Shown here: positions 1 through 64,000 of the stretch, in pieces
How the letters are laid out: each line of letters begins with the position of its first letter
Numbering within the stretch: position 1 is the stretch's first letter
Source of the DNA: Aquiflexum gelatinilyticum
GTDB taxonomy: Bacteria; Bacteroidota; Bacteroidia; Cytophagales; Cyclobacteriaceae
Reading direction: 5' to 3'
Assembly: GCF_024741135.1 (NCBI RefSeq)
Contig: NZ_JANSUY010000001.1
Location: 186,001-250,000, forward strand
DNA: 64,000 nt
The notes under the pieces: model-generated
Seen by the model: the letters and a program-made list of their open reading frames with translations, nothing else
Database searches by the model: none
What the model was told of the DNA's origin: nothing
Position numbers and translations under genes: made by a program

Positions 1-1
1 T

Positions 2-172
2 GCCTGCCTTGATTTTGCCAAAGCCAATCTCGGAATTCCAATCCTGCAGGCGATCGCGCTGCCTGACAATACGTCTTCCATCAGACTTTTAAAAAAATTG
101 GGATTCCATTATCAAAGACCTTTTCAAAACCTTGAAGGGGAAGAGTTGGCGCTTTTTGAACTCCAATTTTAA
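2..172 (+). CDS. GNAT-family N-acetyltransferase, C-terminal end only
   Basis: This open frame enters from the left edge and ends at a TAA after 56 codons. The readable part has a long helix-like stretch, LPDNTSSIRLLKKLGF, which is the usual end of the acetyl-CoA fold in RimJ/RimL-type GNAT enzymes (N..S..LLxKLGF). It is followed by a short strand ending LFELQF. The start and the acetyl-CoA binding loop lie outside the window, so the substrate cannot be guessed. It converges on the next gene with only 23 bases between the stops. The family call rests on this one motif. Confidence 0.55.
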   Translation, partial: ACLDFAKANLGIPILQAIALPDNTSSIRLLKKLGFHYQRPFQNLEGEELALFELQF

Positions 173-195
173 ATCTGTCAGCCAAAATACCGGTG

Positions 196-774
196 TCAGA
201 TCATCAAACCAACTCCTCCGAAAATAATGCCGAGCAGAGAACCTATCACAATTTCTATGAGGTAATGTCTTTTTGTTTCCCACCTTGACCATGATACGGC
301 TAGGGCAAAGACCAAAGAAATTATTCCGGGAAAAATCCCTATACCGAAAATATTGACAACAATATAGAAAGCGATTGCTGCATGCATGGAGGCTTTGATC
401 CGAACGTTGACCAATGCCATGGTCAATACCATCATAAAAAACACAAGGGTTTGCAGGATTACTGCCTCAGGGAATTTCAAAACCCAAAATGCCAACAGCA
501 AAACCACAAAAAGACTGATCGCAAATGGGTAGAAACCCATTCTTTGCTTTCGGTCTGACACATCAAAGTTGGAATATTCCCCACTTTTCATTTTCCTCCA
601 ATTGTTCCAAATGATAGGAACTGCCACTAAGAAGATTACAAGCAATGAAACCAAGGTCGCCGTTTTGCTTTCAAGATTTTTAAAAGACATGAAGACGACG
701 TACGCATTTCCAAACAGGAGCGGATGTCCTAGGACGGAGACTGTTTTCGCTGTTTTTTCTTTGTTCAGTATCAT
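196..774 (-). CDS. PAP2-like integral membrane protein
   Basis: A 192-residue membrane protein with about five hydrophobic segments. The second half carries RIKASMH and then SRWETKRHYLIE, spaced and placed like the second and third motifs of PAP2-type lipid phosphatases (SGH and SRxxxxxH). The canonical glycine of SGH is replaced and the last acidic residue is Glu, so activity is uncertain. The start is taken at the ATG at 774. It overlaps the TGA of the upstream VOC gene as TGATG, the classic arrangement for coupled translation; the frame extends upstream only inside the VOC gene. Function is inferred from motif spacing only. Confidence 0.5.
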   Translation of the reverse strand: MILNKEKTAKTVSVLGHPLLFGNAYVVFMSFKNLESKTATLVSLLVIFLVAVPIIWNNWRKMKSGEYSNFDVSDRKQRMGFYPFAISLFVVLLLAFWVLKFPEAVILQTLVFFMMVLTMALVNVRIKASMHAAIAFYIVVNIFGIGIFPGIISLVFALAVSWSRWETKRHYLIEIVIGSLLGIIFGGVGLMI

Positions 775-1169
775 CAGTTTGGCTGGATCAAATCCCAAAG
801 GTTGCCATACAAATCCTCAAATACAGCCACTGTTCCATATGATTCCACACTTTTTGGCCGGAAGATTTTGATGTTTTGATCCAAAATATTTTGATAATCC
901 CTTTCGAAATCATCGGTATATAAAAATAGAAATACCCGTCCGCCACTTTGATTGCCTACTGCTTTGAGCTGCTGTTCGCCTGCTGCTTGAGCCAAAAGTA
1001 TTTCGCATTGACCATATTCATAGCCTGGAGGTGCGATCCTTACCCATCTTTTTGTAGGAGACATTTGGGTATCCTCCAACAATTTGAAATGGAGTTTTTT
1101 GGTATAAAATGCGATGGCTTCGTCATAATCCCTGACGACCAAGGCAATCTTTGCAATGAATTGTTTCAT
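774..1169 (-). CDS. VOC family protein (glyoxalase/bleomycin-resistance fold)
   Basis: A 131-residue protein made of two beta-alpha-beta-beta-beta units. It opens with IAKIALVVRDYDEAIAFYTKKLHF and ends with VAVFEDLYGNLWDLIQP, both hallmark ends of VOC proteins. The last Glu/Asp-rich strand (VFEDLYGN) is where the metal-binding glutamate of glyoxalases sits. Such proteins bind a small molecule through a metal; the ligand cannot be told from sequence. It is the first gene of a two-gene unit and is translationally coupled to the PAP2-like gene downstream. Confidence 0.82.
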   Translation of the reverse strand: MKQFIAKIALVVRDYDEAIAFYTKKLHFKLLEDTQMSPTKRWVRIAPPGYEYGQCEILLAQAAGEQQLKAVGNQSGGRVFLFLYTDDFERDYQNILDQNIKIFRPKSVESYGTVAVFEDLYGNLWDLIQPN

Positions 1170-1301
1170 TTTATTTCTTTTGATAGATCCGATTGGAGAA
1201 GATTAATCGTATCTCCATTCAACCAACTGTTATTTCTATTTCAATGATTTTATTCCTGTTTTTTAGTTTTGGTTAATTTTTTGAATAACGAGGTGACTGA
1301 T

Positions 1302-2033
1302 TCAATCAGCCACCTCCTTTAATTTTATGTTTTCGGCTATTGCTAGGGCAATAAGTTCATAGCCATAATCCGAAGGATGGATGCCATCTTCTGAGTAAAA
1401 TACTTCGGATGTTTTGCTCTTATGGTTGTCAAATGAAATTTGGGAGACCGATTTTTCCAGAGATTCCAATTCTGCGGTAAGGATATACCTATGCCATCCC
1501 AAGAAAAAACGCATGATTGCGGGTATCAGAGGAAATTCATGGACCGGAGGAATCAAAGGGATGGTTATCTTTTCAACCTTTTTTTCTTTGATTAAAAACA
1601 AGATGAAGGATTCTAATTCCCTTTTGAATTTCCATGGTGGAGTTAGGTTAAAGCAATCATTGGCACCGATGAGGATGATGGCTTTTGAAAAGGAATTTCC
1701 TTTTTCGCCTTCGAATTTTTCATATAGTCTCCGAAGGTTTTTGGCCATTAGGCCATTTTCTCCGATGTTGATAATTGAGAATTTCTCACCGGTATGTTTG
1801 TAAATCCGGGATGCAAAAGTGGTTTCTGTCCCGGAAGCACCCACACCAGCCGCAGTGGATTCTCCAATAATCAAGAGCTTTGGTTTTGATTCTTTGGCCT
1901 CTATTTTCAGGTATTCACTCCTTGATGGAAGTTTGATAATGTCGTTTTTGAGTTTTTTTCCAATGATATAAAGGATTGGGAAAATAGGAATCAAAACCGA
2001 CATCTCTAAAAAATATAAAAACCGGTTGCGCAT
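1302..2033 (-). CDS. SGNH/GDSL-type hydrolase, membrane-anchored
   Basis: A 243-residue esterase-fold protein with one N-terminal membrane anchor (residues about 5-25). The SGNH blocks are in order: LLIIGESTAAGVG (nucleophile Ser59), GENGLMAKN (Gly block), ILIGANDCF (Asn block) and DGIHPSDYG (Asp and His). Relatives remove acyl or acetyl groups from lipids or glycans. The open frame could begin at 2090, but that extra stretch is the terminator hairpin of the preceding gene, so the ATG at 2033 is chosen. An inverted repeat (GAGGTG/CACCTC) lies over the stop codon around 1289-1316, without a good T-run. Confidence 0.85.
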   Translation of the reverse strand: MRNRFLYFLEMSVLIPIFPILYIIGKKLKNDIIKLPSRSEYLKIEAKESKPKLLIIGESTAAGVGASGTETTFASRIYKHTGEKFSIINIGENGLMAKNLRRLYEKFEGEKGNSFSKAIILIGANDCFNLTPPWKFKRELESFILFLIKEKKVEKITIPLIPPVHEFPLIPAIMRFFLGWHRYILTAELESLEKSVSQISFDNHKSKTSEVFYSEDGIHPSDYGYELIALAIAENIKLKEVAD

Positions 2034-2053
2034 GACTTGATCGAAATGGATTA

Positions 2054-2087
2054 AACAAAACACCAAGCCTTGGTCCAAAGCTTGGTG
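2054..2087 (-). terminator. Rho-independent terminator after the SUI1 gene
   Basis: Read on the minus strand, an 8-bp perfect stem CACCAAGC/GCTTGGTG with an 11-base loop is followed by TTTTGTTT. It stands just after the SUI1/YciH stop. It separates the stress-protein/SUI1 unit from the SGNH gene and shows that the longer start of the SGNH frame is not real. Confidence 0.75.
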
Positions 2088-2110
2088 CAATATCTTCTGT
2101 TCATAAAAGA

Positions 2111-2467
2111 TTATCCTCCCACTTTTTTGGCTTTATATCCTTCCTGAATCAAAATCTGAAGGACTTTGTCGCGATGGTCACCTTGGATGAGAATTTCACC
2201 TTCTTTGGCACTTCCTCCGACACCACATTTGCTTTTGAGGATTTTGCCCAGTTCTTTGAGGTCATCATCTGTCCCTACAAAGCCTTCCACCAAAGTCACC
2301 TGCTTTCCGCCCCGGGATTTTTTGTCCAACATGACTTTGAGATTTTGTTTTTGGGGAGACAAAGTTTCTTCTTCCTTGTCTCCACCAAAATTAAAAGTGA
2401 AATCACTACTGGTAGAATAGACTACACCGTCTCTTTTCTTCCAATCGTTATTATTCTTTTTTGACAT
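2111..2467 (-). CDS. SUI1/eIF1-family translation factor (YciH-like)
   Basis: A 118-residue protein whose C-terminal two thirds is the SUI1 domain: [13 protein letters not shown], then [18 protein letters not shown], and a final [24 protein letters not shown]. These are the standard landmarks of bacterial YciH, a homologue of eIF1 thought to affect start-codon fidelity on the 30S subunit. The first 35 residues are polar and variable. It lies one base after the universal stress protein gene, so both are probably on one transcript that ends at the hairpin near 2060. Confidence 0.9.
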
Positions 2468-2468
2468 G

Positions 2469-3320
2469 TTATTTTTTTGATTTCATCGTCCACACCGGCC
2501 TTTTGGCGGCATTGACCACATCTTCGGCGATGCTTCCGCTCAGCAGATGCAAAAATCCTGTCCTGCCATGGGTAGCCATCGCGATCATATCTGCATCTAC
2601 ATCGTCCGCAAATTCAAGAATTCCTTCTTCTTCGGAAGTACTGTTATAAATCTGCATGGAAGCAACTTTGATTTCAAAATCTTCCACAAAGCTTTTCATT
2701 TTTTCCATGGAAGTCCTTGTGCTTTCAAACATTGAAGGGGTGTTAATTTTAACCAAATGAAGCTCTGCATCGATGGTGTTGATTGCTGCCTTCAATCTAT
2801 CGATCACTTCACCTGGCACATTGGAAAAGTCACTTGCAAAAATCACTTTTCGGATGCTATCTGCTGAGATAGGTCCTTTGATGGTAATGACCGGGCAGGA
2901 GGCATGTCTTACGACTTTTTCAGTGTTACTTCCTATCAGAACTTCTTCCATACCGGATGAACCCTTACTGCCCATGATCACAATATCTGCCTTAGCATCC
3001 ACTATTTCTTTTGAAATACCGGCAAATGGATTTCCAAAGACCATCTTGGTTTCAAATTTAAATCCGCTGTCTTTGAATTCCTCCTCTAGGGCAGCCATCT
3101 GTTTTTTTCTCTTTTCGATCAATTCGATCATAAAAATCTGATTGGACTCACTGCTAAATGACCCAACTTCCCCTATTGTCGAAAAACTCTGGGGCGAAGG
3201 AAGCTCAATGACGTGAAGGAGCTCAAGTTTGTTTTTTGTCCTTTTTGCCATTTCTGTGGCAAATTCAAAAGCATAGTCTGCTTCTTTGGAAAAATCATAA
3301 GGAACGAGAATTGTTTTCAT
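2469..3320 (-). CDS. Universal stress protein, tandem UspA domains
   Basis: A 283-residue protein of two Usp domains (about 1-145 and 150-283). Each opens like [20 protein letters not shown] and [15 protein letters not shown]. Both keep an ATP-binding G-x-x-G-(9)-G-S type motif: [20 protein letters not shown] is only slightly changed from consensus, and the second is [19 protein letters not shown]. Tandem Usps are cytoplasmic nucleotide-binding stress proteins. The adjacent SUI1 gene suggests a role under growth arrest, but that is only inference. Confidence 0.92.
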
Positions 3321-3392
3321 GGTATAGGGTGTTTATTGATGCAGGAAAATACAAAAATTACCTCAAACCTTTAAGTAACTAACTCTTTTTAT

Positions 3393-4322
3393 CTAAAAAA
3401 ATAATATTCCAATACCAAAAACAATAACCCATAACAAAGTGGAAATTGCCATTTTTTTCAGGTAAGGATCCAGGTCTCGGGCCTCGGTTTTATTGGCTAC
3501 GGCATTGCCGACTTTGGCCATTAAAGGAAATACTGCCAAAGCTACCAAGCAGCCATAGTTTTCATTGGTGATAGAAAAGAAAACCAGCGAAACATTCCCT
3601 CCAATGATCAATGCCCAATTGTAAATCACCGCTTTTTCTCTTCCGATTCGGACAGGAATTGATTTCTTTCCTGCCTTAGTATCCGCCTTGATATCCCGTA
3701 TATTATTGATATTCAATACAGCTGAACTAAAAAAACCCAATGAAACCGCAGGAAAAACAATACTCCAATCAAAAGAGAGTGAATGGAGAAAATAGGTACC
3801 CATAACTCCCAAAAGACCAAAAAACAAGAAAACCGAAATATCACCTAGCCCGGCATAGCCATAAGGCTTGCTTCCTGAGGTATAAGTCACAGCAGCAATG
3901 ATGGATGCTATTCCCAAACCCAAAAACAAAAGAAATATTTTCCAATCCTGAAGGGAAATGTACAACAAAGCCAATCCTGAAATAAGAGAAAGTGTCCCAA
4001 ACAAGAACATTGCTTTTTTCATTTCTCCCAGACTGATGACTCCAGACTGAACTGCCCTTATCGGTCCTTCTCTATCTGCGGAATCTGCACCATGGATGCT
4101 ATCACCATAGTCGTTTGCAAGATTGGATAGTATCTGAAGAAAAATTGTCGTCAATGCTGCCAAAAGAAACACCCAAAGACGAAATTGATCTTGGAAAGCT
4201 GCAAGAAATGAACCCATTAAAATACTGGATAAAGCCAAGGGGAGGGTTCTCAAACGGATGGCATGCATCCAAGCTTGCTTTTTATTGGATAAGGTGACTT
4301 CCACTTTTTGATTTTGAATCAA
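3393..4322 (-). CDS. menA: 1,4-dihydroxy-2-naphthoate polyprenyltransferase (menaquinone synthesis)
   Basis: A 309-residue UbiA-family membrane enzyme with eight or nine membrane segments. The first prenyl-diphosphate/Mg binding motif is NDYGDSIHGADSADREG, the typical MenA form. The second aspartate-rich loop is NNIRDIKADTKAGKKS. Together these separate it from protohaem and 4-hydroxybenzoate transferases. MenA joins a polyprenyl chain to DHNA in the inner membrane, giving demethylmenaquinone, the expected respiratory quinone for this phylum. It is bounded upstream by a strong terminator behind the glutathione peroxidase gene. Confidence 0.92.
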   Translation of the reverse strand: MIQNQKVEVTLSNKKQAWMHAIRLRTLPLALSSILMGSFLAAFQDQFRLWVFLLAALTTIFLQILSNLANDYGDSIHGADSADREGPIRAVQSGVISLGEMKKAMFLFGTLSLISGLALLYISLQDWKIFLLFLGLGIASIIAAVTYTSGSKPYGYAGLGDISVFLFFGLLGVMGTYFLHSLSFDWSIVFPAVSLGFFSSAVLNINNIRDIKADTKAGKKSIPVRIGREKAVIYNWALIIGGNVSLVFFSITNENYGCLVALAVFPLMAKVGNAVANKTEARDLDPYLKKMAISTLLWVIVFGIGILFF

Positions 4323-4325
4323 AAC

Positions 4326-4362
4326 TAATAAAAAGACCTGTTTTCGGAAGGAAAACAGGTCT
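4326..4362 (-). terminator. Strong Rho-independent terminator after argS-gpx
   Basis: A perfect 12-bp inverted repeat (stem 4334-4345 with 4351-4362, 5-base loop) is followed on the minus strand by a T-rich tail (TTTTTATTAG). It ends the argS-glutathione peroxidase unit before menA begins. Confidence 0.88.
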
Positions 4363-4384
4363 GATTCTCACAATAAATATTTTT

Positions 4385-4966
4385 TTATTCAGCGATCAAC
4401 TGGAGGATTTCTTCATCCATAGGCTTCACTGAGGAAGCGAAAAACTTTACAAGTTCACCTTTTTCATTGATGAAGTATTTACAGAAGTTCCATGTAGGTT
4501 CTTTGTCATTCCATCCATTTAGGTCTTTGTCTGAAAGCCATTTGTAAAGGGGAGCTTTGTCATCACCTTTTACGGATATTTTGTCCATCATCATAAAGGT
4601 GACACCAAACTTGGAAGAGCAGAATTCTTTGATTTCCTCATTGGTTCCAGGTTCCTGACCACCAAAATTATTGGCAGGAAAACCGATGATCGTCACCTCA
4701 TCTCCATGTTCCTGATGAAGTTTCTGGAGGTCTTCGTACTGTTTGGTATAGCCACACTTTGAGGCTACATTCACCAATAGTAGTTTCTTTCCTTTGAATT
4801 GGGAGAAATCGACTTCCTGACCATTGATGTCTTTCATTTTAAAATCGTAAAAGGATTTTTCCATCATCATTTGATCTAGTGGTACATTGTTGACTGGTTC
4901 TTGCTTTTGGATAAAGCCAGTGAAGGCTAAAGCGATGATTGCGAAAGTGCTTAGGATTTTTTTCAT
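4385..4966 (-). CDS. Glutathione peroxidase family thiol peroxidase, exported
   Basis: A 193-residue protein: an N-terminal signal segment (KKILSTFAIIALAFTGF), then a complete GPx domain. The peroxidatic residue is Cys in NVASKCGYT, followed by GFPANNFGGQEPGTNEEI (Gln of the tetrad), a Cys in KEFCSSKFGV and WNFCKYFI (Trp and Asn). A cysteine form with these features usually takes electrons from thioredoxin rather than glutathione. The signal segment suggests it acts outside the cytoplasm. It begins one base from the argS stop and is co-transcribed with it. Confidence 0.92.
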   Translation of the reverse strand: MKKILSTFAIIALAFTGFIQKQEPVNNVPLDQMMMEKSFYDFKMKDINGQEVDFSQFKGKKLLLVNVASKCGYTKQYEDLQKLHQEHGDEVTIIGFPANNFGGQEPGTNEEIKEFCSSKFGVTFMMMDKISVKGDDKAPLYKWLSDKDLNGWNDKEPTWNFCKYFINEKGELVKFFASSVKPMDEEILQLIAE

Positions 4967-4967
4967 A

Positions 4968-6758
4968 TTACATTCTGTCTGGGACTTTGATACCTAATAA
5001 CTGCATGCCCTTGCGGATTGTTTTGGCGGTAATGGCAGAAATTGCAATTCGGAAGGATTGGACCTTAGGGTCATTTTCATGGAAGATCGACAATTCTGCG
5101 TAGAATCTATTATATTCTTTAGCCAAGTCAAAAAGATACTGTGCCAATACTGAAGGGGAATATTCTTCTCCTGCTGCTATGATTTTTTTCTCAAACTCAT
5201 TCAAAACTACAATCAAATCCCTTTCTGCAGGTTCAAGTTTGTCCAATCCTTCAAATCCCGCACTGCTGTAATCTACTCCGATCTGATCTGCTTTGCGCAG
5301 AATCGAGGCGATCCTCGCATGGGAATATTGGATAAAAGGACCAGTATTCCCCTGGAATTCAATGGATTCCTGAGGGTTGAAAAGCATCCTTTTCTTGGGA
5401 TCAACTTTGAGTAAGAAATATTTCAAAGCACCCATTCCCAATATTTCATAGAGTTCAGCGGCTTTTTCAGCGCTGAAACCATCGATTTTCCCCAACTCTT
5501 TGGTATGGCTTTCGGCAGTCTCGATCATTTCCTGCATGAGGTCATCTGCATCGACCACTGTACCTTCTCTAGATTTCATTTTGCCGGTAGGCAAATCCAC
5601 CATTCCATAGGATAAGTGATACAGACCATCCCCATAAGGACGGCCCAACTTGCGCATGATCTTGAACAACACATCGAAATGGTAATCCTGCTCGTTGCCG
5701 ACAACATAGACCGATTTGTCAAAATGGAAATCCTGGTATTTCAATTCGCAGGTTCCCATGTCTTGGGTAATGTATACCGATGTGCCATCAGCCCTAAGCA
5801 CAAGTTTTTCGTCCAGACCTTCAGCTGACAGGTCGACCCAAACAGAACCGTTTTCTTTTTTGAAGAAAACGCCTTTTTCAAGTCCTTCATCGACAATGTT
5901 TTTCCCCAAAAGGTAGGTATCAGATTCGTAATAAAACTTGTCAAAATCAACACCCATCTTTTTGTAAGTGGCGTCAAATCCCTCATACACCCATCCGTTC
6001 ATGGTTTTCCAAAGGTCAACGACGTCTTTGTCTCCTGCCTCCCAAAGCCTCAGCATTTCCTGAGCTTCGAGCATCAAGGGTGCATTTTTCTTGGCCTGCT
6101 CTTCTGTTTGGCCTTCGGTTACAAGCTGTTGGATTTCTTTTTTGTATTCCTTATCAAAAATCACATAGTATTTTCCTGCCAAATGGTCTCCTTTTAGTCC
6201 GCTTGAAGATGGGGTTTCTCCATTGCCGTGGTGTCTGTAAGCCACCATCGACTTGCAGATATGGATACCACGGTCATTGACGAGGTTGGCTTTGACTACT
6301 TCATAGCCGTTGGCCTTCAGGATTTCAGCAACGGCATAGCCTAGGAAATTATTCCTTAAGTGCCCAAGATGCAGCGGCTTGTTGGTGTTGGGGCTGCTGT
6401 ATTCGACCATTACCTTTTTCCCGTTTGCGGGAAGTTGGCCCAAATCCGGATTGCCGTAGATCTTTGAAAAAATATCCAACCAAGATGTCTCACTCACAGA
6501 GATGTTCAGGAATCCTTTGACGGTGTTGAAAGAAGAGACCACATCACAGTTTGCCACGAGATATTCCCCGATTTTTGCACCCGAAGCCTCAGGATTGAGT
6601 TTGGTGATTTTCAAAAAAGGAAAAACGACAAAGGTGAAAGTCCCCTCAAACTCCTTTCGGGTAGGTTGTAGGGCAAGTTCTTCTATAGTTGCCTGATGAC
6701 CAAAAAGCTCTTGAAAAGCTTGTTGAATGCTGGCGGTTATTTTCTGTTCTATATTCAT
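4968..6758 (-). CDS. argS: Arginyl-tRNA synthetase
   Basis: A full-length 596-residue class I synthetase. It has the N-terminal Add-1 domain (about 1-100), the HIGH motif as PLHLGHLRNNFLG, a KMSKS-like loop as GKMKSREGTVV, and a C-terminal DALR anticodon domain that holds GNTGPFIQYSHARI just before it. It charges tRNA-Arg in the cytoplasm. It is the first gene of a unit with the glutathione peroxidase gene. The 150 bases upstream hold short degenerate repeats, listed separately, rather than a recognisable promoter. Confidence 0.98.
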   Translation of the reverse strand: MNIEQKITASIQQAFQELFGHQATIEELALQPTRKEFEGTFTFVVFPFLKITKLNPEASGAKIGEYLVANCDVVSSFNTVKGFLNISVSETSWLDIFSKIYGNPDLGQLPANGKKVMVEYSSPNTNKPLHLGHLRNNFLGYAVAEILKANGYEVVKANLVNDRGIHICKSMVAYRHHGNGETPSSSGLKGDHLAGKYYVIFDKEYKKEIQQLVTEGQTEEQAKKNAPLMLEAQEMLRLWEAGDKDVVDLWKTMNGWVYEGFDATYKKMGVDFDKFYYESDTYLLGKNIVDEGLEKGVFFKKENGSVWVDLSAEGLDEKLVLRADGTSVYITQDMGTCELKYQDFHFDKSVYVVGNEQDYHFDVLFKIMRKLGRPYGDGLYHLSYGMVDLPTGKMKSREGTVVDADDLMQEMIETAESHTKELGKIDGFSAEKAAELYEILGMGALKYFLLKVDPKKRMLFNPQESIEFQGNTGPFIQYSHARIASILRKADQIGVDYSSAGFEGLDKLEPAERDLIVVLNEFEKKIIAAGEEYSPSVLAQYLFDLAKEYNRFYAELSIFHENDPKVQSFRIAISAITAKTIRKGMQLLGIKVPDRM

Positions 6759-6769
6759 GAAATAGACAT

Positions 6770-6797
6770 GAGACGTGAGATATGAGATTTGAGACTG
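6770..6797. repeat. Four degenerate GAGANNN heptamers
   Basis: Four head-to-tail 7-bp units: GAGACGT, GAGATAT, GAGATTT, GAGACTG. The same heptamer pattern occurs near 25561, 28966-28979 (reverse), 30252 and 34025. It is intergenic, upstream of argS. Confidence 0.7.
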
Positions 6798-6853
6798 TGA
6801 CCATCGATCGGTATTAGAATCTCTTTCTCAGTTATTAATTTTTATAATTTTAT

Positions 6854-6907
6854 TAACCAAATAACCAATAACCAAATAACCAAATCACCAAATCACCAAT
6901 AACCCTT
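6854..6907 (+). repeat. AACCAAT-type tract (7-8 bp period)
   Basis: About seven head-to-tail units of AACCAAAT/AACCAAT/CACCAAAT fill the space between the argS start and the arginase stop. The orientation (AACC on the plus strand) is the same as in the other five tracts in this window. Confidence 0.75.
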
Positions 6908-6911
6908 AAAC

Positions 6912-7862
6912 TTAAAAGTTATCCACCAATGACTTGGTAGTCGCTTCTAAAATGTCAAAGGCGTTTTCGGCCATCAGGTTTTCGGAATCTAGGGTAGGAT
7001 TCACTTCGACGATTTCCCAGCAACAAACCCGCTTGTCTTTGATCAATTCTGTGTTGAGCTCAAGGGCTTCTTTTACTGTTAATCCATTGGCGACAGGCGT
7101 TCCTGTGCCCATTGAGATAGATGAGTCCAAGCTGTCCACATCAAAGGATATGTAAATCTGATCACAATTCCCCAGGATATTCAGGGCTTCAGCTGCCACT
7201 TTGGTGATGCCAAGGTTCCTGACTTCTTCTGTGGAGAAATTTTTGATCCCGTGTTTTTTGATCAGAAAATCCTCAGGAGTTTCGGTATCCCTGACGGAAA
7301 TAAAGACAATGTCCTCGGCTTTGATTTTTGGGGCATCCCCGCCGATTTTTTTAATTTTCTCCCAATACTGAACGGTCTCTTCAGCAGGCTGATTGACTTC
7401 GCAATCCCTGTTGTCGGTCTGAATGCACATCGCTAAAGGCATGCCGTGCATATTTCCTGATGGGGTGGTGTAAGGAGTATGGAGGTCTGCATGGGCGTCA
7501 ATCCATATTACCCCGAGCCTTTTGTCAGGATGTGCAGCCTTGATTCCCATGATGGTACCAGCAGCTGTGGAATGGTCTCCTGCCAATACGATAGGAAATA
7601 ATTTTTCCAATCTCAAGGACTCAATGGTGCTGTATACATTTTTCAAAACCTGATAGACGCCATCGATGTACTTGGCATGTGGATGTTTATTTCCTTTCCA
7701 AAGAAAGTTGTTGGCATCCGGGACATTGATGGGGTCAAACCTGGTAAAGAAATCCGAAGTTTTGTCAAGACTTGCAATTTTGAGGGCGTCGATGCCTAAG
7801 CTTGCGCCTCTTGTGCCGGCCGCAATTTCCGATCTGACCTCAACCAATTTTATATCTCTCAT
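6912..7862 (-). CDS. Arginase-family ureohydrolase
   Basis: A 316-residue ureohydrolase. All three manganese-site motifs are present: LAGDHSTAAG, VIWIDAHADLHTP and YISFDVDSLDSS. The SGNMHGMPLA loop, which in arginases positions the amino-acid end of the substrate, supports arginase (arginine to ornithine and urea) over agmatinase or formiminoglutamase. It stands between argS and an amino-acid permease, and an arginine decarboxylase lies about 6 kb away, so this stretch is rich in arginine-using genes. A Bacteroidota-type -7 box lies about 50 bases upstream. Confidence 0.88.
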   Translation of the reverse strand: MRDIKLVEVRSEIAAGTRGASLGIDALKIASLDKTSDFFTRFDPINVPDANNFLWKGNKHPHAKYIDGVYQVLKNVYSTIESLRLEKLFPIVLAGDHSTAAGTIMGIKAAHPDKRLGVIWIDAHADLHTPYTTPSGNMHGMPLAMCIQTDNRDCEVNQPAEETVQYWEKIKKIGGDAPKIKAEDIVFISVRDTETPEDFLIKKHGIKNFSTEEVRNLGITKVAAEALNILGNCDQIYISFDVDSLDSSISMGTGTPVANGLTVKEALELNTELIKDKRVCCWEIVEVNPTLDSENLMAENAFDILEATTKSLVDNF

Positions 7863-7910
7863 AGATGGGTTATCTGGGTTTTATTCAATATTTCTTCTAT
7901 TGAAGTGGCG

Positions 7911-7918
7911 CAAAAGTA
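7911..7918 (-). promoter_or_regulatory. Candidate -7 element for the arginase gene
   Basis: On the minus strand this is TACTTTTG, an exact match to the Bacteroidota -7 consensus TAnnTTTG, about 50 bases before the arginase ATG. No clear -33 TTG is seen at the expected distance, so the call is weak. Confidence 0.35.
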
Positions 7919-8091
7919 GTCAAAAAAAGGCTGAAATACCATTAGAAAAGATTCATTTGAGAAAGTGAATAGCATAGAAACTGGGAATTTTTCCTTCAGG
8001 AAATATTGGATTTTTGAGATTTGGTGATATTTCAATATTTCTGTTTTAATTAGTGGGGTCTGACTTTCTAAAACCTCAGGAATATGAATCC

Positions 8092-9384
8092 ATGAACATC
8101 AAAAATAAAATCGGTTGGAAAACAGCCTCAGGCTTGGTGATTGCCAATATGATCGGAACTGGCGTTTTTACTAGTCTTGGTTTTCAGGTTATCGACAGTC
8201 AAAATACCTGGAGTATCATCATCCTTTGGGTGATTGGGGGAATGATGGCATTGGCAGGGGCTTTTGTTTATGCAGAGCTGGGTACCCATTTCAAACAATC
8301 GGGAGGGGATTACATTTTTCTTTCACGGACCATCCATCCTACTGCAGGTTACCTTTATGCATGGGTATCACTTACTGTAGGATTTTCAGCACCCATTTCC
8401 ATTGCTGCGATGGCCATGGTAGAATATTGGGAACCTTTGATAGGGTTCCACAATAGCAGGACGATTGGAATGTGTGCGATATTGATGATGGGTTTGTTTC
8501 ATTCCTTTTCAGTCAACCAATCAGGGCTTGTACATAATATTCTCACCGGGATCAAGTTGCTTTTTGTTTTTGTGATTATCGGGTTGGGGTTCGGATATGC
8601 GTCAGTCCTCTCAGAAAGCAGTTTTGATTTCAGTTCTTCTTGGAAAGGTGAGATTTTAGCTCCGGGATTTGCGGTCTCTCTGATCTATGTTTTTTATGCA
8701 TACACAGGTTGGAATTCTGCAGCTTACATCGTAGAGGAGATCAAAGAACCCCGTAAAAGCCTTCCCAAGGCATTGATCTCAGCAGCTTTTCTTGTAATGG
8801 TTGTTTATGTTTTGTTGCAGTTGGTTTTTCTCAAGCATGCCTCCATAGAACAGCTACAGGGAAAAGTTCAGGTAGCTACCCTTGCATTTGGCAACCTTTT
8901 TGGATTGGATGGGGTGTTTTGGATCAGTCTATTTATTGGAATCCAGCTAATTGCCACGATAAGTGGCTATACTTGGGTAGGTCCCAGGATTACCAATGCA
9001 ATGGCCAAAGAATATACATTTTGGAAGCCACTGTCAGTGGTCAATAAGAATGGAATTCCTGTCCGGGCAATATGGTTCAATACTGCAGTCAGTTTGCTTT
9101 TGATGTTTTCGGGATCATTTGAGTCGATCATGTTGTATGCCGGTTTTGTCCTACAGGTCATGGGGACTTTGACGATAGCAGCTTCTCTCAGGCTTAAAAA
9201 TAGGTCCGGATTCCAAAGTCCCTTCCGCCCTTGGCTTCAAATAGTTTACATCCTCTTTAGCCTTTGGGTAATGGTTTTCATGGTTTACGACCGTCCAAAA
9301 GAAAGCCTTTTTGGATTGGGGATAATCTTTGTAGGTTTCTTACTTTACCAGTTTGATACATTGAATAAGCCAACTTCTTTATGA
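8092..9384 (+). CDS. APC-family amino-acid permease
   Basis: A 430-residue protein with about 12 membrane segments. TM1 carries TASGLVIANMIGTGVF, the APC substrate-binding break, and TM6 carries YVFYAYTGWNSAAYIVEEIKEP, a typical amino-acid transporter signature. An upstream GTG at 8053 is in frame, but the ATG at 8092 starts right where family similarity begins, so it is preferred. The gene overlaps the aminotransferase start by four bases (ATGA). This suggests uptake of an amino acid followed by its transamination. Confidence 0.9.
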   Translation: MNIKNKIGWKTASGLVIANMIGTGVFTSLGFQVIDSQNTWSIIILWVIGGMMALAGAFVYAELGTHFKQSGGDYIFLSRTIHPTAGYLYAWVSLTVGFSAPISIAAMAMVEYWEPLIGFHNSRTIGMCAILMMGLFHSFSVNQSGLVHNILTGIKLLFVFVIIGLGFGYASVLSESSFDFSSSWKGEILAPGFAVSLIYVFYAYTGWNSAAYIVEEIKEPRKSLPKALISAAFLVMVVYVLLQLVFLKHASIEQLQGKVQVATLAFGNLFGLDGVFWISLFIGIQLIATISGYTWVGPRITNAMAKEYTFWKPLSVVNKNGIPVRAIWFNTAVSLLLMFSGSFESIMLYAGFVLQVMGTLTIAASLRLKNRSGFQSPFRPWLQIVYILFSLWVMVFMVYDRPKESLFGLGIIFVGFLLYQFDTLNKPTSL

Positions 9385-10526
9385 TATCCTCTAAACTTCC
9401 CGATGTCGGTACCACCATCTTTACAGTCATGTCTAAGTTGGCCACGGATTGTAATGCCATCAACTTGGCACAGGGCTTTCCCGGATTTGATTGCTTTCCT
9501 TTCTTACATGACTTGGTGACCAAATACATAAGTGAGGGATACAACCAATATGCTCCCATGAGTGGTGTACCGATCTTCAAGCAAAGGATTGCCGAAAAGA
9601 CGAAATTGGTATATGGGGTGGATTTCAATGGAGAATCGGAAGTCACTGTCGTTTCGGGTGCAACTGAAGCACTTTTCGCGGCTGTGACGGCTGTGGTAAG
9701 ACCCGGAGATGAGGTGATTTTGCTCGAACCTTCCTATGACAGCTATGCGCCAGCAGTGGTATTGAATGGGGGATTACCTGTGTATGTGTCACTCAATTTG
9801 CCAGACTTTTCGGTGGATTGGGACAAAGTCAAATCTGCCATCACTGACAAAACCAGACTGATCATGGTAAATACTCCCCACAATCCATGTGGCTATGTCT
9901 GGACTCAGGATGACCTGAACACCTTAGCCGAACTGATTCAGGACAGGGAAATATACGTCGTCAGTGACGAAGTTTATGAGCATATTACATTTGATGGAAG
10001 AAAGCATTTGCCATTGTTCAGTCATCCACTGCTCAAAGAAAGGACTTTTGCCTGTGGTTCCTTTGGAAAGACTTTTCATATCACAGGATGGAAAATCGGA
10101 TATTGCCTTGCACCGGAAAAACTGACTATTGAATTCCGGAAAATCCATCAGTTTCTGACCTTCAGTACGGCCACTCCTTTACAATATGCTTTGGCGGACT
10201 TTATGGTGGAACCTTCGAGATATCTTCATCTCAATGATTTTTATCAAAATAAAAGGGATTTGTTTTGTCAGGGTTTGAAAAATACGCCGTTTGAATTTAC
10301 CCCCTCACAGGGTAGTTTCTTTCAGACTGTTTATTATGGACACCTTTCCCAAGAATCAGACTATGACCTTGCGATCAGAATGACAAAAGAGTTGGGGGTT
10401 GCAAGTATACCTGTTTCAGTGTTTTACCATGACAAAACAGACCACAAATTATTGAGATTTTGTTTTGCCAAAGAGGATGATGTTTTAGAAAAAGCCTTGG
10501 ACTTACTTCAGAAACCATTTTTTTGA
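9381..10526 (+). CDS. Methionine-type class I/II aminotransferase
   Basis: A 381-residue fold-type I PLP enzyme. INLAQGFPGFDCF near the start is typical of YbdL-like methionine aminotransferases and kynurenine aminotransferases. The cofactor Asp and Tyr are in VSDEVYEHITFDG, the Schiff-base lysine is in GSFGKTFHITGWKIGYC, and the carboxylate-binding Arg is in KLLRFCFAKED. It probably moves the amino group of methionine or aromatic amino acids to a 2-oxo acid. It is coupled to the permease upstream by a four-base overlap. Confidence 0.88.
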   Translation: MISSKLPDVGTTIFTVMSKLATDCNAINLAQGFPGFDCFPFLHDLVTKYISEGYNQYAPMSGVPIFKQRIAEKTKLVYGVDFNGESEVTVVSGATEALFAAVTAVVRPGDEVILLEPSYDSYAPAVVLNGGLPVYVSLNLPDFSVDWDKVKSAITDKTRLIMVNTPHNPCGYVWTQDDLNTLAELIQDREIYVVSDEVYEHITFDGRKHLPLFSHPLLKERTFACGSFGKTFHITGWKIGYCLAPEKLTIEFRKIHQFLTFSTATPLQYALADFMVEPSRYLHLNDFYQNKRDLFCQGLKNTPFEFTPSQGSFFQTVYYGHLSQESDYDLAIRMTKELGVASIPVSVFYHDKTDHKLLRFCFAKEDDVLEKALDLLQKPFF

Positions 10527-10580
10527 AATTGTCAATTTAATTTCTCAAGCCAATTTTTCTTTTGAAAAAAAATGAAAGGC

Positions 10581-12668
10581 CTATTCGATTTTGGTAAAAA
10601 GGATGGCGATAGAATGGGATTTGACCAAGTAGGAATTTTCAATGTGATTACCTGCATCAGACCAAAGGCAAATGTCTTTGGGACTTTCAAAACTGGTATC
10701 TATCCACCTTCTCCAACTGACTTTCTTGGCATCAATGGTTTTTGGTATTTCAAATGTTAGATCCTGATTATAGGAATTGATCAGGTAGTGCATGGCCATT
10801 TTTCTATTGAGAGACAAAATGGTCATGGCAATGCTCAGCGAAGAAGGAGACCAGTCCGGCTGATGGAGTTTTACACCGTGCCATTGGATTTTGGACTGCA
10901 GGAGCAACTCCTTGAGGCTCATATTAAAATTGGATTGGGAAGTTTCTCTCAATAATCGTTTTTTGATCAGGATTTTTACAAATCTGAATATATCTGCATT
11001 TTTTTCAACCAGATCCCAATCAAACCAAGTGAGTTCATTGTCTTGACAATACGCGTTGTTATTGCCTTGTTGGGTGTGTAGGATTTCATCTCCCATCAAT
11101 ATCATCGGTGCACCCAATGACAATAAGGTTACTGTGAAGAAATTTTTGATCTGTCTATTGCGAAGTGCAAGGATCTTGGGATTATCAGTAGGACCTTCCA
11201 CTCCGCAATTCCAGCTGAGGTTGTCATTGTGACCGTCACGGTTATTTTCACCGTTGGCCATGTTGTGTTTGAAATTATAGGAAACAAGGTCATTCAAGGT
11301 AAATCCATCATGGCAAGTGACAAAATTGATGCTTTGCTCCAATTCCCTGTTTTTGGATTCATACATGTCAGGGCTACCGATCAGGCGGGTCACAAAATCT
11401 CCTACTTTTCCTCTGTCTCCACGTAGGAAACTGCGGGCATCATCTCTAAATCTCCCGTTCCATTCTTTCCAGCTGTCTCCTGTGAAATTACCCACTTGGT
11501 ACAAGCCTGAAGCGTCCCAAGCTTCTGCGATCAGTTTGGTACCAGCCAAAATCGGATCTGATTCAATGTCCCAAAGGATCGGGGCATTTTCTATGGGATT
11601 GCCTTTTTCGTCCCTTGACAAGATAGAAGCAAGGTCAAACCTAAATCCATCCACATGCATATCCCTCACCCAGAAGTGAAGGCTTGAAATGATCATCTTT
11701 CGGACGATGGATTGATTTGCATTTAGGGTATTGCCGGTTCCTGAATAGTTTTTGTACTTGGATTTGTCATTGTCGAGAATATAATAGATGCTGTTGTCTA
11801 TCCCCCGAAAGGTATATGTAGGTCCTTCTTCGTGGTTTTCTGATGTATGGTTAAATACCACATCCATGATGACTTCCAAGCCTGCACGGTGGAGGGCTTT
11901 GACCATATCCCTGAATTCATCCAAAACCTTCAAGGGGTTTTCGGGATCGGTACTGTATCCCTGATGCGGTGCAAAAAATGAAATCGGACTATATCCCCAG
12001 TAGTTGGTTTTGCCTTCGGGGGCATCCTGCACATCAAACTGAAAAACAGGCAATAATTCAACCGCCGTGATTCCGAGCTCTACGAGATAAGGGATTTTTT
12101 CAATCAGCCCTGCAAAAGTTCCCCGTTTTTCCGTCGCAACTCCTGAGTTTGGATTTTTAGTAAATCCACCGACATGCATTTCATAGATTACTGTGGAGGA
12201 GAAAGATCTTCTAGGATGGATATCTCCTTCCCAATCATACAATCCCAAATCCACGATCACGCTTTTCAGTGATTGGGCATCCTCTTTTTCAAATTTGCTG
12301 AGCGCTTTTCTGTTAAATTCAGGTGGAACAGCCAATGACTTTGCATAGGGATCCACCAAAACTTTGGAAGAGTCAAACCTGTGCCCCTTTGCTGTTTCAA
12401 ATGGCCCATGGATGCGGTAGCCATAAAGTTGGCCTGCTTTGACTCCTGCTACAAAAATATGCCAATAGTGATAAGTTTTGTTTTTTGCGGAGTCAAGGCG
12501 GAAAACATGACTGGGTTCAATATCAGCTACGTCGTTGAAAAACAACAATTCCACCCAAATCGCATTTTTGGAAAAAAGACAAAAATTGACTCCTTCAGGC
12601 GATATGCTTGGGCCAATTGGGAAACTTTGGCCAACTGAAGTAAAATAAGTATTGATTGAGGTAGACAT
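10581..12668 (-). CDS. glgX: Glycogen debranching enzyme (isoamylase type)
   Basis: A 695-residue GH13 protein. It has an N-terminal CBM48 domain (SPEGVNFCLFSKNA, GYRIHGPFETAKGHRFD) and then the catalytic barrel with DVVFNHTSE (region I), VDGFRFDLAS (nucleophile Asp), LIAEAWD (acid Glu) and FVTCHDGFTLNDL (third Asp). Length and the NDL motif fit GlgX/TreX, which hydrolyses alpha-1,6 branches of glycogen. The other glycogen genes are not in this window. The 312-base space to the next gene holds AT-rich sequence and one promoter-like box but no gene. Confidence 0.93.
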   Translation of the reverse strand: MSTSINTYFTSVGQSFPIGPSISPEGVNFCLFSKNAIWVELLFFNDVADIEPSHVFRLDSAKNKTYHYWHIFVAGVKAGQLYGYRIHGPFETAKGHRFDSSKVLVDPYAKSLAVPPEFNRKALSKFEKEDAQSLKSVIVDLGLYDWEGDIHPRRSFSSTVIYEMHVGGFTKNPNSGVATEKRGTFAGLIEKIPYLVELGITAVELLPVFQFDVQDAPEGKTNYWGYSPISFFAPHQGYSTDPENPLKVLDEFRDMVKALHRAGLEVIMDVVFNHTSENHEEGPTYTFRGIDNSIYYILDNDKSKYKNYSGTGNTLNANQSIVRKMIISSLHFWVRDMHVDGFRFDLASILSRDEKGNPIENAPILWDIESDPILAGTKLIAEAWDASGLYQVGNFTGDSWKEWNGRFRDDARSFLRGDRGKVGDFVTRLIGSPDMYESKNRELEQSINFVTCHDGFTLNDLVSYNFKHNMANGENNRDGHNDNLSWNCGVEGPTDNPKILALRNRQIKNFFTVTLLSLGAPMILMGDEILHTQQGNNNAYCQDNELTWFDWDLVEKNADIFRFVKILIKKRLLRETSQSNFNMSLKELLLQSKIQWHGVKLHQPDWSPSSLSIAMTILSLNRKMAMHYLINSYNQDLTFEIPKTIDAKKVSWRRWIDTSFESPKDICLWSDAGNHIENSYLVKSHSIAILFTKIE

Positions 12669-12924
12669 TGGGTGAATTTGTCTAGGTATAAATAGAGGGT
12701 CGAATTAAGCTTGTTTTTAGGCTTTAAACAAGAAAAATATACATCCTGTTTTCAAATATTTTTCATCTTTTATGTTGAAAAAATTCAATCAAGAGGTCAA
12801 TTAATTTAAAAACCACAAAAAACAGCAATGAAATTTAAAATTATGACGCTTGAAAAAAAATAAATCATCAATTTATTACCCTATAAAAAAGATAGACTAA
12901 TTAGGATAATTAAAATCCGCTATT

Positions 12925-12932
12925 TATATTTG
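12925..12932 (+). promoter_or_regulatory. Candidate -7 element for the 12981 gene
   Basis: TATATTTG fits TAnnTTTG and lies 48 bases before the ATG at 12981, in a very AT-rich 312-base gap. No strong -33 TTG is visible, so it is tentative. Confidence 0.35.
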
Positions 12933-12980
12933 AAGCATGGTTTTGAATAAACCGCATTCAAAAAGAAAAAACATCATCAC

Positions 12981-13469
12981 ATGGCCTCTCAAATCTCTAC
13001 CCAACAAGCCCAAGTTCAGGAGTCATTCACTTTCCAAAGTGTATCTAAAAGAACTGAAATCCTTAGCCCAGTATTAAATGTTGTAGACATGATAATGGCG
13101 AGTGATATGGTAGAATTGACAGGTCAGGGCTCTTTTCATTTCCCGAATTTTCCTGAAGCAAACAAGAGTTTTCAGGTCCTTTATTTTAAGCTTGCTTCTG
13201 ATTTTGAAGGATTAAGAGGGTTATTCAATGGATTGATCAGTATTGGTCAACCAAAAGGCGTAATATTGGAATTTGAAAAGGAATTGAATTCTTACACTTT
13301 GAAGTTCTACACTGCAGATAAATTGTCTGTTGCTCAATATTTTGAAAAAATCACCAAAGTGATTTCAGAAGAAATCAGGTTTAAAAGTATCCTGAAACAA
13401 ATAATTGAAAACCAAAAGTCATTTGAAGCGGAAGGCCAACTGCTTCGAAATGAGTTTTTCGCAAAATAG
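12981..13469 (+). CDS. Conserved-looking protein of unknown function
   Basis: A 162-residue soluble protein with no signal peptide and no membrane segment. The N-terminus is Gln/Ser-rich (ASQISTQQAQVQESF). The middle has alternating hydrophobic strands (SFQVLYFKLASDF, KGVILEFEKELNSYTLKFYT) and the C-terminus is a charged helix. No catalytic motif is recognised. The gene has its own promoter-like box and a strong terminator, so it is probably expressed alone. The family was not recognised. Confidence 0.75.
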   Translation: MASQISTQQAQVQESFTFQSVSKRTEILSPVLNVVDMIMASDMVELTGQGSFHFPNFPEANKSFQVLYFKLASDFEGLRGLFNGLISIGQPKGVILEFEKELNSYTLKFYTADKLSVAQYFEKITKVISEEIRFKSILKQIIENQKSFEAEGQLLRNEFFAK

Positions 13470-13495
13470 TTCTCTCCGATTAAATTTGTTGGAAG

Positions 13496-13527
13496 GGGGA
13501 AGGTCCATATGGATTTTCCCCTTTTTT
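13496..13527 (+). terminator. Rho-independent terminator
   Basis: An 11-bp stem (13496-13506 with 13511-13521, two G-T pairs, 4-base loop) is followed by six T. It ends the transcript of the 12981 gene. Confidence 0.82.
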
Positions 13528-13595
13528 CATTTGAATTGCCAATATTAAAAGCAAATTTTACGCTGCGGTTTTAATTTTCCATACCCTGATTTGAA

Positions 13596-14990
13596 ATGAA
13601 TAAATACATCGACCTGATCCAACAGACTTTTGACTTTCCTACTAAAGAATTTAATGTTGAAAACAATGAGTTACACTTCAACGGTGTCAATCTCATGGAA
13701 ATCATCAAAACCTACGGAACTCCCTTAAAGCTTACTTACCTTCCTAAAATTTCTGAAAACATTCAGAATGCAAAAACTTTTTTTGGCAATGCCATCGAAA
13801 AGCATAATTACAAGGGAAAGTATACTTATTGTTATTGTACCAAGTCGTCTCATTTCAGCTTTGTATTGAATGAAGCATTGAAAAACGACATCCACATAGA
13901 GACATCTTCTACTTTTGACATTCCTTTGGTCAGGAATCTCTACGCGCAGGGATTGATCACAAAGGATACTTTTATCGTATGCAATGGATTCAAAAGGCAG
14001 CTTTATAAGCAATACATCACTGAGTTACTCAATGATGGTTTTGTCAACTGTGTTCCGATTTTGGATAATCTGGGTGAGATAGATTATTATTTGGAACATG
14101 TCAAAGTTCCATTTCAGGTAGGAATAAGGATCGCTGCGGATGAAGAACCGAAATTTGGGTTTTATACCTCTAGGCTTGGGGTCAGGTACAATGACATTAT
14201 TTCACTCTATGAGGAGAAAATCAAGAACAATCCAAATGTCTCCCTCAAAATGCTCCACTTTTTCCTTAATTCGGGAATAAAGGATACAGCTTATTATTGG
14301 TCTGAATTGACCCGATTTATCCAAAAATATGTAGACCTCAAAAAAGTGGCGCCTTCATTGGATACCATGGACATCGGTGGGGGTTGGCCGATCAAAACCA
14401 ATGTGTTTTTTGATTATGATTACCAATATATGGCAGAGCAGATTGTCAAAAACATCAAGTGGATGTGCGCCAAAAACCACACAGATGAACCTAACATTTT
14501 CACTGAATTTGGAAGCTATACAGTCGGCGAAAGCGGTGCAGTATTGTATTCCATTTTGGATGAAAAACTCCAAAATGACAAGGAACTTTGGTACATGATA
14601 GATGGCAGTTTCATCACCCAATTGCCGGACAGTTGGGGATTGAACCAAAAATACATCATGCTCGCCGTGAATAATTGGGATGAGGAATACCACAATATTT
14701 CACTCGGCGGATTGACTTGTGACAGCATGGATTATTATAACTCTGAGGCGCATCAATACAATATTTATCTCCCAAAAATAGAAGAAGGCAGAAAGCAGTA
14801 CATCGGATTTTTCCACACGGGCGCCTATCAGGAGTCTCTTGGCGGATATGGAGGGATCCAACATTGCCTTATTCCCGCACCTAAGCATGTGATTATAGAT
14901 CGGGAAACCAACGGAAGCATCAAGCATTGGCTTTTTGCAGCTGAGCAAACAAGTGACAGCATGATGAAAGTCCTCGGTTATGAGAAATAA
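13596..14990 (+). CDS. speA: Biosynthetic-type arginine decarboxylase, short form
   Basis: A 464-residue fold-type III PLP decarboxylase. The cofactor lysine is in YCTKSSHFSFVLNEAL, the PLP-phosphate glycine loop in DIGGGWPIK, and the substrate-side region in GFFHTGAYQESLGGYGG. Length and these motifs fit the short SpeA form seen in Bacteroidota, which makes agmatine from arginine for polyamine synthesis. The match to the general alanine-racemase-like barrel is clear; substrate preference is from family knowledge. It ends at a strong terminator. Confidence 0.9.
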   Translation: MNKYIDLIQQTFDFPTKEFNVENNELHFNGVNLMEIIKTYGTPLKLTYLPKISENIQNAKTFFGNAIEKHNYKGKYTYCYCTKSSHFSFVLNEALKNDIHIETSSTFDIPLVRNLYAQGLITKDTFIVCNGFKRQLYKQYITELLNDGFVNCVPILDNLGEIDYYLEHVKVPFQVGIRIAADEEPKFGFYTSRLGVRYNDIISLYEEKIKNNPNVSLKMLHFFLNSGIKDTAYYWSELTRFIQKYVDLKKVAPSLDTMDIGGGWPIKTNVFFDYDYQYMAEQIVKNIKWMCAKNHTDEPNIFTEFGSYTVGESGAVLYSILDEKLQNDKELWYMIDGSFITQLPDSWGLNQKYIMLAVNNWDEEYHNISLGGLTCDSMDYYNSEAHQYNIYLPKIEEGRKQYIGFFHTGAYQESLGGYGGIQHCLIPAPKHVIIDRETNGSIKHWLFAAEQTSDSMMKVLGYEK

Positions 14991-15027
14991 AAAAAGGGGT
15001 GGTTTTATAAAACCACCCCTTTTTTTT
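14991..15027 (+). terminator. Rho-independent terminator after speA
   Basis: A near-perfect inverted repeat, AAAAAGGGGTGGTTTT with its complement, loop ATA, immediately follows the stop codon. A-rich and T-rich flanks on both sides mean it could also work for the convergent gene at 15085-16182. Confidence 0.9.
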
Positions 15028-15084
15028 GGTTGTTGATTTTTGAAATAATATAGAGAGTTGCCTATAAGAAGGTTCACAATTTTT

Positions 15085-16182
15085 TTACCCCTCTGCGTGA
15101 TCGACTTTCTGTCCGTTTATTGTGGTGTATCCCTTCATACAATCCGCAGTCATGCAGCTGTGAATAGGAAGAATGCCGAGTAAGTCTCCGACTTTTATAT
15201 GGGATAACAATTCGTCAGAGGCCTTGATGATGCCATGCTCTTGTGAAATACTTTTCAAAAATGACCGCTGTGAAGGAATTTCCCATCCTGTTTCAGTCAG
15301 AAAGACCACTTCACCGAAATTCTTTCCGCCATCAGGTTCCAATAATACATCTTTGGCAAGATGAACACCGCCGCCATGGATCAGAATTTCTTTTCTTTCT
15401 TTTTTGATATCGACCACCGGAACAGCCAAAGCTACTGCGACATCTTCTCTTTTACAGCTACCCAAGGCTACCTGCATCAAATCATAAAACACAAAATTGC
15501 CAGGTCCCAGCTCATCAATATCCCCAAAATCCTCAATCACCGAACAGCCCGGTGTATCTCCAGTTCTGGTGATTAGATCGGGATATTCTGACCGGTATTT
15601 GCTCTTTAACATGCCTAACGCAGCACGGGTTTGCTCATATAATTTTTGAATGTCTTTTTCATAATAAGAATGTCCGGCATGGAGATAGAATCCCTTGAAT
15701 TTGAGTTTGTCAGTGCTTTTTGCTTTTCGAAGAATAGCCTCTATCAATCCAAAATCTGATACCTCTACTCCGGTACGGCCATAACCTGCATCAATTTCAA
15801 TAAAAAAGCCTACAGGGTTTTCAAGTTCCTTTGCGAGTTTTTCGGTGACTGCCTCATTGATAAGCTGCACCGATAATGACTGGTTTTTGGCAAGGTCGCT
15901 CAGGTTTTTGGTTTCTAGAGGATTGAAAGGAAATGCGATGTGGATGTTGTCCCAACCTTGCCCACAAAAGTATGCTGCCATCTTGATGGAGGAAACGGTG
16001 ATTTCTCTAATGCCATATTCCATGGCCCATTTTCCTACTAGGTGAGATTGTGGTGTTTTAAAGTGAGGGATGAGCTTTTTTCCGTTTCTTTTGGCTTTTT
16101 CCGACATTACTTGAAGGTTGTGGCGGCAAATTTTTTCATCAAGCAAAAGGGTGGGAGAGGTGATATCAGAAAGAACAGGCAT
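15085..16182 (-). CDS. D-threonine-aldolase-like PLP enzyme
   Basis: A 365-residue protein with an N-terminal alanine-racemase-type barrel. The PLP lysine is in LIPHFKTPQSHLVG; further landmarks are HAGHSYY, TRTGDTPGCSV and ELGPGNFVFYD. The C-terminal beta domain has the metal pair of the D-serine dehydratase-like family, His and Cys in LPIHSCMTADCM. Such enzymes cleave D-threonine or related D-3-hydroxy amino acids into glycine and an aldehyde, or dehydrate D-serine. Which of these applies cannot be settled here. It is convergent with speA. Confidence 0.85.
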   Translation of the reverse strand: MPVLSDITSPTLLLDEKICRHNLQVMSEKAKRNGKKLIPHFKTPQSHLVGKWAMEYGIREITVSSIKMAAYFCGQGWDNIHIAFPFNPLETKNLSDLAKNQSLSVQLINEAVTEKLAKELENPVGFFIEIDAGYGRTGVEVSDFGLIEAILRKAKSTDKLKFKGFYLHAGHSYYEKDIQKLYEQTRAALGMLKSKYRSEYPDLITRTGDTPGCSVIEDFGDIDELGPGNFVFYDLMQVALGSCKREDVAVALAVPVVDIKKERKEILIHGGGVHLAKDVLLEPDGGKNFGEVVFLTETGWEIPSQRSFLKSISQEHGIIKASDELLSHIKVGDLLGILPIHSCMTADCMKGYTTINGQKVDHAEG

Positions 16183-16333
16183 GGGTTTGACGGTTTTTGA
16201 TTGGAAATTGAAAGTAGGGAAATTGGTCCAATCAAAAAAAAATCCTTAAGCCGATCATCAAAATAATAGGAATCGCCTCAACATTTTTGGTAAATTATCC
16301 CCTGTATTCAATCAAAAAACCCAATTGATACCT

Positions 16334-19300
16334 ATGAAACCTGTTTCTATTTTAAAAAACCTTTTTACCCCGATTTTGCTCACTTCTTTGGTTGTTTTTT
16401 CCTGTGAAGAAAAGGCTCCTGTCGACCTTCAGATCACCCAAATGGATCATGATGAGGTCAAAAAAAGAGCTGCAGAGATTGAGTCAACTGTAACTCCTAC
16501 TTTGGCTGAAGGGCTTTCAATGAAACTTTGGGCAGTGGATTCCATGATTATCGATCCTGTTTCGATCAAAATGACGGATGATGGCACTTTATATTATGTC
16601 AGTTCCGAGCGCTTGGGCCAGTCAGAATTTGATATCCGCGGACATCAGAATTGGGAAATTCAATCCATCAGCTGGCAAAGTGTGGCTGATAGGAAAGCCT
16701 TTTTAAGAAAAGAATTTGCTCCTGAAAGAAGTGATGAAAACAAGTGGCTGAAGGATTTGAACGTGGATGGTTCTTTTGACTGGAAAGACCTGACAGTAGA
16801 GAAAGAAAGTATTTACAAAGTAAAGGATAGCAATGGGGATGGTTTGGCAGATTGGTCGCAGCGGATAGTCTATGACTTCCATGAAGAAGAGACAGATCTT
16901 GCTTTGGCGGTGACTGTCCATGAAAATGATGTTTTTTTGGGTGTAGCTCCTGATTTTTGGAGGTTGCAGGATACCGATGGCGATGGGCTGATAGATAAGA
17001 AAACTTCTATTTCAAATGGATATGGCGTGCATGTGGGATTTGGTTCTCATGGTATGTCAGGGGCCAAAGTAGGCCCTGATGGAAGGATTTATTGGGGAAT
17101 AGGTGATATTGGATTTCATGGAACAGACCAAGACGGTGTCGAATGGAATTATCCAAACAGGGGGGTAGTGGTACGTGCCAATCCTGATGGAAGTGATTTT
17201 GAGGTGTTTGCGATGGGAGTAAGAAATACCCATGAGTTTACCTGGGATGAATACAATAACCTGATCTCAGTTGATAATGATGGTGACCATAGAGGAGAAA
17301 GTGAGCGTTTGGTGTATTTGGTCAATGGTTCAGATACAGGTTGGAGGATCAATTGGCAGTTTGGAAAATACAGGGATCCAGACAACAATACTTACAAAGT
17401 CTGGATGGATGAAAACATGTACAAACCGCGACACGAGGGGCAGGCTGCTTACATTACACCATGTATCATCAATTATGTCAACGGTCCAACAGGAATGGTT
17501 TATAATCCCGGAACGGCTTTGGGAGAAAGGTGGAAGCAGCATTTTTTTGTGGTCGAATTTGTAGGAAATCCGGCACGTTCAGGAATTCATGCCTTTCAGT
17601 TGAAACCTCAGGGGGCTTCATTTGAGCTTGCAAAAACAGAGATGATCCAATCAGGGGTTTTGCCTTCAGGAATAGATTTTGGTCCGGATGGGGCATTGTA
17701 TGTGGCCGATTGGATCAATGGCTGGGGAAGCAAAAATTATGGAAGAATCTGGAAACTGGATGACAACGAAGGTCAAAACTGGGCGGCAAGAAAAGAAACC
17801 CAAAGATTGATCACTTTGGATTATTCCAAAATGTCCGATCAGGAATTGGAAGGACATCTGTATTATGAAGATGACAGGATCCGAAGAAAGGCCCAGTTTG
17901 AACTGGCAAAAAGGGGTGAGAATGGGGCAAAGGTTTTTGAAAAAGTCATGAACCAAAAGGCAAATCAGATAGCAAGGATCCATGCCATCGTAGGAACGAG
18001 CCAAATAGCCAGAATGGATGACATGAAATATGCCAAGCCGCTGATTTCACTTTTAAAGGACAGTGATCCTGAGATCCGCGCCCAGGCTGCAAAATGGATG
18101 GGTGATATCAAATACAAAGATGCAGGAGAGTTTTTGTTGGCACTTTTGGTAGATGAATATCCAAGAGCAAGATTTTTTGGCGCAGAAGCAATAGGTAGAA
18201 TCGGCTATACGCCTGCTTCCACTTCTTTGATCGGATTGCTTGACAATAACAATGATGAAGATGCCTATATCAGACATGCGGCTTCTTTGGCTTTGGCAAG
18301 ATTGAACCAACCTGATGAGTTGGTAGCCTTGGCAGGAGAACCAAGTAATGCGGTTCGGTTAGGTGCGGTTTTGGCTCTGAGGAGATTAGGCCATCCGGGA
18401 ATTCAGCAATTCCTAAAAGATCCGAACGAATACATTGTAACCGAAGCTGCAAGAGCAATCAATGATGATTTTTCAATTGAAGCAGCATTGCCGGCTTTGG
18501 GAGACCTTTTGGTAACCACCAAATTTTCAAATGAGCCACTTATCAGGAGGGCTATCAGTGCCAATTTGAGGGTAGGTACAGAAAAGTCCATGCAAAATCT
18601 CATCGCTTATATCTCCAATCCTTCCGCTCCTTTGCCGCTGAGGAAGGAAGCCATTGATGCTTTGGGGACCTGGACCAAACCATCTGTTTTGGACAGGGTA
18701 GATGGAAGATACCGTGGCGAAGTGACAAGGGATGGGTCATTGGTAAGGACCGCCTCAGCTTCCCCTTTGCTACAGTTATTGGACGAAAAAGAAAACGGAT
18801 TGAAAATATCAGCCATCAATGCAATCGGAAGGCTCGGAATCCAAGATGGTTCGGATAAGCTTTTGGCATTGATCCAATCTGACAAATCTCCCGAAGTCCG
18901 TGTGGCTTCCATTCAGGCACTTGCCAAAATGAATGCACCAAATACTGCAACAGGTATCGAAAAAGCAATTGCTGATTCGGACAAATCAGTACGGGTGGCG
19001 GGCTTGAGTCTGTTGGAACAATTGGATTTGGATAAGGCCTTGAAAGTTAAACTATTGAACGAAATCATTGAGAAAAGGACTACCGAAGAAAAGCAGGCTG
19101 CTTTGGTGGCTTTAGGGAAATTGCCGGTAGAAAATACCAAATCAATTTTTGATGGACTCTTTACTCAAATGGCAGCCGGCAAACTCCCGACAGATATTTT
19201 GTTGGAATTATCCGAATCCGTAGAATTATCCAAAGATCCATCACTCGCAGAGGGTTATCAAAAAGCAGCTGATGCTTTGTGGAAAGGGGATGTTTTGGCA

Positions 19301-19747
19301 TCTTATCAGAGCAGTCTCAACGGCGGGGATGAAATCAAGGGCCGTGGAATATTTTTCCAATCCCAGACCGGCCAATGTATGCGCTGCCATGCTTTTGACG
19401 ATATGGGAGCAACCGTGGGTCCGAGTATGAATGGTGTAGGGAGAAAGCTGAGCAGGCGGGAGATTTTGGAGTCACTAATCGATCCAAGCAAAAGGATTGC
19501 TCCAGGATATGGTATCGTGATGGTGGAATTGAACAATGGAAAAAATGTCAACGGCATCCTTGAAAATGAAACCAATTCAACTCTTTTGGTCAAGATGGGA
19601 AATCAACCCGATACCTTGATCCAAAAGAAAGATATCAAAACCCAAAAGATGGCTGCTTCAAGTATGCCAGACATGAAAGCCATCCTGAGTAGGAGGGAAA
19701 TCAGGGATTTGGTCAGCTACCTTGCTACCTTGAAGGAGGATTTTTGA
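16334..19747 (+). CDS. Large lipoprotein: beta-propeller, HEAT repeats and cytochrome c domain
   Basis: About 1,138 residues. A lipobox (VVFSCEEK) anchors it to a membrane. Residues about 60-510 form a sorbosone/glucose-dehydrogenase-like propeller (DGRIYWGIGD, GIDFGPDGALYVADWINGWG). About 530-950 are HEAT-type repeats (EIRAQAAKWMGDIKY, YIRHAASLALARL). The end is a single-haem cytochrome domain with CMRCH and PSMNGVGRKLSRREIL. This order is typical of the PVC-type dehydrogenase/cytochrome proteins thought to oxidise sugars in the periplasm or at the surface. A TTG at 16325 is in frame, but ATG 16334 is more likely. The PIG-L gene overlaps its stop. Confidence 0.87.
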   Translation: MKPVSILKNLFTPILLTSLVVFSCEEKAPVDLQITQMDHDEVKKRAAEIESTVTPTLAEGLSMKLWAVDSMIIDPVSIKMTDDGTLYYVSSERLGQSEFDIRGHQNWEIQSISWQSVADRKAFLRKEFAPERSDENKWLKDLNVDGSFDWKDLTVEKESIYKVKDSNGDGLADWSQRIVYDFHEEETDLALAVTVHENDVFLGVAPDFWRLQDTDGDGLIDKKTSISNGYGVHVGFGSHGMSGAKVGPDGRIYWGIGDIGFHGTDQDGVEWNYPNRGVVVRANPDGSDFEVFAMGVRNTHEFTWDEYNNLISVDNDGDHRGESERLVYLVNGSDTGWRINWQFGKYRDPDNNTYKVWMDENMYKPRHEGQAAYITPCIINYVNGPTGMVYNPGTALGERWKQHFFVVEFVGNPARSGIHAFQLKPQGASFELAKTEMIQSGVLPSGIDFGPDGALYVADWINGWGSKNYGRIWKLDDNEGQNWAARKETQRLITLDYSKMSDQELEGHLYYEDDRIRRKAQFELAKRGENGAKVFEKVMNQKANQIARIHAIVGTSQIARMDDMKYAKPLISLLKDSDPEIRAQAAKWMGDIKYKDAGEFLLALLVDEYPRARFFGAEAIGRIGYTPASTSLIGLLDNNNDEDAYIRHAASLALARLNQPDELVALAGEPSNAVRLGAVLALRRLGHPGIQQFLKDPNEYIVTEAARAINDDFSIEAALPALGDLLVTTKFSNEPLIRRAISANLRVGTEKSMQNLIAYISNPSAPLPLRKEAIDALGTWTKPSVLDRVDGRYRGEVTRDGSLVRTASASPLLQLLDEKENGLKISAINAIGRLGIQDGSDKLLALIQSDKSPEVRVASIQALAKMNAPNTATGIEKAIADSDKSVRVAGLSLLEQLDLDKALKVKLLNEIIEKRTTEEKQAALVALGKLPVENTKSIFDGLFTQMAAGKLPTDILLELSESVELSKDPSLAEGYQKAADALWKGDVLASYQSSLNGGDEIKGRGIFFQSQTGQCMRCHAFDDMGATVGPSMNGVGRKLSRREILESLIDPSKRIAPGYGIVMVELNNGKNVNGILENETNSTLLVKMGNQPDTLIQKKDIKTQKMAASSMPDMKAILSRREIRDLVSYLATLKEDF

Positions 19748-20592
19748 AAAGTTTGGGAATAATACTGCTTGTAGTTATACTAATCATTGTGGCTTTGGGG
19801 TCGGGAATGATTTGGTGGGGGAGATCTATGCTCCATAATAAAGATATCCCTCTAAAAAGCCATCTTATTCAAGAAGTAGAACCGCAAAAAGTTATGGTGT
19901 TTTTTGCCCATCCGGATGACGAAATTGCAGTGGGCGGCACTTTGCTTGATTTACGAAAGCAAGGTCATGACTTAGTGATGGTTTACATAACCAAAGGTGA
20001 AGCTGGGCCAACGGGAGGATTGGTAAGCCAAGAAGAGCTTGGTGAAGCAAGGACACTTGAAATGAAGAAAGTGGCCGGAATTCTTGGGGCAAGTGAATTA
20101 GAAATGTTTGACTTCCCCGACAGTGGTCTCAAAAATTTACCCTTGGATACTTTCAAAATTGTAGCAAGGGAAATGATAGAAAAGTACCGGCCTGATTATG
20201 TAATCAGTTACGACAGTCAAGTGGGACTTTATGGACATCCCGACCACAGGATGGTTTCTAAAGCGATGGAAGAGGTTTTTCTAGAAAATAAAAACACACA
20301 GGGGTTTTCGGTCATAAAACTTTTTCAGGTAACCCTTTCTCCAAAACAGATTGAAACAGCCTTAAAGATTGCTCCTGGCTTCCAAAGAAATTATCCTAAA
20401 GAGGGCCCCGGATTGCCTGTACCGGATTTTTCTGTCAAGACCACGCCCTATTTCTCCACCTTGGTCAGCATGATGGAGGCCCATGCCACCCAGCAGGAGG
20501 TTTTCAGAGATTTGTTACCATATCGAGAGCAGGTTCCAATATTTATCTATTCCAGAATTTTTGACAGGGAGTATTTTTGGGAGGTGAAGTAA
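19744..20592 (+). CDS. PIG-L family deacetylase, membrane-anchored
   Basis: A 282-residue zinc-dependent LmbE/PIG-L enzyme with an N-terminal membrane anchor (GIILLVVILIIVALGSG). Metal-site motifs are VFFAHPDDEIAVGG and YGHPDHRMV. Relatives remove N-acetyl groups from GlcNAc-containing glycans. The start is a TTG overlapping the TGA of the cytochrome gene (TTGA), accepted because the anchor begins right there and the two would be translationally coupled. The pairing of a glycan deacetylase with a sugar-oxidising cytochrome suggests extracytoplasmic glycan breakdown (inference). Confidence 0.88.
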   Translation: MKSLGIILLVVILIIVALGSGMIWWGRSMLHNKDIPLKSHLIQEVEPQKVMVFFAHPDDEIAVGGTLLDLRKQGHDLVMVYITKGEAGPTGGLVSQEELGEARTLEMKKVAGILGASELEMFDFPDSGLKNLPLDTFKIVAREMIEKYRPDYVISYDSQVGLYGHPDHRMVSKAMEEVFLENKNTQGFSVIKLFQVTLSPKQIETALKIAPGFQRNYPKEGPGLPVPDFSVKTTPYFSTLVSMMEAHATQQEVFRDLLPYREQVPIFIYSRIFDREYFWEVK

Positions 20593-20646
20593 TAATAAGT
20601 TCTCTGATAGGTGTATAAATTTTCTTATCTAGTCATCCTTAGGGAT

Positions 20647-20684
20647 AAAAAAAGAGCCTTGATTTTCTTCAGGGCTCTTTTTTT
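20647..20684. terminator. Bidirectional terminator between convergent genes
   Basis: A 10-bp stem AAAAAGAGCC/GGCTCTTTTT with A-rich and T-rich sides separates the PIG-L gene from the convergent lipoprotein gene at 20695. Confidence 0.85.
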
Positions 20685-20694
20685 GGATTTTTTT

Positions 20695-21225
20695 TTATTT
20701 CACCATTGTCAATTCAAAATCCAATCCCACCTCTTCCAAGGTCTCATCCTCATTGATATCCTCTTCGAAAGAATCTTCAAAAGAGACGATCATACGGTTA
20801 CTAGTCAGTGTTTCGATTACAAATTCCTGGACCGTTCCATCATCAGATGAAGTCAATACCAATTTGGTATTGTTGTTTTGAACCTGATATGTTCCTGAAT
20901 CCTCTTCAACCCCTCCATTTTTTACAGAATATGTACCATCGGCATTGAATGTAAAAGTCGTGCCTTCAAGATCACTATCTTCAAAAAGAGAAGCGGTAAA
21001 AAACGCCTTTGCGAAAATGGCCTCCTCTTGCGTGAGGCCCATCACCTGAACTAGATAGGTGAGCAGGTCCTGTCCGTCAACAGTAATGTCCAACTTATAG
21101 GAATCGTAATTCCATGTGCCGACGATTGGGGATACTTTTGGTTCGTCATCATCATTACAGGAAACGAGAACTGAAAATGTCGCTAACAATCCAAGAATAA
21201 CGAGCAATCTTAATTTGTGTACCAT
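20695..21225 (-). CDS. Lipocalin-like surface lipoprotein
   Basis: About 176 residues from the ATG at 21225; the frame upstream is non-coding in character. Signal and lipobox are LLATFSVLVSC with CNDDDEP after it, an acidic run like the lipoprotein export signal that sends Bacteroidota lipoproteins to the cell surface. The body starts VGTWNYDSYKLDITVDG and has repeated strands with TFTFNADGTYSV, as in small lipocalin-like domains. The ligand is unknown. Confidence 0.72.
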   Translation of the reverse strand: MVHKLRLLVILGLLATFSVLVSCNDDDEPKVSPIVGTWNYDSYKLDITVDGQDLLTYLVQVMGLTQEEAIFAKAFFTASLFEDSDLEGTTFTFNADGTYSVKNGGVEEDSGTYQVQNNNTKLVLTSSDDGTVQEFVIETLTSNRMIVSFEDSFEEDINEDETLEEVGLDFELTMVK

Positions 21226-21385
21226 GATTTTTTGATTTAGGTAAAAATTACAAATGATTAAAATGTGCATCACAAAATCAAAAACCCAAGTTAAAACAAC
21301 AGGTTCCCGGCCTGGATGAACGGATTAAATTTACGCAACCTGAATCTTTAATGGAGGGAAAGATGACTTTGATTTTTGGTGAAAT

Positions 21386-22585
21386 TTAATAAATCAAATA
21401 TTTATTTCTGGATTTTTTGAAACTTTCAAGATCTTCCTGCCAGGATGCTTTGATTTCAGCTTCGGTTTTTCCGGCCAAAATATCCTTTCTCAGTTTGTCA
21501 CTTCCGGCCAATTTGTCAAAGAAGTTGTTGAAGAATTTTTCCTTCTTCCCAGAAATTTCATAAGCCTCCAAAAGGTATTTCAAAGTAAACTGATGGGTCA
21601 GTGGTTCATTTCTCAAATCCCTACCAAAGCATTTTTTATCCTGTTGGGGTGGAGTCTTGGACATGCCATCGATGCTTACAGGAGTGAAGGTGAAATCCCC
21701 GAACTTGGGATCTGGATAGCCATATACCTGAAATGGAAAATAGGTGCCTCTTCCTAAAGAGACATCCGTCCCTTCAAAATAACACAGCGTTGGGTATAGG
21801 CGGATGGCAGTATCGTTGGGAAGATTTGGGGAGGGTTTTACCGGAAGGCTGTAAGGAATATCATGATTCCAGTTTTTGACTGGAATGACTTGAATATCGC
21901 TTTTTACTCCGCCCTTGAGCCATCCTTCACCATTGATCATCTGGGCCAACTCGCCAACTGTCAGTCCATGGACGACCGGTATGGGATGCATTCCTACAAA
22001 ACTTTCATAGCCTTTTTTCAGAACCGGTCCATCAACATAATTGCCATTCGGATTGGGTCGGTCAAAGATCAGAAGTGGTTTTTTGTTTTCTGCCGCACTT
22101 TCCATGACATAATGCATGGTGCTGATATAGGTATAAAACCTCACTCCAACATCCTGCAGGTCATAGACGATAATGTCAATATCCTTGAGCGTCTCTGCAG
22201 AGGGCTTTTTATTGTTGCCATACAGCGATACAATGGGCAAGCCGGTCCGCTTGTCAATCTCCGAGTTGACCACTTCACCTGCATCGGCATCTCCCCTGAA
22301 TCCATGCTCAGGTACAAAGACCTTGACTACGGTAATGCCTTCCGACATCAGAAAATCCACTAAATGGATGTTGTTTTTGGAAGTAAGGATAGAAGTCTGG
22401 TTGACTACCAAGCCTACCTTTTTCCCCTTCAAAAGTGGCAGGTAAACATCTGGTTGATCTGCTGCAGGAAGAATAGGGTTTTGGGCAATGGACTGCATTA
22501 TTTGGTCAGGATGGGTTTTTGTTTTGCAAAATGCCAGAGTCTGAAGGAAAAATGTGGCAAGTATGATTATTTTGAATGGCTTCAT
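21386..22585 (-). CDS. NamZ-type exo-beta-N-acetylmuramidase (DUF1343)
   Basis: About 399 residues with a signal sequence (IILATFFLQTLAFC). DUF1343 landmarks are VGLVVNQTSI, FVPEHGFRGDADAGE, VYDLQDVGVRFYTYISTMHYVM and LIFDRPNPNG. Characterised members (NamZ) remove terminal MurNAc from peptidoglycan fragments. The ATG at 22585 is preferred because the signal sequence starts there. It is divergent from the LolC/E-type permease gene with a 41-base gap, so both promoters must sit in or beside that space. Confidence 0.9.
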   Translation of the reverse strand: MKPFKIIILATFFLQTLAFCKTKTHPDQIMQSIAQNPILPAADQPDVYLPLLKGKKVGLVVNQTSILTSKNNIHLVDFLMSEGITVVKVFVPEHGFRGDADAGEVVNSEIDKRTGLPIVSLYGNNKKPSAETLKDIDIIVYDLQDVGVRFYTYISTMHYVMESAAENKKPLLIFDRPNPNGNYVDGPVLKKGYESFVGMHPIPVVHGLTVGELAQMINGEGWLKGGVKSDIQVIPVKNWNHDIPYSLPVKPSPNLPNDTAIRLYPTLCYFEGTDVSLGRGTYFPFQVYGYPDPKFGDFTFTPVSIDGMSKTPPQQDKKCFGRDLRNEPLTHQFTLKYLLEAYEISGKKEKFFNNFFDKLAGSDKLRKDILAGKTEAEIKASWQEDLESFKKSRNKYLIY

Positions 22586-22626
22586 AGTTACTTTGCGGTA
22601 GAATTTCAACCAAATAAGCAAAATCA

Positions 22627-23844
22627 TTGAACCTTTCCTATTTCATTGCCAAGAGAATCAGTTTTAAGAGGACAGGCGGTTTTACCGGGACAATCCATCG
22701 CATCGCTGTAGCATCCGTGGCTATCGGAATTGCAGTGTCTTTGGGTTCATTCATGATTTTGGGAGGTTTTCAGGATAAAATTTCCGAAAAGGTTTTTTCA
22801 TTTACCGGACATTATCAAGTCCAAAAGTTTGTTTCAGGAAATGCCTTTGAGGAAAGTCCCACTTCCAAGAATTCTGATTTTTATAAGGAACATACCAAGA
22901 ATAGCCTCATAAGCCATGTGCAGGTTTATGCCCATAAACCCGGTCTTTTAAAAGGAGACGAAGAAGTGGAGGGAGTTTTGATGAAAGGGGTCGGACCGGA
23001 CTTTGATACCATGGGTTTTCAGAATTCCATCATTGAGGGAAGGTTTATCCAATTTTCAGATTCTGCCGCTTCCAATGAGATTCTTGTCAGCCGCAAAATA
23101 GCCGATAAACTTAAACTTGAAGTAGGGGAAAGGATTACCATGTACTTTGTGCAGGAACCTCCAAGGTTTAGAAGATTTGAAATCGTCGGATTATATGAGA
23201 CCTTTTTGGAAAACTTCGATGATAAAATCATCATCGGTGACATACAGACAATCCGAAACCTCAATGGATGGTCAGAAGATCAGGTGGGTGGATTTGAGGT
23301 TTTTGTAAATGACGATAAAAAGCTGGAAGAAATGGCCGAGCCCATTTACAATTCTTTGGACTTTGACCTCAAACTGATCAAAGTCACTGATAAATACATC
23401 GAGATATTTGATTGGCTTATTTTGCTCAACAACAATGTGTATATATTTCTTGGCCTGATACTTTTCGTAGCGGCATTTAATATGGTTTCCATATTGTTTA
23501 TTCTCATCATGGAGCGAACGCAGATGATCGGGATATTGAAAGCTTTGGGTTCCACCAACAAGCAGATCCGGAAGATTTTTGTTTGGAATGGGGTCAGGAT
23601 TATTGGAAGAGGCTTGCTGATCGGAAATGCCATCGCTTTCGGGTTTGGGTTGATTCAGCAAAAATTTCAATGGATAGCCTTAGATCCTGCTAGTTATTAT
23701 ATGACCTTTGTTCCAATATCTTGGAATTGGCCTGTTTTTATTCTCCTCAATGCTTCCGTACTTCTGGTGACTACCCTTGTTTTATTCATTCCGGCGATGC
23801 TCATCAGCAACATTCAGCCCATCAAAGCTATTCGGTTTGATTGA
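22627..23844 (+). CDS. LolC/LolE-family ABC transporter permease
   Basis: A 405-residue permease with TM1 near residues 25-50, a long extracytoplasmic MacB-like domain (about 50-265) and three C-terminal membrane segments of the FtsX type (NMVSILFILIMERTQMIGIL, AFGFGLIQQKF, IPAMLISNIQPIKAIRFD). It should help move lipoproteins from the inner membrane to the carrier protein. The partner ATPase is not adjacent. The start is a TTG, supported by the family-typical first residues NLSYFIAKRI. It overlaps the convergent glycosyltransferase by 17 bases. Confidence 0.86.
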   Translation: MNLSYFIAKRISFKRTGGFTGTIHRIAVASVAIGIAVSLGSFMILGGFQDKISEKVFSFTGHYQVQKFVSGNAFEESPTSKNSDFYKEHTKNSLISHVQVYAHKPGLLKGDEEVEGVLMKGVGPDFDTMGFQNSIIEGRFIQFSDSAASNEILVSRKIADKLKLEVGERITMYFVQEPPRFRRFEIVGLYETFLENFDDKIIIGDIQTIRNLNGWSEDQVGGFEVFVNDDKKLEEMAEPIYNSLDFDLKLIKVTDKYIEIFDWLILLNNNVYIFLGLILFVAAFNMVSILFILIMERTQMIGILKALGSTNKQIRKIFVWNGVRIIGRGLLIGNAIAFGFGLIQQKFQWIALDPASYYMTFVPISWNWPVFILLNASVLLVTTLVLFIPAMLISNIQPIKAIRFD

Positions 23845-24574
23845 CCTTATAAGTTTTGAAAAAGCTTAAAAATTTCATGTAAATCACCCCCCAAACCGCT
23901 TCTTTGAAAATTCGGGTGTTCATTTTGGATGTTCCTTTGGTTCTGTCGGTGAAAATAATCGGAACTTCTTTGATTTTGAATCCAAGTTTCCATGTGGTAA
24001 ACTTCATTTCGATCTGAAAAGCGTATCCGATAAATTTGATCCTGTCTAGTCTGATGCTTTCAAGGACTTTTCTGGTGTAGCATTTGAACCCTGCCGTGGC
24101 ATCTTTGATTGGCATGCCGGTGATGAATTGGACATACTTGCTCGCAAAAAACGACATCAAAACCCTTCCCATCGGCCAATTGACCACATTGACACCTGTA
24201 ATATAGCGGGAACCGATCGCCATGTCAAAACCTCCTTCTGAGCAGGCTTTATACAATTTGATCAGGTCGGAAGGGTTATGTGAAAAATCAGCATCCATCT
24301 CAAAAATGTATTGATACCCATTGACCAAGGCATAGTGAAAGCCTTCAAGGTAAGCTGTACCCAAGCCGAGCTTGCCTTCTCTTTGGATCAGGTGGATCCG
24401 ATCAGGGAATTCTTTTTGTAATTTTTTTACTTCCTCAGCAGTACCATCCGGGGAATTATCATCAATGATCAGCAGCTCGAATTTTCCTTCCAATGCCATG
24501 ACAGCTAAACTGATATCATGGATATTTTCCAGTTCATTGTACGTGGGGATGATGACAAGTTTTTCTCTCTTCAT
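23828..24574 (-). CDS. Polyprenol-phosphate mannosyltransferase-like GT2
   Basis: A 248-residue GT-A glycosyltransferase with no membrane tail. Motifs are VIIPTYNELENI, LLIIDDNSPDGTAEEV, the DAD-type metal motif in EMDADFSHNP and a C-terminal KEVPIIFTDRTKGTSKM. This is the DPM1/Ppm1 pattern: transfer of a sugar from a nucleotide donor to a polyprenyl phosphate on the cytoplasmic face. The 3' end overlaps the permease gene on the other strand by 17 bases. Confidence 0.92.
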   Translation of the reverse strand: MKREKLVIIPTYNELENIHDISLAVMALEGKFELLIIDDNSPDGTAEEVKKLQKEFPDRIHLIQREGKLGLGTAYLEGFHYALVNGYQYIFEMDADFSHNPSDLIKLYKACSEGGFDMAIGSRYITGVNVVNWPMGRVLMSFFASKYVQFITGMPIKDATAGFKCYTRKVLESIRLDRIKFIGYAFQIEMKFTTWKLGFKIKEVPIIFTDRTKGTSKMNTRIFKEAVWGVIYMKFLSFFKTYKVNQTE

Positions 24575-24681
24575 AAAATTGGAAACCCAAAAATATGATT
24601 AAAAGAATGGAATTGTAAACACCGGAAGATTTTATGCAAAAATTAACATATAATTGCCATCGAAAAAAATCACCCAAAATC

Positions 24682-25560
24682 ATGAAAATTGCTGTAATCA
24701 CCTATGAGGCGAGAGGTTCTTATGCCACCACAGGGGTGGAGGATGAAGATAAAATCCTTGAAGAGATCCTGATGGAACTCGGTATCGATTTTACCTTTGA
24801 AGTTTGGTCTGACACTTCGGTCGATTGGATAAAATATACCCATCTTCTCATGAAGTCTCCATGGGATTATTTTGATAGGTACGCTGAGTTTTTGGATTGG
24901 TGCCATAGGATCAAATCATTGGGGATCATTATGGTAAATGACATTGATACGGTAATCCAAAATTCTGATAAGCGTTATTTAAAAGAAATTGAGGACTGTG
25001 GATTTTCAATTGTCCCCACGATTTTTAACAGCAAAAACCATATCCCGGATCTTAATACATGTTTTGATACTTTCAAGACTGAACAGATTGTCATCAAACC
25101 AACTGTCAGCGGAGGAGCAAAGAACACCATGAAAATTCAAAAGGAAAATTGGGAGGAAATTCAGGTACAAATTGAAAGTTTGCTTGCCTCGGAAGATTTT
25201 ATGCTTCAGCCATTTATCAGGGAAGTGGCAGAAGTAGGGGAGTATTCTTATTTGTTTTTCAATGGAAAATTTTCCCATGCGGTATTGAAAAGTGCAAAAT
25301 CAGGAGAATTCCGGGTACAACATTTCTTTGGTGGACAGATCCATACCATTGATCCGACTTTGATTGAATTGGTTTATATCCAAAAAATCATTGATGAATT
25401 TGCCGCAGATACCCTGTATGCCCGGGTGGATGGAGTGTGGATTAAAGGCATTTTTTACCTGATGGAGCTTGAATTGATTGAGCCGTATCTTTTTCTATTT
25501 ACTTCTAAAGAGGGTAGGGAAAATTATAAAAATGCGATCAGGGAGAGATTTGGGGCTTGA
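24682..25560 (+). CDS. ATP-grasp enzyme of unknown substrate
   Basis: About 292 residues from ATG 24682 (the longer frame adds a poorly coding leader). It opens MKIAVITYEARGSYATTG and has the ATP-grasp core: SDKRYLKEIEDCGF, EQIVIKPTVSGGAKNTM (phosphate/ATP lysine), DFMLQPFIREVAEVGEYSYLFFNG and a metal site near YLMELELIEPYLF. It resembles prokaryotic glutathione-synthetase-like ligases, which join a carboxylate to an amine via acyl phosphate. No partner gene is adjacent, so the product is open. Confidence 0.78.
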   Translation: MKIAVITYEARGSYATTGVEDEDKILEEILMELGIDFTFEVWSDTSVDWIKYTHLLMKSPWDYFDRYAEFLDWCHRIKSLGIIMVNDIDTVIQNSDKRYLKEIEDCGFSIVPTIFNSKNHIPDLNTCFDTFKTEQIVIKPTVSGGAKNTMKIQKENWEEIQVQIESLLASEDFMLQPFIREVAEVGEYSYLFFNGKFSHAVLKSAKSGEFRVQHFFGGQIHTIDPTLIELVYIQKIIDEFAADTLYARVDGVWIKGIFYLMELELIEPYLFLFTSKEGRENYKNAIRERFGA

Positions 25561-25595
25561 GAGCGACTAGAGGCGAGAGGCAAAAGGCGAGTTCC
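25561..25595. repeat. Degenerate heptamer repeat (GAGANNN-like)
   Basis: Five 7-bp units: GAGCGAC, TAGAGGC, GAGAGGC, AAAAGGC, GAGTTCC, directly after the ATP-grasp stop codon. The pattern is like the heptamers at 6770 and 30252. Confidence 0.6.
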
Positions 25596-25734
25596 CGTGA
25601 ACCAAGTAAAAGGTACGAAGTATAAAGATGAACCTTCTCTTTATTATTTCGAGGAGCAACGACTGAAAAATCCTAGATACAAAGGCTCTGTAAAAAGTGA
25701 AAAAGCATCCCGCCTTTTTTCACGGCGACAGTTA

Positions 25735-25776
25735 ATTAAATAACCAATAACCAATTAACCATTAACCCAAAACCCA
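25735..25776 (+). repeat. AACCAAT-type tract
   Basis: Units AACCAAT, AACCAATT, AACCATT and AACCCAAA fill the end of the 217-base gap between the ATP-grasp gene and the TPR gene. Nothing else is recognised in that gap. Confidence 0.7.
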
Positions 25777-25777
25777 A

Positions 25778-26563
25778 TCACTCACACCTCTCCAAGTTCA
25801 TTTTGGCATAAAGGCTTCCCTTTTCTGCCGCTTCCCGAAGATCTTTACATCCTGTAGGATCATCGATATCAATTTTTGCATTCCCTCTTCGTGCCAAGGC
25901 TTCAATATGGTTTGGATTTTCCTTCAAAACATCTTCAAAATCCTCCAAAGCCCATTCGGGATTCCCAATTAGCAAAAGGATCAAGCCCCGGTTATATTTG
26001 GCGGTTATGTTTTCGGGGTCATATTTCAGGCACATATTGAACGACCCTGCTGCCCCCAAAATATCCCCGATCTGAGACCTTGCCATACCTTGATAAAAAT
26101 AAACCCGGGAATCTGTGGGATTAAGTTCTTTGGCTAACTGCAAAAATTCATCCGCACTTTGATAGTCTTTGTTCATCAGCATTGCTCTTCCTAACAAAAA
26201 CAGGATTTCATAATCTTTTCCATCCTCTTTTGCTGCAAGGAGCAGGAATTTTTGGGCGTTTTTATAATCCTCCTTTTTCCAATAGAGTTTCCCTATACCT
26301 GCATAGGCTTGGGCATAAGTAGGATCATAGTGGATTATGGTTTGGTAATCTTCGACCGCTTTGTCAAATTCCTCCAATTCTTCATACGACCTTGCCCTGA
26401 GGTGAAGGGACTTGACGTCAGTAACATTGAGAAAAAGTGTCTTGGAGAACTCCGAAATGGCTTTTTCATAATCAGCCTGATGAAAATACCTTTCGCCTTC
26501 AGAGAAACTGCCGAAACAGGAAACACAGAAAATCAGGAGAAATATTGTAATAAGTGAGCGCAT
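25778..26563 (-). CDS. TPR-repeat lipoprotein
   Basis: A 261-residue protein with a lipoprotein signal (ITIFLLIFCVSC) and about six tetratricopeptide repeats covering nearly all of the mature part (for example ADYEKAISEFSKTLFLN, YAQAYAGIGKLYWKKEDYKNA and DSRVYFYQGMARSQIGDILGA). TPR proteins are scaffolds; in this phylum membrane-anchored ones often serve envelope complexes. No enzymatic domain is present and the partner is unknown. Confidence 0.88.
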   Translation of the reverse strand: MRSLITIFLLIFCVSCFGSFSEGERYFHQADYEKAISEFSKTLFLNVTDVKSLHLRARSYEELEEFDKAVEDYQTIIHYDPTYAQAYAGIGKLYWKKEDYKNAQKFLLLAAKEDGKDYEILFLLGRAMLMNKDYQSADEFLQLAKELNPTDSRVYFYQGMARSQIGDILGAAGSFNMCLKYDPENITAKYNRGLILLLIGNPEWALEDFEDVLKENPNHIEALARRGNAKIDIDDPTGCKDLREAAEKGSLYAKMNLERCE

Positions 26564-26746
26564 TGATTCTTTAATTTAAAACTAAAAATAACAAAACATT
26601 ACGAAAATTTCATAATAACACTAAATAAAATTTGAAAAGTGGTTTTTTTTATTGTCTCTGAAAATTTTTATTTAAAAATTGACAATCCCCTAAATCCGAT
26701 CCCAAACAGCGCATCGTATATCACCACAAATCAATTTTCAGAAAGT

Positions 26747-27172
26747 ATGTGGAAAAAATTAATAATCGGTGTCATTGGGATCTTTGCTTTATTGGTGTTG
26801 GTTTTGGCAGTGCACATTTATCAGGTCAGCAGGCCAAAAGAAGGTGGAATTCCAAGCATTGCCCTGAGCAGGATCGATTTTCCCCAAGGTATTGATTCCT
26901 TGGAGGCAGTCAGTATTCAAACTCATTTTTCAAAACTTGGGGGTATCAAAGACTTTAGGATAAATGCTACTTCCGGTCATGTGGTATGCTTATATGATAA
27001 CAAAATTTGGCAAGCTTCAGACCTGGTGGATAAAATTAACTTTAATTTTTCCCTTTCTGCTGAATTGTACCGTCCACCTGCAGATATGTTAACCCAAAGC
27101 TGTCCTGTTATTGACAAAACCTCCTTAACATACAAGCTCGGAACCTTCTTTCAAAAATCATTTGAAAACTAA
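26747..27172 (+). CDS. Membrane-anchored protein with HMA-like fold, no CxxC
   Basis: About 141 residues from ATG 26747. One N-terminal membrane anchor (IIGVIGIFALLVLVLAVHIY) is followed by an exported domain whose core, GGIKDFRINATSGHVVCLYDNKIWQASDLVDKIN (shown here only as a landmark region, residues about 64-98), has the strand-helix pattern of heavy-metal-associated domains. The metal-binding CxxC is missing. It ends 16 bases before the haemoglobin-like lipoprotein gene, so the two probably form one transcript. A role in haem or metal handling is inference. Confidence 0.62.
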   Translation: MWKKLIIGVIGIFALLVLVLAVHIYQVSRPKEGGIPSIALSRIDFPQGIDSLEAVSIQTHFSKLGGIKDFRINATSGHVVCLYDNKIWQASDLVDKINFNFSLSAELYRPPADMLTQSCPVIDKTSLTYKLGTFFQKSFEN

Positions 27173-27188
27173 ACCAAATATTAAAACT

Positions 27189-27764
27189 ATGAAAAAGTCA
27201 AAAGTATGGCTATTAGCCGCAATGTCAGTATTTGCCTTGGGATTTTCCTCTTGCGATGAGGATGAAATGCCCGAGCCGCCCGACACTTCTTTTTATGCAA
27301 CCAAGCTGGGTGGAGAAATGAAAGTAGCCGATCCGCTTAATTCCGGTCAAACGGTGGAGCAGGGTTTTCTCAATCTGAGAACAGTCGTCATCAATACCGT
27401 GACTACCATTGCCACCAATGAAGGTGGAAAATATGATGCTTTGCAACCTTATTTTACAGTATTGCTGACCGAAGTCGGTGCAGGTCAAACTACCGGATTG
27501 AATATGTTGGTGATGGATTTCTCGGAATTTCTTGCAGAGGCAACCGGTTCAAAGAATTTCATGTACTCAGGTTTGAGTATGTCAGCAGCGCACGATCCTG
27601 CAAGAAATGGCAGGATGACAGGAAAAATCAACAATGCCGATTATGATTTGTTTATACAGGCAGTAGTAGAAGGTGCTGCGCAGGCAGGAATCACCTCTGC
27701 TGATGTGGTTGGTCCTGTGGGAGAATTATTGGAATCTGTGAGAGCTCCGATTGTACAGAGGTAA
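27189..27764 (+). CDS. Lipid-anchored truncated-haemoglobin-like protein
   Basis: 191 residues. The signal and lipobox end LGFSSC (Cys22), followed by DEDEMPEPPD, an acidic run that suggests export to the cell surface. The rest aligns by eye with group 1 truncated globins: TKLGGEMKVAD (start of helix A/B), ALQPYF, then YSGLSMSAAH, where His135 sits at the proximal haem position, and DYDLFIQAVVEGAAQAGITSADV to VGELLESVRAPIV (helices G/H). The distal Tyr-B10 cannot be identified and there is an insertion near residues 77-84. Haem binding is inferred. It ends at a strong terminator. Confidence 0.7.
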   Translation: MKKSKVWLLAAMSVFALGFSSCDEDEMPEPPDTSFYATKLGGEMKVADPLNSGQTVEQGFLNLRTVVINTVTTIATNEGGKYDALQPYFTVLLTEVGAGQTTGLNMLVMDFSEFLAEATGSKNFMYSGLSMSAAHDPARNGRMTGKINNADYDLFIQAVVEGAAQAGITSADVVGPVGELLESVRAPIVQR

Positions 27765-27793
27765 TTTAAGTAGTTTGTGGTTAAGTGGGTGAA

Positions 27794-27839
27794 GGATTAG
27801 AGGTGGGGATTCCCCATCTCCAATCCTTATTTTTTTTTT
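27794..27839 (+). terminator. Rho-independent terminator
   Basis: A 16-bp stem with minor G-T pairs (GGATT...AATCC outside, GGGGA/TCCCC inside, 27794-27826) is followed by a long T-run. It closes the HMA-like/globin unit. Confidence 0.88.
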
Positions 27840-27887
27840 CTTCTTGCCCAAGTTTGTGTACTCACAAACTTCCATTTAATCAAAATT

Positions 27888-28862
27888 TTATCCTCCGATA
27901 TTCCGATCTTTTCTTGCTTCCAAAAATGCATTCAATTCAGCCCTTGGCATAGGCAATTTGTTGTCAGGAAGGTTTCTGAGGTAATCATAAAACTCTTTGT
28001 TCATCTGTTCTGAATAATTGCTGTCGATCTGACCTGTTGTCCAATCTCCGGCCTTGTTGCGCATAATGCCATAAGTATGGCGCAGGTTGCTGATTTCGGC
28101 ATTGAGGACAATCTCGGCTACAAGGTAGGCCGGAAAGAAAAGTGTGCCGTAAGGGCTTGCAAATACCACGTCACCCGGCAAAACAGTCACATCCCCGATT
28201 CTGATCGGGGCATTGATGGAGGTTAACATGACTTCAGCAAGGGAAGAAGGATGATCACCCAGAATCCAACCATTAAATCCTTCCACCTTTTTGATCTCTT
28301 GGATATTTCTTACTGTTCCATAAAATACGACACCACGCTTCGTCTTGGCATAAATCGAATTGGCCAATCGGTCTCCGATAAGTGTCCCTTGCTCGACTTT
28401 GGCAAATCCGTCAGCCACATAGACATCACCGTCTTTCAGCATTTCGATCGGCCAAACATTGGATTGGGCTTTTTCGCCATGTCCCTCTGCCAAACCCACT
28501 TCCCGGATCAGATCCCCAAAATCAGGACGCTGAGGCATATATTGTGCAGTCACTGCCCTTCCTGTCATGATGGTGTTTTTGTCGGGATTGATCATCATCC
28601 AATCACCTTGGTACTGATTATTGAACTTATGGCTGCGCAATCCTCCCCAAGCGTGGGTCAAAACCACGCTTTTAAGCCTTTCCAATAATTCATCGGAAAC
28701 AAAAGGTCTTCCATCCGGCAGCCGCTCTCCTGTCCAACGTGATGTCAAGGAAATGATATATTCCCTGTCCATAGCTACCCTATCGTATTGGGCAAAGGAA
28801 GGAGTAAGTGTGCAGAGGATCAATCCTGCAAAGATCACAGCGGTCAATAGGTTTTTTTTCAT
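27888..28862 (-). CDS. Exported RraA-like family protein
   Basis: 324 residues. A cleavable signal peptide (KNLLTAVIFAGLILCTLTPSFAQ) precedes an RraA/HMG-aldolase-type fold: IMTGRAVTAQY, GDVYVADGFAKVEQGTLIGDRLANSIYAKTKRG (residues about 147-180) and INAPIRIGDVTVLPGDVVFA. In aldolase members the G..G..A..R..G stretch binds metal and the oxo acid. RraA-type proteins are normally cytoplasmic, so an exported one is unusual. It may be a 4-hydroxy-4-methyl-2-oxoglutarate aldolase-type lyase or a binding protein; the substrate is unknown. Confidence 0.8.
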   Translation of the reverse strand: MKKNLLTAVIFAGLILCTLTPSFAQYDRVAMDREYIISLTSRWTGERLPDGRPFVSDELLERLKSVVLTHAWGGLRSHKFNNQYQGDWMMINPDKNTIMTGRAVTAQYMPQRPDFGDLIREVGLAEGHGEKAQSNVWPIEMLKDGDVYVADGFAKVEQGTLIGDRLANSIYAKTKRGVVFYGTVRNIQEIKKVEGFNGWILGDHPSSLAEVMLTSINAPIRIGDVTVLPGDVVFASPYGTLFFPAYLVAEIVLNAEISNLRHTYGIMRNKAGDWTTGQIDSNYSEQMNKEFYDYLRNLPDNKLPMPRAELNAFLEARKDRNIGG

Positions 28863-28891
28863 GGTGTATGTTGGGTTGGAATTGGTTGAAA

Positions 28892-28979
28892 GGTTATCTG
28901 CTTCGCGTTGTCAGGTTGTCAAGTTCTGTGGTTCTGCTCACTGAAAACTGCTTACTGCGACTTTTCTCGCTTCTCGGCT
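28892..28979 (-). repeat. Composite short-repeat element, reverse orientation
   Basis: Read on the minus strand: two GAGA-type heptamers, four NCAGTNN-type heptamers (GCAGTAA, GCAGTTT, TCAGTGA, GCAGAAC), then AACTTGACAACCTGACAACG and GAAGCAGATAACC. The last part repeats almost exactly at 30362, 30466 and 34318. It lies upstream of the RraA-like gene in the 526-base gap before hisG. Confidence 0.75.
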
Positions 28980-29159
28980 TTTGTTTCTTGCATTCAGAAA
29001 TTTATTTGCATCCACCTTTCAAATACATAATCACACCATTATTGCCCAAGAAAACTATCAAATTTGGATAAATGGCTGATTTTCAAGGTAAGTGAGGAGA
29101 ATGAACCTACCGGAATTTTTTGGTCATCGTTACTCATTCAAAAAAACAATCCCGCCTTC

Positions 29160-29189
29160 TTGCTAGTTAAAAAGCCTGTATTAACTTTG
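29160..29189 (+). promoter_or_regulatory. Bacteroidota-type promoter for the his leader
   Basis: TTG at 29160-29162, a 19-base spacer, then TAACTTTG at 29182-29189, an exact match to TAnnTTTG. Transcription would begin around 29194-29197, at or just before the ATG of the leader peptide at 29198, so the leader would be translated from a nearly leaderless mRNA. Confidence 0.75.
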
Positions 29190-29197
29190 CCTCCGCA

Positions 29198-29281
29198 ATG
29201 AGCAGAAAGACTTTCTATAGCGTTTCTTTTTCTATTCCCACAATCCTCTGTGGGGTGCATCATTTGCATCATTCCTCCTAA
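29198..29281 (+). CDS. hisL: Histidine operon leader peptide (27 residues)
   Basis: ATG to TAA, 27 codons, beginning MSRKTFYSVSF and ending CGVHHLHHSS. Four histidine codons (CAT CAT TTG CAT CAT, 29258-29272) stand just before the stop. Histidine is rare, so this cluster directly ahead of hisG is the classical sign of ribosome-mediated attenuation: stalling at His codons when charged tRNA-His is short. A 7-bp hairpin with a T-run begins at the last His codon. The promoter lies only a few bases upstream. It is too short for normal gene callers. Confidence 0.78.
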   Translation: MSRKTFYSVSFSIPTILCGVHHLHHSS

Positions 29282-29294
29282 GGAGGAAATTTTT
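29272..29294 (+). terminator. Candidate his attenuator hairpin
   Basis: TTCCTCC, loop TAA (the leader stop codon), GGAGGAA, then ATTTTTG. The stem is short (7 bp) but perfect and is followed by five T. A ribosome held on the His codons would cover the left arm and prevent folding, so hisG would be read. A second hairpin, GGCTGT/ACAGCC, lies at about 29313-29336. Confidence 0.55.
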
Positions 29295-29388
29295 GACATA
29301 TCGCCCGCGGACGGCTGTTGGTATATCTTTACAGCCCTATCATCCAAAATTCTTATTGGCATTTTGATACTAAACGTATATTGCACCC

Positions 29389-30249
29389 ATGAATTCAATT
29401 ATCCGAATAGCCGTACAAAAAAGCGGCAGATTAAGTGAAGATTCTCTTAGCCTCATCAAGGAATGTGGCATCAAATTCTATAACGGTACAGGCAAACTCA
29501 AGTCTACTTCTACCAATTTCCCGATTGAATTTCTCTTTTTGAGAGATGATGATATCCCTGGTTATGTCGCTGACGGCGTAGCGGACCTTGGTATTGTGGG
29601 GGAAAATGAATTGGTTGAAAAAGACAAGGATGTACTTGTTCTCAAGAAATTGGGTTTTTCCAAGTGCCGTCTTTCTCTCGCAATTCCCAAAGGGGAAGAA
29701 TATGAAGGGGTAAGTTATTTTGATGGAAAAAGCATTGCTACTTCCTACCCAAAGATTCTTGGTGACTACCTCAAATCCCAAAATATATCAGCCGAAATCC
29801 ATGAAATCAGCGGTTCTGTAGAGATTGCACCAAGTATAGGTTTGGCACAAGGCATCTGTGATATTGTGAGTTCGGGTTCGACGCTGATGATGAACGGACT
29901 CAAAGAAGTGGAGGAAATCTTCAAATCCGAAGCCGTCCTGATCGGTAATAAATCTCTTTCTGAAGAAAAATTAGCAATCGTGGACAAATTGCTCTTTAGG
30001 ATGAATGCTGTCCAAAAAGGGAAAAGCAACAAATACGTTCTTCTAAATGCCCCTAACGCTTCTTTGGACAAAATCATCGCCCTGATTCCAGGAATGAGAA
30101 GTCCAACAATTCTGCCATTGGCAGAAGAAGGTTGGTCCTCTGTGCATTCGGTATTGAGCGAAGACCAGTTTTGGGAAAACATCGAAGGCCTCCGTGCAGC
30201 AGGTGCCGAGGGGATTTTGGTTGTACCGATTGAAAAGATGGTTGTTTAA
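29389..30249 (+). CDS. hisG: ATP phosphoribosyltransferase, long form
   Basis: 286 residues, the long form with a C-terminal ACT-like regulatory domain (residues about 210-286, VPIEKMVV at the end). Landmarks are IRIAVQKSGRLSEDSL at the start, VADLGIVGEN, and GSVEIAPSIGLAQGICDIVSSGST (residues about 143-166, the PRPP-binding loop). It catalyses the first step of histidine synthesis and should be feedback-inhibited by histidine. A leader peptide rich in His codons lies 107 bases upstream. The gap to hisD is 284 bases and full of short repeats. Confidence 0.95.
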   Translation: MNSIIRIAVQKSGRLSEDSLSLIKECGIKFYNGTGKLKSTSTNFPIEFLFLRDDDIPGYVADGVADLGIVGENELVEKDKDVLVLKKLGFSKCRLSLAIPKGEEYEGVSYFDGKSIATSYPKILGDYLKSQNISAEIHEISGSVEIAPSIGLAQGICDIVSSGSTLMMNGLKEVEEIFKSEAVLIGNKSLSEEKLAIVDKLLFRMNAVQKGKSNKYVLLNAPNASLDKIIALIPGMRSPTILPLAEEGWSSVHSVLSEDQFWENIEGLRAAGAEGILVVPIEKMVV

Positions 30250-30251
30250 AG

Positions 30252-30300
30252 AAGACACAAGATTCAAGACGCTAGACACAAGACTGGAGATTTTAGAAAA
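30252..30300. repeat. Seven degenerate NAGAYNN heptamers
   Basis: AAGACAC, AAGATTC, AAGACGC, TAGACAC, AAGACTG, GAGATTT, TAGAAAA, head to tail, right after the hisG stop codon. Confidence 0.72.
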
Positions 30301-30357
30301 AAGAGGAGCGAGACCAGATGGGAGAAGTAATGCCGTGAGTCTTTTGGAAGTACCTTT

Positions 30358-30525
30358 CGACAACTTGACAACCTGATAACGCGAAGCAGATAACCATTAC
30401 AACTACTATAACCATTACAACCATAAAAAATTGGACCCTTCGTGCCTCAGGGTGACGGACTCGACAACTTGACAACCTGACAACGCGAAGCAGACAACCA
30501 CTACAACAATTACAACCATTTGAAT
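30358..30525 (+). repeat. Two copies of the GACAAC/CCATTACAA composite element
   Basis: Copy 1 (30358-30425) and copy 2 (30463-30525) each hold GACAACTT, GACAACCT, GAYAACGCGAAGCAGAYAACC, then 9-bp units of the type CCATTACAA/CAATTACAA. Between them is a short stretch containing CCTTCGTGCCTCAGGGTGAC. The element also occurs at 28892 (reverse) and 34318. It separates hisG from hisD without an obvious terminator. Confidence 0.8.
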
Positions 30526-30533
30526 CATTTTCC

Positions 30534-31826
30534 ATGAAAACCATATACAACCCCACCAGGTCTGAATGGACCAAGGCCTTGCAGAGGCCAATTCAAAAGA
30601 CCAAAGCCATTGACAAAATTGTCAAGCCGATCATGCGCAAAGTCAGCAGAATGGGGGATAAGGCTTTGAAAAAATTTGCTTTGGAGTATGACCATGTCAC
30701 CATTAAAACTTTACTGGTCAGCAACGAAGAAGTGCTAAAAGCACGGGAGCAAATAGATCCAAAACTAAAGGAAGCCATTTTGGTGGCAAAAGAAAATATC
30801 GAAAAATTCCATGCTGCCCAGGCTCAGCCTGACCTCGTCATGGAAGTAATGGAAGGGGTGACCTGCATGCGAAAATCTGTGCCGATCCAAAGGGTGGGGC
30901 TGTATATTCCCGGCGGAACGGCACCGCTGTTTTCAACAGTGTTGATGCTGGGTATCCCCGCGAATCTTGCAGGTTGCGAAGAAATCGTTATCTGTACCCC
31001 ACCGGACAAAGAAGGGAATATCCATCCTGCTATATTATTCACAGCAGACCTAATCGGAATTGACAAAATCGTCAAAGCAGGTGGGGCGCAAGCCATTGCC
31101 GCAATGACTTTCGGTACAGAATCCGTTCCCAAAGTGGATAAGATTTTTGGACCAGGCAATCAATATGTCACAGCCGCAAAGCAATTGGCCACCAAAAAAG
31201 GAGTCGCCATCGACATGCCGGCTGGACCTTCTGAGGTGTTGGTATATGCCGACAGCTCTGCAATTCCTTCCTTTGTCGCTGCGGATTTACTTTCACAAGC
31301 AGAACATGGCGTGGATTCTCAAGTGATATTGGTGGCGAGCTCCGAAAAAGTAACCAAAAAAGTGCTCAAAGAAATGGAAGAACAATTGGAAAATCTGCCA
31401 CGAAAAGACATTGCCAAGCGTGCTTTGGACAACTCAGTAGCTGTGATCATGGGTAAAGAAGAAAATGCCATCGAGCTGATCAACGACTATGCACCAGAGC
31501 ATTTAATCATCTGTGTTGAAAACGAGGATTTTGTTGTTTCCCAGATTGTCAATGCTGGTTCGATATTTATTGGAAACTTCACACCTGAGTCGGCAGGTGA
31601 TTATGCATCCGGTACCAACCATACTTTGCCTACCTATGGCTATGCCAAAAACTACAGCGGAGTATCTTTGGATAGTTTTGTCAAAAAAATCACGTACCAA
31701 AAGATTACCGAAAAAGGAATCAAGAAGCTTGGACCCACCGTGGAAATCATGGCTGCGAACGAACTCCTTGATGCCCACAAGAATGCCGTTAGTATCCGCC
31801 TCAAATATTTAAAAGAGAAAAAGTAA
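30534..31826 (+). CDS. hisD: Histidinol dehydrogenase
   Basis: 430 residues. Typical stretches are RVGLYIPGGTAPLFSTVLMLG, KIFGPGNQYVTAAKQ, IDMPAGPSEVLVYAD, LLSQAEHGVDSQ (catalytic Glu-His pair) and YAPEHLIICVEN. It carries out the last two oxidations, histidinol to histidine, with zinc and NAD. The stop codon overlaps the hisC start (TAATG), so the two are translationally coupled. Confidence 0.97.
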   Translation: MKTIYNPTRSEWTKALQRPIQKTKAIDKIVKPIMRKVSRMGDKALKKFALEYDHVTIKTLLVSNEEVLKAREQIDPKLKEAILVAKENIEKFHAAQAQPDLVMEVMEGVTCMRKSVPIQRVGLYIPGGTAPLFSTVLMLGIPANLAGCEEIVICTPPDKEGNIHPAILFTADLIGIDKIVKAGGAQAIAAMTFGTESVPKVDKIFGPGNQYVTAAKQLATKKGVAIDMPAGPSEVLVYADSSAIPSFVAADLLSQAEHGVDSQVILVASSEKVTKKVLKEMEEQLENLPRKDIAKRALDNSVAVIMGKEENAIELINDYAPEHLIICVENEDFVVSQIVNAGSIFIGNFTPESAGDYASGTNHTLPTYGYAKNYSGVSLDSFVKKITYQKITEKGIKKLGPTVEIMAANELLDAHKNAVSIRLKYLKEKK

Positions 31827-32890
31827 TGGCTTTTGATATTCAGAAAATATTACGCCCCCATATCCGAAACATCAAACCCTATTCTTCTGCAAGGGATGAA
31901 TATTCGGGTCATGACGGCGTGTTTCTTGACGCCAATGAAAACCCATATGGATCGCTGACAGGGGAGGCTTTCAACCGATATCCTGATCCTTACCAACAGG
32001 AAATCAAATCCAAATTGGCCGTGATCAAAGGGGTTTCTCCCAAGCAGATTTTCCTTGGAAATGGTAGCGACGAAGCCATTGACCTGTTGATGCGCGCCTT
32101 TTGCAGGCCGGGAATAGACAATATCATTTTGCTTCCTCCTACTTATGGGATGTATGAGGTCTCAGCCTCGATCAATGACATTGCCATCAAAAAGGTAAAT
32201 CTTACTGAAGACTTTCAAATCAGACCAAAAGAAATCCTTGCAGCAACAGATGAAAACACCAAGATTATTTTTGTCTGTTCCCCCAATAACCCGAGTGGCA
32301 ACAAGATGAAAAGGGAAGCCATCCGTGAGATTCTGGTAGGCTTTGAAGGATTGGTTGTGGTAGATGAAGCTTATATCGACTTTAGCGATGAGGAAAGTTT
32401 TACGACCGAATTGGCAAATTATCCCAACCTTCTTGTGATGCAGACATTCTCTAAAGCTTGGGGACTTGCCAATCTCCGGATCGGGATGGCTTTTGCTTCA
32501 GAAGAAATTATCCGGATTTTAAACTTGATCAAACCTCCTTATAATATCTCCGGACTGACACAGGAAAAGGTACTTGCGTCTCTTGAGAAAGCAGATGCGA
32601 TAAGTAAAGTGGTGAAAACTATTTTGGAGGAAAGAGAACATCTTCAAAAAGATTTGGAAGGTTTGCCTTTTGTGAAGAAAATCTATCCTTCCCACGCCAA
32701 TTTCCTATTGGTGAAAGTTCCCGATGCCAAGAAAATGTATGATGACTTGGTGTCCAGCAAAATCATTGTCCGCGACCGCTCCAAAGTGATTTTGTGTGAA
32801 GATTGTCTGAGGATTACTGTAGGCACAAGGGAGGAAAATGAAGCTTTTCTAAATTCATTCAAAAAACTCGCAGGACAATCTTTGAACTAG
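31826..32890 (+). CDS. hisC: Histidinol-phosphate aminotransferase
   Basis: 354 residues, fold-type I PLP enzyme. VFLDANENPYGS at the start, NGSDEAIDLLMRAF, CSPNNPSGN, VVDEAYIDFS and the PLP lysine in MQTFSKAWGLANLRIGMA are all HisC landmarks. It converts imidazole-acetol phosphate to histidinol phosphate with glutamate. It overlaps hisD by one base and is followed by hisB after a 39-base gap that contains an AACCAAT tract. Confidence 0.96.
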   Translation: MAFDIQKILRPHIRNIKPYSSARDEYSGHDGVFLDANENPYGSLTGEAFNRYPDPYQQEIKSKLAVIKGVSPKQIFLGNGSDEAIDLLMRAFCRPGIDNIILLPPTYGMYEVSASINDIAIKKVNLTEDFQIRPKEILAATDENTKIIFVCSPNNPSGNKMKREAIREILVGFEGLVVVDEAYIDFSDEESFTTELANYPNLLVMQTFSKAWGLANLRIGMAFASEEIIRILNLIKPPYNISGLTQEKVLASLEKADAISKVVKTILEEREHLQKDLEGLPFVKKIYPSHANFLLVKVPDAKKMYDDLVSSKIIVRDRSKVILCEDCLRITVGTREENEAFLNSFKKLAGQSLN

Positions 32891-32891
32891 T

Positions 32892-32915
32892 CCAATAACC
32901 TAATAACCAATAACA
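32892..32915 (+). repeat. Short AACCAAT-type tract between hisC and hisB
   Basis: CCAATAACC, TAATAACC, AATAAC in the same orientation as the other tracts. It lies within the his operon, in the only gap between hisC and hisB. Confidence 0.6.
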
Positions 32916-32929
32916 TTTATTTGATAACC

Positions 32930-34024
32930 ATGAAAAAAGCACTTTTTATCGACCGGGACGGCACCATCATCGTCGAGCCGCAGACGGATTTTCAGATCGA
33001 CAGTTTAGAGGATTTGGAGTTTTTACCTAGGGTAATATCCAACCTGAGAAAAATCGCTGAGGAATGTGATTATGAATTGGTCATGGTTACGAATCAGGAT
33101 GGCATGGGGACAGCTTCTTTTCCGGAAGAAAACTTTTGGCCAGCACATGACAAGATGATGCTCACTTTGGAAAATGAGGGGGTGAAATTCGCCAAAGTCC
33201 ACATCGACAAATCCTTTGAACATGAGAATCTCCCTACCCGCAAACCGGGAATCGGAATGCTCACAGAATATTTTGATGGCTCCTATGATTTGGCAAATTC
33301 CTATGTGATCGGGGACAGAAAGACAGATATCCAATTGGCCAAAAACATGGGAGCAAAGTCCATTTACATCGGAGATCCTGATGATAAAGCAACATTCTGT
33401 TCCAAAAGTTGGGATGAGATTTACAGATTCCTAAGGATGCCTGCAAGGATCGGTGAGGTTTTCCGCAAAACATCCGAAACAGAAATCCATATCCGGGTCA
33501 ATCTTGACGGATCAGGGAAATGTGAAATCTATACCGGGTTGCCATTTTTTGACCACATGCTCGAGCAATTGGGCCGACATGGTGGAACAGACCTGCTAAT
33601 CGAAGTCAAAGGCGACTTGCATATCGATGAGCACCACACCATTGAAGATACCGCTTTGGCTTTGGGTGAAGCATACCTGAAAGCTTTGGGAGACAAAAAA
33701 GGCATTTACCGCTATGGTTTCCTGTTGCCGATGGACGATGTGTTGGCGCAGGTGGCAATAGATTTTGGAGGCCGGCCATGGATGGTTTGGGATGCGGAAT
33801 TCAAAAGGGAAAAAATCGGAGACATGCCGACGGAGATGTTTTTCCATTTCTTCAAATCCTTTAGCGACACTGCCAAGTGCAACCTGAACATCAAAGCTGA
33901 AGGTACAAACGAGCACCACAAGATCGAGGCGATCTTCAAAGGCCTTGCCCGCGCCATCAAAATGGCTGTCGCAAAAGACACATCCGCCCTGAACCAATTG
34001 CCAAGTACGAAGGGAGTTCTTTAG
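32930..34024 (+). CDS. hisB: Bifunctional histidinol-phosphatase / imidazoleglycerol-phosphate dehydratase
   Basis: About 364 residues from ATG 32930 (a TTG at 32921 is also in frame). The N-terminal HAD phosphatase has [22 protein letters not shown] and [10 protein letters not shown]; the C-terminal IGPD domain has [14 protein letters not shown] and [14 protein letters not shown], both histidine-rich metal sites. It therefore covers the seventh and ninth steps of the pathway. It is the last his gene here: hisH, hisA, hisF and hisI do not follow. Confidence 0.96.
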
Positions 34025-34105
34025 AAAGGATGAAGGGAGAGGTGAGAAGGATGAAGTAAAGGATTAAGTAGCAGTTGGCAGTGGTCAGTAATCAGTCTCA
34101 GTTGT
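34025..34105. repeat. Composite heptamer repeats after hisB
   Basis: First about six loose units of the GAGANNN type (ATGAAGG, GAGAGGT, GAGAAGG, ATGAAGT), then clear NCAGTNN units from 34071: GCAGTTG, GCAGTGG, TCAGTAA, TCAGTCT, CAGTTGT. This is the same order of modules as in the reverse-oriented element at 28892. Confidence 0.68.
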
Positions 34106-34145
34106 AGAAAGCTGTTTACAGGTTCCCAATTACACAGTTTCAGTT

Positions 34146-34175
34146 AAACAAATAACCAAAAACCAAATAACCCAT
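34146..34175 (+). repeat. AACCAAT-type tract
   Basis: AAACAAAT, AACCAAAA, ACCAAAT, AACCC, between hisB and its terminator, in the same orientation as the other tracts. Confidence 0.62.
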
Positions 34176-34185
34176 TAAATCAATT

Positions 34186-34217
34186 AGTCCAAGTCTTAAG
34201 ACTTGGACTTTTTCTTT
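34186..34217 (+). terminator. Terminator of the his operon (24-nt perfect palindrome)
   Basis: 34186-34209 is a perfect inverted repeat (AGTCCAAGTC arms meeting at TTAA) followed by TTTTCTTTT. It stands 160 bases after hisB, with repeats in between. Confidence 0.85.
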
Positions 34218-34317
34218 TAGTTCTTTTTGTTCAAACCTTCAGACCTGGATCATTTCTCCACTTGCAAATGAGATTCTTCACCTCCGCAAGCTCCGGTTCA
34301 GAATGACGGCTCACCAA

Positions 34318-34402
34318 CCCGACAACCTGACAACGCGTAGCAGACAACAATTACAACAATTACAACCACTACAACCAAAAATCCAATAACCATTAACCAT
34401 AA
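34318..34402 (+). repeat. Third forward copy of the GACAAC/CCATTACAA element plus AACC tract
   Basis: CCCGACAACCTGACAACG, CGTAGCAGACAAC, then CAATTACAA twice and CCACTACAACC, ending in AATAACCATTAACC. The 384-base gap between hisB and the serine hydrolase holds only repeats and the terminator; no gene is seen. Confidence 0.75.
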
Positions 34403-34408
34403 CCACCC

Positions 34409-35581
34409 TCACCTCCCCAACACCACCCCATAAATCTCCTCCACAATCTTTTCTGCATCCTGATGGATCGGACTGTCTGTAACTGTTCCGAGGTTGATCC
34501 CGAAAAACATATAAATCTCTTTTTCCGGGAAATAATAAAGTTGGCTGCCTGATCCCAATCCGCCGCCACTATGCCCGATAGCTGGTTCTCGGAGGAAAGT
34601 GGTGTAATCCAATCCCAAGCCATATTGCGGATCTCCGTTTTTATCCAAAACCCATTCTTTCATTAGGGTCAGGCTTTCATTTGAAACCAGTTTTCCTTCC
34701 ATCAATCCTTTGAGATAAAGGATGGCTTCTTCGGCTGTGGTGATGATTCCGTCATCTCCAACCATTGACGCGACGTTGGTATTTTGTAGCACAGAAGCAT
34801 TTTCAACAATTCCATTACTGTGCCTATCCCAATACCCATTGACCAGCCTATCTTCATAAGAATCTCCTTGTCTGATTTTGTAATAGGTGCTTTTCAGTCC
34901 CAATTTCTCAAAAATATGCTCCTCCATATATTTCCCATGATCCCCTGTAATTTGGTCAGCAATCAAAGCCAACAATACATAATTGATATTGCGGTAGGAA
35001 TACCTGCTGCCGGGTTCAAAATCCAATTCCTTTCCTGCGATATATTGGATGTATTCTTCGGGCTGAAAAATCCTTTCCGGATTCTGAAGAAGCCTGGTGA
35101 CATATGTCGGATCATAATTATATTCGCGAAGTCCTGAGGTATGGTTGAGCAACATTTTGACAGTGATGCGGTCTGCATGGGGTAGCATGGCCAAAATATC
35201 TTTTGGCAAGTAATCTGAAATTTTCCCGTGTAGGTCGATCTTTCCTTCCTCCGTAAGTTGCATGATGACCACGGCCATATAGGATTTTGCGATGCTTTGG
35301 GTATAAACCAAATGGCAAGGCTGGATGGGAACCTGTCTTTCGATTTTTGCCAAGCCACTTGATAGTGTCCAAAGGTTTCCTTCCTCATAAATCGCTGCTA
35401 CAACCCCCGGAATTCCAACAGCCGTCAGGTCGTCCATTGCTTGCTGCAAAGCAATGGTTTTTGGGTGGGTAGGAACAGGCTTGGAATCATTGCATTGGAC
35501 AACATTTAAATCCTGCGCGAAAGTGGGGGATGTGATCAGGATTGCCCAAATGAAAATCAGGAGATAGCTATAATTTTTCAT
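34409..35581 (-). CDS. Exported beta-lactamase-related serine hydrolase
   Basis: 390 residues with a signal peptide (LLIFIWAILITSPTFAQ). The penicillin-binding fold shows SxxK as QSIAKSYM, the YxN motif as YSYRNINYV, and HSGG in AIGHSGGGLG replacing KTG. This is the class C/AmpH-like family, usually D-amino-acid peptidases or esterases rather than antibiotic-degrading enzymes. It is the last gene of a three-gene unit after the LytTR membrane regulator and the 35585 gene (3-base spacing). Confidence 0.88.
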   Translation of the reverse strand: MKNYSYLLIFIWAILITSPTFAQDLNVVQCNDSKPVPTHPKTIALQQAMDDLTAVGIPGVVAAIYEEGNLWTLSSGLAKIERQVPIQPCHLVYTQSIAKSYMAVVIMQLTEEGKIDLHGKISDYLPKDILAMLPHADRITVKMLLNHTSGLREYNYDPTYVTRLLQNPERIFQPEEYIQYIAGKELDFEPGSRYSYRNINYVLLALIADQITGDHGKYMEEHIFEKLGLKSTYYKIRQGDSYEDRLVNGYWDRHSNGIVENASVLQNTNVASMVGDDGIITTAEEAILYLKGLMEGKLVSNESLTLMKEWVLDKNGDPQYGLGLDYTTFLREPAIGHSGGGLGSGSQLYYFPEKEIYMFFGINLGTVTDSPIHQDAEKIVEEIYGVVLGR

Positions 35582-35584
35582 GGC

Positions 35585-36205
35585 TTAATTTTGGGTAAGG
35601 TCTGGATAAAAAGGATGGATTCTGGTGCCCATTTGGACAAAAGTCATGGGAACGACAGGAATGCTTTTGTTGTAGTTTTTCAAAAACATCACTTGGTATC
35701 CGACAAATGGGGATACAAATGTTTCGGATTGGTAATCGTGATAGCCCAAAGAAACACCTATTGGAATGGCTAACATGCCCTTTCCTTGTTTTTGGACCGA
35801 TTTCCATGCCCCGTCTTTTTGGATAAATGATTCTGTCGGACGGAAGGCAATGTGGTATCCGATCCCAGCTTTGATTTCTGAGTATGAATTGGAAACCAAA
35901 TATGGCCGCCAAGCCACCTGTGTAGAAAACAGCAGTCCATTTCCCATGGCTTTGTTTCTAAACCAAGTGATGTCAAACTTCTGAACCCAATTATGGTATG
36001 AATTGTGACTGACTTCTGTTCCGATTCCGATCCCGACATTTTTGAAATTAGACTTCAGATCCTTGAAGGGCATGGCAAAAGCCTGGAACTGAAGGGTGAC
36101 TACAATCGGGAAATTCCGATAGTCTATGGCTTTGTTGTCCTGTGCATTTCCATTTTGGATGATCAAAAACAGAAAGAGGCAAGGCAGTAAAAATCGAGTT
36201 TTCAT
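35585..36205 (-). CDS. Exported beta-rich protein, possibly a small outer-membrane barrel
   Basis: About 206 residues from ATG 36205; the longer frame to 36325 runs into the preceding gene. The signal peptide is FLLPCLFLFLIIQNGNAQ. The mature part has many alternating strands ending in aromatic residues (WYxxF-type), GIGIGTEVSHNSYHNW, LLFSTQVAWRPYLVSN and GYQVMFLKNYN, which fits an 8-stranded barrel. No enzyme motif is seen. It lies between the LytTR regulator and a serine hydrolase in one unit. Confidence 0.7.
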   Translation of the reverse strand: MKTRFLLPCLFLFLIIQNGNAQDNKAIDYRNFPIVVTLQFQAFAMPFKDLKSNFKNVGIGIGTEVSHNSYHNWVQKFDITWFRNKAMGNGLLFSTQVAWRPYLVSNSYSEIKAGIGYHIAFRPTESFIQKDGAWKSVQKQGKGMLAIPIGVSLGYHDYQSETFVSPFVGYQVMFLKNYNKSIPVVPMTFVQMGTRIHPFYPDLTQN

Positions 36206-36303
36206 ATCTGTTGGATTTTTCCCAAAACTATCACTGACTGGCCGGTCAATTGAAAAAATCCTGATTCCAATTGCTGAGATGTAGGGGATTTTACCCTGAA
36301 CTG

Positions 36304-37131
36304 TCAACCCTGCGGTAAAAACCAACTCTTAAATGCAGGCGCTTTGGTGCGGCTGACCGTGAGTTCTTGCGGTGATTTGATGTCGCATTTTACCTGGACA
36401 AGCAATTTCCCATTTTCCAGCCGCTTAAATCCGGTCACGATTTGTCGGCTGACAATGAACTGCCTGTTGACTCTGAAAAAATCAATTGGAGAAAGCTTCT
36501 GCTCTATTTTGTCCAAAGAAAGGTCCAAAAGGTAATTCTTTCCCGAAGAGGAAATCAGTTGGACATAATCCTCCTCCACCAAGAAAAGGTCGATTTCAGA
36601 AAATTTGACCAATAGAAGTTGGTTGCCGGTCCGCACCGGAAAACCTTCCATTTCAGGTTTGAGGCTTTGTTTTTCTGTTTCGGCACTTTCCCATTGCCTG
36701 TAAAAAAACATCCCCACATAAAAACCATTGATCACAAAAAACCAGATGCTTATAATCACCAGATCCTTGGTGTAAAAGTGGATCGGGGCAGTTTCACCCT
36801 TGATCAATATACTCAGCAATTCCGTACTCAAAGCCAAAAACCCCAACCCAACAATCATTGTGGTGATTATTTGAATGACAATCCTTCTTAAAAAATCGGG
36901 CTTGTAGGGTATCTTTTGATCCAAGGAGAAAATATTCCACCTGACCAATAGCCAAGCAACATAGCCTTGTAGGGTATCAATTGTAAATCTGGTAAGTAAG
37001 AAGCTGTTGAACTGAATATTGGAATAAGTGAGGTAATAATTGAAGGCACTGATAAAAGGAATGGCTATCAAAAAAACCCAAATATCAGGATGGTAAAAAG
37101 CTCGGCTTGTATATGTGGTTGTTGAGGCCAT
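36304..37131 (-). CDS. Membrane-bound LytTR-domain transcription regulator
   Basis: 275 residues. Four membrane segments occupy the first about 145 residues; the last 100 are a LytTR DNA-binding domain (IDLFLVEEDYVQLISSSGKNYLLDLSLDKIEQKL, residues about 182-215, and FFRVNRQFIVSRQIV). There is no receiver domain, so sensing is presumably through the membrane part. It is the first gene of a unit with the barrel-like protein and the serine hydrolase, and is divergent from a class A beta-lactamase-like gene 66 bases away. Both are natural candidates for its control. Confidence 0.87.
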   Translation of the reverse strand: MASTTTYTSRAFYHPDIWVFLIAIPFISAFNYYLTYSNIQFNSFLLTRFTIDTLQGYVAWLLVRWNIFSLDQKIPYKPDFLRRIVIQIITTMIVGLGFLALSTELLSILIKGETAPIHFYTKDLVIISIWFFVINGFYVGMFFYRQWESAETEKQSLKPEMEGFPVRTGNQLLLVKFSEIDLFLVEEDYVQLISSSGKNYLLDLSLDKIEQKLSPIDFFRVNRQFIVSRQIVTGFKRLENGKLLVQVKCDIKSPQELTVSRTKAPAFKSWFLPQG

Positions 37132-37197
37132 GGGGAAAAGTTGATTTGGATTTATGGAATAGCAAGGATAAATTCCCTATCAAAATAACCAAATTCT

Positions 37198-38058
37198 ATG
37201 CGTCTCCTTTATTTTCTTGCGGTTTTTCTTTTTCTATCTCCTTTCACTTTCGCTCAAAAACAATCCCTGCAGCAGGTTTTGGAAAAGGAAACGGCAGGTT
37301 TTCGGGGGGATGTTGGCATTTATGTCTTACATCTGAAAACGGGTGAAGAGGCGGCAATCAAAGCCGATACGATTTTTCCCACAGCAAGTATTGTCAAAGT
37401 TCCGATTTTGGTAGGTGTGATGGACAAAATCGAAAAGGGAGAATTGGCATATCATCAGAAGATGATTTACAGGGATTCGATCAAATACGGCGGTTCGGGA
37501 CTGATGCAATATTTCAAAGACAGCACCGAAACCGAACTGAGCGTCCTGATGTCGCTGATGATTACCTACAGTGACAATACCACCTCGCTTTGGTGTCAGG
37601 CATTGGCGAGCGGTGGAGAGCGGATCAATGAAATCATGGAAAGCCTCGGTCTCCAACATACTCGCGTCAATTCCAGAACTCCCGGTAGGGAAGAGGACTG
37701 GAAAAAATACGGTTGGGGACAAACTACTCCCCGGGAAATGGCCCAACTTTTAGTCAAAATCCGCAAAGGTGAAGTCATCAGTCCCTCAGTTTCGGACCGC
37801 ATGTACAGGTTGATGGGGAATATTTATTACGATGAATATGCGCTATCAGCAATCCCTGCCCAAGTCCAGACTGCTTCCAAACAGGGAATGGTCAATGCCT
37901 CCCGTTCAGAACTCGTGATGGTCAATGCCCCAAAAGGCGATTATGTCTTCTATTTCGCCACCAAAAACAACGAAGACCAAAGATGGGAAGATGACAACGA
38001 GGCTCAGGTTTTGCAAAAAAGGATTTCAAAGGTTTTATGGGATTGGTTTGAAAAGTAA
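37198..38058 (+). CDS. Class A beta-lactamase-like serine hydrolase, exported
   Basis: 286 residues with a signal peptide (LYFLAVFLFLSPFTFAQ). Motifs are SxxK in TASIVKVPI, SDN in TYSDNTTSL, a Glu in the omega-loop region (RTPGREEDW) and KQG in TASKQGMVNASR where KTG is expected. All four elements for acyl-enzyme turnover are present with a changed third motif. It may hydrolyse beta-lactams or act on cell-wall peptides. It is divergent from the LytTR regulator. Confidence 0.87.
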   Translation: MRLLYFLAVFLFLSPFTFAQKQSLQQVLEKETAGFRGDVGIYVLHLKTGEEAAIKADTIFPTASIVKVPILVGVMDKIEKGELAYHQKMIYRDSIKYGGSGLMQYFKDSTETELSVLMSLMITYSDNTTSLWCQALASGGERINEIMESLGLQHTRVNSRTPGREEDWKKYGWGQTTPREMAQLLVKIRKGEVISPSVSDRMYRLMGNIYYDEYALSAIPAQVQTASKQGMVNASRSELVMVNAPKGDYVFYFATKNNEDQRWEDDNEAQVLQKRISKVLWDWFEK

Positions 38059-38305
38059 GTGTTCATAGCCTGTATTTTTCTCTGTGTCCTTCATGAATCA
38101 AATCATTTTTTTAGCCCATTCTAAACATTTTGAGGTTGGTTTTGGGTTTACTTAATACGCCCTCGTATTTCTTGATTTTTACTCAATGAGGGATATTTTG
38201 ATTTGCCTTTGGTATAAAACCAAATAGGCACCCTTACTTAATTTGGTTTCTTGAGATAGAAATCGTTGATTTTGCTTCAATTGTCATTCACCAAAATCGG
38301 TTATA

Positions 38306-39187
38306 ATGGACTTTAGATTCGCTAATGCTTTGAAAAAAATGATGGACCGGCTGGCCTCTTGGATGAATAGCCTCATCGTGAGTTTGCCGAATATCATCAT
38401 CGCTATATTGGTTTTTTTGATAGTGCTCTTCTTATCAAAATACCTGAGCAGAATTGTGCTCAAATTACTCAAGAATAGTAGCCTTCAAGCGTCGATGAAG
38501 CACCTGATATCAAAATTAGTGTCGGTCCTTGTGGTTTTCTTCGGCATGTTTTTGATTCTTGGAATTTTGGATTTGAGTAAAACTTTGAATACCATTTTGG
38601 CAGGTGCGGGAGTTGCAGGTCTAGCCATTGGATTGGCTTTGCAGGGTGCGATTTCCAATACCTACTCGGGAATCATACTTTCATATATCGACCAGATCAA
38701 GTTTGGAGATTGGATTCAAAGCAATGACTACGAAGGGGAGGTCGTCGATATCAATCTCAGGACAGTAACCATCAAGCAGCGGGACAATAACCTTGTCTAT
38801 CTTCCGAATAAACTTGTTTTGGAAAATCCTATCCGGAATTTTTCGACTACCCCAAAAACCAGGATCATAGTGGATTGTGGTATCGCATATTCTTCTGATC
38901 TTGAATTTGTAAAAAAGCTCGTCAAGCAAACTGTTTCTCAGGCTTTCAAAGAGTTTAATTCAGAAGAAGAAGTGATTTTTATCTATAAAGAATTTGGGGA
39001 AAGCTCTATTAATTTTGAAACAAGGTTTTGGGTGGAAAGCAAATCTGCCTTACAGGTAGCCATTGCAAAATCCAAGGCAATCATCGCCATCAAAGCAGCA
39101 TTTGACAAAAACAACATCAATATTCCTTTCCCCATCCGAACCTTGGATTTTCCCAAAAGCTATTTCGAAAAAAATAATGAGGCTTAA
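38306..39187 (+). CDS. MscS-family small-conductance mechanosensitive channel
   Basis: 293 residues. Three N-terminal membrane segments; the pore helix is Gly/Ala-rich (LAGAGVAGLAIGLALQGAI), followed by the beta domain with KFGDWIQSNDYEGEVVDI and VYLPNKLVLENPIRNFS. This is the minimal MscS layout. It opens on membrane tension to release osmolytes. It is preceded by a 247-base gap with no recognised feature beyond AT-rich sequence. Confidence 0.93.
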   Translation: MDFRFANALKKMMDRLASWMNSLIVSLPNIIIAILVFLIVLFLSKYLSRIVLKLLKNSSLQASMKHLISKLVSVLVVFFGMFLILGILDLSKTLNTILAGAGVAGLAIGLALQGAISNTYSGIILSYIDQIKFGDWIQSNDYEGEVVDINLRTVTIKQRDNNLVYLPNKLVLENPIRNFSTTPKTRIIVDCGIAYSSDLEFVKKLVKQTVSQAFKEFNSEEEVIFIYKEFGESSINFETRFWVESKSALQVAIAKSKAIIAIKAAFDKNNINIPFPIRTLDFPKSYFEKNNEA

Positions 39188-39232
39188 AATGAATTGACAA
39201 AATTCCTTTTTAAGATTTATTTGAGAAGGGCT

Positions 39233-40123
39233 TTAATTTTTCAGATTCAATTCTTTTCTCAAAAACTCATCCCCGACTTTGTTTTTGGTCCAATAGTCTA
39301 CGATTTTCAGGCCTTTGCGGGTGGCTTTGGTGATTTCTTTGGTACCGTCGGATTTGGTTTGGATTTCTTCCCACCCCATAATCTCATAGGGAAATTCCTT
39401 TTCGAAGTCAATTTTCAAAACCCTGCTGCCTGAAGCGTACGCCACTTCCATTTGACTTCTACCGGTACTGAGGTCCAAAACCCGGATAAATGCCTCCTCT
39501 GTTTTGAATTCCTGATGGGTGAATCTTTGGTGAAAAAGTGAAGGCAGCATCTGCACACTTCCTGTCGGGATTTGCTTCGGATCGATGCGGATCAGGTTCC
39601 AAAGGTCATCTTCGGCCATGCCATTAAATGAAAACGTATCGTCTCCTTCTTTTTCGAAGTAAGAAAAAATCTTGCCGTTGTAGCTGTCAGTACTTTTGAG
39701 ATTGAGTTGGGTGAAGGTATGCCCACACCATTCTTGGGAGGAAGCTGTAAATTTCAAACCCTGACTTTGCTCTTTGGTAGGGGTAAAAGCCGACATCATC
39801 ATGTGGTAAGGATAGATACCCGTCACAAAATCCCTCGTTTGGTTCATTTTCAGGACAGAAATTTTGTCTGAAGAGCTAGCTTCCGGATCATCCAACTTGA
39901 CTTGCTTTTTTCTCGAAAAATCCTCCGTTACAAAGATCAATACCGCCTCGCCTTCCCTGGCTTCTCCATACCGGTATTGTGTCAGGTCAAAAGTGCTGAT
40001 TTCCGCCTTTCCCTGAAACCAATACTTGCCCCATTGTTCAAAATCGATGTCCGCTCGCTGCGGTTTGGAACAGGAAACAATAAAAATTATTACTAAAAGA
40101 AAGACTATGGATTGGCTTTTCAT
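39233..40123 (-). CDS. Lipoprotein of unknown function
   Basis: 296 residues with a clear lipobox (VFLLVIIFIVSC). The mature part contains AEISTFDLTQYRYGEAREGEAVLIFVTEDFS (residues about 40-70), a stretch with EWCGHTF and a C-terminal TRKGLKIVDYWTKNKVGD. Similar Bacteroidota proteins are often labelled septum formation inhibitor Maf, but the Maf pyrophosphatase motifs are absent, so that label is not used. Two-base or ligand motifs are not seen. Confidence 0.78.
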   Translation of the reverse strand: MKSQSIVFLLVIIFIVSCSKPQRADIDFEQWGKYWFQGKAEISTFDLTQYRYGEAREGEAVLIFVTEDFSRKKQVKLDDPEASSSDKISVLKMNQTRDFVTGIYPYHMMMSAFTPTKEQSQGLKFTASSQEWCGHTFTQLNLKSTDSYNGKIFSYFEKEGDDTFSFNGMAEDDLWNLIRIDPKQIPTGSVQMLPSLFHQRFTHQEFKTEEAFIRVLDLSTGRSQMEVAYASGSRVLKIDFEKEFPYEIMGWEEIQTKSDGTKEITKATRKGLKIVDYWTKNKVGDEFLRKELNLKN

Positions 40124-40287
40124 GGATTCATTTGGCTAACATAATTCCTAAATTTAATCAATTGGACCGGGTCTTAGGCTATTTATATTTTTTTTCTATG
40201 ACGAGTCAGGATGAAGAAATTCTTTTTCTCAAAATCAATATCCCTCAACCGGGTTTTGAGAATTTCCTTGAATTATTTTGTGAATAA

Positions 40288-42177
40288 TCAACTCCACGTA
40301 ATCATGGGGATAACTTTCTGTGAAATCAGAAAAATCGTAACCAACATATGAAAGAAAGTGAGCGCAATGATCGGCCAAGTTATCAACTTGCTGTGGGGTA
40401 ATCTTTTTGAAAGAATTATAACAATCGCAGAAGTCAGTGATCCCACTACAAAAAGGATGGAGCAAAGCAGTACACAAATTGACAAATAACTTGGCGTGGA
40501 AAAAAGTAAATCTGCGCCTTCAATATTCATTCTGGGAATAAAAAACATAAGGAATATGGTTAGGCTAGTACAAGTTGGCAGGATTGATATTTTCAAGAGA
40601 TTAGCATATTTAGCCCTATTTCTAAGGAAAAGTATCATGCTTAAGACAGCTATAAATGCTTCCAAAATCATCAAAACAACCCATATAACCAAAATAGAAA
40701 TTTGCCCAAAGACCCTAAATCCTGATATGGGCTTAAAAACAAACCTTTCTGTATATAGCACTTTACCTTCCAAAGGATCGGAATTCTGAACCAAACCAAT
40801 CTTTCCGCTATTCCCATAAGTGTATTCAGTTGGGGAAACAGGATAGTAAGTTGATTTGCTACTTGGCAGGATCCAAGTCATGGTCAGATTGTCTTCAAAA
40901 ACTTCCACTTTTTCAATATTGAAAATTAGATCTTGATAAAACCGGTCTTGATTTCTAGGATTGATAGCCAAATAATAGCCACCTTCAATATGAATTTCAC
41001 CTTGATATTTTTCCTTTTTGTCTGGTCTTAAAGGGAGATCGGCAGTTTCAAAATTCTGGATAAGGGTGGATATTTCCTGCATGGCAGCGCCATTGTTGGC
41101 GTTCATCAATATTACATGTCCAATTTTTTCTTCAGGCAAGTAACCCAATTCCGAAAGTCCTCCATCCATTGCACCACTATGACCGTGGTAGGTAAAGTTG
41201 TTGTAGATAGAAGTTTGGTTTCCCAAGCCGTAACCCAATTCTAATCCGATATTTGATCCGGGACTATTGTAAGGAATTTCCATTTGATCTATAGATTCAC
41301 TTTTTAAAAATTGCAGACTGTCAACGATTCCCCGGTTTAGCAATAAGCGTAGGATTTGAGAAATATCAGCAATAGATGTATTGAGGGCAGAGGATGGCCG
41401 GAAAAGCTCATTTTTGAAAGCGATTTCCTTCATTTCCCAATTAAATATTTCCGCTCCCCACTTTTGATATATTTGATCATTGAAAAAAGTAGAATGGTTC
41501 ATCATAAGCGGTTTAAAAATCGATTCCCTTACATAATCTTCATATTTTAAGCCGGTTACCTTTTCGACAATATATGCCGCAACCGCATACCCTGAATTGC
41601 AATAGGCCATCCTCGTACCGGGAACCCATCTTGAAGTCCTCGAGTGTGGATGAAACTCCAAAGCATCTTTCAATGAAATGGGAGGATGCTGATTGTGAAC
41701 CATTTCTACCAAGTGAATTTCATCCCATCCTGTAGTATGTTCTAGCAGGTGTATAATCCTTACGGGATGTTCTTCTTCCCATTGATTTTCAAACTTTACT
41801 TCAGGGACAATAATTTTCACTTCATCTTCCAAGGTTAATTTTCCTTCTTCCTGAAGCTTGAGAATCGAAAGCGCAACAAACATTTTGGATAAAGATGCAA
41901 TCCGGAACATTGTATTTTCAGTATCCTTTTCAGCAATTTCTTGATCTGAGTTGCCTAAAACCTCAAGCCAAACATTTCCTTCTTCATTTAGTAAAGCTAT
42001 TCCGACCTTGAGGTTTTGGTGTTGGGAAATGACATGCTGAACGTTGATTTTAAGCTCGTTTAATTTTGAATCTGTAATTGAATCATTTTGAAAATCGTAT
42101 TTCGATTCTCCAAAACAAAAAATACTATTCAGAAATAGGAGGGAGGTCAGGAAGAAAAATAGCGTCTTTCTAAACAT
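40288..42177 (-). CDS. Serine hydrolase (penicillin-binding fold) with C-terminal membrane domain
   Basis: About 629 residues. A signal peptide (LFFFLTSLLFLNSIFCFG) is followed by a beta-lactamase-related domain (about 30-390) with SxxK as ASLSKMFVAL, YxN as MAYCNSGYAV and HSG in HGHSGAMDGG. Then comes a short beta domain and four membrane segments at the end. A TTG at 42195 overlaps the upstream stop, but ATG 42177 is preferred. It lies directly after the DUF1460 amidase gene; together they could process cell-wall peptides. Confidence 0.86.
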   Translation of the reverse strand: MFRKTLFFFLTSLLFLNSIFCFGESKYDFQNDSITDSKLNELKINVQHVISQHQNLKVGIALLNEEGNVWLEVLGNSDQEIAEKDTENTMFRIASLSKMFVALSILKLQEEGKLTLEDEVKIIVPEVKFENQWEEEHPVRIIHLLEHTTGWDEIHLVEMVHNQHPPISLKDALEFHPHSRTSRWVPGTRMAYCNSGYAVAAYIVEKVTGLKYEDYVRESIFKPLMMNHSTFFNDQIYQKWGAEIFNWEMKEIAFKNELFRPSSALNTSIADISQILRLLLNRGIVDSLQFLKSESIDQMEIPYNSPGSNIGLELGYGLGNQTSIYNNFTYHGHSGAMDGGLSELGYLPEEKIGHVILMNANNGAAMQEISTLIQNFETADLPLRPDKKEKYQGEIHIEGGYYLAINPRNQDRFYQDLIFNIEKVEVFEDNLTMTWILPSSKSTYYPVSPTEYTYGNSGKIGLVQNSDPLEGKVLYTERFVFKPISGFRVFGQISILVIWVVLMILEAFIAVLSMILFLRNRAKYANLLKISILPTCTSLTIFLMFFIPRMNIEGADLLFSTPSYLSICVLLCSILFVVGSLTSAIVIILSKRLPHSKLITWPIIALTFFHMLVTIFLISQKVIPMITWS

Positions 42178-42191
42178 AAGATCAATTCTGC

Positions 42192-43040
42192 TCAATTTGC
42201 AAGGGCCACCAATCGGCTCACCATAATCCCGGATTGGGATTTATTGGCCATAAGGTAGTCACTCAAGGGCTTTTCCGAAATCTCTACTTTTTTGGATCCC
42301 GAACTCGCATGGAGCAAATGGATCCGACCTTCTTTTTCGATGGCAAATCCCACATGGACAATGTCCAAATTGGTCATCGAAGTGGTAATGGCAATGAAGT
42401 CTCCCGATTTGATTTTGTTTTCGTGAGTTCTAATTTCGGTCTTCGGCAAAAAGTAATAGGACCTTGTTTTTATTTCAGATTCGGTTTCTTTGAGTTGATT
42501 GATATAATCCGGATTGGAAAGCTGTGGATAGAATTTTGGGTTGGAAGTCATGAAGGATGGATTGTTTTCGTAGACACTTCCACCGATTTCTTTGCTGATA
42601 TCCTTCAAAATCCCTTTCTCTTCATTCTGATAAATCCAGTCTGAGAAATAATGCAAACGGGAAGAATACCCGTCATTGACCCCATGCCGGTACCTTATTT
42701 TTTCCAGTTCTTGGGTGTAAGATTCAAAAGTAAATTCCCCTGCCTTGGCTGTCCTTGCCAATGAGACCACAGTTTCCAAATACGTGGTACAATCCAAACC
42801 CATCAAGTTCACTACCAGTTTTTCCTCGCCAGGTAGTTCCAAAGTTTTCTCCACATAGGGTGTATTCAAAAACCAAGTGCCGATTTCGATGGTCAGGTCA
42901 TTCATCGACTTTTGGGAATGGTCCTGCTGTGAAAGCATGTTCAGAGCAGAATCTAGCCTCTGACGGCTTTCCAAAGTGCATTCGGTTTGAGCCTGTAGTA
43001 AAACCGGAAAGGAGAAAAGGATAAAGAGGATCAACCGCAT
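42192..43040 (-). CDS. DUF1460 family amidase-like NlpC/P60-type protein
   Basis: About 282 residues from ATG 43040, with a signal peptide (LILFILFSFPVLLQAQ). DUF1460 landmarks are NLMGLDCTTYLETVVSLART with the likely nucleophile Cys, IRYRHGVNDGYSSRLHYFSDW and a His in LDIVHVGFAI. Characterised relatives are N-acetylmuramoyl-L-alanine amidases or dipeptidases acting on peptidoglycan fragments. It is upstream of the serine hydrolase and probably in one operon with it. Confidence 0.87.
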   Translation of the reverse strand: MRLILFILFSFPVLLQAQTECTLESRQRLDSALNMLSQQDHSQKSMNDLTIEIGTWFLNTPYVEKTLELPGEEKLVVNLMGLDCTTYLETVVSLARTAKAGEFTFESYTQELEKIRYRHGVNDGYSSRLHYFSDWIYQNEEKGILKDISKEIGGSVYENNPSFMTSNPKFYPQLSNPDYINQLKETESEIKTRSYYFLPKTEIRTHENKIKSGDFIAITTSMTNLDIVHVGFAIEKEGRIHLLHASSGSKKVEISEKPLSDYLMANKSQSGIMVSRLVALAN

Positions 43041-43167
43041 GAAAATGGATAAAGGAAGGTTCTTTGTCAATTTGCATGATTTTTTTGAAAATGTCATGCA
43101 ATTATATTTTTGAATGGTAGGTTAATTCGGTTTCAAAGAATTTAATTACTTGGAAACAGTGGTCGAT

Positions 43168-43704
43168 TTATAAAATCCGGGAAATAATAATCAATCCGCA
43201 TAAAACGAAGCCTAGATAAATCCATGTCTTTTTATCTGAAAATTCTTGTGGAACAGGTATATAATTACCTGGTCGAGGCAAAACAATAAACTTCAATTTG
43301 TCCCAATCCCAAAGGAGCAAATAGATATTGCCAAGAAGCATCAGGGAAGTAATAATGAGAATGCCGGTGGATTCAAAGGAAATGGTGATGACAAAAATAT
43401 TCAGCATGATGGGGAAAAAAGCGACTGCTCCCAAAGTGCTGAAAACCTGAGACATCAACAGAAATCCTGCGATCAATTGCCCCCAACCGAGAAACTGCCA
43501 ATAATTTCCAGCCTGAAACATGGCTTCAAAAAAGTAGGGCAAAGTATCAATTGGTGAATTTTCTCCCGATTCGGGCGTAAATCTGATTCCCCGGATTTTG
43601 AAAATGCTTGCATGAACAAAAGATCCTCCCAACAAATACCTTATAATAATTGCAAAAAGATGAAGGACTTTTATTTGTTTGAATTTACTAATCATCGTCT
43701 CCAT
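43168..43704 (-). CDS. DoxX-like four-helix membrane protein
   Basis: About 178 residues from ATG 43704. Four membrane segments with LFAIIIRYLLGGSFVHASIFKIRG in the first and WGQLIAGFLLMSQVFSTLGA in the second, as in DoxX/SURF4-type proteins. These are inner-membrane proteins of unsettled function, sometimes linked to redox balance. It stands alone between the DUF1460 unit and a small exported protein. Confidence 0.78.
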   Translation of the reverse strand: METMISKFKQIKVLHLFAIIIRYLLGGSFVHASIFKIRGIRFTPESGENSPIDTLPYFFEAMFQAGNYWQFLGWGQLIAGFLLMSQVFSTLGAVAFFPIMLNIFVITISFESTGILIITSLMLLGNIYLLLWDWDKLKFIVLPRPGNYIPVPQEFSDKKTWIYLGFVLCGLIIISRIL

Positions 43705-43821
43705 ATTTAAAAAATATAAAACGTTTTGGTTTTTAAATATTTTAGAAGACAATGGAATAAATGAAGAAAAGGAAAAAAAATAATTTTCTGTAGGCTGTAA
43801 ATAATAAAGAAATTTTCGATG

Positions 43822-44181
43822 CTAGTATTTCTTTATCTTTAATGTATAATTCACCGTAGAATCAGGTACATAAACCTGCATAGGATAATTTCCTTTTGGT
43901 ACAAAAACGGGCATGTTATTCATCGGTAAGATGTCATTTAAATTTAAACCTGGAATTTCTGTAATCTGTAATTCACCATTTGGCAATAAAATTTTTTTCT
44001 GATTCAGAGAATCATTCCATGATTTAAATTGAAAGGTAGAGTCTCCCAAACTGTATGGTTTTAATTCATAAAAAGAGTATGGTTTATTTTGTGGATTGTT
44101 TGGGAGTGGATTGACGCTTTGCGAAAATCCTGAAAAAAAGAATAAGAGGAATATTACGGGTGATAATATTAAATTTTTCAT
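43822..44181 (-). CDS. Small exported protein of unknown function
   Basis: 119 residues with a signal peptide (LILSPVIFLLFFFSGFSQ). The mature part is short, Pro- and Asn-rich (VNPLPNNPQNKPYSFYELKPY), and ends with a strand PDSTVNYTLKIKKY. No motif is recognised. Its base composition is like its neighbours, and the signal peptide makes a real gene likely. Confidence 0.68.
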   Translation of the reverse strand: MKNLILSPVIFLLFFFSGFSQSVNPLPNNPQNKPYSFYELKPYSLGDSTFQFKSWNDSLNQKKILLPNGELQITEIPGLNLNDILPMNNMPVFVPKGNYPMQVYVPDSTVNYTLKIKKY

Positions 44182-44231
44182 AAATTTTGATTTTTCTTAA
44201 AAACGGTTAGTTATGATTTTGGTTAAATTAA

Positions 44232-44594
44232 TTAGAGTATTATTTCTTGCCCAAAAGTCAGTAAATTATGGTCAGGATCAAGGAGTGAAAATTCCTTCAT
44301 CCCCCAAGGTTTCTCCTGTAATGGCCCGTTTGGATGGATGGGAATTTTTTTGTCTAACAGGGACTGATAAAATCCATCGATATCATCAGTCCTGATGTAG
44401 ACCTGACCATAGTTTTCCTTAGTGTCAAGTTCCTTAAATTCAAAAAAATGAAGCTGAATCTTGTCCTTTTGCACCATCAGGTAGCCATCATAATCGGCAT
44501 TTCCATATTGACTGAAGCCCAATTTGTTGATGTAATAATCCTTTGTGATGGCTTTGTTCCGCATGGGAAGTTTGGGATTGATTTCTGTGAGCAT
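44232..44594 (-). CDS. VOC family protein (bleomycin-resistance-like)
   Basis: 120 residues. Opens LTEINPKLPMRNKAITKDYYINKLGF and ends KEFSLLDPDHNLLTFGQ, the two ends of a VOC domain. The middle YIRTDDIDGFYQSLL is typical of bleomycin-resistance-like dimers. It binds a small ligand; the ligand is unknown. It has no operon partner. Confidence 0.82.
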   Translation of the reverse strand: MLTEINPKLPMRNKAITKDYYINKLGFSQYGNADYDGYLMVQKDKIQLHFFEFKELDTKENYGQVYIRTDDIDGFYQSLLDKKIPIHPNGPLQEKPWGMKEFSLLDPDHNLLTFGQEIIL

Positions 44595-44707
44595 GGTTTT
44601 GGTGTTTAAAAATTTCGATTGTGGAATTTAAAAATATTATTCAAAAAAGGCAGATGAATTTCTTGTTTCATCGACCTAATTTTTCTCCTTAGATCCCTTT
44701 GAGCAGG

Positions 44708-44998
44708 CTAATTTAAAATCTTATTGATCTTTTCGATTTTCCCATTGACGATGGAATCTACCTTCGAACTTGATTTGTTGACAAGGGAATCAAGGACTTT
44801 GACCTTTTCTGTTTCCAAATTGATGATCGAATCAAGAGAATTGATTTTGTCAAGTTCCTTGTTTACAATCGAATCGAGCTTCAACGCCTTGTCAGTAATG
44901 CTGTTGAGTTTGTCTTCTACATTCTTTTCGAGGTTGCCGCAGGAAGTGAGAACAAAGAAGCCAAGGAGGATGGGAAGGAATTTGAATAAGGTTTTCAT
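44708..44998 (-). CDS. Small coiled-coil lipoprotein with repeated LDSIVNK units
   Basis: 96 residues. The lipobox is LLGFFVLTSCGN. The rest is one long helix with imperfect 11-residue repeats: LDSIVNKELDK, LDSIINLETEK, LDSLVNKSSSK, VDSIVNGKIEK. The periodic hydrophobic positions suggest a coiled coil, as in Lpp-like or phage-tail-fibre-like stalks, but no peptidoglycan-linking C-terminal Lys is certain. Function unknown. Confidence 0.75.
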   Translation of the reverse strand: MKTLFKFLPILLGFFVLTSCGNLEKNVEDKLNSITDKALKLDSIVNKELDKINSLDSIINLETEKVKVLDSLVNKSSSKVDSIVNGKIEKINKILN

Positions 44999-45158
44999 TT
45001 TTGGTTTGGTTAGATTTTCGGACGAATTCTTCGATTACATCACGCCAATCCTTACGCCGATTTTCATGGGTTGTTTTCCCAAATAGGCTGAAAACCTGAT
45101 AATTAATCACAATTCATTTGATACTAAACATAAATGGTTTTTATGACCGGCCAAAAAT

Positions 45159-45536
45159 TCATTTTTTCTTCCTAGTTGGTTTGGCATTCCTGATATTTTC
45201 ATCCAAACGAAAAATCACAATGTCTGAGATCAGTTCCAAAGGAAGGGGTTTGTCCAACGGAAACTGAACAGTTCCTTTGGAGGTGTTGTATGACTCAAGT
45301 TCCTTCTTGAATTCGGCTATTCCCGAAGCGCCGGGATAGAAGCCAAAGTGGGTTTTGTATGCCGCAAAATGGACAAGATTGCCATGAATCTTAAAAGTCG
45401 GAATGCCATAATTGATGCATTCTACGGCTTCGGGAGCGGCTTGTTGGATCGTCTTTCGGATGAGATGGAGCTTTTCCTGAATGTCCTCCGGAAATTCCGA
45501 AATATAAGCGTCGGTGTCTTTGGCGGCTGGTTTCAT
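45159..45536 (-). CDS. DUF1801/YdhG-like protein
   Basis: About 125 residues from ATG 45536. Core motifs are TDAYISEFPEDIQEKLHLIRKTIQQAAPEAVECINYGIPTFKIHGNLVHFAAYKTHFGFYP (landmarks across residues 8-68) and GTVQFPLDKPLPLELI. This is the DUF1801 fold; one member is described as a frataxin-like iron chaperone, but most are unassigned. It ends in a Lys-rich tail. It follows the rhodanese gene closely and may share its transcript. Confidence 0.82.
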   Translation of the reverse strand: MKPAAKDTDAYISEFPEDIQEKLHLIRKTIQQAAPEAVECINYGIPTFKIHGNLVHFAAYKTHFGFYPGASGIAEFKKELESYNTSKGTVQFPLDKPLPLELISDIVIFRLDENIRNAKPTRKKK

Positions 45537-45565
45537 GGGTTCAAAGAAGTTTAAAAATTCAAAGT

Positions 45566-46411
45566 TTATCCTAATTCTGTCGCTATTTCTCTGCCGTTCC
45601 TTGACCATTCACTCCAAGAACCCACATACAGTTTGGGAATATCCATTCCTGCATGCGCCAAAGCCAACAGTGTGTGGCAGGCCGTGACACCTGAACCGCA
45701 ATGCACGATGACGTTTTCGGCAGATTTTCCTTCCAAAGCTTTCTCATATTTCGCTTTGAGTTCTGTAGGAGAAAGAAACAATCCTTTAGGGTCAAGATTG
45801 GAGGCAAAGGGGATATTTACCGCACCAGGAATGTGACCTGCTACCAAGTCGATGGGCTCTTTTTCTCCCCGGTACCTTTCATTTTCACGCACATCGATGA
45901 TCAGGTAGTTTTTGTCTTTGGATACTTTGTCGATTTCTGAGATGTCTGAAATGCGCAATTTCCATTGATCCACTTTGTAAATTCCCTTTATAGGGGTTTT
46001 TTCCAACTCTGTATTTATCGGAAATCCAGCTTGGATCGCTGCATCCATTCCTCCATCCAAAACCTGGATTTTTTCGTGGCCTACAGCCTTCATCATCCAC
46101 CAAAACCTAGCAGCTGCATTTGCTCCGTTTTTGTCATCATAGACGACTACATGAGAGTCAGGGCTGATGCCAAGCGACTCCAAAAGTAGGGAGAATCTCG
46201 CTGCATCAGGCAAAGGATGTCTTCCACCATCTGCAAAATCCGCCTTGATATCAGACAGTTGTCTGTTCAGATCCACATGCAAAGCGCCTTTGAGATGGGA
46301 TTTGTCGTAGTTTTCTTTGCCAAATCGGGCGTCAATCAGCACAAATGCTGACGAAGCTGATAAGGTTTGTAAATCAGAAGCTGATATGATGGGGGATATA
46401 GATTCGTTCAT
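45566..46411 (-). CDS. sseA: Sulfurtransferase with two rhodanese domains (3-mercaptopyruvate type)
   Basis: 281 residues. The N-terminal inactive rhodanese domain has VLIDARFGKENYDKSHLKGA and the C-terminal one has LIIDVRENERYRGEKEPID and the active-site loop VIVHCGSGVTACHTL. The CGSGVTA loop is the mercaptopyruvate form rather than the CRKGVTA of thiosulfate enzymes. It moves sulfur from 3-mercaptopyruvate to thiols or cyanide. The symbol follows the E. coli homologue. Confidence 0.9.
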   Translation of the reverse strand: MNESISPIISASDLQTLSASSAFVLIDARFGKENYDKSHLKGALHVDLNRQLSDIKADFADGGRHPLPDAARFSLLLESLGISPDSHVVVYDDKNGANAAARFWWMMKAVGHEKIQVLDGGMDAAIQAGFPINTELEKTPIKGIYKVDQWKLRISDISEIDKVSKDKNYLIIDVRENERYRGEKEPIDLVAGHIPGAVNIPFASNLDPKGLFLSPTELKAKYEKALEGKSAENVIVHCGSGVTACHTLLALAHAGMDIPKLYVGSWSEWSRNGREIATELG

Positions 46412-46450
46412 ATTTTGAGTTTTATCTGGAAAAAGGGAAAAGCAAATACC

Positions 46451-47089
46451 TTAAAATTTAAACCAAGGATAAGGTTCATTGACAAAATCCAAAGCCCTTG
46501 GCAATCCGTCTCCGGGGAGAAGTTTCAGCTCGGGCTGCATAGACGGGTTGGCGGGATAGGTTTTCCCGTCAAATTTCACAATCCTATATTTTCCTCCTGA
46601 CAAAATGAAAAGGTCTTTCCAGCCATTTGACTTCGTATTGTCGATTACAACAGGGTAATCTGAAACTGTGAATTGTGTGATGACATTGCCTTCACGGTCC
46701 AAAATCATCTGGGTACAGCCACCTGAACCGCAAAAGTACGGTCCGGTAAATCCCACCATGATTTCTTTGTTGCCATCTTCATTGAGGTCATATTCAAAGA
46801 AGATAAACTTCCTGCTGTATTCGTCGATGATTTCCTTGTCCAGATCATCTTTGAACAAGGATTGAACTGCCTTCCTGACCAATTCAGCGGTTTCTTTTGC
46901 GCTGCTGTTGATACCATAAAGATTTCCCGGAATGGTGTCAGTCGGATCCGGATCGTAGATTTCTTCGGGGATTACGATTTCCGTTAGGACGCTGTCAATT
47001 TGGGTACTTTCTTGAGAGCTTGGAGATTGACAGCCTACAACCGCCAAAACAAGAAAGCCAAGGAGGAAGGATATTTGGTTTTGAGACAT
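46451..47089 (-). CDS. Lipoprotein of unknown function
   Basis: About 212 residues from ATG 47089. The lipobox is LVLAVVGCQS. The mature protein contains a calcium-binding-like DLNEDGNKEIMVGF stretch, CGSGGCTQMIL with a Cys pair, and SGGKYRIVKFDGKTYP. This resembles FG-GAP-like or VCBS-type single blades, but only one unit is present. Function unknown. It is just downstream of an alpha/beta hydrolase on the same strand (22-base gap). Confidence 0.72.
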   Translation of the reverse strand: MSQNQISFLLGFLVLAVVGCQSPSSQESTQIDSVLTEIVIPEEIYDPDPTDTIPGNLYGINSSAKETAELVRKAVQSLFKDDLDKEIIDEYSRKFIFFEYDLNEDGNKEIMVGFTGPYFCGSGGCTQMILDREGNVITQFTVSDYPVVIDNTKSNGWKDLFILSGGKYRIVKFDGKTYPANPSMQPELKLLPGDGLPRALDFVNEPYPWFKF

Positions 47090-47111
47090 GATAAAAAAGG
47101 TTGGTGTGAAT

Positions 47112-48023
47112 TTATTTTTGGCTAGATGCAATTATTACACCAATATAATTCATTGCCTTTTCAAAAGTCTCAATCCCGTGTCCCACTTGTTGAAAAATTT
47201 TAATCTCTTTGAGGTTGCTGAGGTGCTTTTGGGCATTTTCCTTGGACTTTTCAAATGGGAAAAGTAAATCCTTGTCCCCGAGTAGGAGGTAGGTCTCCGT
47301 TTTCACTTTGGCAAGTTCGGTGTCCATGTAATACGGTTTTTGGGTATTGTCCTTATACCGGCTGATGGCAAAAACCTCATAATCCACCAACATTTGTTCA
47401 GAGAATGGGGAAAGCTTGTGATTTGGTTTGGAGAAAACAGCCTTGTCCAAAAACTTCAGAACATTTTTGGCATTGGTGCTGAGGATGGGGAGAAGGCTGT
47501 AATATAGGTTTGAAAAAGTCAGTGAAAATGGTTGCAAGCAACCGGGATTGAGAAGGAATGCTGCTTTGATTTTTTCCGGATTGGTGATAGCGAGCTTCAT
47601 ACAGATCAATCCTCCAAAAGAAGCGCCTGCAACAAATGCCTTTTCAATTTCTAAGCCTGCCAAAACTTCATTTGCCCAAAATCCATAATCCAAGGTTTTG
47701 ATGTCAGGTGTGGCACCATCGCTCAGATTGGGCAATCCATTGGTCTCAACCATAAAAATCCGGAGCTTCGTTTTCAGATTATCCAATCCTTTGTCAAAAT
47801 CCCAAATCAAAGCCGTTGTCCGTGCTCCGGGAAATATCACCAAAGTTTCAAGGTCTTTTTTGTCTGCATTGAGACTCCAGACATGGGTATTCCCCAAAAA
47901 TGTTTTTACCGTATGTCTTTGGTAATTTCGCTTATTCTCTTTTTCCAATTTTTTGACCCAATCTTCAAAATAAGCTATGTCTTTATCCGGATCTTTGAAA
48001 TATGATTTGTACTTGATTTTCAT
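47112..48023 (-). CDS. Alpha/beta hydrolase
   Basis: 303 residues, no signal peptide. The nucleophile elbow is VAGASFGGLICMKLA (Ser), the acid is in YLLLGDKDLLFPFE (Asp), and the histidine is in FQQVGHGIETFE. The oxyanion region ETLVIFPGARTTALIW precedes them. The fold is clear; the substrate is not. A small inverted repeat (ACCCG..CCGGGT-like) lies just before the gene. Confidence 0.85.
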   Translation of the reverse strand: MKIKYKSYFKDPDKDIAYFEDWVKKLEKENKRNYQRHTVKTFLGNTHVWSLNADKKDLETLVIFPGARTTALIWDFDKGLDNLKTKLRIFMVETNGLPNLSDGATPDIKTLDYGFWANEVLAGLEIEKAFVAGASFGGLICMKLAITNPEKIKAAFLLNPGCLQPFSLTFSNLYYSLLPILSTNAKNVLKFLDKAVFSKPNHKLSPFSEQMLVDYEVFAISRYKDNTQKPYYMDTELAKVKTETYLLLGDKDLLFPFEKSKENAQKHLSNLKEIKIFQQVGHGIETFEKAMNYIGVIIASSQK

Positions 48024-48209
48024 AAAATGTTGGTGTTTTAATTCTAAAAAAGAAACCCGTAAACCGGGATAATTTCAGTCAGTGGATTATTTAAAGTTAT
48101 AAGAAAATACCTATATAAAGCATCTCCATTGTGGGAAAAATGGAATGTTTGAATTTGGTTTTTTAAAGATATTTCAAAAGAAATCTCCTTTGTTTTTCCT
48201 TATATTTAA

Positions 48210-48236
48210 AAATAACCCAATAACCCAATAACCATC
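48210..48236 (+). repeat. AACCCAAT-type tract before the Ppx/GppA gene
   Basis: AATAACCCAATAACCCAATAACC runs up to two bases before the ATG. Same orientation as the other tracts. Confidence 0.65.
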
Positions 48237-48237
48237 C

Positions 48238-49770
48238 ATGAACTTAGCAGCAATCGACATCGGTACCAACTCCATCCACATGGTCATCGTCAAAGTGACC
48301 TCAGGACAGTCTTATGAAGTTTTGGTTCAGGAAAAGGAAATGGTCAAATTGGGCGTCGGAGTTTTTGCCAACAAAATGTTGAGCCAAAGGGCTTTTGATG
48401 CAGGAATAGAAACTATATCAAGATATGTGCAACTTGCCGATGAATATGGTGTCGAACACATCATTACTGCAGCTACCTCAGCTACACGGGAAGCCAAAAA
48501 CGGGCGTGAATTTCTCGATAGGCTGATTCAGGATGTGGGTCTGAATCCCCAGATGATTTCCGGAAAAGAAGAAGCAAGGCTGATTTTTTTGGCAGTCAGA
48601 AAAGCCATTGACCTCAAAAAACAAAATGCCATGGTCATCGATATCGGAGGGGGAAGTACGGAAGTGGTCATTGGGAATAAGGAAGAAGTGTTTTTTAAAA
48701 AAAGCCTTAAACTTGGGGTTTTGAGATTGTTGGATTGGGTAGGGGACCAGGGACCGCTCAATAAATCCAAACAGGAAACCCTCCGTGAGCATGTCAAAGA
48801 AGTTGCCGGCAAAACCATGAAGGAGGCTTCTCTGATAGGATTTTCTAAAGTCATCGGGACATCAGGTACGATCAGGACCTTGGGCGAGGCAGCTTTGGAA
48901 ATGAAAGATGTGAATATTATTAATTCTGTCAATGCGGAAGTAATCAAAGTCAAAGACCTGGAAAAAATCGTGGACAAACTGCTGGAGTTGCCCGCTGATA
49001 AACGTACAGATGTCAAGGGAATCAGTGAAAACAGGGTGGATGCCATCCACCTCGGTGGTTTGTTGCTTTTGGAACTGCTCAAAATGGCAGATGCCAAGGA
49101 GATTACTTTATCTGATGCATCCCTTAGAGAAGGTTTGATCATAGATTACATTGAAAAAAACGGACTTAAACTTAGTGACCTCGTCGAGGGAAAAAATATC
49201 AGGGAACGCTCCTGCCTGCTTATGGCGATGCGGTATGAAACTGACATAGAAGAAAAAAAACATGTCAGCATGCTGGCCTTGCAGCTTTTTGACCAACTCA
49301 AAGAAATCCATCAAATGGATTCGGACGCAAGGGAGTTGCTTCAGAATGCCTGCCTGATTTTTGATGTGGGCTTATTTGTCAATTTTCAGGATTACCATAA
49401 ACATGCTGCTTACCTGATCCTAAACGGTCGGCTTAGGGGATTCAACAATGAAGAACGGATCATGTTGGCACTCATGGCGCGCTACCACAGAAAGTCAGGG
49501 CCAAAGAAGAAACATGAAATTTTCGGTCAACTTGAATCCAAAGAAAGGACTTTGCTCAAAGGATTGGTTGGGATTTTAAGGATTGCTGTGGCCTTGGACA
49601 AAACCAAAAATCAATGGGTGGAAAAAGTACATTGTGAACTTGATCAGGAAAATCTGGAAATCAGGATTTTTGGTGATGCAACGATGGACTTGGAAATCTG
49701 GGAAGCACAGCGTTTTTCGGATGTACTTGCCAAATACCTGAAAAGGAATGTGACTATGTTGAAGGGTTGA
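48238..49770 (+). CDS. Ppx/GppA exopolyphosphatase-family protein
   Basis: 510 residues. The actin-like ATPase fold shows AAIDIGTNSIHMVIVKV and VIDIGGGSTEVVIG, then an HD-like C-terminal half (ARYHRKSGPKKKH, FDVGLFVNFQDYHKHAAYLIL). Family members hydrolyse polyphosphate or the 5' phosphate of pppGpp. Both activities are possible and cannot be separated here. It stands alone on the plus strand with an AACCCAAT tract right at its start. Confidence 0.92.
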   Translation: MNLAAIDIGTNSIHMVIVKVTSGQSYEVLVQEKEMVKLGVGVFANKMLSQRAFDAGIETISRYVQLADEYGVEHIITAATSATREAKNGREFLDRLIQDVGLNPQMISGKEEARLIFLAVRKAIDLKKQNAMVIDIGGGSTEVVIGNKEEVFFKKSLKLGVLRLLDWVGDQGPLNKSKQETLREHVKEVAGKTMKEASLIGFSKVIGTSGTIRTLGEAALEMKDVNIINSVNAEVIKVKDLEKIVDKLLELPADKRTDVKGISENRVDAIHLGGLLLLELLKMADAKEITLSDASLREGLIIDYIEKNGLKLSDLVEGKNIRERSCLLMAMRYETDIEEKKHVSMLALQLFDQLKEIHQMDSDARELLQNACLIFDVGLFVNFQDYHKHAAYLILNGRLRGFNNEERIMLALMARYHRKSGPKKKHEIFGQLESKERTLLKGLVGILRIAVALDKTKNQWVEKVHCELDQENLEIRIFGDATMDLEIWEAQRFSDVLAKYLKRNVTMLKG

Positions 49771-49816
49771 TGACTTACCTTAACCAAATTGAACGCTAGA
49801 CAAATTAAGAAATCTA

Positions 49817-50173
49817 TCAGGCATGTTCCCCAAGAATCACTTTTTTGAGGTCCCCTTTTTCTTTGCCCAAGAGGTAAATGACAAAGGGTGCAAAAAAAAC
49901 AATCCCAAGGATCATCGCTACAATTCCCAAGATCAGGGATTGCGTTTTAAACTTATTGCGCCACATGATCCAAATCCCTGATAACATCAAATAACAAGCA
50001 AAATCCAATGCAAACTGACCGCTCCAGGTCAGAGATCCGATATTTGAAACTGCAATTTGTAAAAATCCCCAGCCTTCATTTCGGACTGCAAAGGCAGTAT
50101 AGACTAACAAAAGTATGGTCTGAGTAATTAGGATGGCTTTAAAAATGAATTGGTTGTGGCTTTGATTTTTCAT
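49817..50173 (-). CDS. Small membrane protein of unknown function
   Basis: About 118 residues from ATG 50173. Three or four membrane segments (AILITQTILLLVYTAFAV, FALDFACYLMLSGIWIMW, LILGIVAMILGIVFFAPFVIYLL). No functional motif. It lies between Ppx/GppA and a TetR gene on the same strand as the latter, with a 90-base gap; it could be the regulated partner, but this is inference. Confidence 0.72.
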   Translation of the reverse strand: MKNQSHNQFIFKAILITQTILLLVYTAFAVRNEGWGFLQIAVSNIGSLTWSGQFALDFACYLMLSGIWIMWRNKFKTQSLILGIVAMILGIVFFAPFVIYLLGKEKGDLKKVILGEHA

Positions 50174-50263
50174 AAGGAGGATAGATTGTTCTTTGAGACA
50201 GGAATACAAGTATCCAAATTCAGAAAGAATGATTTTAGTCGCTTCCGTACAATTCCAAGGGTT

Positions 50264-50809
50264 TTATTGGGATACGTTAAACTGTGAAACAGTTTTTTTG
50301 AGGTTGGTGAAATAGGCAGATAACCATTCGACATTCAGTGTTTCTTCGGTTACTTGTAGGTAAAAATTTTCCAGGGCTAGGGCAAAAAGGGAAGCCGCAA
50401 GCTTTGGATTATTCTCTAGTTGGAGGTCCTTGGTTAAGACCGAAATGAATCCCTGACTGACGATTTCATCTGATTTTTGGAGACATTTCTTAAAGTTTGT
50501 ATCAGTCCTATGAACCCTCAATTGGCGGTTAAACAAAAGGTCGGTTTTGGAAGCAACCAATACAATGATAAGTTCAGGGTCAATATTCCTGCATTTTTTT
50601 TCTTCCTCAGCAATTGTTTTGGATCGGGTCAAATGATGGTCAAGCAAAAGTCCTGTAAAAATTTCCATGTCAGCAAAATGATGGTAAAAAGACGATTTGC
50701 TTTTATTCACATTCCTTGCGATCACCTCAACTTTGAGGCCTTTCGGACCTTCTTTTGAAAAAATCCCGTACCCGGTTTCAACCCACACCTGCTTATTGTC
50801 TGCTGCCAT
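50264..50809 (-). CDS. TetR-family transcription regulator
   Basis: About 181 residues from ATG 50809. The N-terminal helix-turn-helix is GLKVEVIARNVNKSKSSFYHHFADME, the standard TetR form. The rest is a helical ligand-binding and dimer domain with FALALENFYLQVTEE. A likely target is the small membrane protein gene downstream. The effector is unknown. Confidence 0.86.
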   Translation of the reverse strand: MAADNKQVWVETGYGIFSKEGPKGLKVEVIARNVNKSKSSFYHHFADMEIFTGLLLDHHLTRSKTIAEEEKKCRNIDPELIIVLVASKTDLLFNRQLRVHRTDTNFKKCLQKSDEIVSQGFISVLTKDLQLENNPKLAASLFALALENFYLQVTEETLNVEWLSAYFTNLKKTVSQFNVSQ

Positions 50810-50960
50810 TTTTTGAGAAATATGAGATTTGACATCTGACCAATGACCTGAAAAAGACCTTAAATACAAAATATCACTTGTCTACTTTCTAAATATCAAG
50901 AAATAACTACAATCAAAAAATAGGCGATAGGCTTTATTTTCAATCTGAAGGATGTTCATA

Positions 50961-51521
50961 TCAAAGATCCTGAATCGCAATCCTTCTTTTCTCCTTCAGT
51001 TTTTTGAAATGTGAAGGGGACAGGCCCGTCACTTTTTTGAATTGGTTGGAAAGGTGAGCCGCACTGCTGTAATGCAATTTGTAGGCAATCTCCGACAGGT
51101 TAAATTCTTCCAAAATGATCATCTCCTTGACGCGCTCGATTTTGAGTGAAATAAGGTATTGCTCTATCGTGGTGGCTTCTACTTCTGAAAAAAAGTTTGA
51201 TAAATAAGTATAGCTTAGGTTTAGTTTTCCACTCAATAAAGTCGAGAAATTTATATTCGGTTTCTCATCCGAATGATATACAAATTCAACCATCACTTTT
51301 CTGATTTTCTCTATGATGACGCCCTGTTTTTTTTCCAGGAGTTCCAATCCAACCTTTTTTATTTTTTTGTTGAATTCCCGTTTTTCATCATCTGTCACAT
51401 CCGCTTTGGTTTCAATTTCTCCCAATCCTACCTTGACCGTAACTATGTCCATTTCATCCAATGCTTCTTTGACATAGGCCACGCAACTTTGGCAAGCCAT
51501 ATTTTTAATATAGATTTTCAT
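50961..51521 (-). CDS. AraC-type regulator with N-terminal heavy-metal-associated domain
   Basis: About 186 residues from ATG 51521. Residues 1-70 form an HMA-like domain starting MKIYIKNMACQSCVAYV, with the metal-binding CxxC at 10-13. Residues about 95-186 are an AraC DNA-binding domain with both helix-turn-helices (LSYTYLSNFFSEVEATTIEQYL and LSEIAYKLHYSSAAHLSNQFKKVTGLSPSHFKKL). The pairing suggests a transcription factor that senses Cu, Zn or Cd directly. No efflux pump or copper gene is adjacent in the window. Confidence 0.87.
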   Translation of the reverse strand: MKIYIKNMACQSCVAYVKEALDEMDIVTVKVGLGEIETKADVTDDEKREFNKKIKKVGLELLEKKQGVIIEKIRKVMVEFVYHSDEKPNINFSTLLSGKLNLSYTYLSNFFSEVEATTIEQYLISLKIERVKEMIILEEFNLSEIAYKLHYSSAAHLSNQFKKVTGLSPSHFKKLKEKRRIAIQDL

Positions 51522-51938
51522 AACCTTGATAGGGGTGATTAAATGTGAAGGTCTTACTAAGTACTGTTGTTGGAAAGGTAATTTCATGGAACAAAACTTC
51601 CCTTTCACTTTCATAGTTGGGAGTTTCAATCCTTGATAGTTGAATTTTGGGATAATTAAAGTCTAAGGGGAAAATAGAATCAAAACCAATTTTATTCTTT
51701 GTTCAAAATAGAAATTGGCTTAGCAGAGACAAAAGTCAGGAAATCAAAAAAAAAATACTTATATCCTTTCTATGGATAATTACATGTTTTAAAGGAGGAA
51801 GAAGCTAATGAGACCAAGTCAGTATATGGGGAACTTTGATGGTATGCTAATTTCCTCAAACCAATACTTTTAGAGAAATTTTAAACTATTGTGGAACTTG
51901 ATTGTTTACATAATATATCTAAACCAAGATCAAGAAAA
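51522..51938 (+). other. 417-base gap; one tiny frame with a strong ribosome site
   Basis: Mostly AT-rich sequence between divergent genes. The only notable item is AAAGGAGG at 51791-51798 ahead of an ATG at 51808 that opens a 21-codon frame (MRPSQYMGNFDGM to TAG at 51873). Strong Shine-Dalgarno sites are uncommon elsewhere in this window. Whether it is a gene is unknown. Confidence 0.3.
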
Positions 51939-52487
51939 ATGAAAACATTTAGAATTTTATCATTGACGTTGGCAACAGCAGCTACAACCTTTCTAGCAAG
52001 TTGTGGCGGTGCACCAAAGGAAGAGACAGTTGAAGAAACAACCGTTGAGGTTGTGGAAGAAACTCCGGCCGAAGCTCCAAAAACTGTTGTTGATATCGCT
52101 GTTGGTTCTCCTGACCACACTACTTTAGTTGCTGCAGTTACTGCAGCCGGATTGGTTGAAACTTTAAGCGGAACAGGTCCATTTACGATCTTCGCGCCAA
52201 CCAACACTGCTTTTGCAGCATTGCCTGCAGGAACAGTAGACAACTTGTTGAAGCCTGAAAGCAAAGACCAACTTACTTCTGTATTGACTTACCATGTAGT
52301 AGCAGGCAATGTGATGGCTGCTGACCTTTCGGATGGTCAGGTAGTTAAAACTTTGAACGGCCAGGACTTGACAGTATCCATCAAGGATGGCAAAGTAATG
52401 ATCAACGGTGCGACTGTCACTGCTGCTGACCTTACAGGTAGCAACGGTGTCATCCACGTAGTAGATGCAGTGCTATTACCAAAGTAA
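51939..52487 (+). CDS. Fasciclin (FAS1) domain lipoprotein
   Basis: About 182 residues from ATG 51939. Lipobox TTFLASCGG, then an acidic Glu/Val-rich linker (EETVEETTVEVVEE), then one FAS1 domain: HTTLVAAVTAAGLVETL, GPFTIFAPTNTAFAALPAG (H1 motif), LTYHVVAGNVMAADL (YH motif) and GVIHVVDAVLLPK (H2). Such proteins promote adhesion at the cell surface. It ends at a strong terminator. Confidence 0.93.
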   Translation: MKTFRILSLTLATAATTFLASCGGAPKEETVEETTVEVVEETPAEAPKTVVDIAVGSPDHTTLVAAVTAAGLVETLSGTGPFTIFAPTNTAFAALPAGTVDNLLKPESKDQLTSVLTYHVVAGNVMAADLSDGQVVKTLNGQDLTVSIKDGKVMINGATVTAADLTGSNGVIHVVDAVLLPK

Positions 52488-52510
52488 TTTGTAAACTAAC
52501 AAAAAAATTG

Positions 52511-52537
52511 AAAACCTGCCATTTGGCAGGTTTTTTT
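52511..52537 (+). terminator. Rho-independent terminator after the fasciclin gene
   Basis: AACCTGCC, loop ATTT, GGCAGGTT followed by five further T. It is 24 bases past the stop. Confidence 0.88.
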
Positions 52538-52688
52538 GATTTTATGGAATATAGGTTTTCTAAAATTTAAAAACCTCCTCGTTGTCTACCTGTTTCCCTC
52601 CTGTCTGCGGCAAATATTTGGATACAGGCTAAGAAACAGTTATCCATTTTTTTCCAAAACTCTTTACTCCAAATCCTGTTTCTCCAAC

Positions 52689-53093
52689 ATGGACAGCTAT
52701 GCAATCATCGACGAATCAAATTTTCCCATCATCCGGATTCGATTTACAGGCCACAAAAGTACAAATCAAAACTTCCAAAATTATCTCGACCAAACGAAGG
52801 CTTGTTACCGGTTTGCAAAGGGGTTGGCGATTATTTTTGATGCTTCGGATGCGGCAATCCCCTCTCTTTATCACCAAAAAATGCAGGCCAAATGGCTCAA
52901 AGAAAATGAACAACTCATGAAGGACTTTTGTGCAGGAACAGCCTATATTATCCCCAACGCAGTGATCAGGGCCATCCTAAAGATGATTTTTTCATTTCAA
53001 AAACAGCCTGTTCCTTACAAGATCTTTGAATCTGAACCCGAAGCCAATGCTTGGGTTAATGGACTTGACTTGGAAAGCAACTCCACTGCCTAA
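52689..53093 (+). CDS. SpoIIAA/STAS-like protein
   Basis: About 134 residues from ATG 52689; the upstream part of the frame is low-quality. The body reads SNFPIIRIRFTGH, GLAIIFDASDAAIPS and FCAGTAYIIPNAVIRAIL, then FESEPEANAWVNG. This strand-helix order matches SpoIIAA-like or lipid-binding STAS-related proteins that carry a DASxAxxPS motif. The role is unknown. No partner gene is adjacent on the same strand. Confidence 0.72.
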   Translation: MDSYAIIDESNFPIIRIRFTGHKSTNQNFQNYLDQTKACYRFAKGLAIIFDASDAAIPSLYHQKMQAKWLKENEQLMKDFCAGTAYIIPNAVIRAILKMIFSFQKQPVPYKIFESEPEANAWVNGLDLESNSTA

Positions 53094-53214
53094 GCTTTGA
53101 ATTGAAATTCATCATGTTATGAAGTGGGTTTTTACCTTCCCAAGAATCTGGGATGTTGTAAGGAACAAGATTCGCAAAAAATACTCAAAAACCTGATTGA
53201 ACCTATTTTCATCA

Positions 53215-53592
53215 CTACAGATCTCCCTCCATTGTTTTTTTAAGATTTCGCTGGCTCGGCAATGCCTCAACTTCTTTGATTCTTTTATTTCTTGGGTCAT
53301 TCACCATCTTATGGACAAAGTACAAGGGGATAAGCATCAAAAATCCAAAAGTGCTCTTGAACAGACTGAAGACCACAATTCCGATAAGGACTCCGATAAG
53401 AAATGGATTGTCCAAACCAAAAAAGGCAGTTAAAATTTTTGCTTCCCGTGTTTTGTCAATTTCCGGAATGGCGTCTGATAAGGTGACCTCCCGATTGACA
53501 CATCCAAAAAGATGGAGAAATGAAAAGCAAAGGATTGCCAAACCCAATCGGCTGCTAGTTGGATTTTCCCTCTTTGATGCGTTGTTTTTCAC
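53215..53592 (-). CDS. Membrane lipoprotein of unknown function
   Basis: About 125 residues from a GTG at 53592; no ATG is available, and the GTG gives a plausible signal (SRLGLAILCFSFLHLFGC). After Cys there is a short linker and two close membrane segments (FLIGVLIGIVVFSLFKS, FGFLMLIPLYFVHKM), then a basic tail. It overlaps the desaturase-type gene by 38 bases and is probably the last gene of that unit. The start is uncertain. Confidence 0.55.
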   Translation of the reverse strand: MKNNASKRENPTSSRLGLAILCFSFLHLFGCVNREVTLSDAIPEIDKTREAKILTAFFGLDNPFLIGVLIGIVVFSLFKSTFGFLMLIPLYFVHKMVNDPRNKRIKEVEALPSQRNLKKTMEGDL

Positions 53593-54343
53593 GTTTCCAA
53601 TTTCCTCTGATATAATCAATAATCGGCTGAAAATTAAGTTTTAGCGGATTATTACTGTAAAAGCCCGTGGTGACTCCGTAAGTTACTTTTTCAGTCTCGG
53701 GCTCATACGTGCCAAAGAGTCGGTCAAAGATAATGAGCATGCCTCCATAATTTTTATCAATATATTTTTCGTTGGACCCATGATGCACCCGATGGGCCGA
53801 GGGGGTGTTGAAAAACAATCCTTCCAGGAAGCCCAACTTTCTCACCGCTTCGGTATGCAGGAAATATTGAAAGAATAAATTGACGAGCAAGCTGACAATA
53901 ATCAGATCTGCAGAAAAACCAAGGAGGACAAAAGGAACATAGATCAATGGACTCAAGAATGTGCCTATCCAATTTAATCGGACTGCCGTGGATAGGTTCA
54001 TCTTCATGCCGGAATGATGGGTATGATGAAGGGTCCAAAGCAAGGGGACCTCATGGCTCAGCCTGTGGTACCAATAAAACCCAAACTCCGTAACAAGGAA
54101 GGTCAGAACGATGGTGAAGAAATTGGTAGGAATACTTAAAAACTGAAAGGATTCTACCCATCCCAGTGCAAAATATTTCCAAGCCAAAGAGAGCGGTTTC
54201 AGGAGGGTATTTCCAATAAATATCCCAAGATTAGCCAGACTTTCTCTCGAGCTGAAAACCTCTTTCTTTTTGGCTTGAGACCAAATTATCTCCAGAAAAA
54301 GGGCAAGAATTACAAAACCCGCAAATATCAATTTCATGTTCAT
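53555..54343 (-). CDS. Sterol-desaturase/fatty-acid-hydroxylase family protein
   Basis: 262 residues with about four membrane segments. The histidine boxes that bind two iron atoms are WYHRLSHEVPLLW, LHHTHHSG, FLHTEAV and SAHRVHHGSNEKYIDKNYGG. These enzymes hydroxylate or desaturate lipids in the membrane. It follows the DUF2147 gene by one base. A decayed piece of a paralogue lies at 58766-58873, showing that this gene was once duplicated with its neighbours. Confidence 0.9.
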   Translation of the reverse strand: MNMKLIFAGFVILALFLEIIWSQAKKKEVFSSRESLANLGIFIGNTLLKPLSLAWKYFALGWVESFQFLSIPTNFFTIVLTFLVTEFGFYWYHRLSHEVPLLWTLHHTHHSGMKMNLSTAVRLNWIGTFLSPLIYVPFVLLGFSADLIIVSLLVNLFFQYFLHTEAVRKLGFLEGLFFNTPSAHRVHHGSNEKYIDKNYGGMLIIFDRLFGTYEPETEKVTYGVTTGFYSNNPLKLNFQPIIDYIRGNWKREKQRIKEGKSN

Positions 54344-54344
54344 G

Positions 54345-54698
54345 TTATTGCAGTTTGGTCCAGTTGACTTTTCGTTCTACCCAACCGACTTTGATGGTGA
54401 CTTCACAATCATTTGACTGCTGTGAAAAGGAAGCATCAAACCATTTGTCAAATTTAGGACTATACAATTTACCTTTCAGCAGATTCTCCTCTCGGCGGAG
54501 CTCTTTGAGTATTAGCTTGCCGAGAGGTGCTTTTGGATGGTCAGATGAGATGATTCTTCCTTCCATTTTGCCATCGGTTTCTTTGATTTCAATTACGGTA
54601 TTTTCCTGTCCGGTATTCCAGTGTCCAAGGATGGATTCCTGAGCCTTCAGTGAAATTGAGCTTAACAGAAATATACTTATCATAGTCAGTGTTTTCAT
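54345..54698 (-). CDS. DUF2147 family exported protein
   Basis: 117 residues with a signal peptide (MISIFLLSSISLKAQ). DUF2147 features are ILGHWNTGQENTVIEIKETDGKMEGRI (residues about 23-49), LLKGKLYSPKFDKWFDASF and EVTIKVGWVERKVNWTKL. These are small beta-barrel-like exported proteins of unknown role, common in this phylum. It is the first gene of a unit with the sterol-desaturase-type gene. Confidence 0.85.
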   Translation of the reverse strand: MKTLTMISIFLLSSISLKAQESILGHWNTGQENTVIEIKETDGKMEGRIISSDHPKAPLGKLILKELRREENLLKGKLYSPKFDKWFDASFSQQSNDCEVTIKVGWVERKVNWTKLQ

Positions 54699-54789
54699 AT
54701 TATTTTTTCTTTTGATTATACAGTTTATCTATTGGGAAGGCTTTGAGCCTTTACTTAACAAAGGGTAATAAGGACGCTTCTTCATTCCT

Positions 54790-54882
54790 TTAATTTGATA
54801 CCCTCAAGGGATTGATCTGAGCCCTGATCCTAGGTTCCAAGTCAGGTGACCCTAGGGCATTACTTGTACTGGGATTGGGTGT
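54790..54882 (-). pseudogene. Remnant: C-terminus of a cadherin-lipoprotein paralogue
   Basis: Read on the minus strand this encodes TPNPSTSNALGSPDLEPRI and then RAQINPLRVSN and a TAA. The intact lipoprotein at 54973 ends PYPNASYTAPGPADLEPVIM, ALDNPMRVSN, stop. Fifteen or so of 30 positions agree and the end is in the same place. Only the last 30 codons survive, with no start, so it is a fragment left after a duplication. Confidence 0.75.
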
Positions 54883-54906
54883 TTGATTTTTTCATTATTC
54901 TAATTT

Positions 54907-54963
54907 TTATCTTTTCCCATTGAGGTCAAATCTTTTAGAGAATGCCCAGGTTTCTTCACATAC
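54907..54963 (-). pseudogene. Remnant: C-terminus of an esterase paralogue
   Basis: The minus strand encodes EETWAFSKRFDLNGKR followed by TAA. The intact esterase at 56604 ends ASELAWEFFKKFDVNGKR, stop. It stands 24 bases before the cadherin-lipoprotein remnant, in the same order as the intact pair (esterase then lipoprotein). Confidence 0.75.
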
Positions 54964-54972
54964 CTATTGAAA

Positions 54973-56592
54973 TTAGTTGCTTACCCGCATCGGATTATCT
55001 AAGGCCATGATCACGGGTTCCAGATCGGCCGGGCCTGGTGCAGTATAACTGGCATTTGGATAGGGTGTTGGTCCAGGGCCTCCGGGGTTATAAAACGCGG
55101 CGTAGCCACCTGCCAAATTGGGGATTTCTACATGGGTAATATTCCGCATCGCCGCATCATCACCTACTAATATGATGTCAATGTAGTTATCGCCATCTTC
55201 ATCATAACAATCATCATACACCACCCCATTTTCCCCTTCTTTTCCGCCTAAATCTGAAAGTCCAATTACTTTCAATGAACCACCTTGCACCGCATGATCT
55301 ACATTTTCCTGCTCCAGTAACACAGTAGTTCCATCCGCCCCTTTTACATGCACCCTAAAGAATTTTTCATAGTCAGTAGGTAGCACTCCCTGAACGCCGT
55401 TAGGTGAAAAACCTCCGGTAGTCAGTACCCTCAACCTACAAGCTTTCTTCCCGTCAGCTTCAGCCTGTGCCAATAGATCACCATAAAGTGCATACTCATC
55501 ATTGCCCGGTTGCTGTACAGGAAGTTGTATAGATGCGCCCTCAGCTGCATTGGGGTCGCAGTAATTCAGTTTTGCGCCAACCAATCGTGGGCCGTTGTTT
55601 TCATCGTACGGACTAGAAAATGTTTCTTTGAACAAGCCCTGCGCGTTGAACTCCTGCCCATTGGGGCCGACCAGTATCAGTTCTCCCACTATTTCCACTT
55701 TGGTTACATACCTAGCATCAGGGTCGGTGCTTGGTTTTTTGTTCGCAAATTCACCTGCAAGTACAATCACGTTGCGTTCATTGATTTCGACATTAGGGAA
55801 AACCCCAGCCGAAGAGGGTATCACCACATCTCCATTGCTAACCGTGATCCTGAAGTCGCTTAAATCAATGGTATTGGTTCGAACCGGCCAGGAGATTACC
55901 ATTGGCAAAGCGTCGAGACCAATGGCCCCATCTTTAAACTCATCTGCGTAAGGGTTTTGAACTATAAAGACCTGTTCCATAGTTGTTCTTGTAGTAGTAA
56001 AGGTTCTGTCAGCCGCATCTTCACAGCCGATGTTAGAAGCCCATGCCCCGCCAATACTTTCTACTAGCGCTTCAGTAATTTCATCCACTTCTATACCCAC
56101 AATATCAGCAAAGCCCAAACCAGCAGAAAGGATTTCAGGTTGGTCAGACCAATAATCGGCATCGGCTAAACGCCCATCAAAAAAAGAACCTCCAGGAAAA
56201 CCGGGGGTACTAATGGTAACCACCTGAGGCGTTACATTCACCGTCATTATTGCCTCAGCATTGTTTCTGCCATCGGTTACCTGAACCGTTAGGGAATAGG
56301 TGCTGGTAGTTTTATCATCTAGCGTTTTTGCAAGCGATAGTGCTCCCGAAGTACTCTCCAATGAGAAGGTGGCATCTGTATTGCCCGCAGTAATGCTAAA
56401 TGTAAGTGGTTCATTATCAACATCTGATACCACAATTGTACCGATAGACGTCCCAATATTGGCATTTTCTGCAACTGAAAATGTTTGGGCAGCAATGGAG
56501 GGGGGTGTATTTGTTGGTTCCATTTCTTCCTCTTCGCAGCCAATGAATAAAGCCAGTATTCCAACTATCGTTATTAATTTTATTTTCTTCAT
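54973..56592 (-). CDS. Cadherin-domain surface lipoprotein
   Basis: 539 residues. Lipobox ILALFIGC followed by EEEEMEPTNTPP, an acidic surface-export signal. Residues about 35-125 are a cadherin-like domain (FSVAENANIGTSIGTIVVSD, VDNEPLTFSITAGN, LTVQVTDGRNN). The remaining 400 residues have a CEDAADR stretch, several Ca-type acidic loops (DDCYDEDGDNYIDIILVG) and an end GPADLEPVIMALDNPMRVSN. The last part is not recognised. It starts 11 bases after the esterase gene. It may hold or present a substrate for the neighbouring hydrolases (inference). Confidence 0.83.
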   Translation of the reverse strand: MKKIKLITIVGILALFIGCEEEEMEPTNTPPSIAAQTFSVAENANIGTSIGTIVVSDVDNEPLTFSITAGNTDATFSLESTSGALSLAKTLDDKTTSTYSLTVQVTDGRNNAEAIMTVNVTPQVVTISTPGFPGGSFFDGRLADADYWSDQPEILSAGLGFADIVGIEVDEITEALVESIGGAWASNIGCEDAADRTFTTTRTTMEQVFIVQNPYADEFKDGAIGLDALPMVISWPVRTNTIDLSDFRITVSNGDVVIPSSAGVFPNVEINERNVIVLAGEFANKKPSTDPDARYVTKVEIVGELILVGPNGQEFNAQGLFKETFSSPYDENNGPRLVGAKLNYCDPNAAEGASIQLPVQQPGNDEYALYGDLLAQAEADGKKACRLRVLTTGGFSPNGVQGVLPTDYEKFFRVHVKGADGTTVLLEQENVDHAVQGGSLKVIGLSDLGGKEGENGVVYDDCYDEDGDNYIDIILVGDDAAMRNITHVEIPNLAGGYAAFYNPGGPGPTPYPNASYTAPGPADLEPVIMALDNPMRVSN

Positions 56593-56603
56593 TTTTCTGA
56601 TTT

Positions 56604-57506
56604 TTATCTTTTCCCGTTTACATCAAATTTTTTAAAAAACTCCCATGCCAATTCACTGGCATTGATGTCATAGCTGGTGCCCGGCTCACCAAACCAATCG
56701 TGTACACCTCCTATCACTTCCAGATGTTCTATTTCTACCCCGTTGGTACCCTTTTGGTACAGATAACTTACCACTGTACTTCCATTGCCTGGATCGATAT
56801 CAGGTAAGTTGGATATGATGGGTAGGGATTCTGTTTGATTGAATTCGGCCCAATATTGAAGAGTAGGCAATACACCTTCGTATGGGACAAGCGGGTCCTC
56901 GTTTCCATGCATCTGAAGAATAGGAGTTGGCTTTGAAGGGTTGCAATTGGTTATCTGATCCGGGGACATATACCCCTTGACAGCAGCTGTGGCAGCAATT
57001 CTGTGATTTAGCTGACAGGTGATTTCCAGTGCCATGAAGGCGCCGTTTGAAGAGCCTGCCAGGTAGACCCGCGCCAGATCAATTCGATACCTGCTTGCTA
57101 CCTCATCAATTAAGACATTGATAAAATCGACATCATCCGGCAGATTGGGCATACTTTGCTGGTTCCAAAATGTGAGGTTGTTTCCCCTCAAAGATGTCGC
57201 TTGTGGAGTCACCAGAATGAAGGCCTCTTGATCGGCCAGTAGATTGAACTGACTCAAATTATACTGACTTTCTTTGGTCCCTCCTGCCCCGTGCAAGCTG
57301 AAAACAAGGGGTACGGGTTCGTCACCTGTGTAGCTTTCCGGGATGTACAAGAGGTATTCCCGCTGAAGGTTACCGTGGCTGATGGTCTCATCGAAAAGAC
57401 CTTTCTCGGGAGTTTCTGCAATCACGGGCTCATCTGCTTCTGCACAACTGGTAACTAGTGCCAGCATCCCTAACAGGGCGATTATCTTGATATTGGATTT
57501 TTTCAT
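56604..57506 (-). CDS. PHB-depolymerase/CE1-type esterase, surface lipoprotein
   Basis: 300 residues. Lipobox LALVTSCAE followed by ADEPVIAETPE. The alpha/beta hydrolase core begins REYLLYIPESYTG and VFSLHGAGGTKES; the nucleophile is in YLAGSSNGAFMAL, the acid in QMHGNEDPLVPYEG and the His in GGVHDWFGEPG. This is the LpqC/feruloyl-esterase-like group. The paralogue at 57624 has the same layout. It cleaves an ester of a polymer or glycan; which one is unknown. Confidence 0.87.
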   Translation of the reverse strand: MKKSNIKIIALLGMLALVTSCAEADEPVIAETPEKGLFDETISHGNLQREYLLYIPESYTGDEPVPLVFSLHGAGGTKESQYNLSQFNLLADQEAFILVTPQATSLRGNNLTFWNQQSMPNLPDDVDFINVLIDEVASRYRIDLARVYLAGSSNGAFMALEITCQLNHRIAATAAVKGYMSPDQITNCNPSKPTPILQMHGNEDPLVPYEGVLPTLQYWAEFNQTESLPIISNLPDIDPGNGSTVVSYLYQKGTNGVEIEHLEVIGGVHDWFGEPGTSYDINASELAWEFFKKFDVNGKR

Positions 57507-57623
57507 TGGTTTTCAGTTTAGAATGTATGGTGATTTAAAAAGAGAAATAGTTCATCAGGTCCAGTTTGTGATTCCCAAACTGATCCAGTGCATTCTATCC
57601 CTCCACTTAAGTGGTTCAGAAGT

Positions 57624-58607
57624 CTAGTTCCTTTCAAACTTTTTAAAGAATTCCCAGATCTCTTTCCCGGCTTTTATATCCTTGTTGGTGTCTTCAAAAA
57701 GTGCCGTAGGTCGGTTATTTATTGGAAGACCAGGCCAAGTATGTCCACCCCCATTGATGCGGTAAAACTTCACCTCCGAACCACCTGTCCCATTGGAATA
57801 TTCCAATACAGTAACCGTTGAGTTGTCACCTGAATCGGAGTCAGCCAGGTCAGTTTCTTTTGGAGTTGTATTGCACCCATTTATCCCCACCCAATAGTCA
57901 ACTGCAGATTCAATAGCTAAAGCCGGAACCGTCCAGCCATCGACATTGAAAGCTGTAGGCGGAAGGCCACCGTTTTCGTAGTTGGTAATGGGATCATCCG
58001 TGCCATAGATGTATAGCATCGAGATGGGATTGGGACTAGTATTTGCAAATGTTTCATGTAAAGAAGCCGATACCGTGGCCATTGCTGCAAAACGGCTATT
58101 GTCTTGGTTGGCCACATTTTGAACCATAAAGCCCCCATTGGAAAATCCGCACAAATACCTTTTGGATGGATCTATTTTTAATTCCTCAGTTACTGCGTCA
58201 ACCAACGCATTGATATAACTGACATCGCTGCGCGCGTCTGCAATACCCCCTCGACCCTCTGCCCAAATAAATCCTCCGGAACCTGCATGGCCCGCCTCTG
58301 GGTATAACATGATGAAGCCCTGTGATTCAGACACATCAATAAAATCGGTAGATGACTGTGCAAGCTCTTTGTTCTCTGGAGCACCATGCAAGTAAACTAC
58401 TAGAGGTACTTCTTCATTGCCAGTGTAAGAAGTTGGAATGTACAAGGCATATTCAAGCTGTTTATTTTCGTGGAAAAATGTCCGGTTTAAGAGTCCAGTC
58501 TCTACAGGCGCCAGAATTGGCGAGGAATCCAGATCCTCCTGACAAGAAACCAGGAATGAGACGATGGATAAGAATAGAAGTAGGGGTTTGAATTTTAGCT
58601 TTTTCAT
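57624..58607 (-). CDS. PHB-depolymerase-type esterase, surface lipoprotein (second paralogue)
   Basis: About 327 residues from ATG 58607; the longer frame reads through a decayed sequence. Lipobox LSIVSFLVSCQED. Core: EYALYIPTSYTG, VVYLHGAPENKE, the nucleophile in YLCGFSNGGFMVQ (GFSNGG is classic for PHB depolymerases), acid in YIYGTDDPITNYENGG and His in INGGGHTWPGLP. The end, GKEIWEFFKKFERN, matches the end of the esterase at 56604, so the two are duplicates. Natural substrate unknown. Confidence 0.88.
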   Translation of the reverse strand: MKKLKFKPLLLFLSIVSFLVSCQEDLDSSPILAPVETGLLNRTFFHENKQLEYALYIPTSYTGNEEVPLVVYLHGAPENKELAQSSTDFIDVSESQGFIMLYPEAGHAGSGGFIWAEGRGGIADARSDVSYINALVDAVTEELKIDPSKRYLCGFSNGGFMVQNVANQDNSRFAAMATVSASLHETFANTSPNPISMLYIYGTDDPITNYENGGLPPTAFNVDGWTVPALAIESAVDYWVGINGCNTTPKETDLADSDSGDNSTVTVLEYSNGTGGSEVKFYRINGGGHTWPGLPINNRPTALFEDTNKDIKAGKEIWEFFKKFERN

Positions 58608-58723
58608 AAAATTTGAATTTATTTTATCGTTAAATTTTTGATACAAAAGGGTACCCAAGGGCTCTCTTGGATAGAATAGGAAGTTGGTGGAAAACAGCTT
58701 TGAATCAGCTTTTGAGATCTTAC

Positions 58724-58762
58724 TATAACCTGCTCCCATTTGGCTGTCTCATTTACCATTTC
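58724..58762 (-). pseudogene. Remnant: C-terminus of a pectinacetylesterase-like paralogue
   Basis: Minus strand encodes EMVNETAKWEQVI, close to EMINETADWETVIE, the end of the intact protein at 60132. Ten of 13 positions agree. It continues in frame from the desaturase-like remnant at 58766, so two unrelated gene ends have been joined by deletion. Confidence 0.65.
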
Positions 58763-58765
58763 GGC

Positions 58766-58873
58766 AAACTTTAGCCTCATGGCTGTGGTAAAATTCATCC
58801 AGAAACAGGAATGATGGGTATGGTGCTAGGTCCATAAAGTGGGCACTTCATGGCTCATAGGATGGGCTTTACC
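58766..58873 (-). pseudogene. Remnant: internal piece of a sterol-desaturase paralogue
   Basis: Minus strand reads KAHPMSHEVPTLWT, stop, HHTHHSCFWMNFTTAMRL. The intact gene at 53555 has HRLSHEVPLLWTLHHTHHSGMKMNLSTAVRL at this place (residues around the second histidine box). An in-frame TAG interrupts the iron-binding motif, so it is dead. Confidence 0.82.
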
Positions 58874-58878
58874 TCAAA

Positions 58879-60024
58879 TTAGAAATTGCCGTAAAATTCA
58901 ACCAATCTAGTGGCTATCTCTACACCCTGATCATGCTGCAGGAAATGGCCGGCTTCAGGAAGACGGTCATGCGGCTGCCCTTCAGCCCCTGGAACCTCAT
59001 CAATAAACTTTTGCTGCGTTTTGCAACTGCCTAAGTTGCCAGGATCATTCCCTCCCCAAATAGTCAGGAATGGCTTCTTGTATGAAGTAAGACCCGCCCA
59101 GGCATCTTCGTTGAGTCCGGGCATTTGATTGATCAATGACGGGAATGTACGGACACCCGCCATGTAATCGCGGCTGGGGAATGGCGCATCGTAGGCCGCT
59201 TCTTCTGCTTCTGATAACGGGAACCAAGTGCCACTTTCTACTACCTCAGAAGCGTGAAAGGCAGTGTCTTTCATGGCATAGTTTATCCATTGTCCAAAGC
59301 CCTCCTGCGAACTTCCTCCTTCAAAGAGCAATTCACAACCATTGTAGAAGGGGAACTGTTGATCAGGCAGGTTTGCAAGCGGGAAGTTTAAATCTTCATG
59401 TTCGTTTGGGTTTTCTACAGTTGGAAAGGGTTGAACGCCTTCAGGTATTAGTAGTAAATCTCCATTTCCGACACTAATCGTGGCAAACCAGTCCGGATTA
59501 AGTCCGGCTACCCGCAGACCGATCAAGCTGCCCCAGTCCTGTACAAACAAGTTGATGTCGCTTAACCCAAGGGTCTGAATAAATTGTCCTAAGCGATCAG
59601 CATGACCTAGATAGCTGTAGTAGTTGATATCGATGGGTTTGTCGGAGCGTCCCATGCCGATGTGGTCCATCGCAATGACCCGGTATCCGGCTTCAGCGAG
59701 TACAGGAATCATTTTCCTGTAGAGGTAAGACCAACTTGGTTGGCCGTGCAACAACAATACAACTTCACCATCTGCTGGCCCCGCTTCTGCATAGGCTTGG
59801 CGTAATCCGTCTATTTCAACATACTTATAATCGTAGGGCCAGTCTGGTAAATTTTCAAATTGTGCTTCAGGAGTCCTGACGAATTCAATGCCACCTGCTG
59901 TAGTTAAAATTTCAACTGCTGTTTCTTCCAGAGGAGAAACCTCCATGTCCTCATTTTGGCAAGAAACTATAAATAAAGCAATGGATAAGAATATAAATAC
60001 TGGTATAAATTGGAGCTTTTTCAT
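58879..60024 (-). CDS. DhlA-like haloalkane-dehalogenase-fold hydrolase, surface lipoprotein
   Basis: 381 residues. Lipobox ALFIVSCQN with acidic EDMEVSPLEE. The core follows haloalkane dehalogenases closely: LLLHGQPSWSYLYRKMIP, GMGRSDKPIDINYYS, nucleophile Asp and halide-type Trp in LFVQDWGSLIGLR, His in EAGHFLQHDQG, likely acid in IWGGNDPGN. DhlA has HGEP and VQDWGG; Gln and Ser stand here instead. A dehalogenase or a related esterase is possible. Lipid anchoring is unusual for the family. Confidence 0.85.
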   Translation of the reverse strand: MKKLQFIPVFIFLSIALFIVSCQNEDMEVSPLEETAVEILTTAGGIEFVRTPEAQFENLPDWPYDYKYVEIDGLRQAYAEAGPADGEVVLLLHGQPSWSYLYRKMIPVLAEAGYRVIAMDHIGMGRSDKPIDINYYSYLGHADRLGQFIQTLGLSDINLFVQDWGSLIGLRVAGLNPDWFATISVGNGDLLLIPEGVQPFPTVENPNEHEDLNFPLANLPDQQFPFYNGCELLFEGGSSQEGFGQWINYAMKDTAFHASEVVESGTWFPLSEAEEAAYDAPFPSRDYMAGVRTFPSLINQMPGLNEDAWAGLTSYKKPFLTIWGGNDPGNLGSCKTQQKFIDEVPGAEGQPHDRLPEAGHFLQHDQGVEIATRLVEFYGNF

Positions 60025-60131
60025 AATGAAATGGAATCCTTTTTAACATTGAATTTTTGATGTAAATGATTAGCTAGCATCCATCTTCGATGGAAAAAAT
60101 TGTTGGGAAATGCTTTTAAGACGAGCTTCTA

Positions 60132-61229
60132 TTACTCGATAACTGTTTCCCAATCCGCAGTTTCATTGATCATTTCTTTTATCCATTGCCTCACGGATAT
60201 ACCTCCTATTTCAAGATTGAAACTTCTGATGATATAGGTATGAGCATCACCATTATCAATCAAACTTTGGAAGCGTTCGGGGTGGGCGTTGTTAAGTTCC
60301 ATAGCAGCTTCTATGAGTTGGGCTTCAAAAGCGGGAGCACCTAGAGCAGCTGAACTAATGGAGTCTTGCTTGGAGCTTATGTAGGCCATTCTAATGTTAT
60401 CATCTTGCTCCAGCTGATACTTATGCAAACCGGTCAAGTTTCCATCAGCTCCGATACAATCACTGCAACTTGAAGGTATAAAGGCATTAGCATTCCAATA
60501 AGTAAATAAGCCCTCAAAGCCTCCAGGATTACCAAGACCTTGGCCTGAATCATTTACTACATAAATACGGGCTTTGGGATATAATTTTCTAACTAAGGGT
60601 AAAGCAGTATGCACCGCAAAGCCTCCTGCGCTGTTTCCGGCAAGGACAATCTTATCGGGCGAGGGATAGTTTTGAACAATCACATCCAGGGATGCGGATA
60701 GGTTTTGCAAACCCTTGAAAAAACGGTCCTTTACCCCATCCCCGTCGCTGTCTACCTCGTTGTCGCCAGCCATCATAGACCCATCGCAGTAAGGCACATA
60801 CCCTACATTAAAATTTGCCACAGGGTTTTGCGGGTCGGATGGGTTAAGAATCCCGAAAGGAATATAAGGAATGCCCTCTTCCACTGCTTCACAAACTACC
60901 GGGCTACAAAAGCCCCCTCCTTGTAGGAAGATCATCAGGTTATTGCTACTCCCATTTCTAGTAAACATGGAAAACTGGCTGCCTGTAAAACAAACGGGAC
61001 CATCCAGATTACTAAATAAATATTGGGTAACGCCTGAAGGGCCCGCTTGTGCGGACGAAATTGGTTTAATGGTGCCCAAGTACCTATCTACCCCTTGATC
61101 ATAGAGTTCTTGAAAAGCGGAGGAGCCTACAGGTTCGATTTCAGGTTGTTGCTCTTCATCTTCTACACAGCTCAAGAGCACCACAAACAGTGGTAGAAAT
61201 AAGAAATAACTGAATTTAGATGTTTTCAT
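60132..61229 (-). CDS. Pectinacetylesterase/Notum-like lipoprotein
   Basis: About 365 residues from ATG 61229; frame upstream is non-coding. Lipobox LPLFVVLLSCVEDEEQQPE with an acidic export run. Family landmarks are NLMIFLQGGGFC, the nucleophile in VLAGNSAGGFAVHTALP, YVVNDSGQG and a His in NGDAHTYIIRS. A DxDGDG stretch (EVDSDGDGVKD) may bind calcium. It is the first gene of the hydrolase series after the two-component pair; a putative LytTR operator lies 83-116 bases upstream of its start. Confidence 0.86.
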   Translation of the reverse strand: MKTSKFSYFLFLPLFVVLLSCVEDEEQQPEIEPVGSSAFQELYDQGVDRYLGTIKPISSAQAGPSGVTQYLFSNLDGPVCFTGSQFSMFTRNGSSNNLMIFLQGGGFCSPVVCEAVEEGIPYIPFGILNPSDPQNPVANFNVGYVPYCDGSMMAGDNEVDSDGDGVKDRFFKGLQNLSASLDVIVQNYPSPDKIVLAGNSAGGFAVHTALPLVRKLYPKARIYVVNDSGQGLGNPGGFEGLFTYWNANAFIPSSCSDCIGADGNLTGLHKYQLEQDDNIRMAYISSKQDSISSAALGAPAFEAQLIEAAMELNNAHPERFQSLIDNGDAHTYIIRSFNLEIGGISVRQWIKEMINETADWETVIE

Positions 61230-61311
61230 TTTACCAAAATTTAAAGTGTTTGTTTTATTGAATACATCGTAAAATTGTCCTATTTGATCGTGCTGATTCG
61301 GTGTAAACTGA

Positions 61312-61345
61312 CTGAACTGCACCAAAAGGCAAGTCAATTGAACAG
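61312..61345 (-). promoter_or_regulatory. Putative LytTR operator (two 13-mers, 21-bp period)
   Basis: CTGAACTGCACCA at 61312-61324 and GTCAATTGAACAG at 61333-61345, 21 bases apart start to start. They match the pair upstream of the kinase gene (GTGAACTGAACAA and GTGAATTGAACAA) at 10 and 11 of 13 positions. LytTR domains bind two short direct repeats two helical turns apart. The rest of the 513-base gap between the regulator and the first hydrolase shows no gene. Confidence 0.6.
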
Positions 61346-61742
61346 GTTGGGAGTTAAGGTTTTAATCGGTTGGTCTGTACCAAAAAAATTATTGATCGAT
61401 TAAAAAATGAGCTTTTTGAAGGCCTATATAACAATTTCACATACTCCGTAAATTTGTTCAGCAGGATCATTAAATAAAGTCCCGTTTGCAGAAGTACATA
61501 GACAAAGGCTAATTCTGTTTAAAGATGGAGTCTTTTACACCACAAGCCACAGGATATTAATAGGGGCGAATTACACCGATATACCTTAATTTGATTCCAT
61601 TTCCTGTTTGCTTCTTCAATAGATCGCACAGGTAATTTGTGGAGAGGTTTAGCTTATGAGGATTGCAGGTTTTTATGCAGCGTGCAAAGCAAGACTTCGG
61701 TCAAAAAACTGGGAATTTCAACATTTTAAAAAAGATACTACC

Positions 61743-62495
61743 TTATCTCTCCAACCATTCCTTAAATGGCGATACTTTCAAGCGGCTGACCACCGCTTGC
61801 TCGGGTAGCTGTATACTCAGATGTAAGATTATTTTTCGGTTGAAATAAGGCTCAAAAGATTGTATGGCCCTCCTGTTCACCAATACCTGTCTGTTGACCC
61901 GAAAGAACTGGCTCGGATCGCAGACGGATTCTACGTATTCCAGTTTTTTAAAGATGGGATATTTTTCCCCTTCAAAGGTGTAGAGGTACACGTTTTCATA
62001 CTCCACGGTAAAAGCGGCGATTTCTTCCACTTTTTTGATTATAGATTTTTCACGGTGCTGGGTCAGAAAGTTCTTTTGAAATTTCTTATCATCCTGTGTC
62101 TGCATGATTACAGGTGCTGCATTTTTAGCTTGCAAACTGCTGACCAGCCTTTTGTATTTCTGAAGCGCCCCATGGATTTCTTCTTCTTTAAAAGGCTTGA
62201 GCACATAGTCTATCCCGTTGTTTTTGATCGCTTCGAGTGTATACTCATCGTAGGCGGTGCAAAACACGATGGGCACGGTTACATCCACATGTTTAAAGAT
62301 TTCGAAGCTCTTCCCATCTGCCAACTGGATATCAAAAAAGAGAATATCCAGGTTTTTCTGGTATTTACTCAAGTACTGGACCGCTTCTGCTATCGACTCT
62401 AGTTTTTCGATGACCATAAAGTCGTCATCTTGCTCAATGATTTCCTGTAAAAGTAAGGCGGTATGTGCTTCGTCTTCCACAATTAAGGCATTCAT
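61743..62495 (-). CDS. LytTR-family response regulator
   Basis: 250 residues. Receiver domain 1-120 with acidic EDE at 7-9, phosphoacceptor Asp55 in DILFFDIQLADG and the conserved Lys in YVLKPFKEEE. LytTR DNA-binding domain about 155-250 with IAAFTVEYENVYLYTFEGEKY, FFRVNRQVLVNRRAIQSF and a last VSRLKVSPFKEWL. It overlaps the kinase stop by four bases and is phosphorylated by it. Downstream lies the pectinacetylesterase-like gene with a candidate operator. Confidence 0.95.
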   Translation of the reverse strand: MNALIVEDEAHTALLLQEIIEQDDDFMVIEKLESIAEAVQYLSKYQKNLDILFFDIQLADGKSFEIFKHVDVTVPIVFCTAYDEYTLEAIKNNGIDYVLKPFKEEEIHGALQKYKRLVSSLQAKNAAPVIMQTQDDKKFQKNFLTQHREKSIIKKVEEIAAFTVEYENVYLYTFEGEKYPIFKKLEYVESVCDPSQFFRVNRQVLVNRRAIQSFEPYFNRKIILHLSIQLPEQAVVSRLKVSPFKEWLER

Positions 62496-63472
62496 CTTTT
62501 CAGCAGTTTTAATTGTACAAGAAAATGTCCGTCCGTTTCTTTAATCGTAACCCCATCCTGCTGATTCAAAAGCGCATAACGCTTTCTCAAAACATCCAGG
62601 CCATAACCGGAGCTTTCAGTCTCTTCAATTTTCGGTTGGAGGTTATTGCATACTTCGATATGACCGCTATCCGTACTTAGGATCTCAATGGTCAGCGGTT
62701 TTTTGGCGGTCATACTGTTGTGCTTGAAGCAATTCTCTACCACTATCTGCAATGCCATAGCAGGTAAATGCAAGGAATGCAACTTCTCGTCAACCCCAAA
62801 TTTCACTTCCACGGCTGCCTCGTTGCGGTTTTTCATCAGGAAAAGGTACGACTCTAGCACCATCAGCTCTTCAGAAAGCGGTAGCGTCGAGTTATCGTCA
62901 TGCCTCAATATCTGCCTGTAAAAGTCGGACAGCTTCATTATGAAAGCCTCGGCATGTTGATGCTGTTGTCGCACCATGGAACGTAGTGTGTTCAAAGAGT
63001 TGAACAGAAAGTGTGGATCGACCGTTTTTTGCAAAGCTTTTAATTGGACCCTGTAATTTTCCTTCTGTATCTGCTCCTTCTCAATCAATAACTTCGAAAT
63101 ATTTTCCTGCGTTTTGAGCGCATATTGAATAATCATAAAAATGATGGAAGCAAATATGATTCTCGGTATCGATTGGGCCCTTAATGAATTCTCTACTCCA
63201 TCTGGCATAAATAGGAAGAAAAGACCGTTTAAAACGACAATACAAGCAAGGATGCCCAACACAAATAGCAACGCCCTATATTTGGTTTTTTTTACCCTCC
63301 AAAGTTCCCAAAGCATATACCACAATGCGTAACAGGTGATGAACCCAACTATCCAGTTACCGATGAAACCCATATTAAAAATGGACTCCGTATCGGGGTT
63401 TGCATATATCCCCAGAAGGGGCAAAACCATGGATAGGGCAATGGGAAATATGGTTTTTGTGTTGAGTTTCAA
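62492..63472 (-). CDS. LytS-type sensor histidine kinase
   Basis: 326 residues. Four membrane segments in the first 120 residues, with no large sensor domain between them. The kinase core is of the His_kinase (LytS) type: phosphoacceptor His154 in TVDPHFLFNSLNTLRSM and the ATP-binding Asn in LQIVVENCFKHNSMT, then SGYGLDVLRKRYALLN. It passes phosphate to the LytTR regulator (ATGA overlap). The signal is likely sensed in the membrane. Direct repeats about 214-250 bases upstream suggest autoregulation. Confidence 0.94.
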   Translation of the reverse strand: MKLNTKTIFPIALSMVLPLLGIYANPDTESIFNMGFIGNWIVGFITCYALWYMLWELWRVKKTKYRALLFVLGILACIVVLNGLFFLFMPDGVENSLRAQSIPRIIFASIIFMIIQYALKTQENISKLLIEKEQIQKENYRVQLKALQKTVDPHFLFNSLNTLRSMVRQQHQHAEAFIMKLSDFYRQILRHDDNSTLPLSEELMVLESYLFLMKNRNEAAVEVKFGVDEKLHSLHLPAMALQIVVENCFKHNSMTAKKPLTIEILSTDSGHIEVCNNLQPKIEETESSGYGLDVLRKRYALLNQQDGVTIKETDGHFLVQLKLLKR

Positions 63473-63685
63473 TTTTAAGAATAGAATATTTAATACAAGG
63501 ATTAGGCAACTAGTTAAGATTTTTTGGTGTATCTACCAAAAATGGGAATTCCTGATTCAGGGAGCTTCTGAGGTGTCTTCACCGACTTTCGGTTTGTCCT
63601 AAATTCACGGAAAATTTAATGCTTTTTCATGATTGATTTACCCCAAAATTACGTCCTATTACACTCCTAGTATTTATCGAACGCA

Positions 63686-63719
63686 GTGAACTGAACAAGG
63701 ATGTCTGTGAATTGAACAA
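63686..63719 (-). promoter_or_regulatory. Putative LytTR operator upstream of the kinase-regulator operon
   Basis: GTGAACTGAACAA at 63686-63698 and GTGAATTGAACAA at 63707-63719: 12 of 13 bases identical, exact 21-base period. A palindrome CAGTTCAACTG lies nearby at about 63751-63761. It is 214-247 bases before the kinase ATG. The 528-base end of the window otherwise holds only a Crp-like fragment. Confidence 0.6.
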
Positions 63720-63838
63720 ACATACTATCAAAGGAACATATCTACTAAATCAGTTCAACTGTACCCCCGCCATCCTCAAACCTCCTTTGCGCCCATAGGG
63801 GCGAGCGCAAAATTAACCCTTCCAAATAAAAAAACTTC

Positions 63839-63934
63839 CTAGTTATTGGAACCTTCGCTGATCAAAACATCCCCGGGCTGCAAAGATTTGGTCTTTACAT
63901 TTCTGAGAAGGGCTAATATGCTTCTGATTTTCAT
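63839..63934 (-). pseudogene. Crp/Fnr-type N-terminal fragment
   Basis: A 31-codon frame on the minus strand: LLRNVKTKSL, QPGDVLISEGSNN, then TAG. This is how Crp/Fnr-like cyclic-nucleotide-binding proteins of this group begin (LxPGDVLISEG). The next codons in frame give EVFLFG and then diverge, so the gene has been cut short by a stop codon and deletion. It may also be a short real peptide, but the match to one domain end makes a remnant more likely. Confidence 0.5.
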
Positions 63935-64000
63935 GGTTCAGGTTGGCAGCGTAATAAATAATTTATACAATTTTTTCGGAAAATTGTTTTCGATCAACCC

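Follow-up and report, generated by a model that had tools for sequence, protein, structure and literature searches.

A histidine leader peptide with its stop codon in a hairpin loop: a candidate ribosome-sensing attenuator upstream of hisG in Aquiflexum gelatinilyticum

Histidine leader peptides precede hisG in most of the upstream regions that we sampled, and they come in two architectures. One of these, frequent in the family of Aquiflexum gelatinilyticum, has a hairpin at the stop codon of the leader, does without a U-tract terminator and is found again for thr. Common to the his and thr leaders is a module made up of this stop-codon hairpin, an ACATAT-type element about 17 nt past the stop and a second hairpin (hp2). 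The window analysed here, a stretch of 64,000 nucleotides from A. gelatinilyticum (contig NZ_JANSUY010000001.1, positions 186,001 to 250,000), holds such a leader in front of the hisGDCB operon (Table 1). We propose, as a reading that we favour while granting it slightly less than an even chance, that this leader is a ribosome-sensing his attenuator, in which the stop hairpin would pause RNA polymerase (RNAP) and transcription would end without a strong U-tract, most likely through Rho or with the aid of hp2.

The leader frame is translated as MSRKTFYSVSFSIPTILCGVHHLHHSS, with its TAA stop at 29279-29281, and its ATG (29198) lies 8 nt past the TAnnTTTG box. The first-pass annotation had called the promoter perfect; it is a good promoter, short of perfect since its -33 element is CTTG at 19-nt spacing and not TTTG. 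One A separates the hairpin stem from the T5 run. A terminator scan of 28700-29800 returned the stop hairpin as its sole hit, with 1.2 expected in shuffled sequence. The RNA from 29190 to 29294 folds better than its shuffles (z -3.25), and the stop hairpin itself is worth -8.6 kcal/mol. Genome-wide there are 103 matches to TTG-N17-21-TAnnTTTG-N2-12-ATG and 73 to its reversed control, so that a promoter plus an ATG proves little and was rejected as evidence by itself. As the scan and the promoter pattern make the evidence from the single sequence modest, comparison must carry the case. We also note a small hairpin, CCCACA...TGTGGG, inside the leader frame just 5' of the His codons (29237-29254), the CCAC...GTGG part of which is kept in some members of the genus.

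Table 1. Features of the his leader region and operon, in window coordinates
Feature	Position	Strand	Remark
Bacteroidota-type promoter	29160..29189	+	TTG 29160-29162, 19-nt spacer, -7 box TAACTTTG 29182-29189
his leader peptide frame, 27 codons + TAA	29198..29281	+	ends HHLHHSS
Stop-codon hairpin TTCCTCC-TAA-GGAGGAA	29272..29288	+	7 bp, loop = stop codon
T5 run 3' of hairpin	29290..29294	+	kept in close relatives only
ACATATCGCCC element	29296..29306	+	candidate RNAP pause between ATATC and G, 23 nt past first stop base
hp2, second hairpin GGCTGT ... ACAGCC	29313..29336	+	
TATATTGC, possible weak second promoter	29377..29384	+	just 5' of hisG
hisG, first gene of hisGDCB	29389..30249	+	NCBIfam TIGR00070 above cut-off
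hisD	30534-31826		NCBIfam TIGR00069 above cut-off
hisC	31826-32890		NCBIfam TIGR01141 above cut-off
hisB	32921-34024		NCBIfam NF003937 above cut-off

HisG searches yielded 235 distinct hisG upstreams, of which 173 nonredundant ones remained after removal of those more than 80% alike over the last 220 nt. They comprise 117 sequences of the window's family, 14 of other families within the order and 42 that a phylum-wide draw supplied, and all counts given here are to be read with related genomes still weighing in them after the 80% cut and 117 of the 173 coming from the window's own family. The named relatives in that family are Cyclobacteriaceae, and the HisG of the window is 98% identical to that of Cognataquiflexum. 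A His leader, defined as an open reading frame of 8-45 codons with at least three His in 8 codons, was found in 151 of the 173 upstreams; shuffled sequences gave a mean of 5.9 and a maximum of 9, and the reverse strand gave 6. By origin these are 110/117 in the window's family, 6/14 in the other families and 35/42 in the phylum-wide draw; among the 22 upstreams without a leader, one (L108) has only 68 nt of sequence. Most of the first 20 residues differ among five genomes of the genus; the xHLHHSS end is almost unchanged, apart from single replacements of His by Asn. These comparisons support the identification of the window's frame as the putative His-sensing leader of hisGDCB, as the first-pass annotation had read it. 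A start a few nucleotides past the promoter box, which would make the transcript nearly leaderless, is borne out as well: a TAnnTTTG box stands within 30 nt 5' of the leader start in 104 of 151 leaders, an upper count because the choice of start gave a bonus to starts with a box, compared with 12 of 1034 control windows, and the spacing from box to start is 4-10 nt in 77 of the 104.

Two further searches concerned other leaders. In the window's own genome 12 matches to CAYCAYNNNCAYCAYN{3,9}TRA were found (control 2), and every one except the his leader overlaps an open frame of more than 130 codons; a second His leader was accordingly rejected. At other loci, in several families, leader frames carry a [CA]ATAT element about +18 from the AUG, often as His-Ile or Asn-Ile at codons 7-8. 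This element is tied to the AUG (+18 in 23/43; sd 2.5) and not to the box (sd 4.4), which argues against an element fixed by the promoter, and it is absent from the window's own leader.

The hairpin with the stop codon as its loop also recurs in relatives. A hairpin of at least 5 bp surrounds the stop codon in 79 of 151 leaders, against 20.2 in shuffled sequence. In a scan of all axes, 39 of 151 leaders, most of them of the window's family, have at least 6 bp on an axis no more than 1 nt from the stop centre, against a mean of 4.6 and a maximum of 12 for 29 background centres. Thus both the His codons and the hairpin, which the earlier annotation had advised seeking 5' of hisG in related genomes, are recurrent, and a chance origin of leader and stop hairpin is rejected by these counts. 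Among 43 leaders that lack the His-Ser tail and have their last His within 3 codons of the stop, 11 carry a hairpin of at least 5 bp there (background mean 2.1, maximum 6). The hairpin is built from differing sequences, such as ATTGCT-AATA-AGCAAT (L163), TGTGC-AATAA-GCACA (L256) and ATCGCC-GATA-GGCGAT (L238). In two loci (L014 and L024) the stop codon lies 3' of the hairpin, so that there it is the hairpin, and not the exact position of the stop, that is kept.

Of the 151 leaders, 67 were sorted into a stop-hairpin class and 41 into a U-tract class, while 12 showed both features and 31 showed neither, a mismatch-tolerant division that depends on the chosen thresholds, as the last two groups show. 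The stop-hairpin class accounts for 62 of the 110 leaders in the window's family and for 2 of 35 in the phylum-wide draw, with 5 more there in the group with both; the suggestion that the design may be common in the phylum therefore holds for the His leader and fails for the hairpin. Between the last His codon and the stop lie, in the median, 2 codons in the 67 stop-hairpin leaders and 8 in the 41 U-tract leaders, as expected if His codons must adjoin the hairpin in the former class. As an observation apart, several short leaders of the group with neither feature, among them L174, L177 and L182 with 13-15 codons, have a His run at the very end and no hairpin or U-tract above the thresholds; as a class, these leaders have strongly C-rich RNA past the stop.

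Could the stop hairpin and T5 together be a small but complete intrinsic terminator, which a ribosome halted at the final His codons would mask directly? This was the model of the first-pass annotation. In the window the only candidate for a U-tract intrinsic terminator before hisG is the 7-bp hairpin with its A-T5, an arrangement common to the five genus genomes (L001-L005). In 44 loci out of 67 the hairpin of this class starts at offset 1 or 2 of the final His codon. With a footprint of about 15 nt, a ribosome positioned on His codon two, three or four would reach into the 5' arm. T is also somewhat raised at positions 2-6 past the hairpin (0.39-0.47). Over the whole 10 nt past the hairpin, however, T is not enriched (a count of 3.18 across 74 loci, where background gives 3.53), and tracts with at least 5 T in 8 nt are present in 15 of 62 loci, against 10.5 in shuffles (range 3-18). 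The T-run that was noted with the hairpin is thus present and conserved among close relatives only; with T at background in the class, the T5 of the window is a local feature, outside the general design. The hairpin is likewise weak beside the trp terminator of the same genome (-19.9 kcal/mol, T6), and both the trp and the ilv-type leader of this genome use canonical U-tract terminators. A passage of PMC4824070 describes the E. coli terminator tR2 placed 5 bp past a stop codon, where termination dropped from about 90% to below 10%. A ribosome finishing at the loop stop codon would, on that result, mask the window hairpin too, and not only a stalled one. The reduction of the attenuator to a minimal intrinsic terminator is therefore not sustained, and we consider it unlikely.

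The motif ATAT[CT]GCC occurs within 40 nt past the stop in 24 of 151 his leaders, with 0.1 expected from shuffles, and 21 of the 24 belong to one clade. Many relatives show the order stop hairpin, ACATATCGCCC, second hairpin, and in the Algoriphagus clade a ACACACCC-like sequence is joined to a longer second hairpin. The 37 stop-hairpin loci that fall outside two clades lack the flank that is first AU-rich and then GC-rich. In the Algoriphagus clade (for example L066, L069 and L118) the second hairpin has a conserved loop, GATGACAGGGATTC, which is unusual for a plain terminator stem.

The same arrangement is found at thrA. On contig C12 of the window's own genome (about 73500-73710, minus strand; L348/L354) the thrA leader reads MFFTANELINLNLSLAGDSCVLGGCTSMFFTTTTITG; ACGGG-TTAATT-CCCGT stands at its stop and is followed by CATATAGACCCC and, further on, by GGTCC...GGACC. 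The arm composition of its stop hairpin is reversed relative to the his copy. A Thr/Ile leader was detected in 23 of 45 nonredundant thrA upstreams (shuffles: mean 3.2, maximum 5). Stop hairpins of at least 5 bp are present in 17 of these 23 (background mean 1.8, maximum 8) and a ATATNGCCC-like element in 9. The shorter motif [ACG]ATAT at +12 to +31 is raised in thr leaders (10/23; 1.6 shuffled), trp leaders (8/14; 1.2) and stop-hairpin his leaders (21/67; 5.6); it is not clearly raised in U-tract his leaders (10/41; 5.5 shuffled, maximum 11) and not raised in the remainder (2/31; 3.2).

An alignment of 14 thr and 18 his leaders was hand-picked from the clades that carry the element (pools of 23 thr leaders and 41 in the his clade A), and the conservation within it is therefore partly selected. 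Its six core pairs have 95.3% of cells in standard pairs, against 57.9% in shuffles and 48.7-66.2% in slid versions. The covariation score lies above all 500 shuffles, whereas two of the five covariation measures, pairs changed on both sides (5) and further pair types (8), equal the shuffled values. The compensatory changes represent few evolutionary events and for the most part a single difference that separates two groups. We built a covariance model from this alignment, in which both leaders of the window's own genome, his and thr, are included. In 5/5 genus genomes it detects the his and thr leaders with E below 1e-12; the other matches listed have E of 0.003 or worse, with 150 of about 1300 candidates per genome scored. 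The parts, their conservation and the his/thr module are thus a matter of observation.

The downstream sequence invites a second explanation, in which the leader would be a miniature three-element attenuator with the stop hairpin as pause or protector, a GCCC:GGC pairing as antiterminator and hp2 as terminator. The 5' arm of hp2 could indeed pair alternatively with the GCC of the ACATATCGCCC element; RNAalifold on the 32 his and thr leaders predicts this GCC:GGC pairing (columns 36-38 with 51-53), which uses the same GG as hp2, and in two his clades, each folded separately, the consensus of RNAalifold is hp2. The pairing is nevertheless short, two of its three pairs hardly vary, and no U-tract directly follows hp2 in the window or among the clade members listed. 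Both pairings lie clear of the stop hairpin and of a ribosome positioned at the stop, so that no evident coupling of the ribosome to the choice between them emerges. We regard a three-element attenuator as decidedly unlikely.

An action on hisG translation was also weighed. A Shine-Dalgarno role of GGAGGA is rejected, as the thr copy has its arms reversed, with CCCGU on the 3' side, and no conserved start codon is seen downstream among the clade members listed. Against the favoured attenuator, folding without the 5' arm revealed no consistent antiterminator partner for the 3' arm in the downstream RNA of the 14 sequences listed per clade; individual pairings of the 3' arm appear in a few loci, such as L005 and L008. 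Control after transcription, with the stop hairpin and hp2 setting hisG translation or stability, would have to act over about 100 nt from leader stop to hisG, with no conserved overlap with the hisG start seen, and the conservation of the His codons points to sensing by the ribosome. The variant in which hisG is expressed mainly from its own promoter, with the leader playing a minor part, draws on TATATTGC at 29377, which may be a second promoter yielding a leaderless hisG transcript: TAnnTT[TG][GC] occurs in the last 30 nt 5' of hisG in 23 of 151 loci and 4 times in each of the two preceding 30-nt windows. Taken together, post-transcriptional control and a dominant hisG promoter seem to us very improbable. 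Similar counterparts of TATATTGC are present in the Belliella and Algoriphagus clades.

How might the transcript end before hisG without a strong U-tract? Past the stop, the C>G skew is 0.30 in stop-hairpin leaders and 0.45 in those with neither feature, compared with 0.0 in U-tract leaders (p 4e-14 and 2e-10, values that ignore kinship). The contrast is the same within the window's family (0.30 and 0.45 vs 0.0), remains when unpaired positions alone are counted (0.62 and 0.67 vs 0.25) and persists outside the two main clades (0.39); upstreams without a leader have 0.03 for hisG and 0.07 for thrA (22 each). Rho is present in 29/29 genomes, the window's own included, and is our best guess for the termination route of the stop-hairpin class. 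Rho termination in the window itself is weakly supported, because its own C skew of 0.20 is ordinary among the 36 intergenic upstreams of the window, which have a median of 0.09 and reach 0.67, and because early leader frames are C-rich in every class, most of all in U-tract leaders (0.6 vs 0.45). The other leaders of the genome have skews of 0.18 (trp), 0.16 (ilv) and 0.48 (thr).

From these elements we infer the pausing, the masking, the direction of control and the termination route of the favoured ribosome-sensing attenuator. A ribosome would load on the AUG a few nucleotides from the transcript start and translate up to the HHxHH codons. RNAP, slightly ahead, would be held between ACATATC and GCCC by the stop-codon hairpin, as at the E. 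coli hisL pause, until the arriving ribosome melts the hairpin and thereby releases the polymerase. When histidine is scarce, the ribosome would sit on the His codons and cover the hairpin and nearby RNA, and transcription would proceed into hisG. With plentiful histidine it would end at the UAA and depart, and the transcript would be stopped before hisG, in the absence of a strong U-tract terminator most likely by Rho acting on the bare leader or with help from hp2. A more specific reading, possible and clearly short of probable, is that the window's family carries a distinct module without intrinsic terminator, composed of a near-leaderless leader, a stop-loop hairpin, a ACATATNGCCC-type pause element and hp2, which serves both his and thr alongside the classical trp and ilv attenuators of one genome, with Rho ending the transcript. 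The pause element would then, as one part of this possible whole, be placed where a ribosome at the stop would touch RNAP. If so, the stop codon would act as the pivot of the sensor: with the ribosome on, read-through; with the ribosome off, pause and termination.

Attenuation of the his operon in its classical form has been described before, as have the pause hairpin of hisL and leader peptides with no obvious terminator; what is new is the recurring class of stop-hairpin leaders and the module that his and thr have in common. Our literature search, mostly of open-access papers, turned up neither a described his leader from Bacteroidota nor a class of stop-codon-hairpin leaders that lacks U-tract terminators. 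PMC9723704 mentions briefly strong clues of leader control 5' of amino-acid operons in Bacteroidota, and PMC7366714 mentions small open reading frames reminiscent of leader peptides. The same papers give leaderless transcripts as 5.5% in F. psychrophilum and 5' regions under 10 nt as about 3.7% in B. thetaiotaomicron (PMC9723704, PMC7366714), so that starts close to the box would gain a use in a phylum where short 5' UTRs are reported as rare. The leaders raise the testable question of how attenuation ends a transcript without a U-tract terminator, and that of whether a stop-codon hairpin and a pause site form a minimal sensor from ribosome to polymerase.

How does this leader relate to known systems? 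The hisL pause hairpin of E. coli, CCTGA-CTAGTCTT-TCAGG, has 5 bp, lies directly 3' of the His codons and has the stop TAG in its loop; its pause base lies at the junction of GATGTGTGCT and G, 22 nt past the first stop base. The his leader of the window resembles it in the His run at the leader end, in the hairpin that comes next with the stop in its loop and in a candidate pause at +23, beside +22 in E. coli. With the stop in the loop and this spacing, the stop hairpin occupies the place of the classical pause hairpin and not that of the terminator. By this analogy it looks like a ribosome-sensed RNAP pause element and not like a complete tiny terminator. The differences are a spacer of 14 nt between hairpin and candidate pause (11 in E. 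coli), the lack of a strong U-tract terminator and of strong competing hairpins among those found downstream, the nearly leaderless start, HHxHH in place of seven His, and a different sequence. Rfam RF00514, the His leader, has no match at the gathering threshold and none at E up to 10 in 29100-29450, so that no known Rfam family accounts for the leader. PMC9291695, in the part consulted, describes the hisL pause hairpin with a G-10 Y-1 G+1 consensus, and a figure legend there marks the leader stop codon; at the candidate pause of the window Y-1 and G+1 are present and G-10 is absent. The missing G-10 and the longer spacer count against the proposed pausing, as does the narrow occurrence of ATAT[CT]GCC and of the AU-rich then GC-rich flank.

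Within the same genome, the trp leader (L275, C1, about 760500-760681; MKTTQNTYWWWHWTSKIEEPVVVA) and an ilv-type leader (L297, C17; MFQIVTPLSFIILICNN, read by eye) are classical, with strong hairpins. They share with the his leader the amino-acid codons, an ACATAT 19-20 nt past the stop and, for trp, a box near the leader start; they differ from it in the strong hairpins followed by T6-T7 and, for trp, in codons that lie further from the stop. Leader attenuation of the tna type is Rho-dependent. The his leader of the window is like Rho-dependent leaders in that the regulatory codons adjoin the stop, no intrinsic terminator is seen and the RNA of its class past the stop is C-rich and G-poor; it is unlike them in its stop-codon hairpin and in its own unremarkable C skew. 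Leaders without terminators have been described for cys genes of mycobacteria (PMC1262725, in part). In attenuation of the pyrBI type, as outlined in passages of PMC4824070, a closely following ribosome blocks a hairpin behind RNAP, as we propose for the window; there, unlike here, the terminator lies inside a 135-bp leader gene and UTP is sensed. Finally, rescue of backtracked RNAP by collision is reported to be functional at 28-29 nt (PMC11711091); a ribosome that stands on the leader stop of the window would have its P site about 26 nt from the candidate pause.
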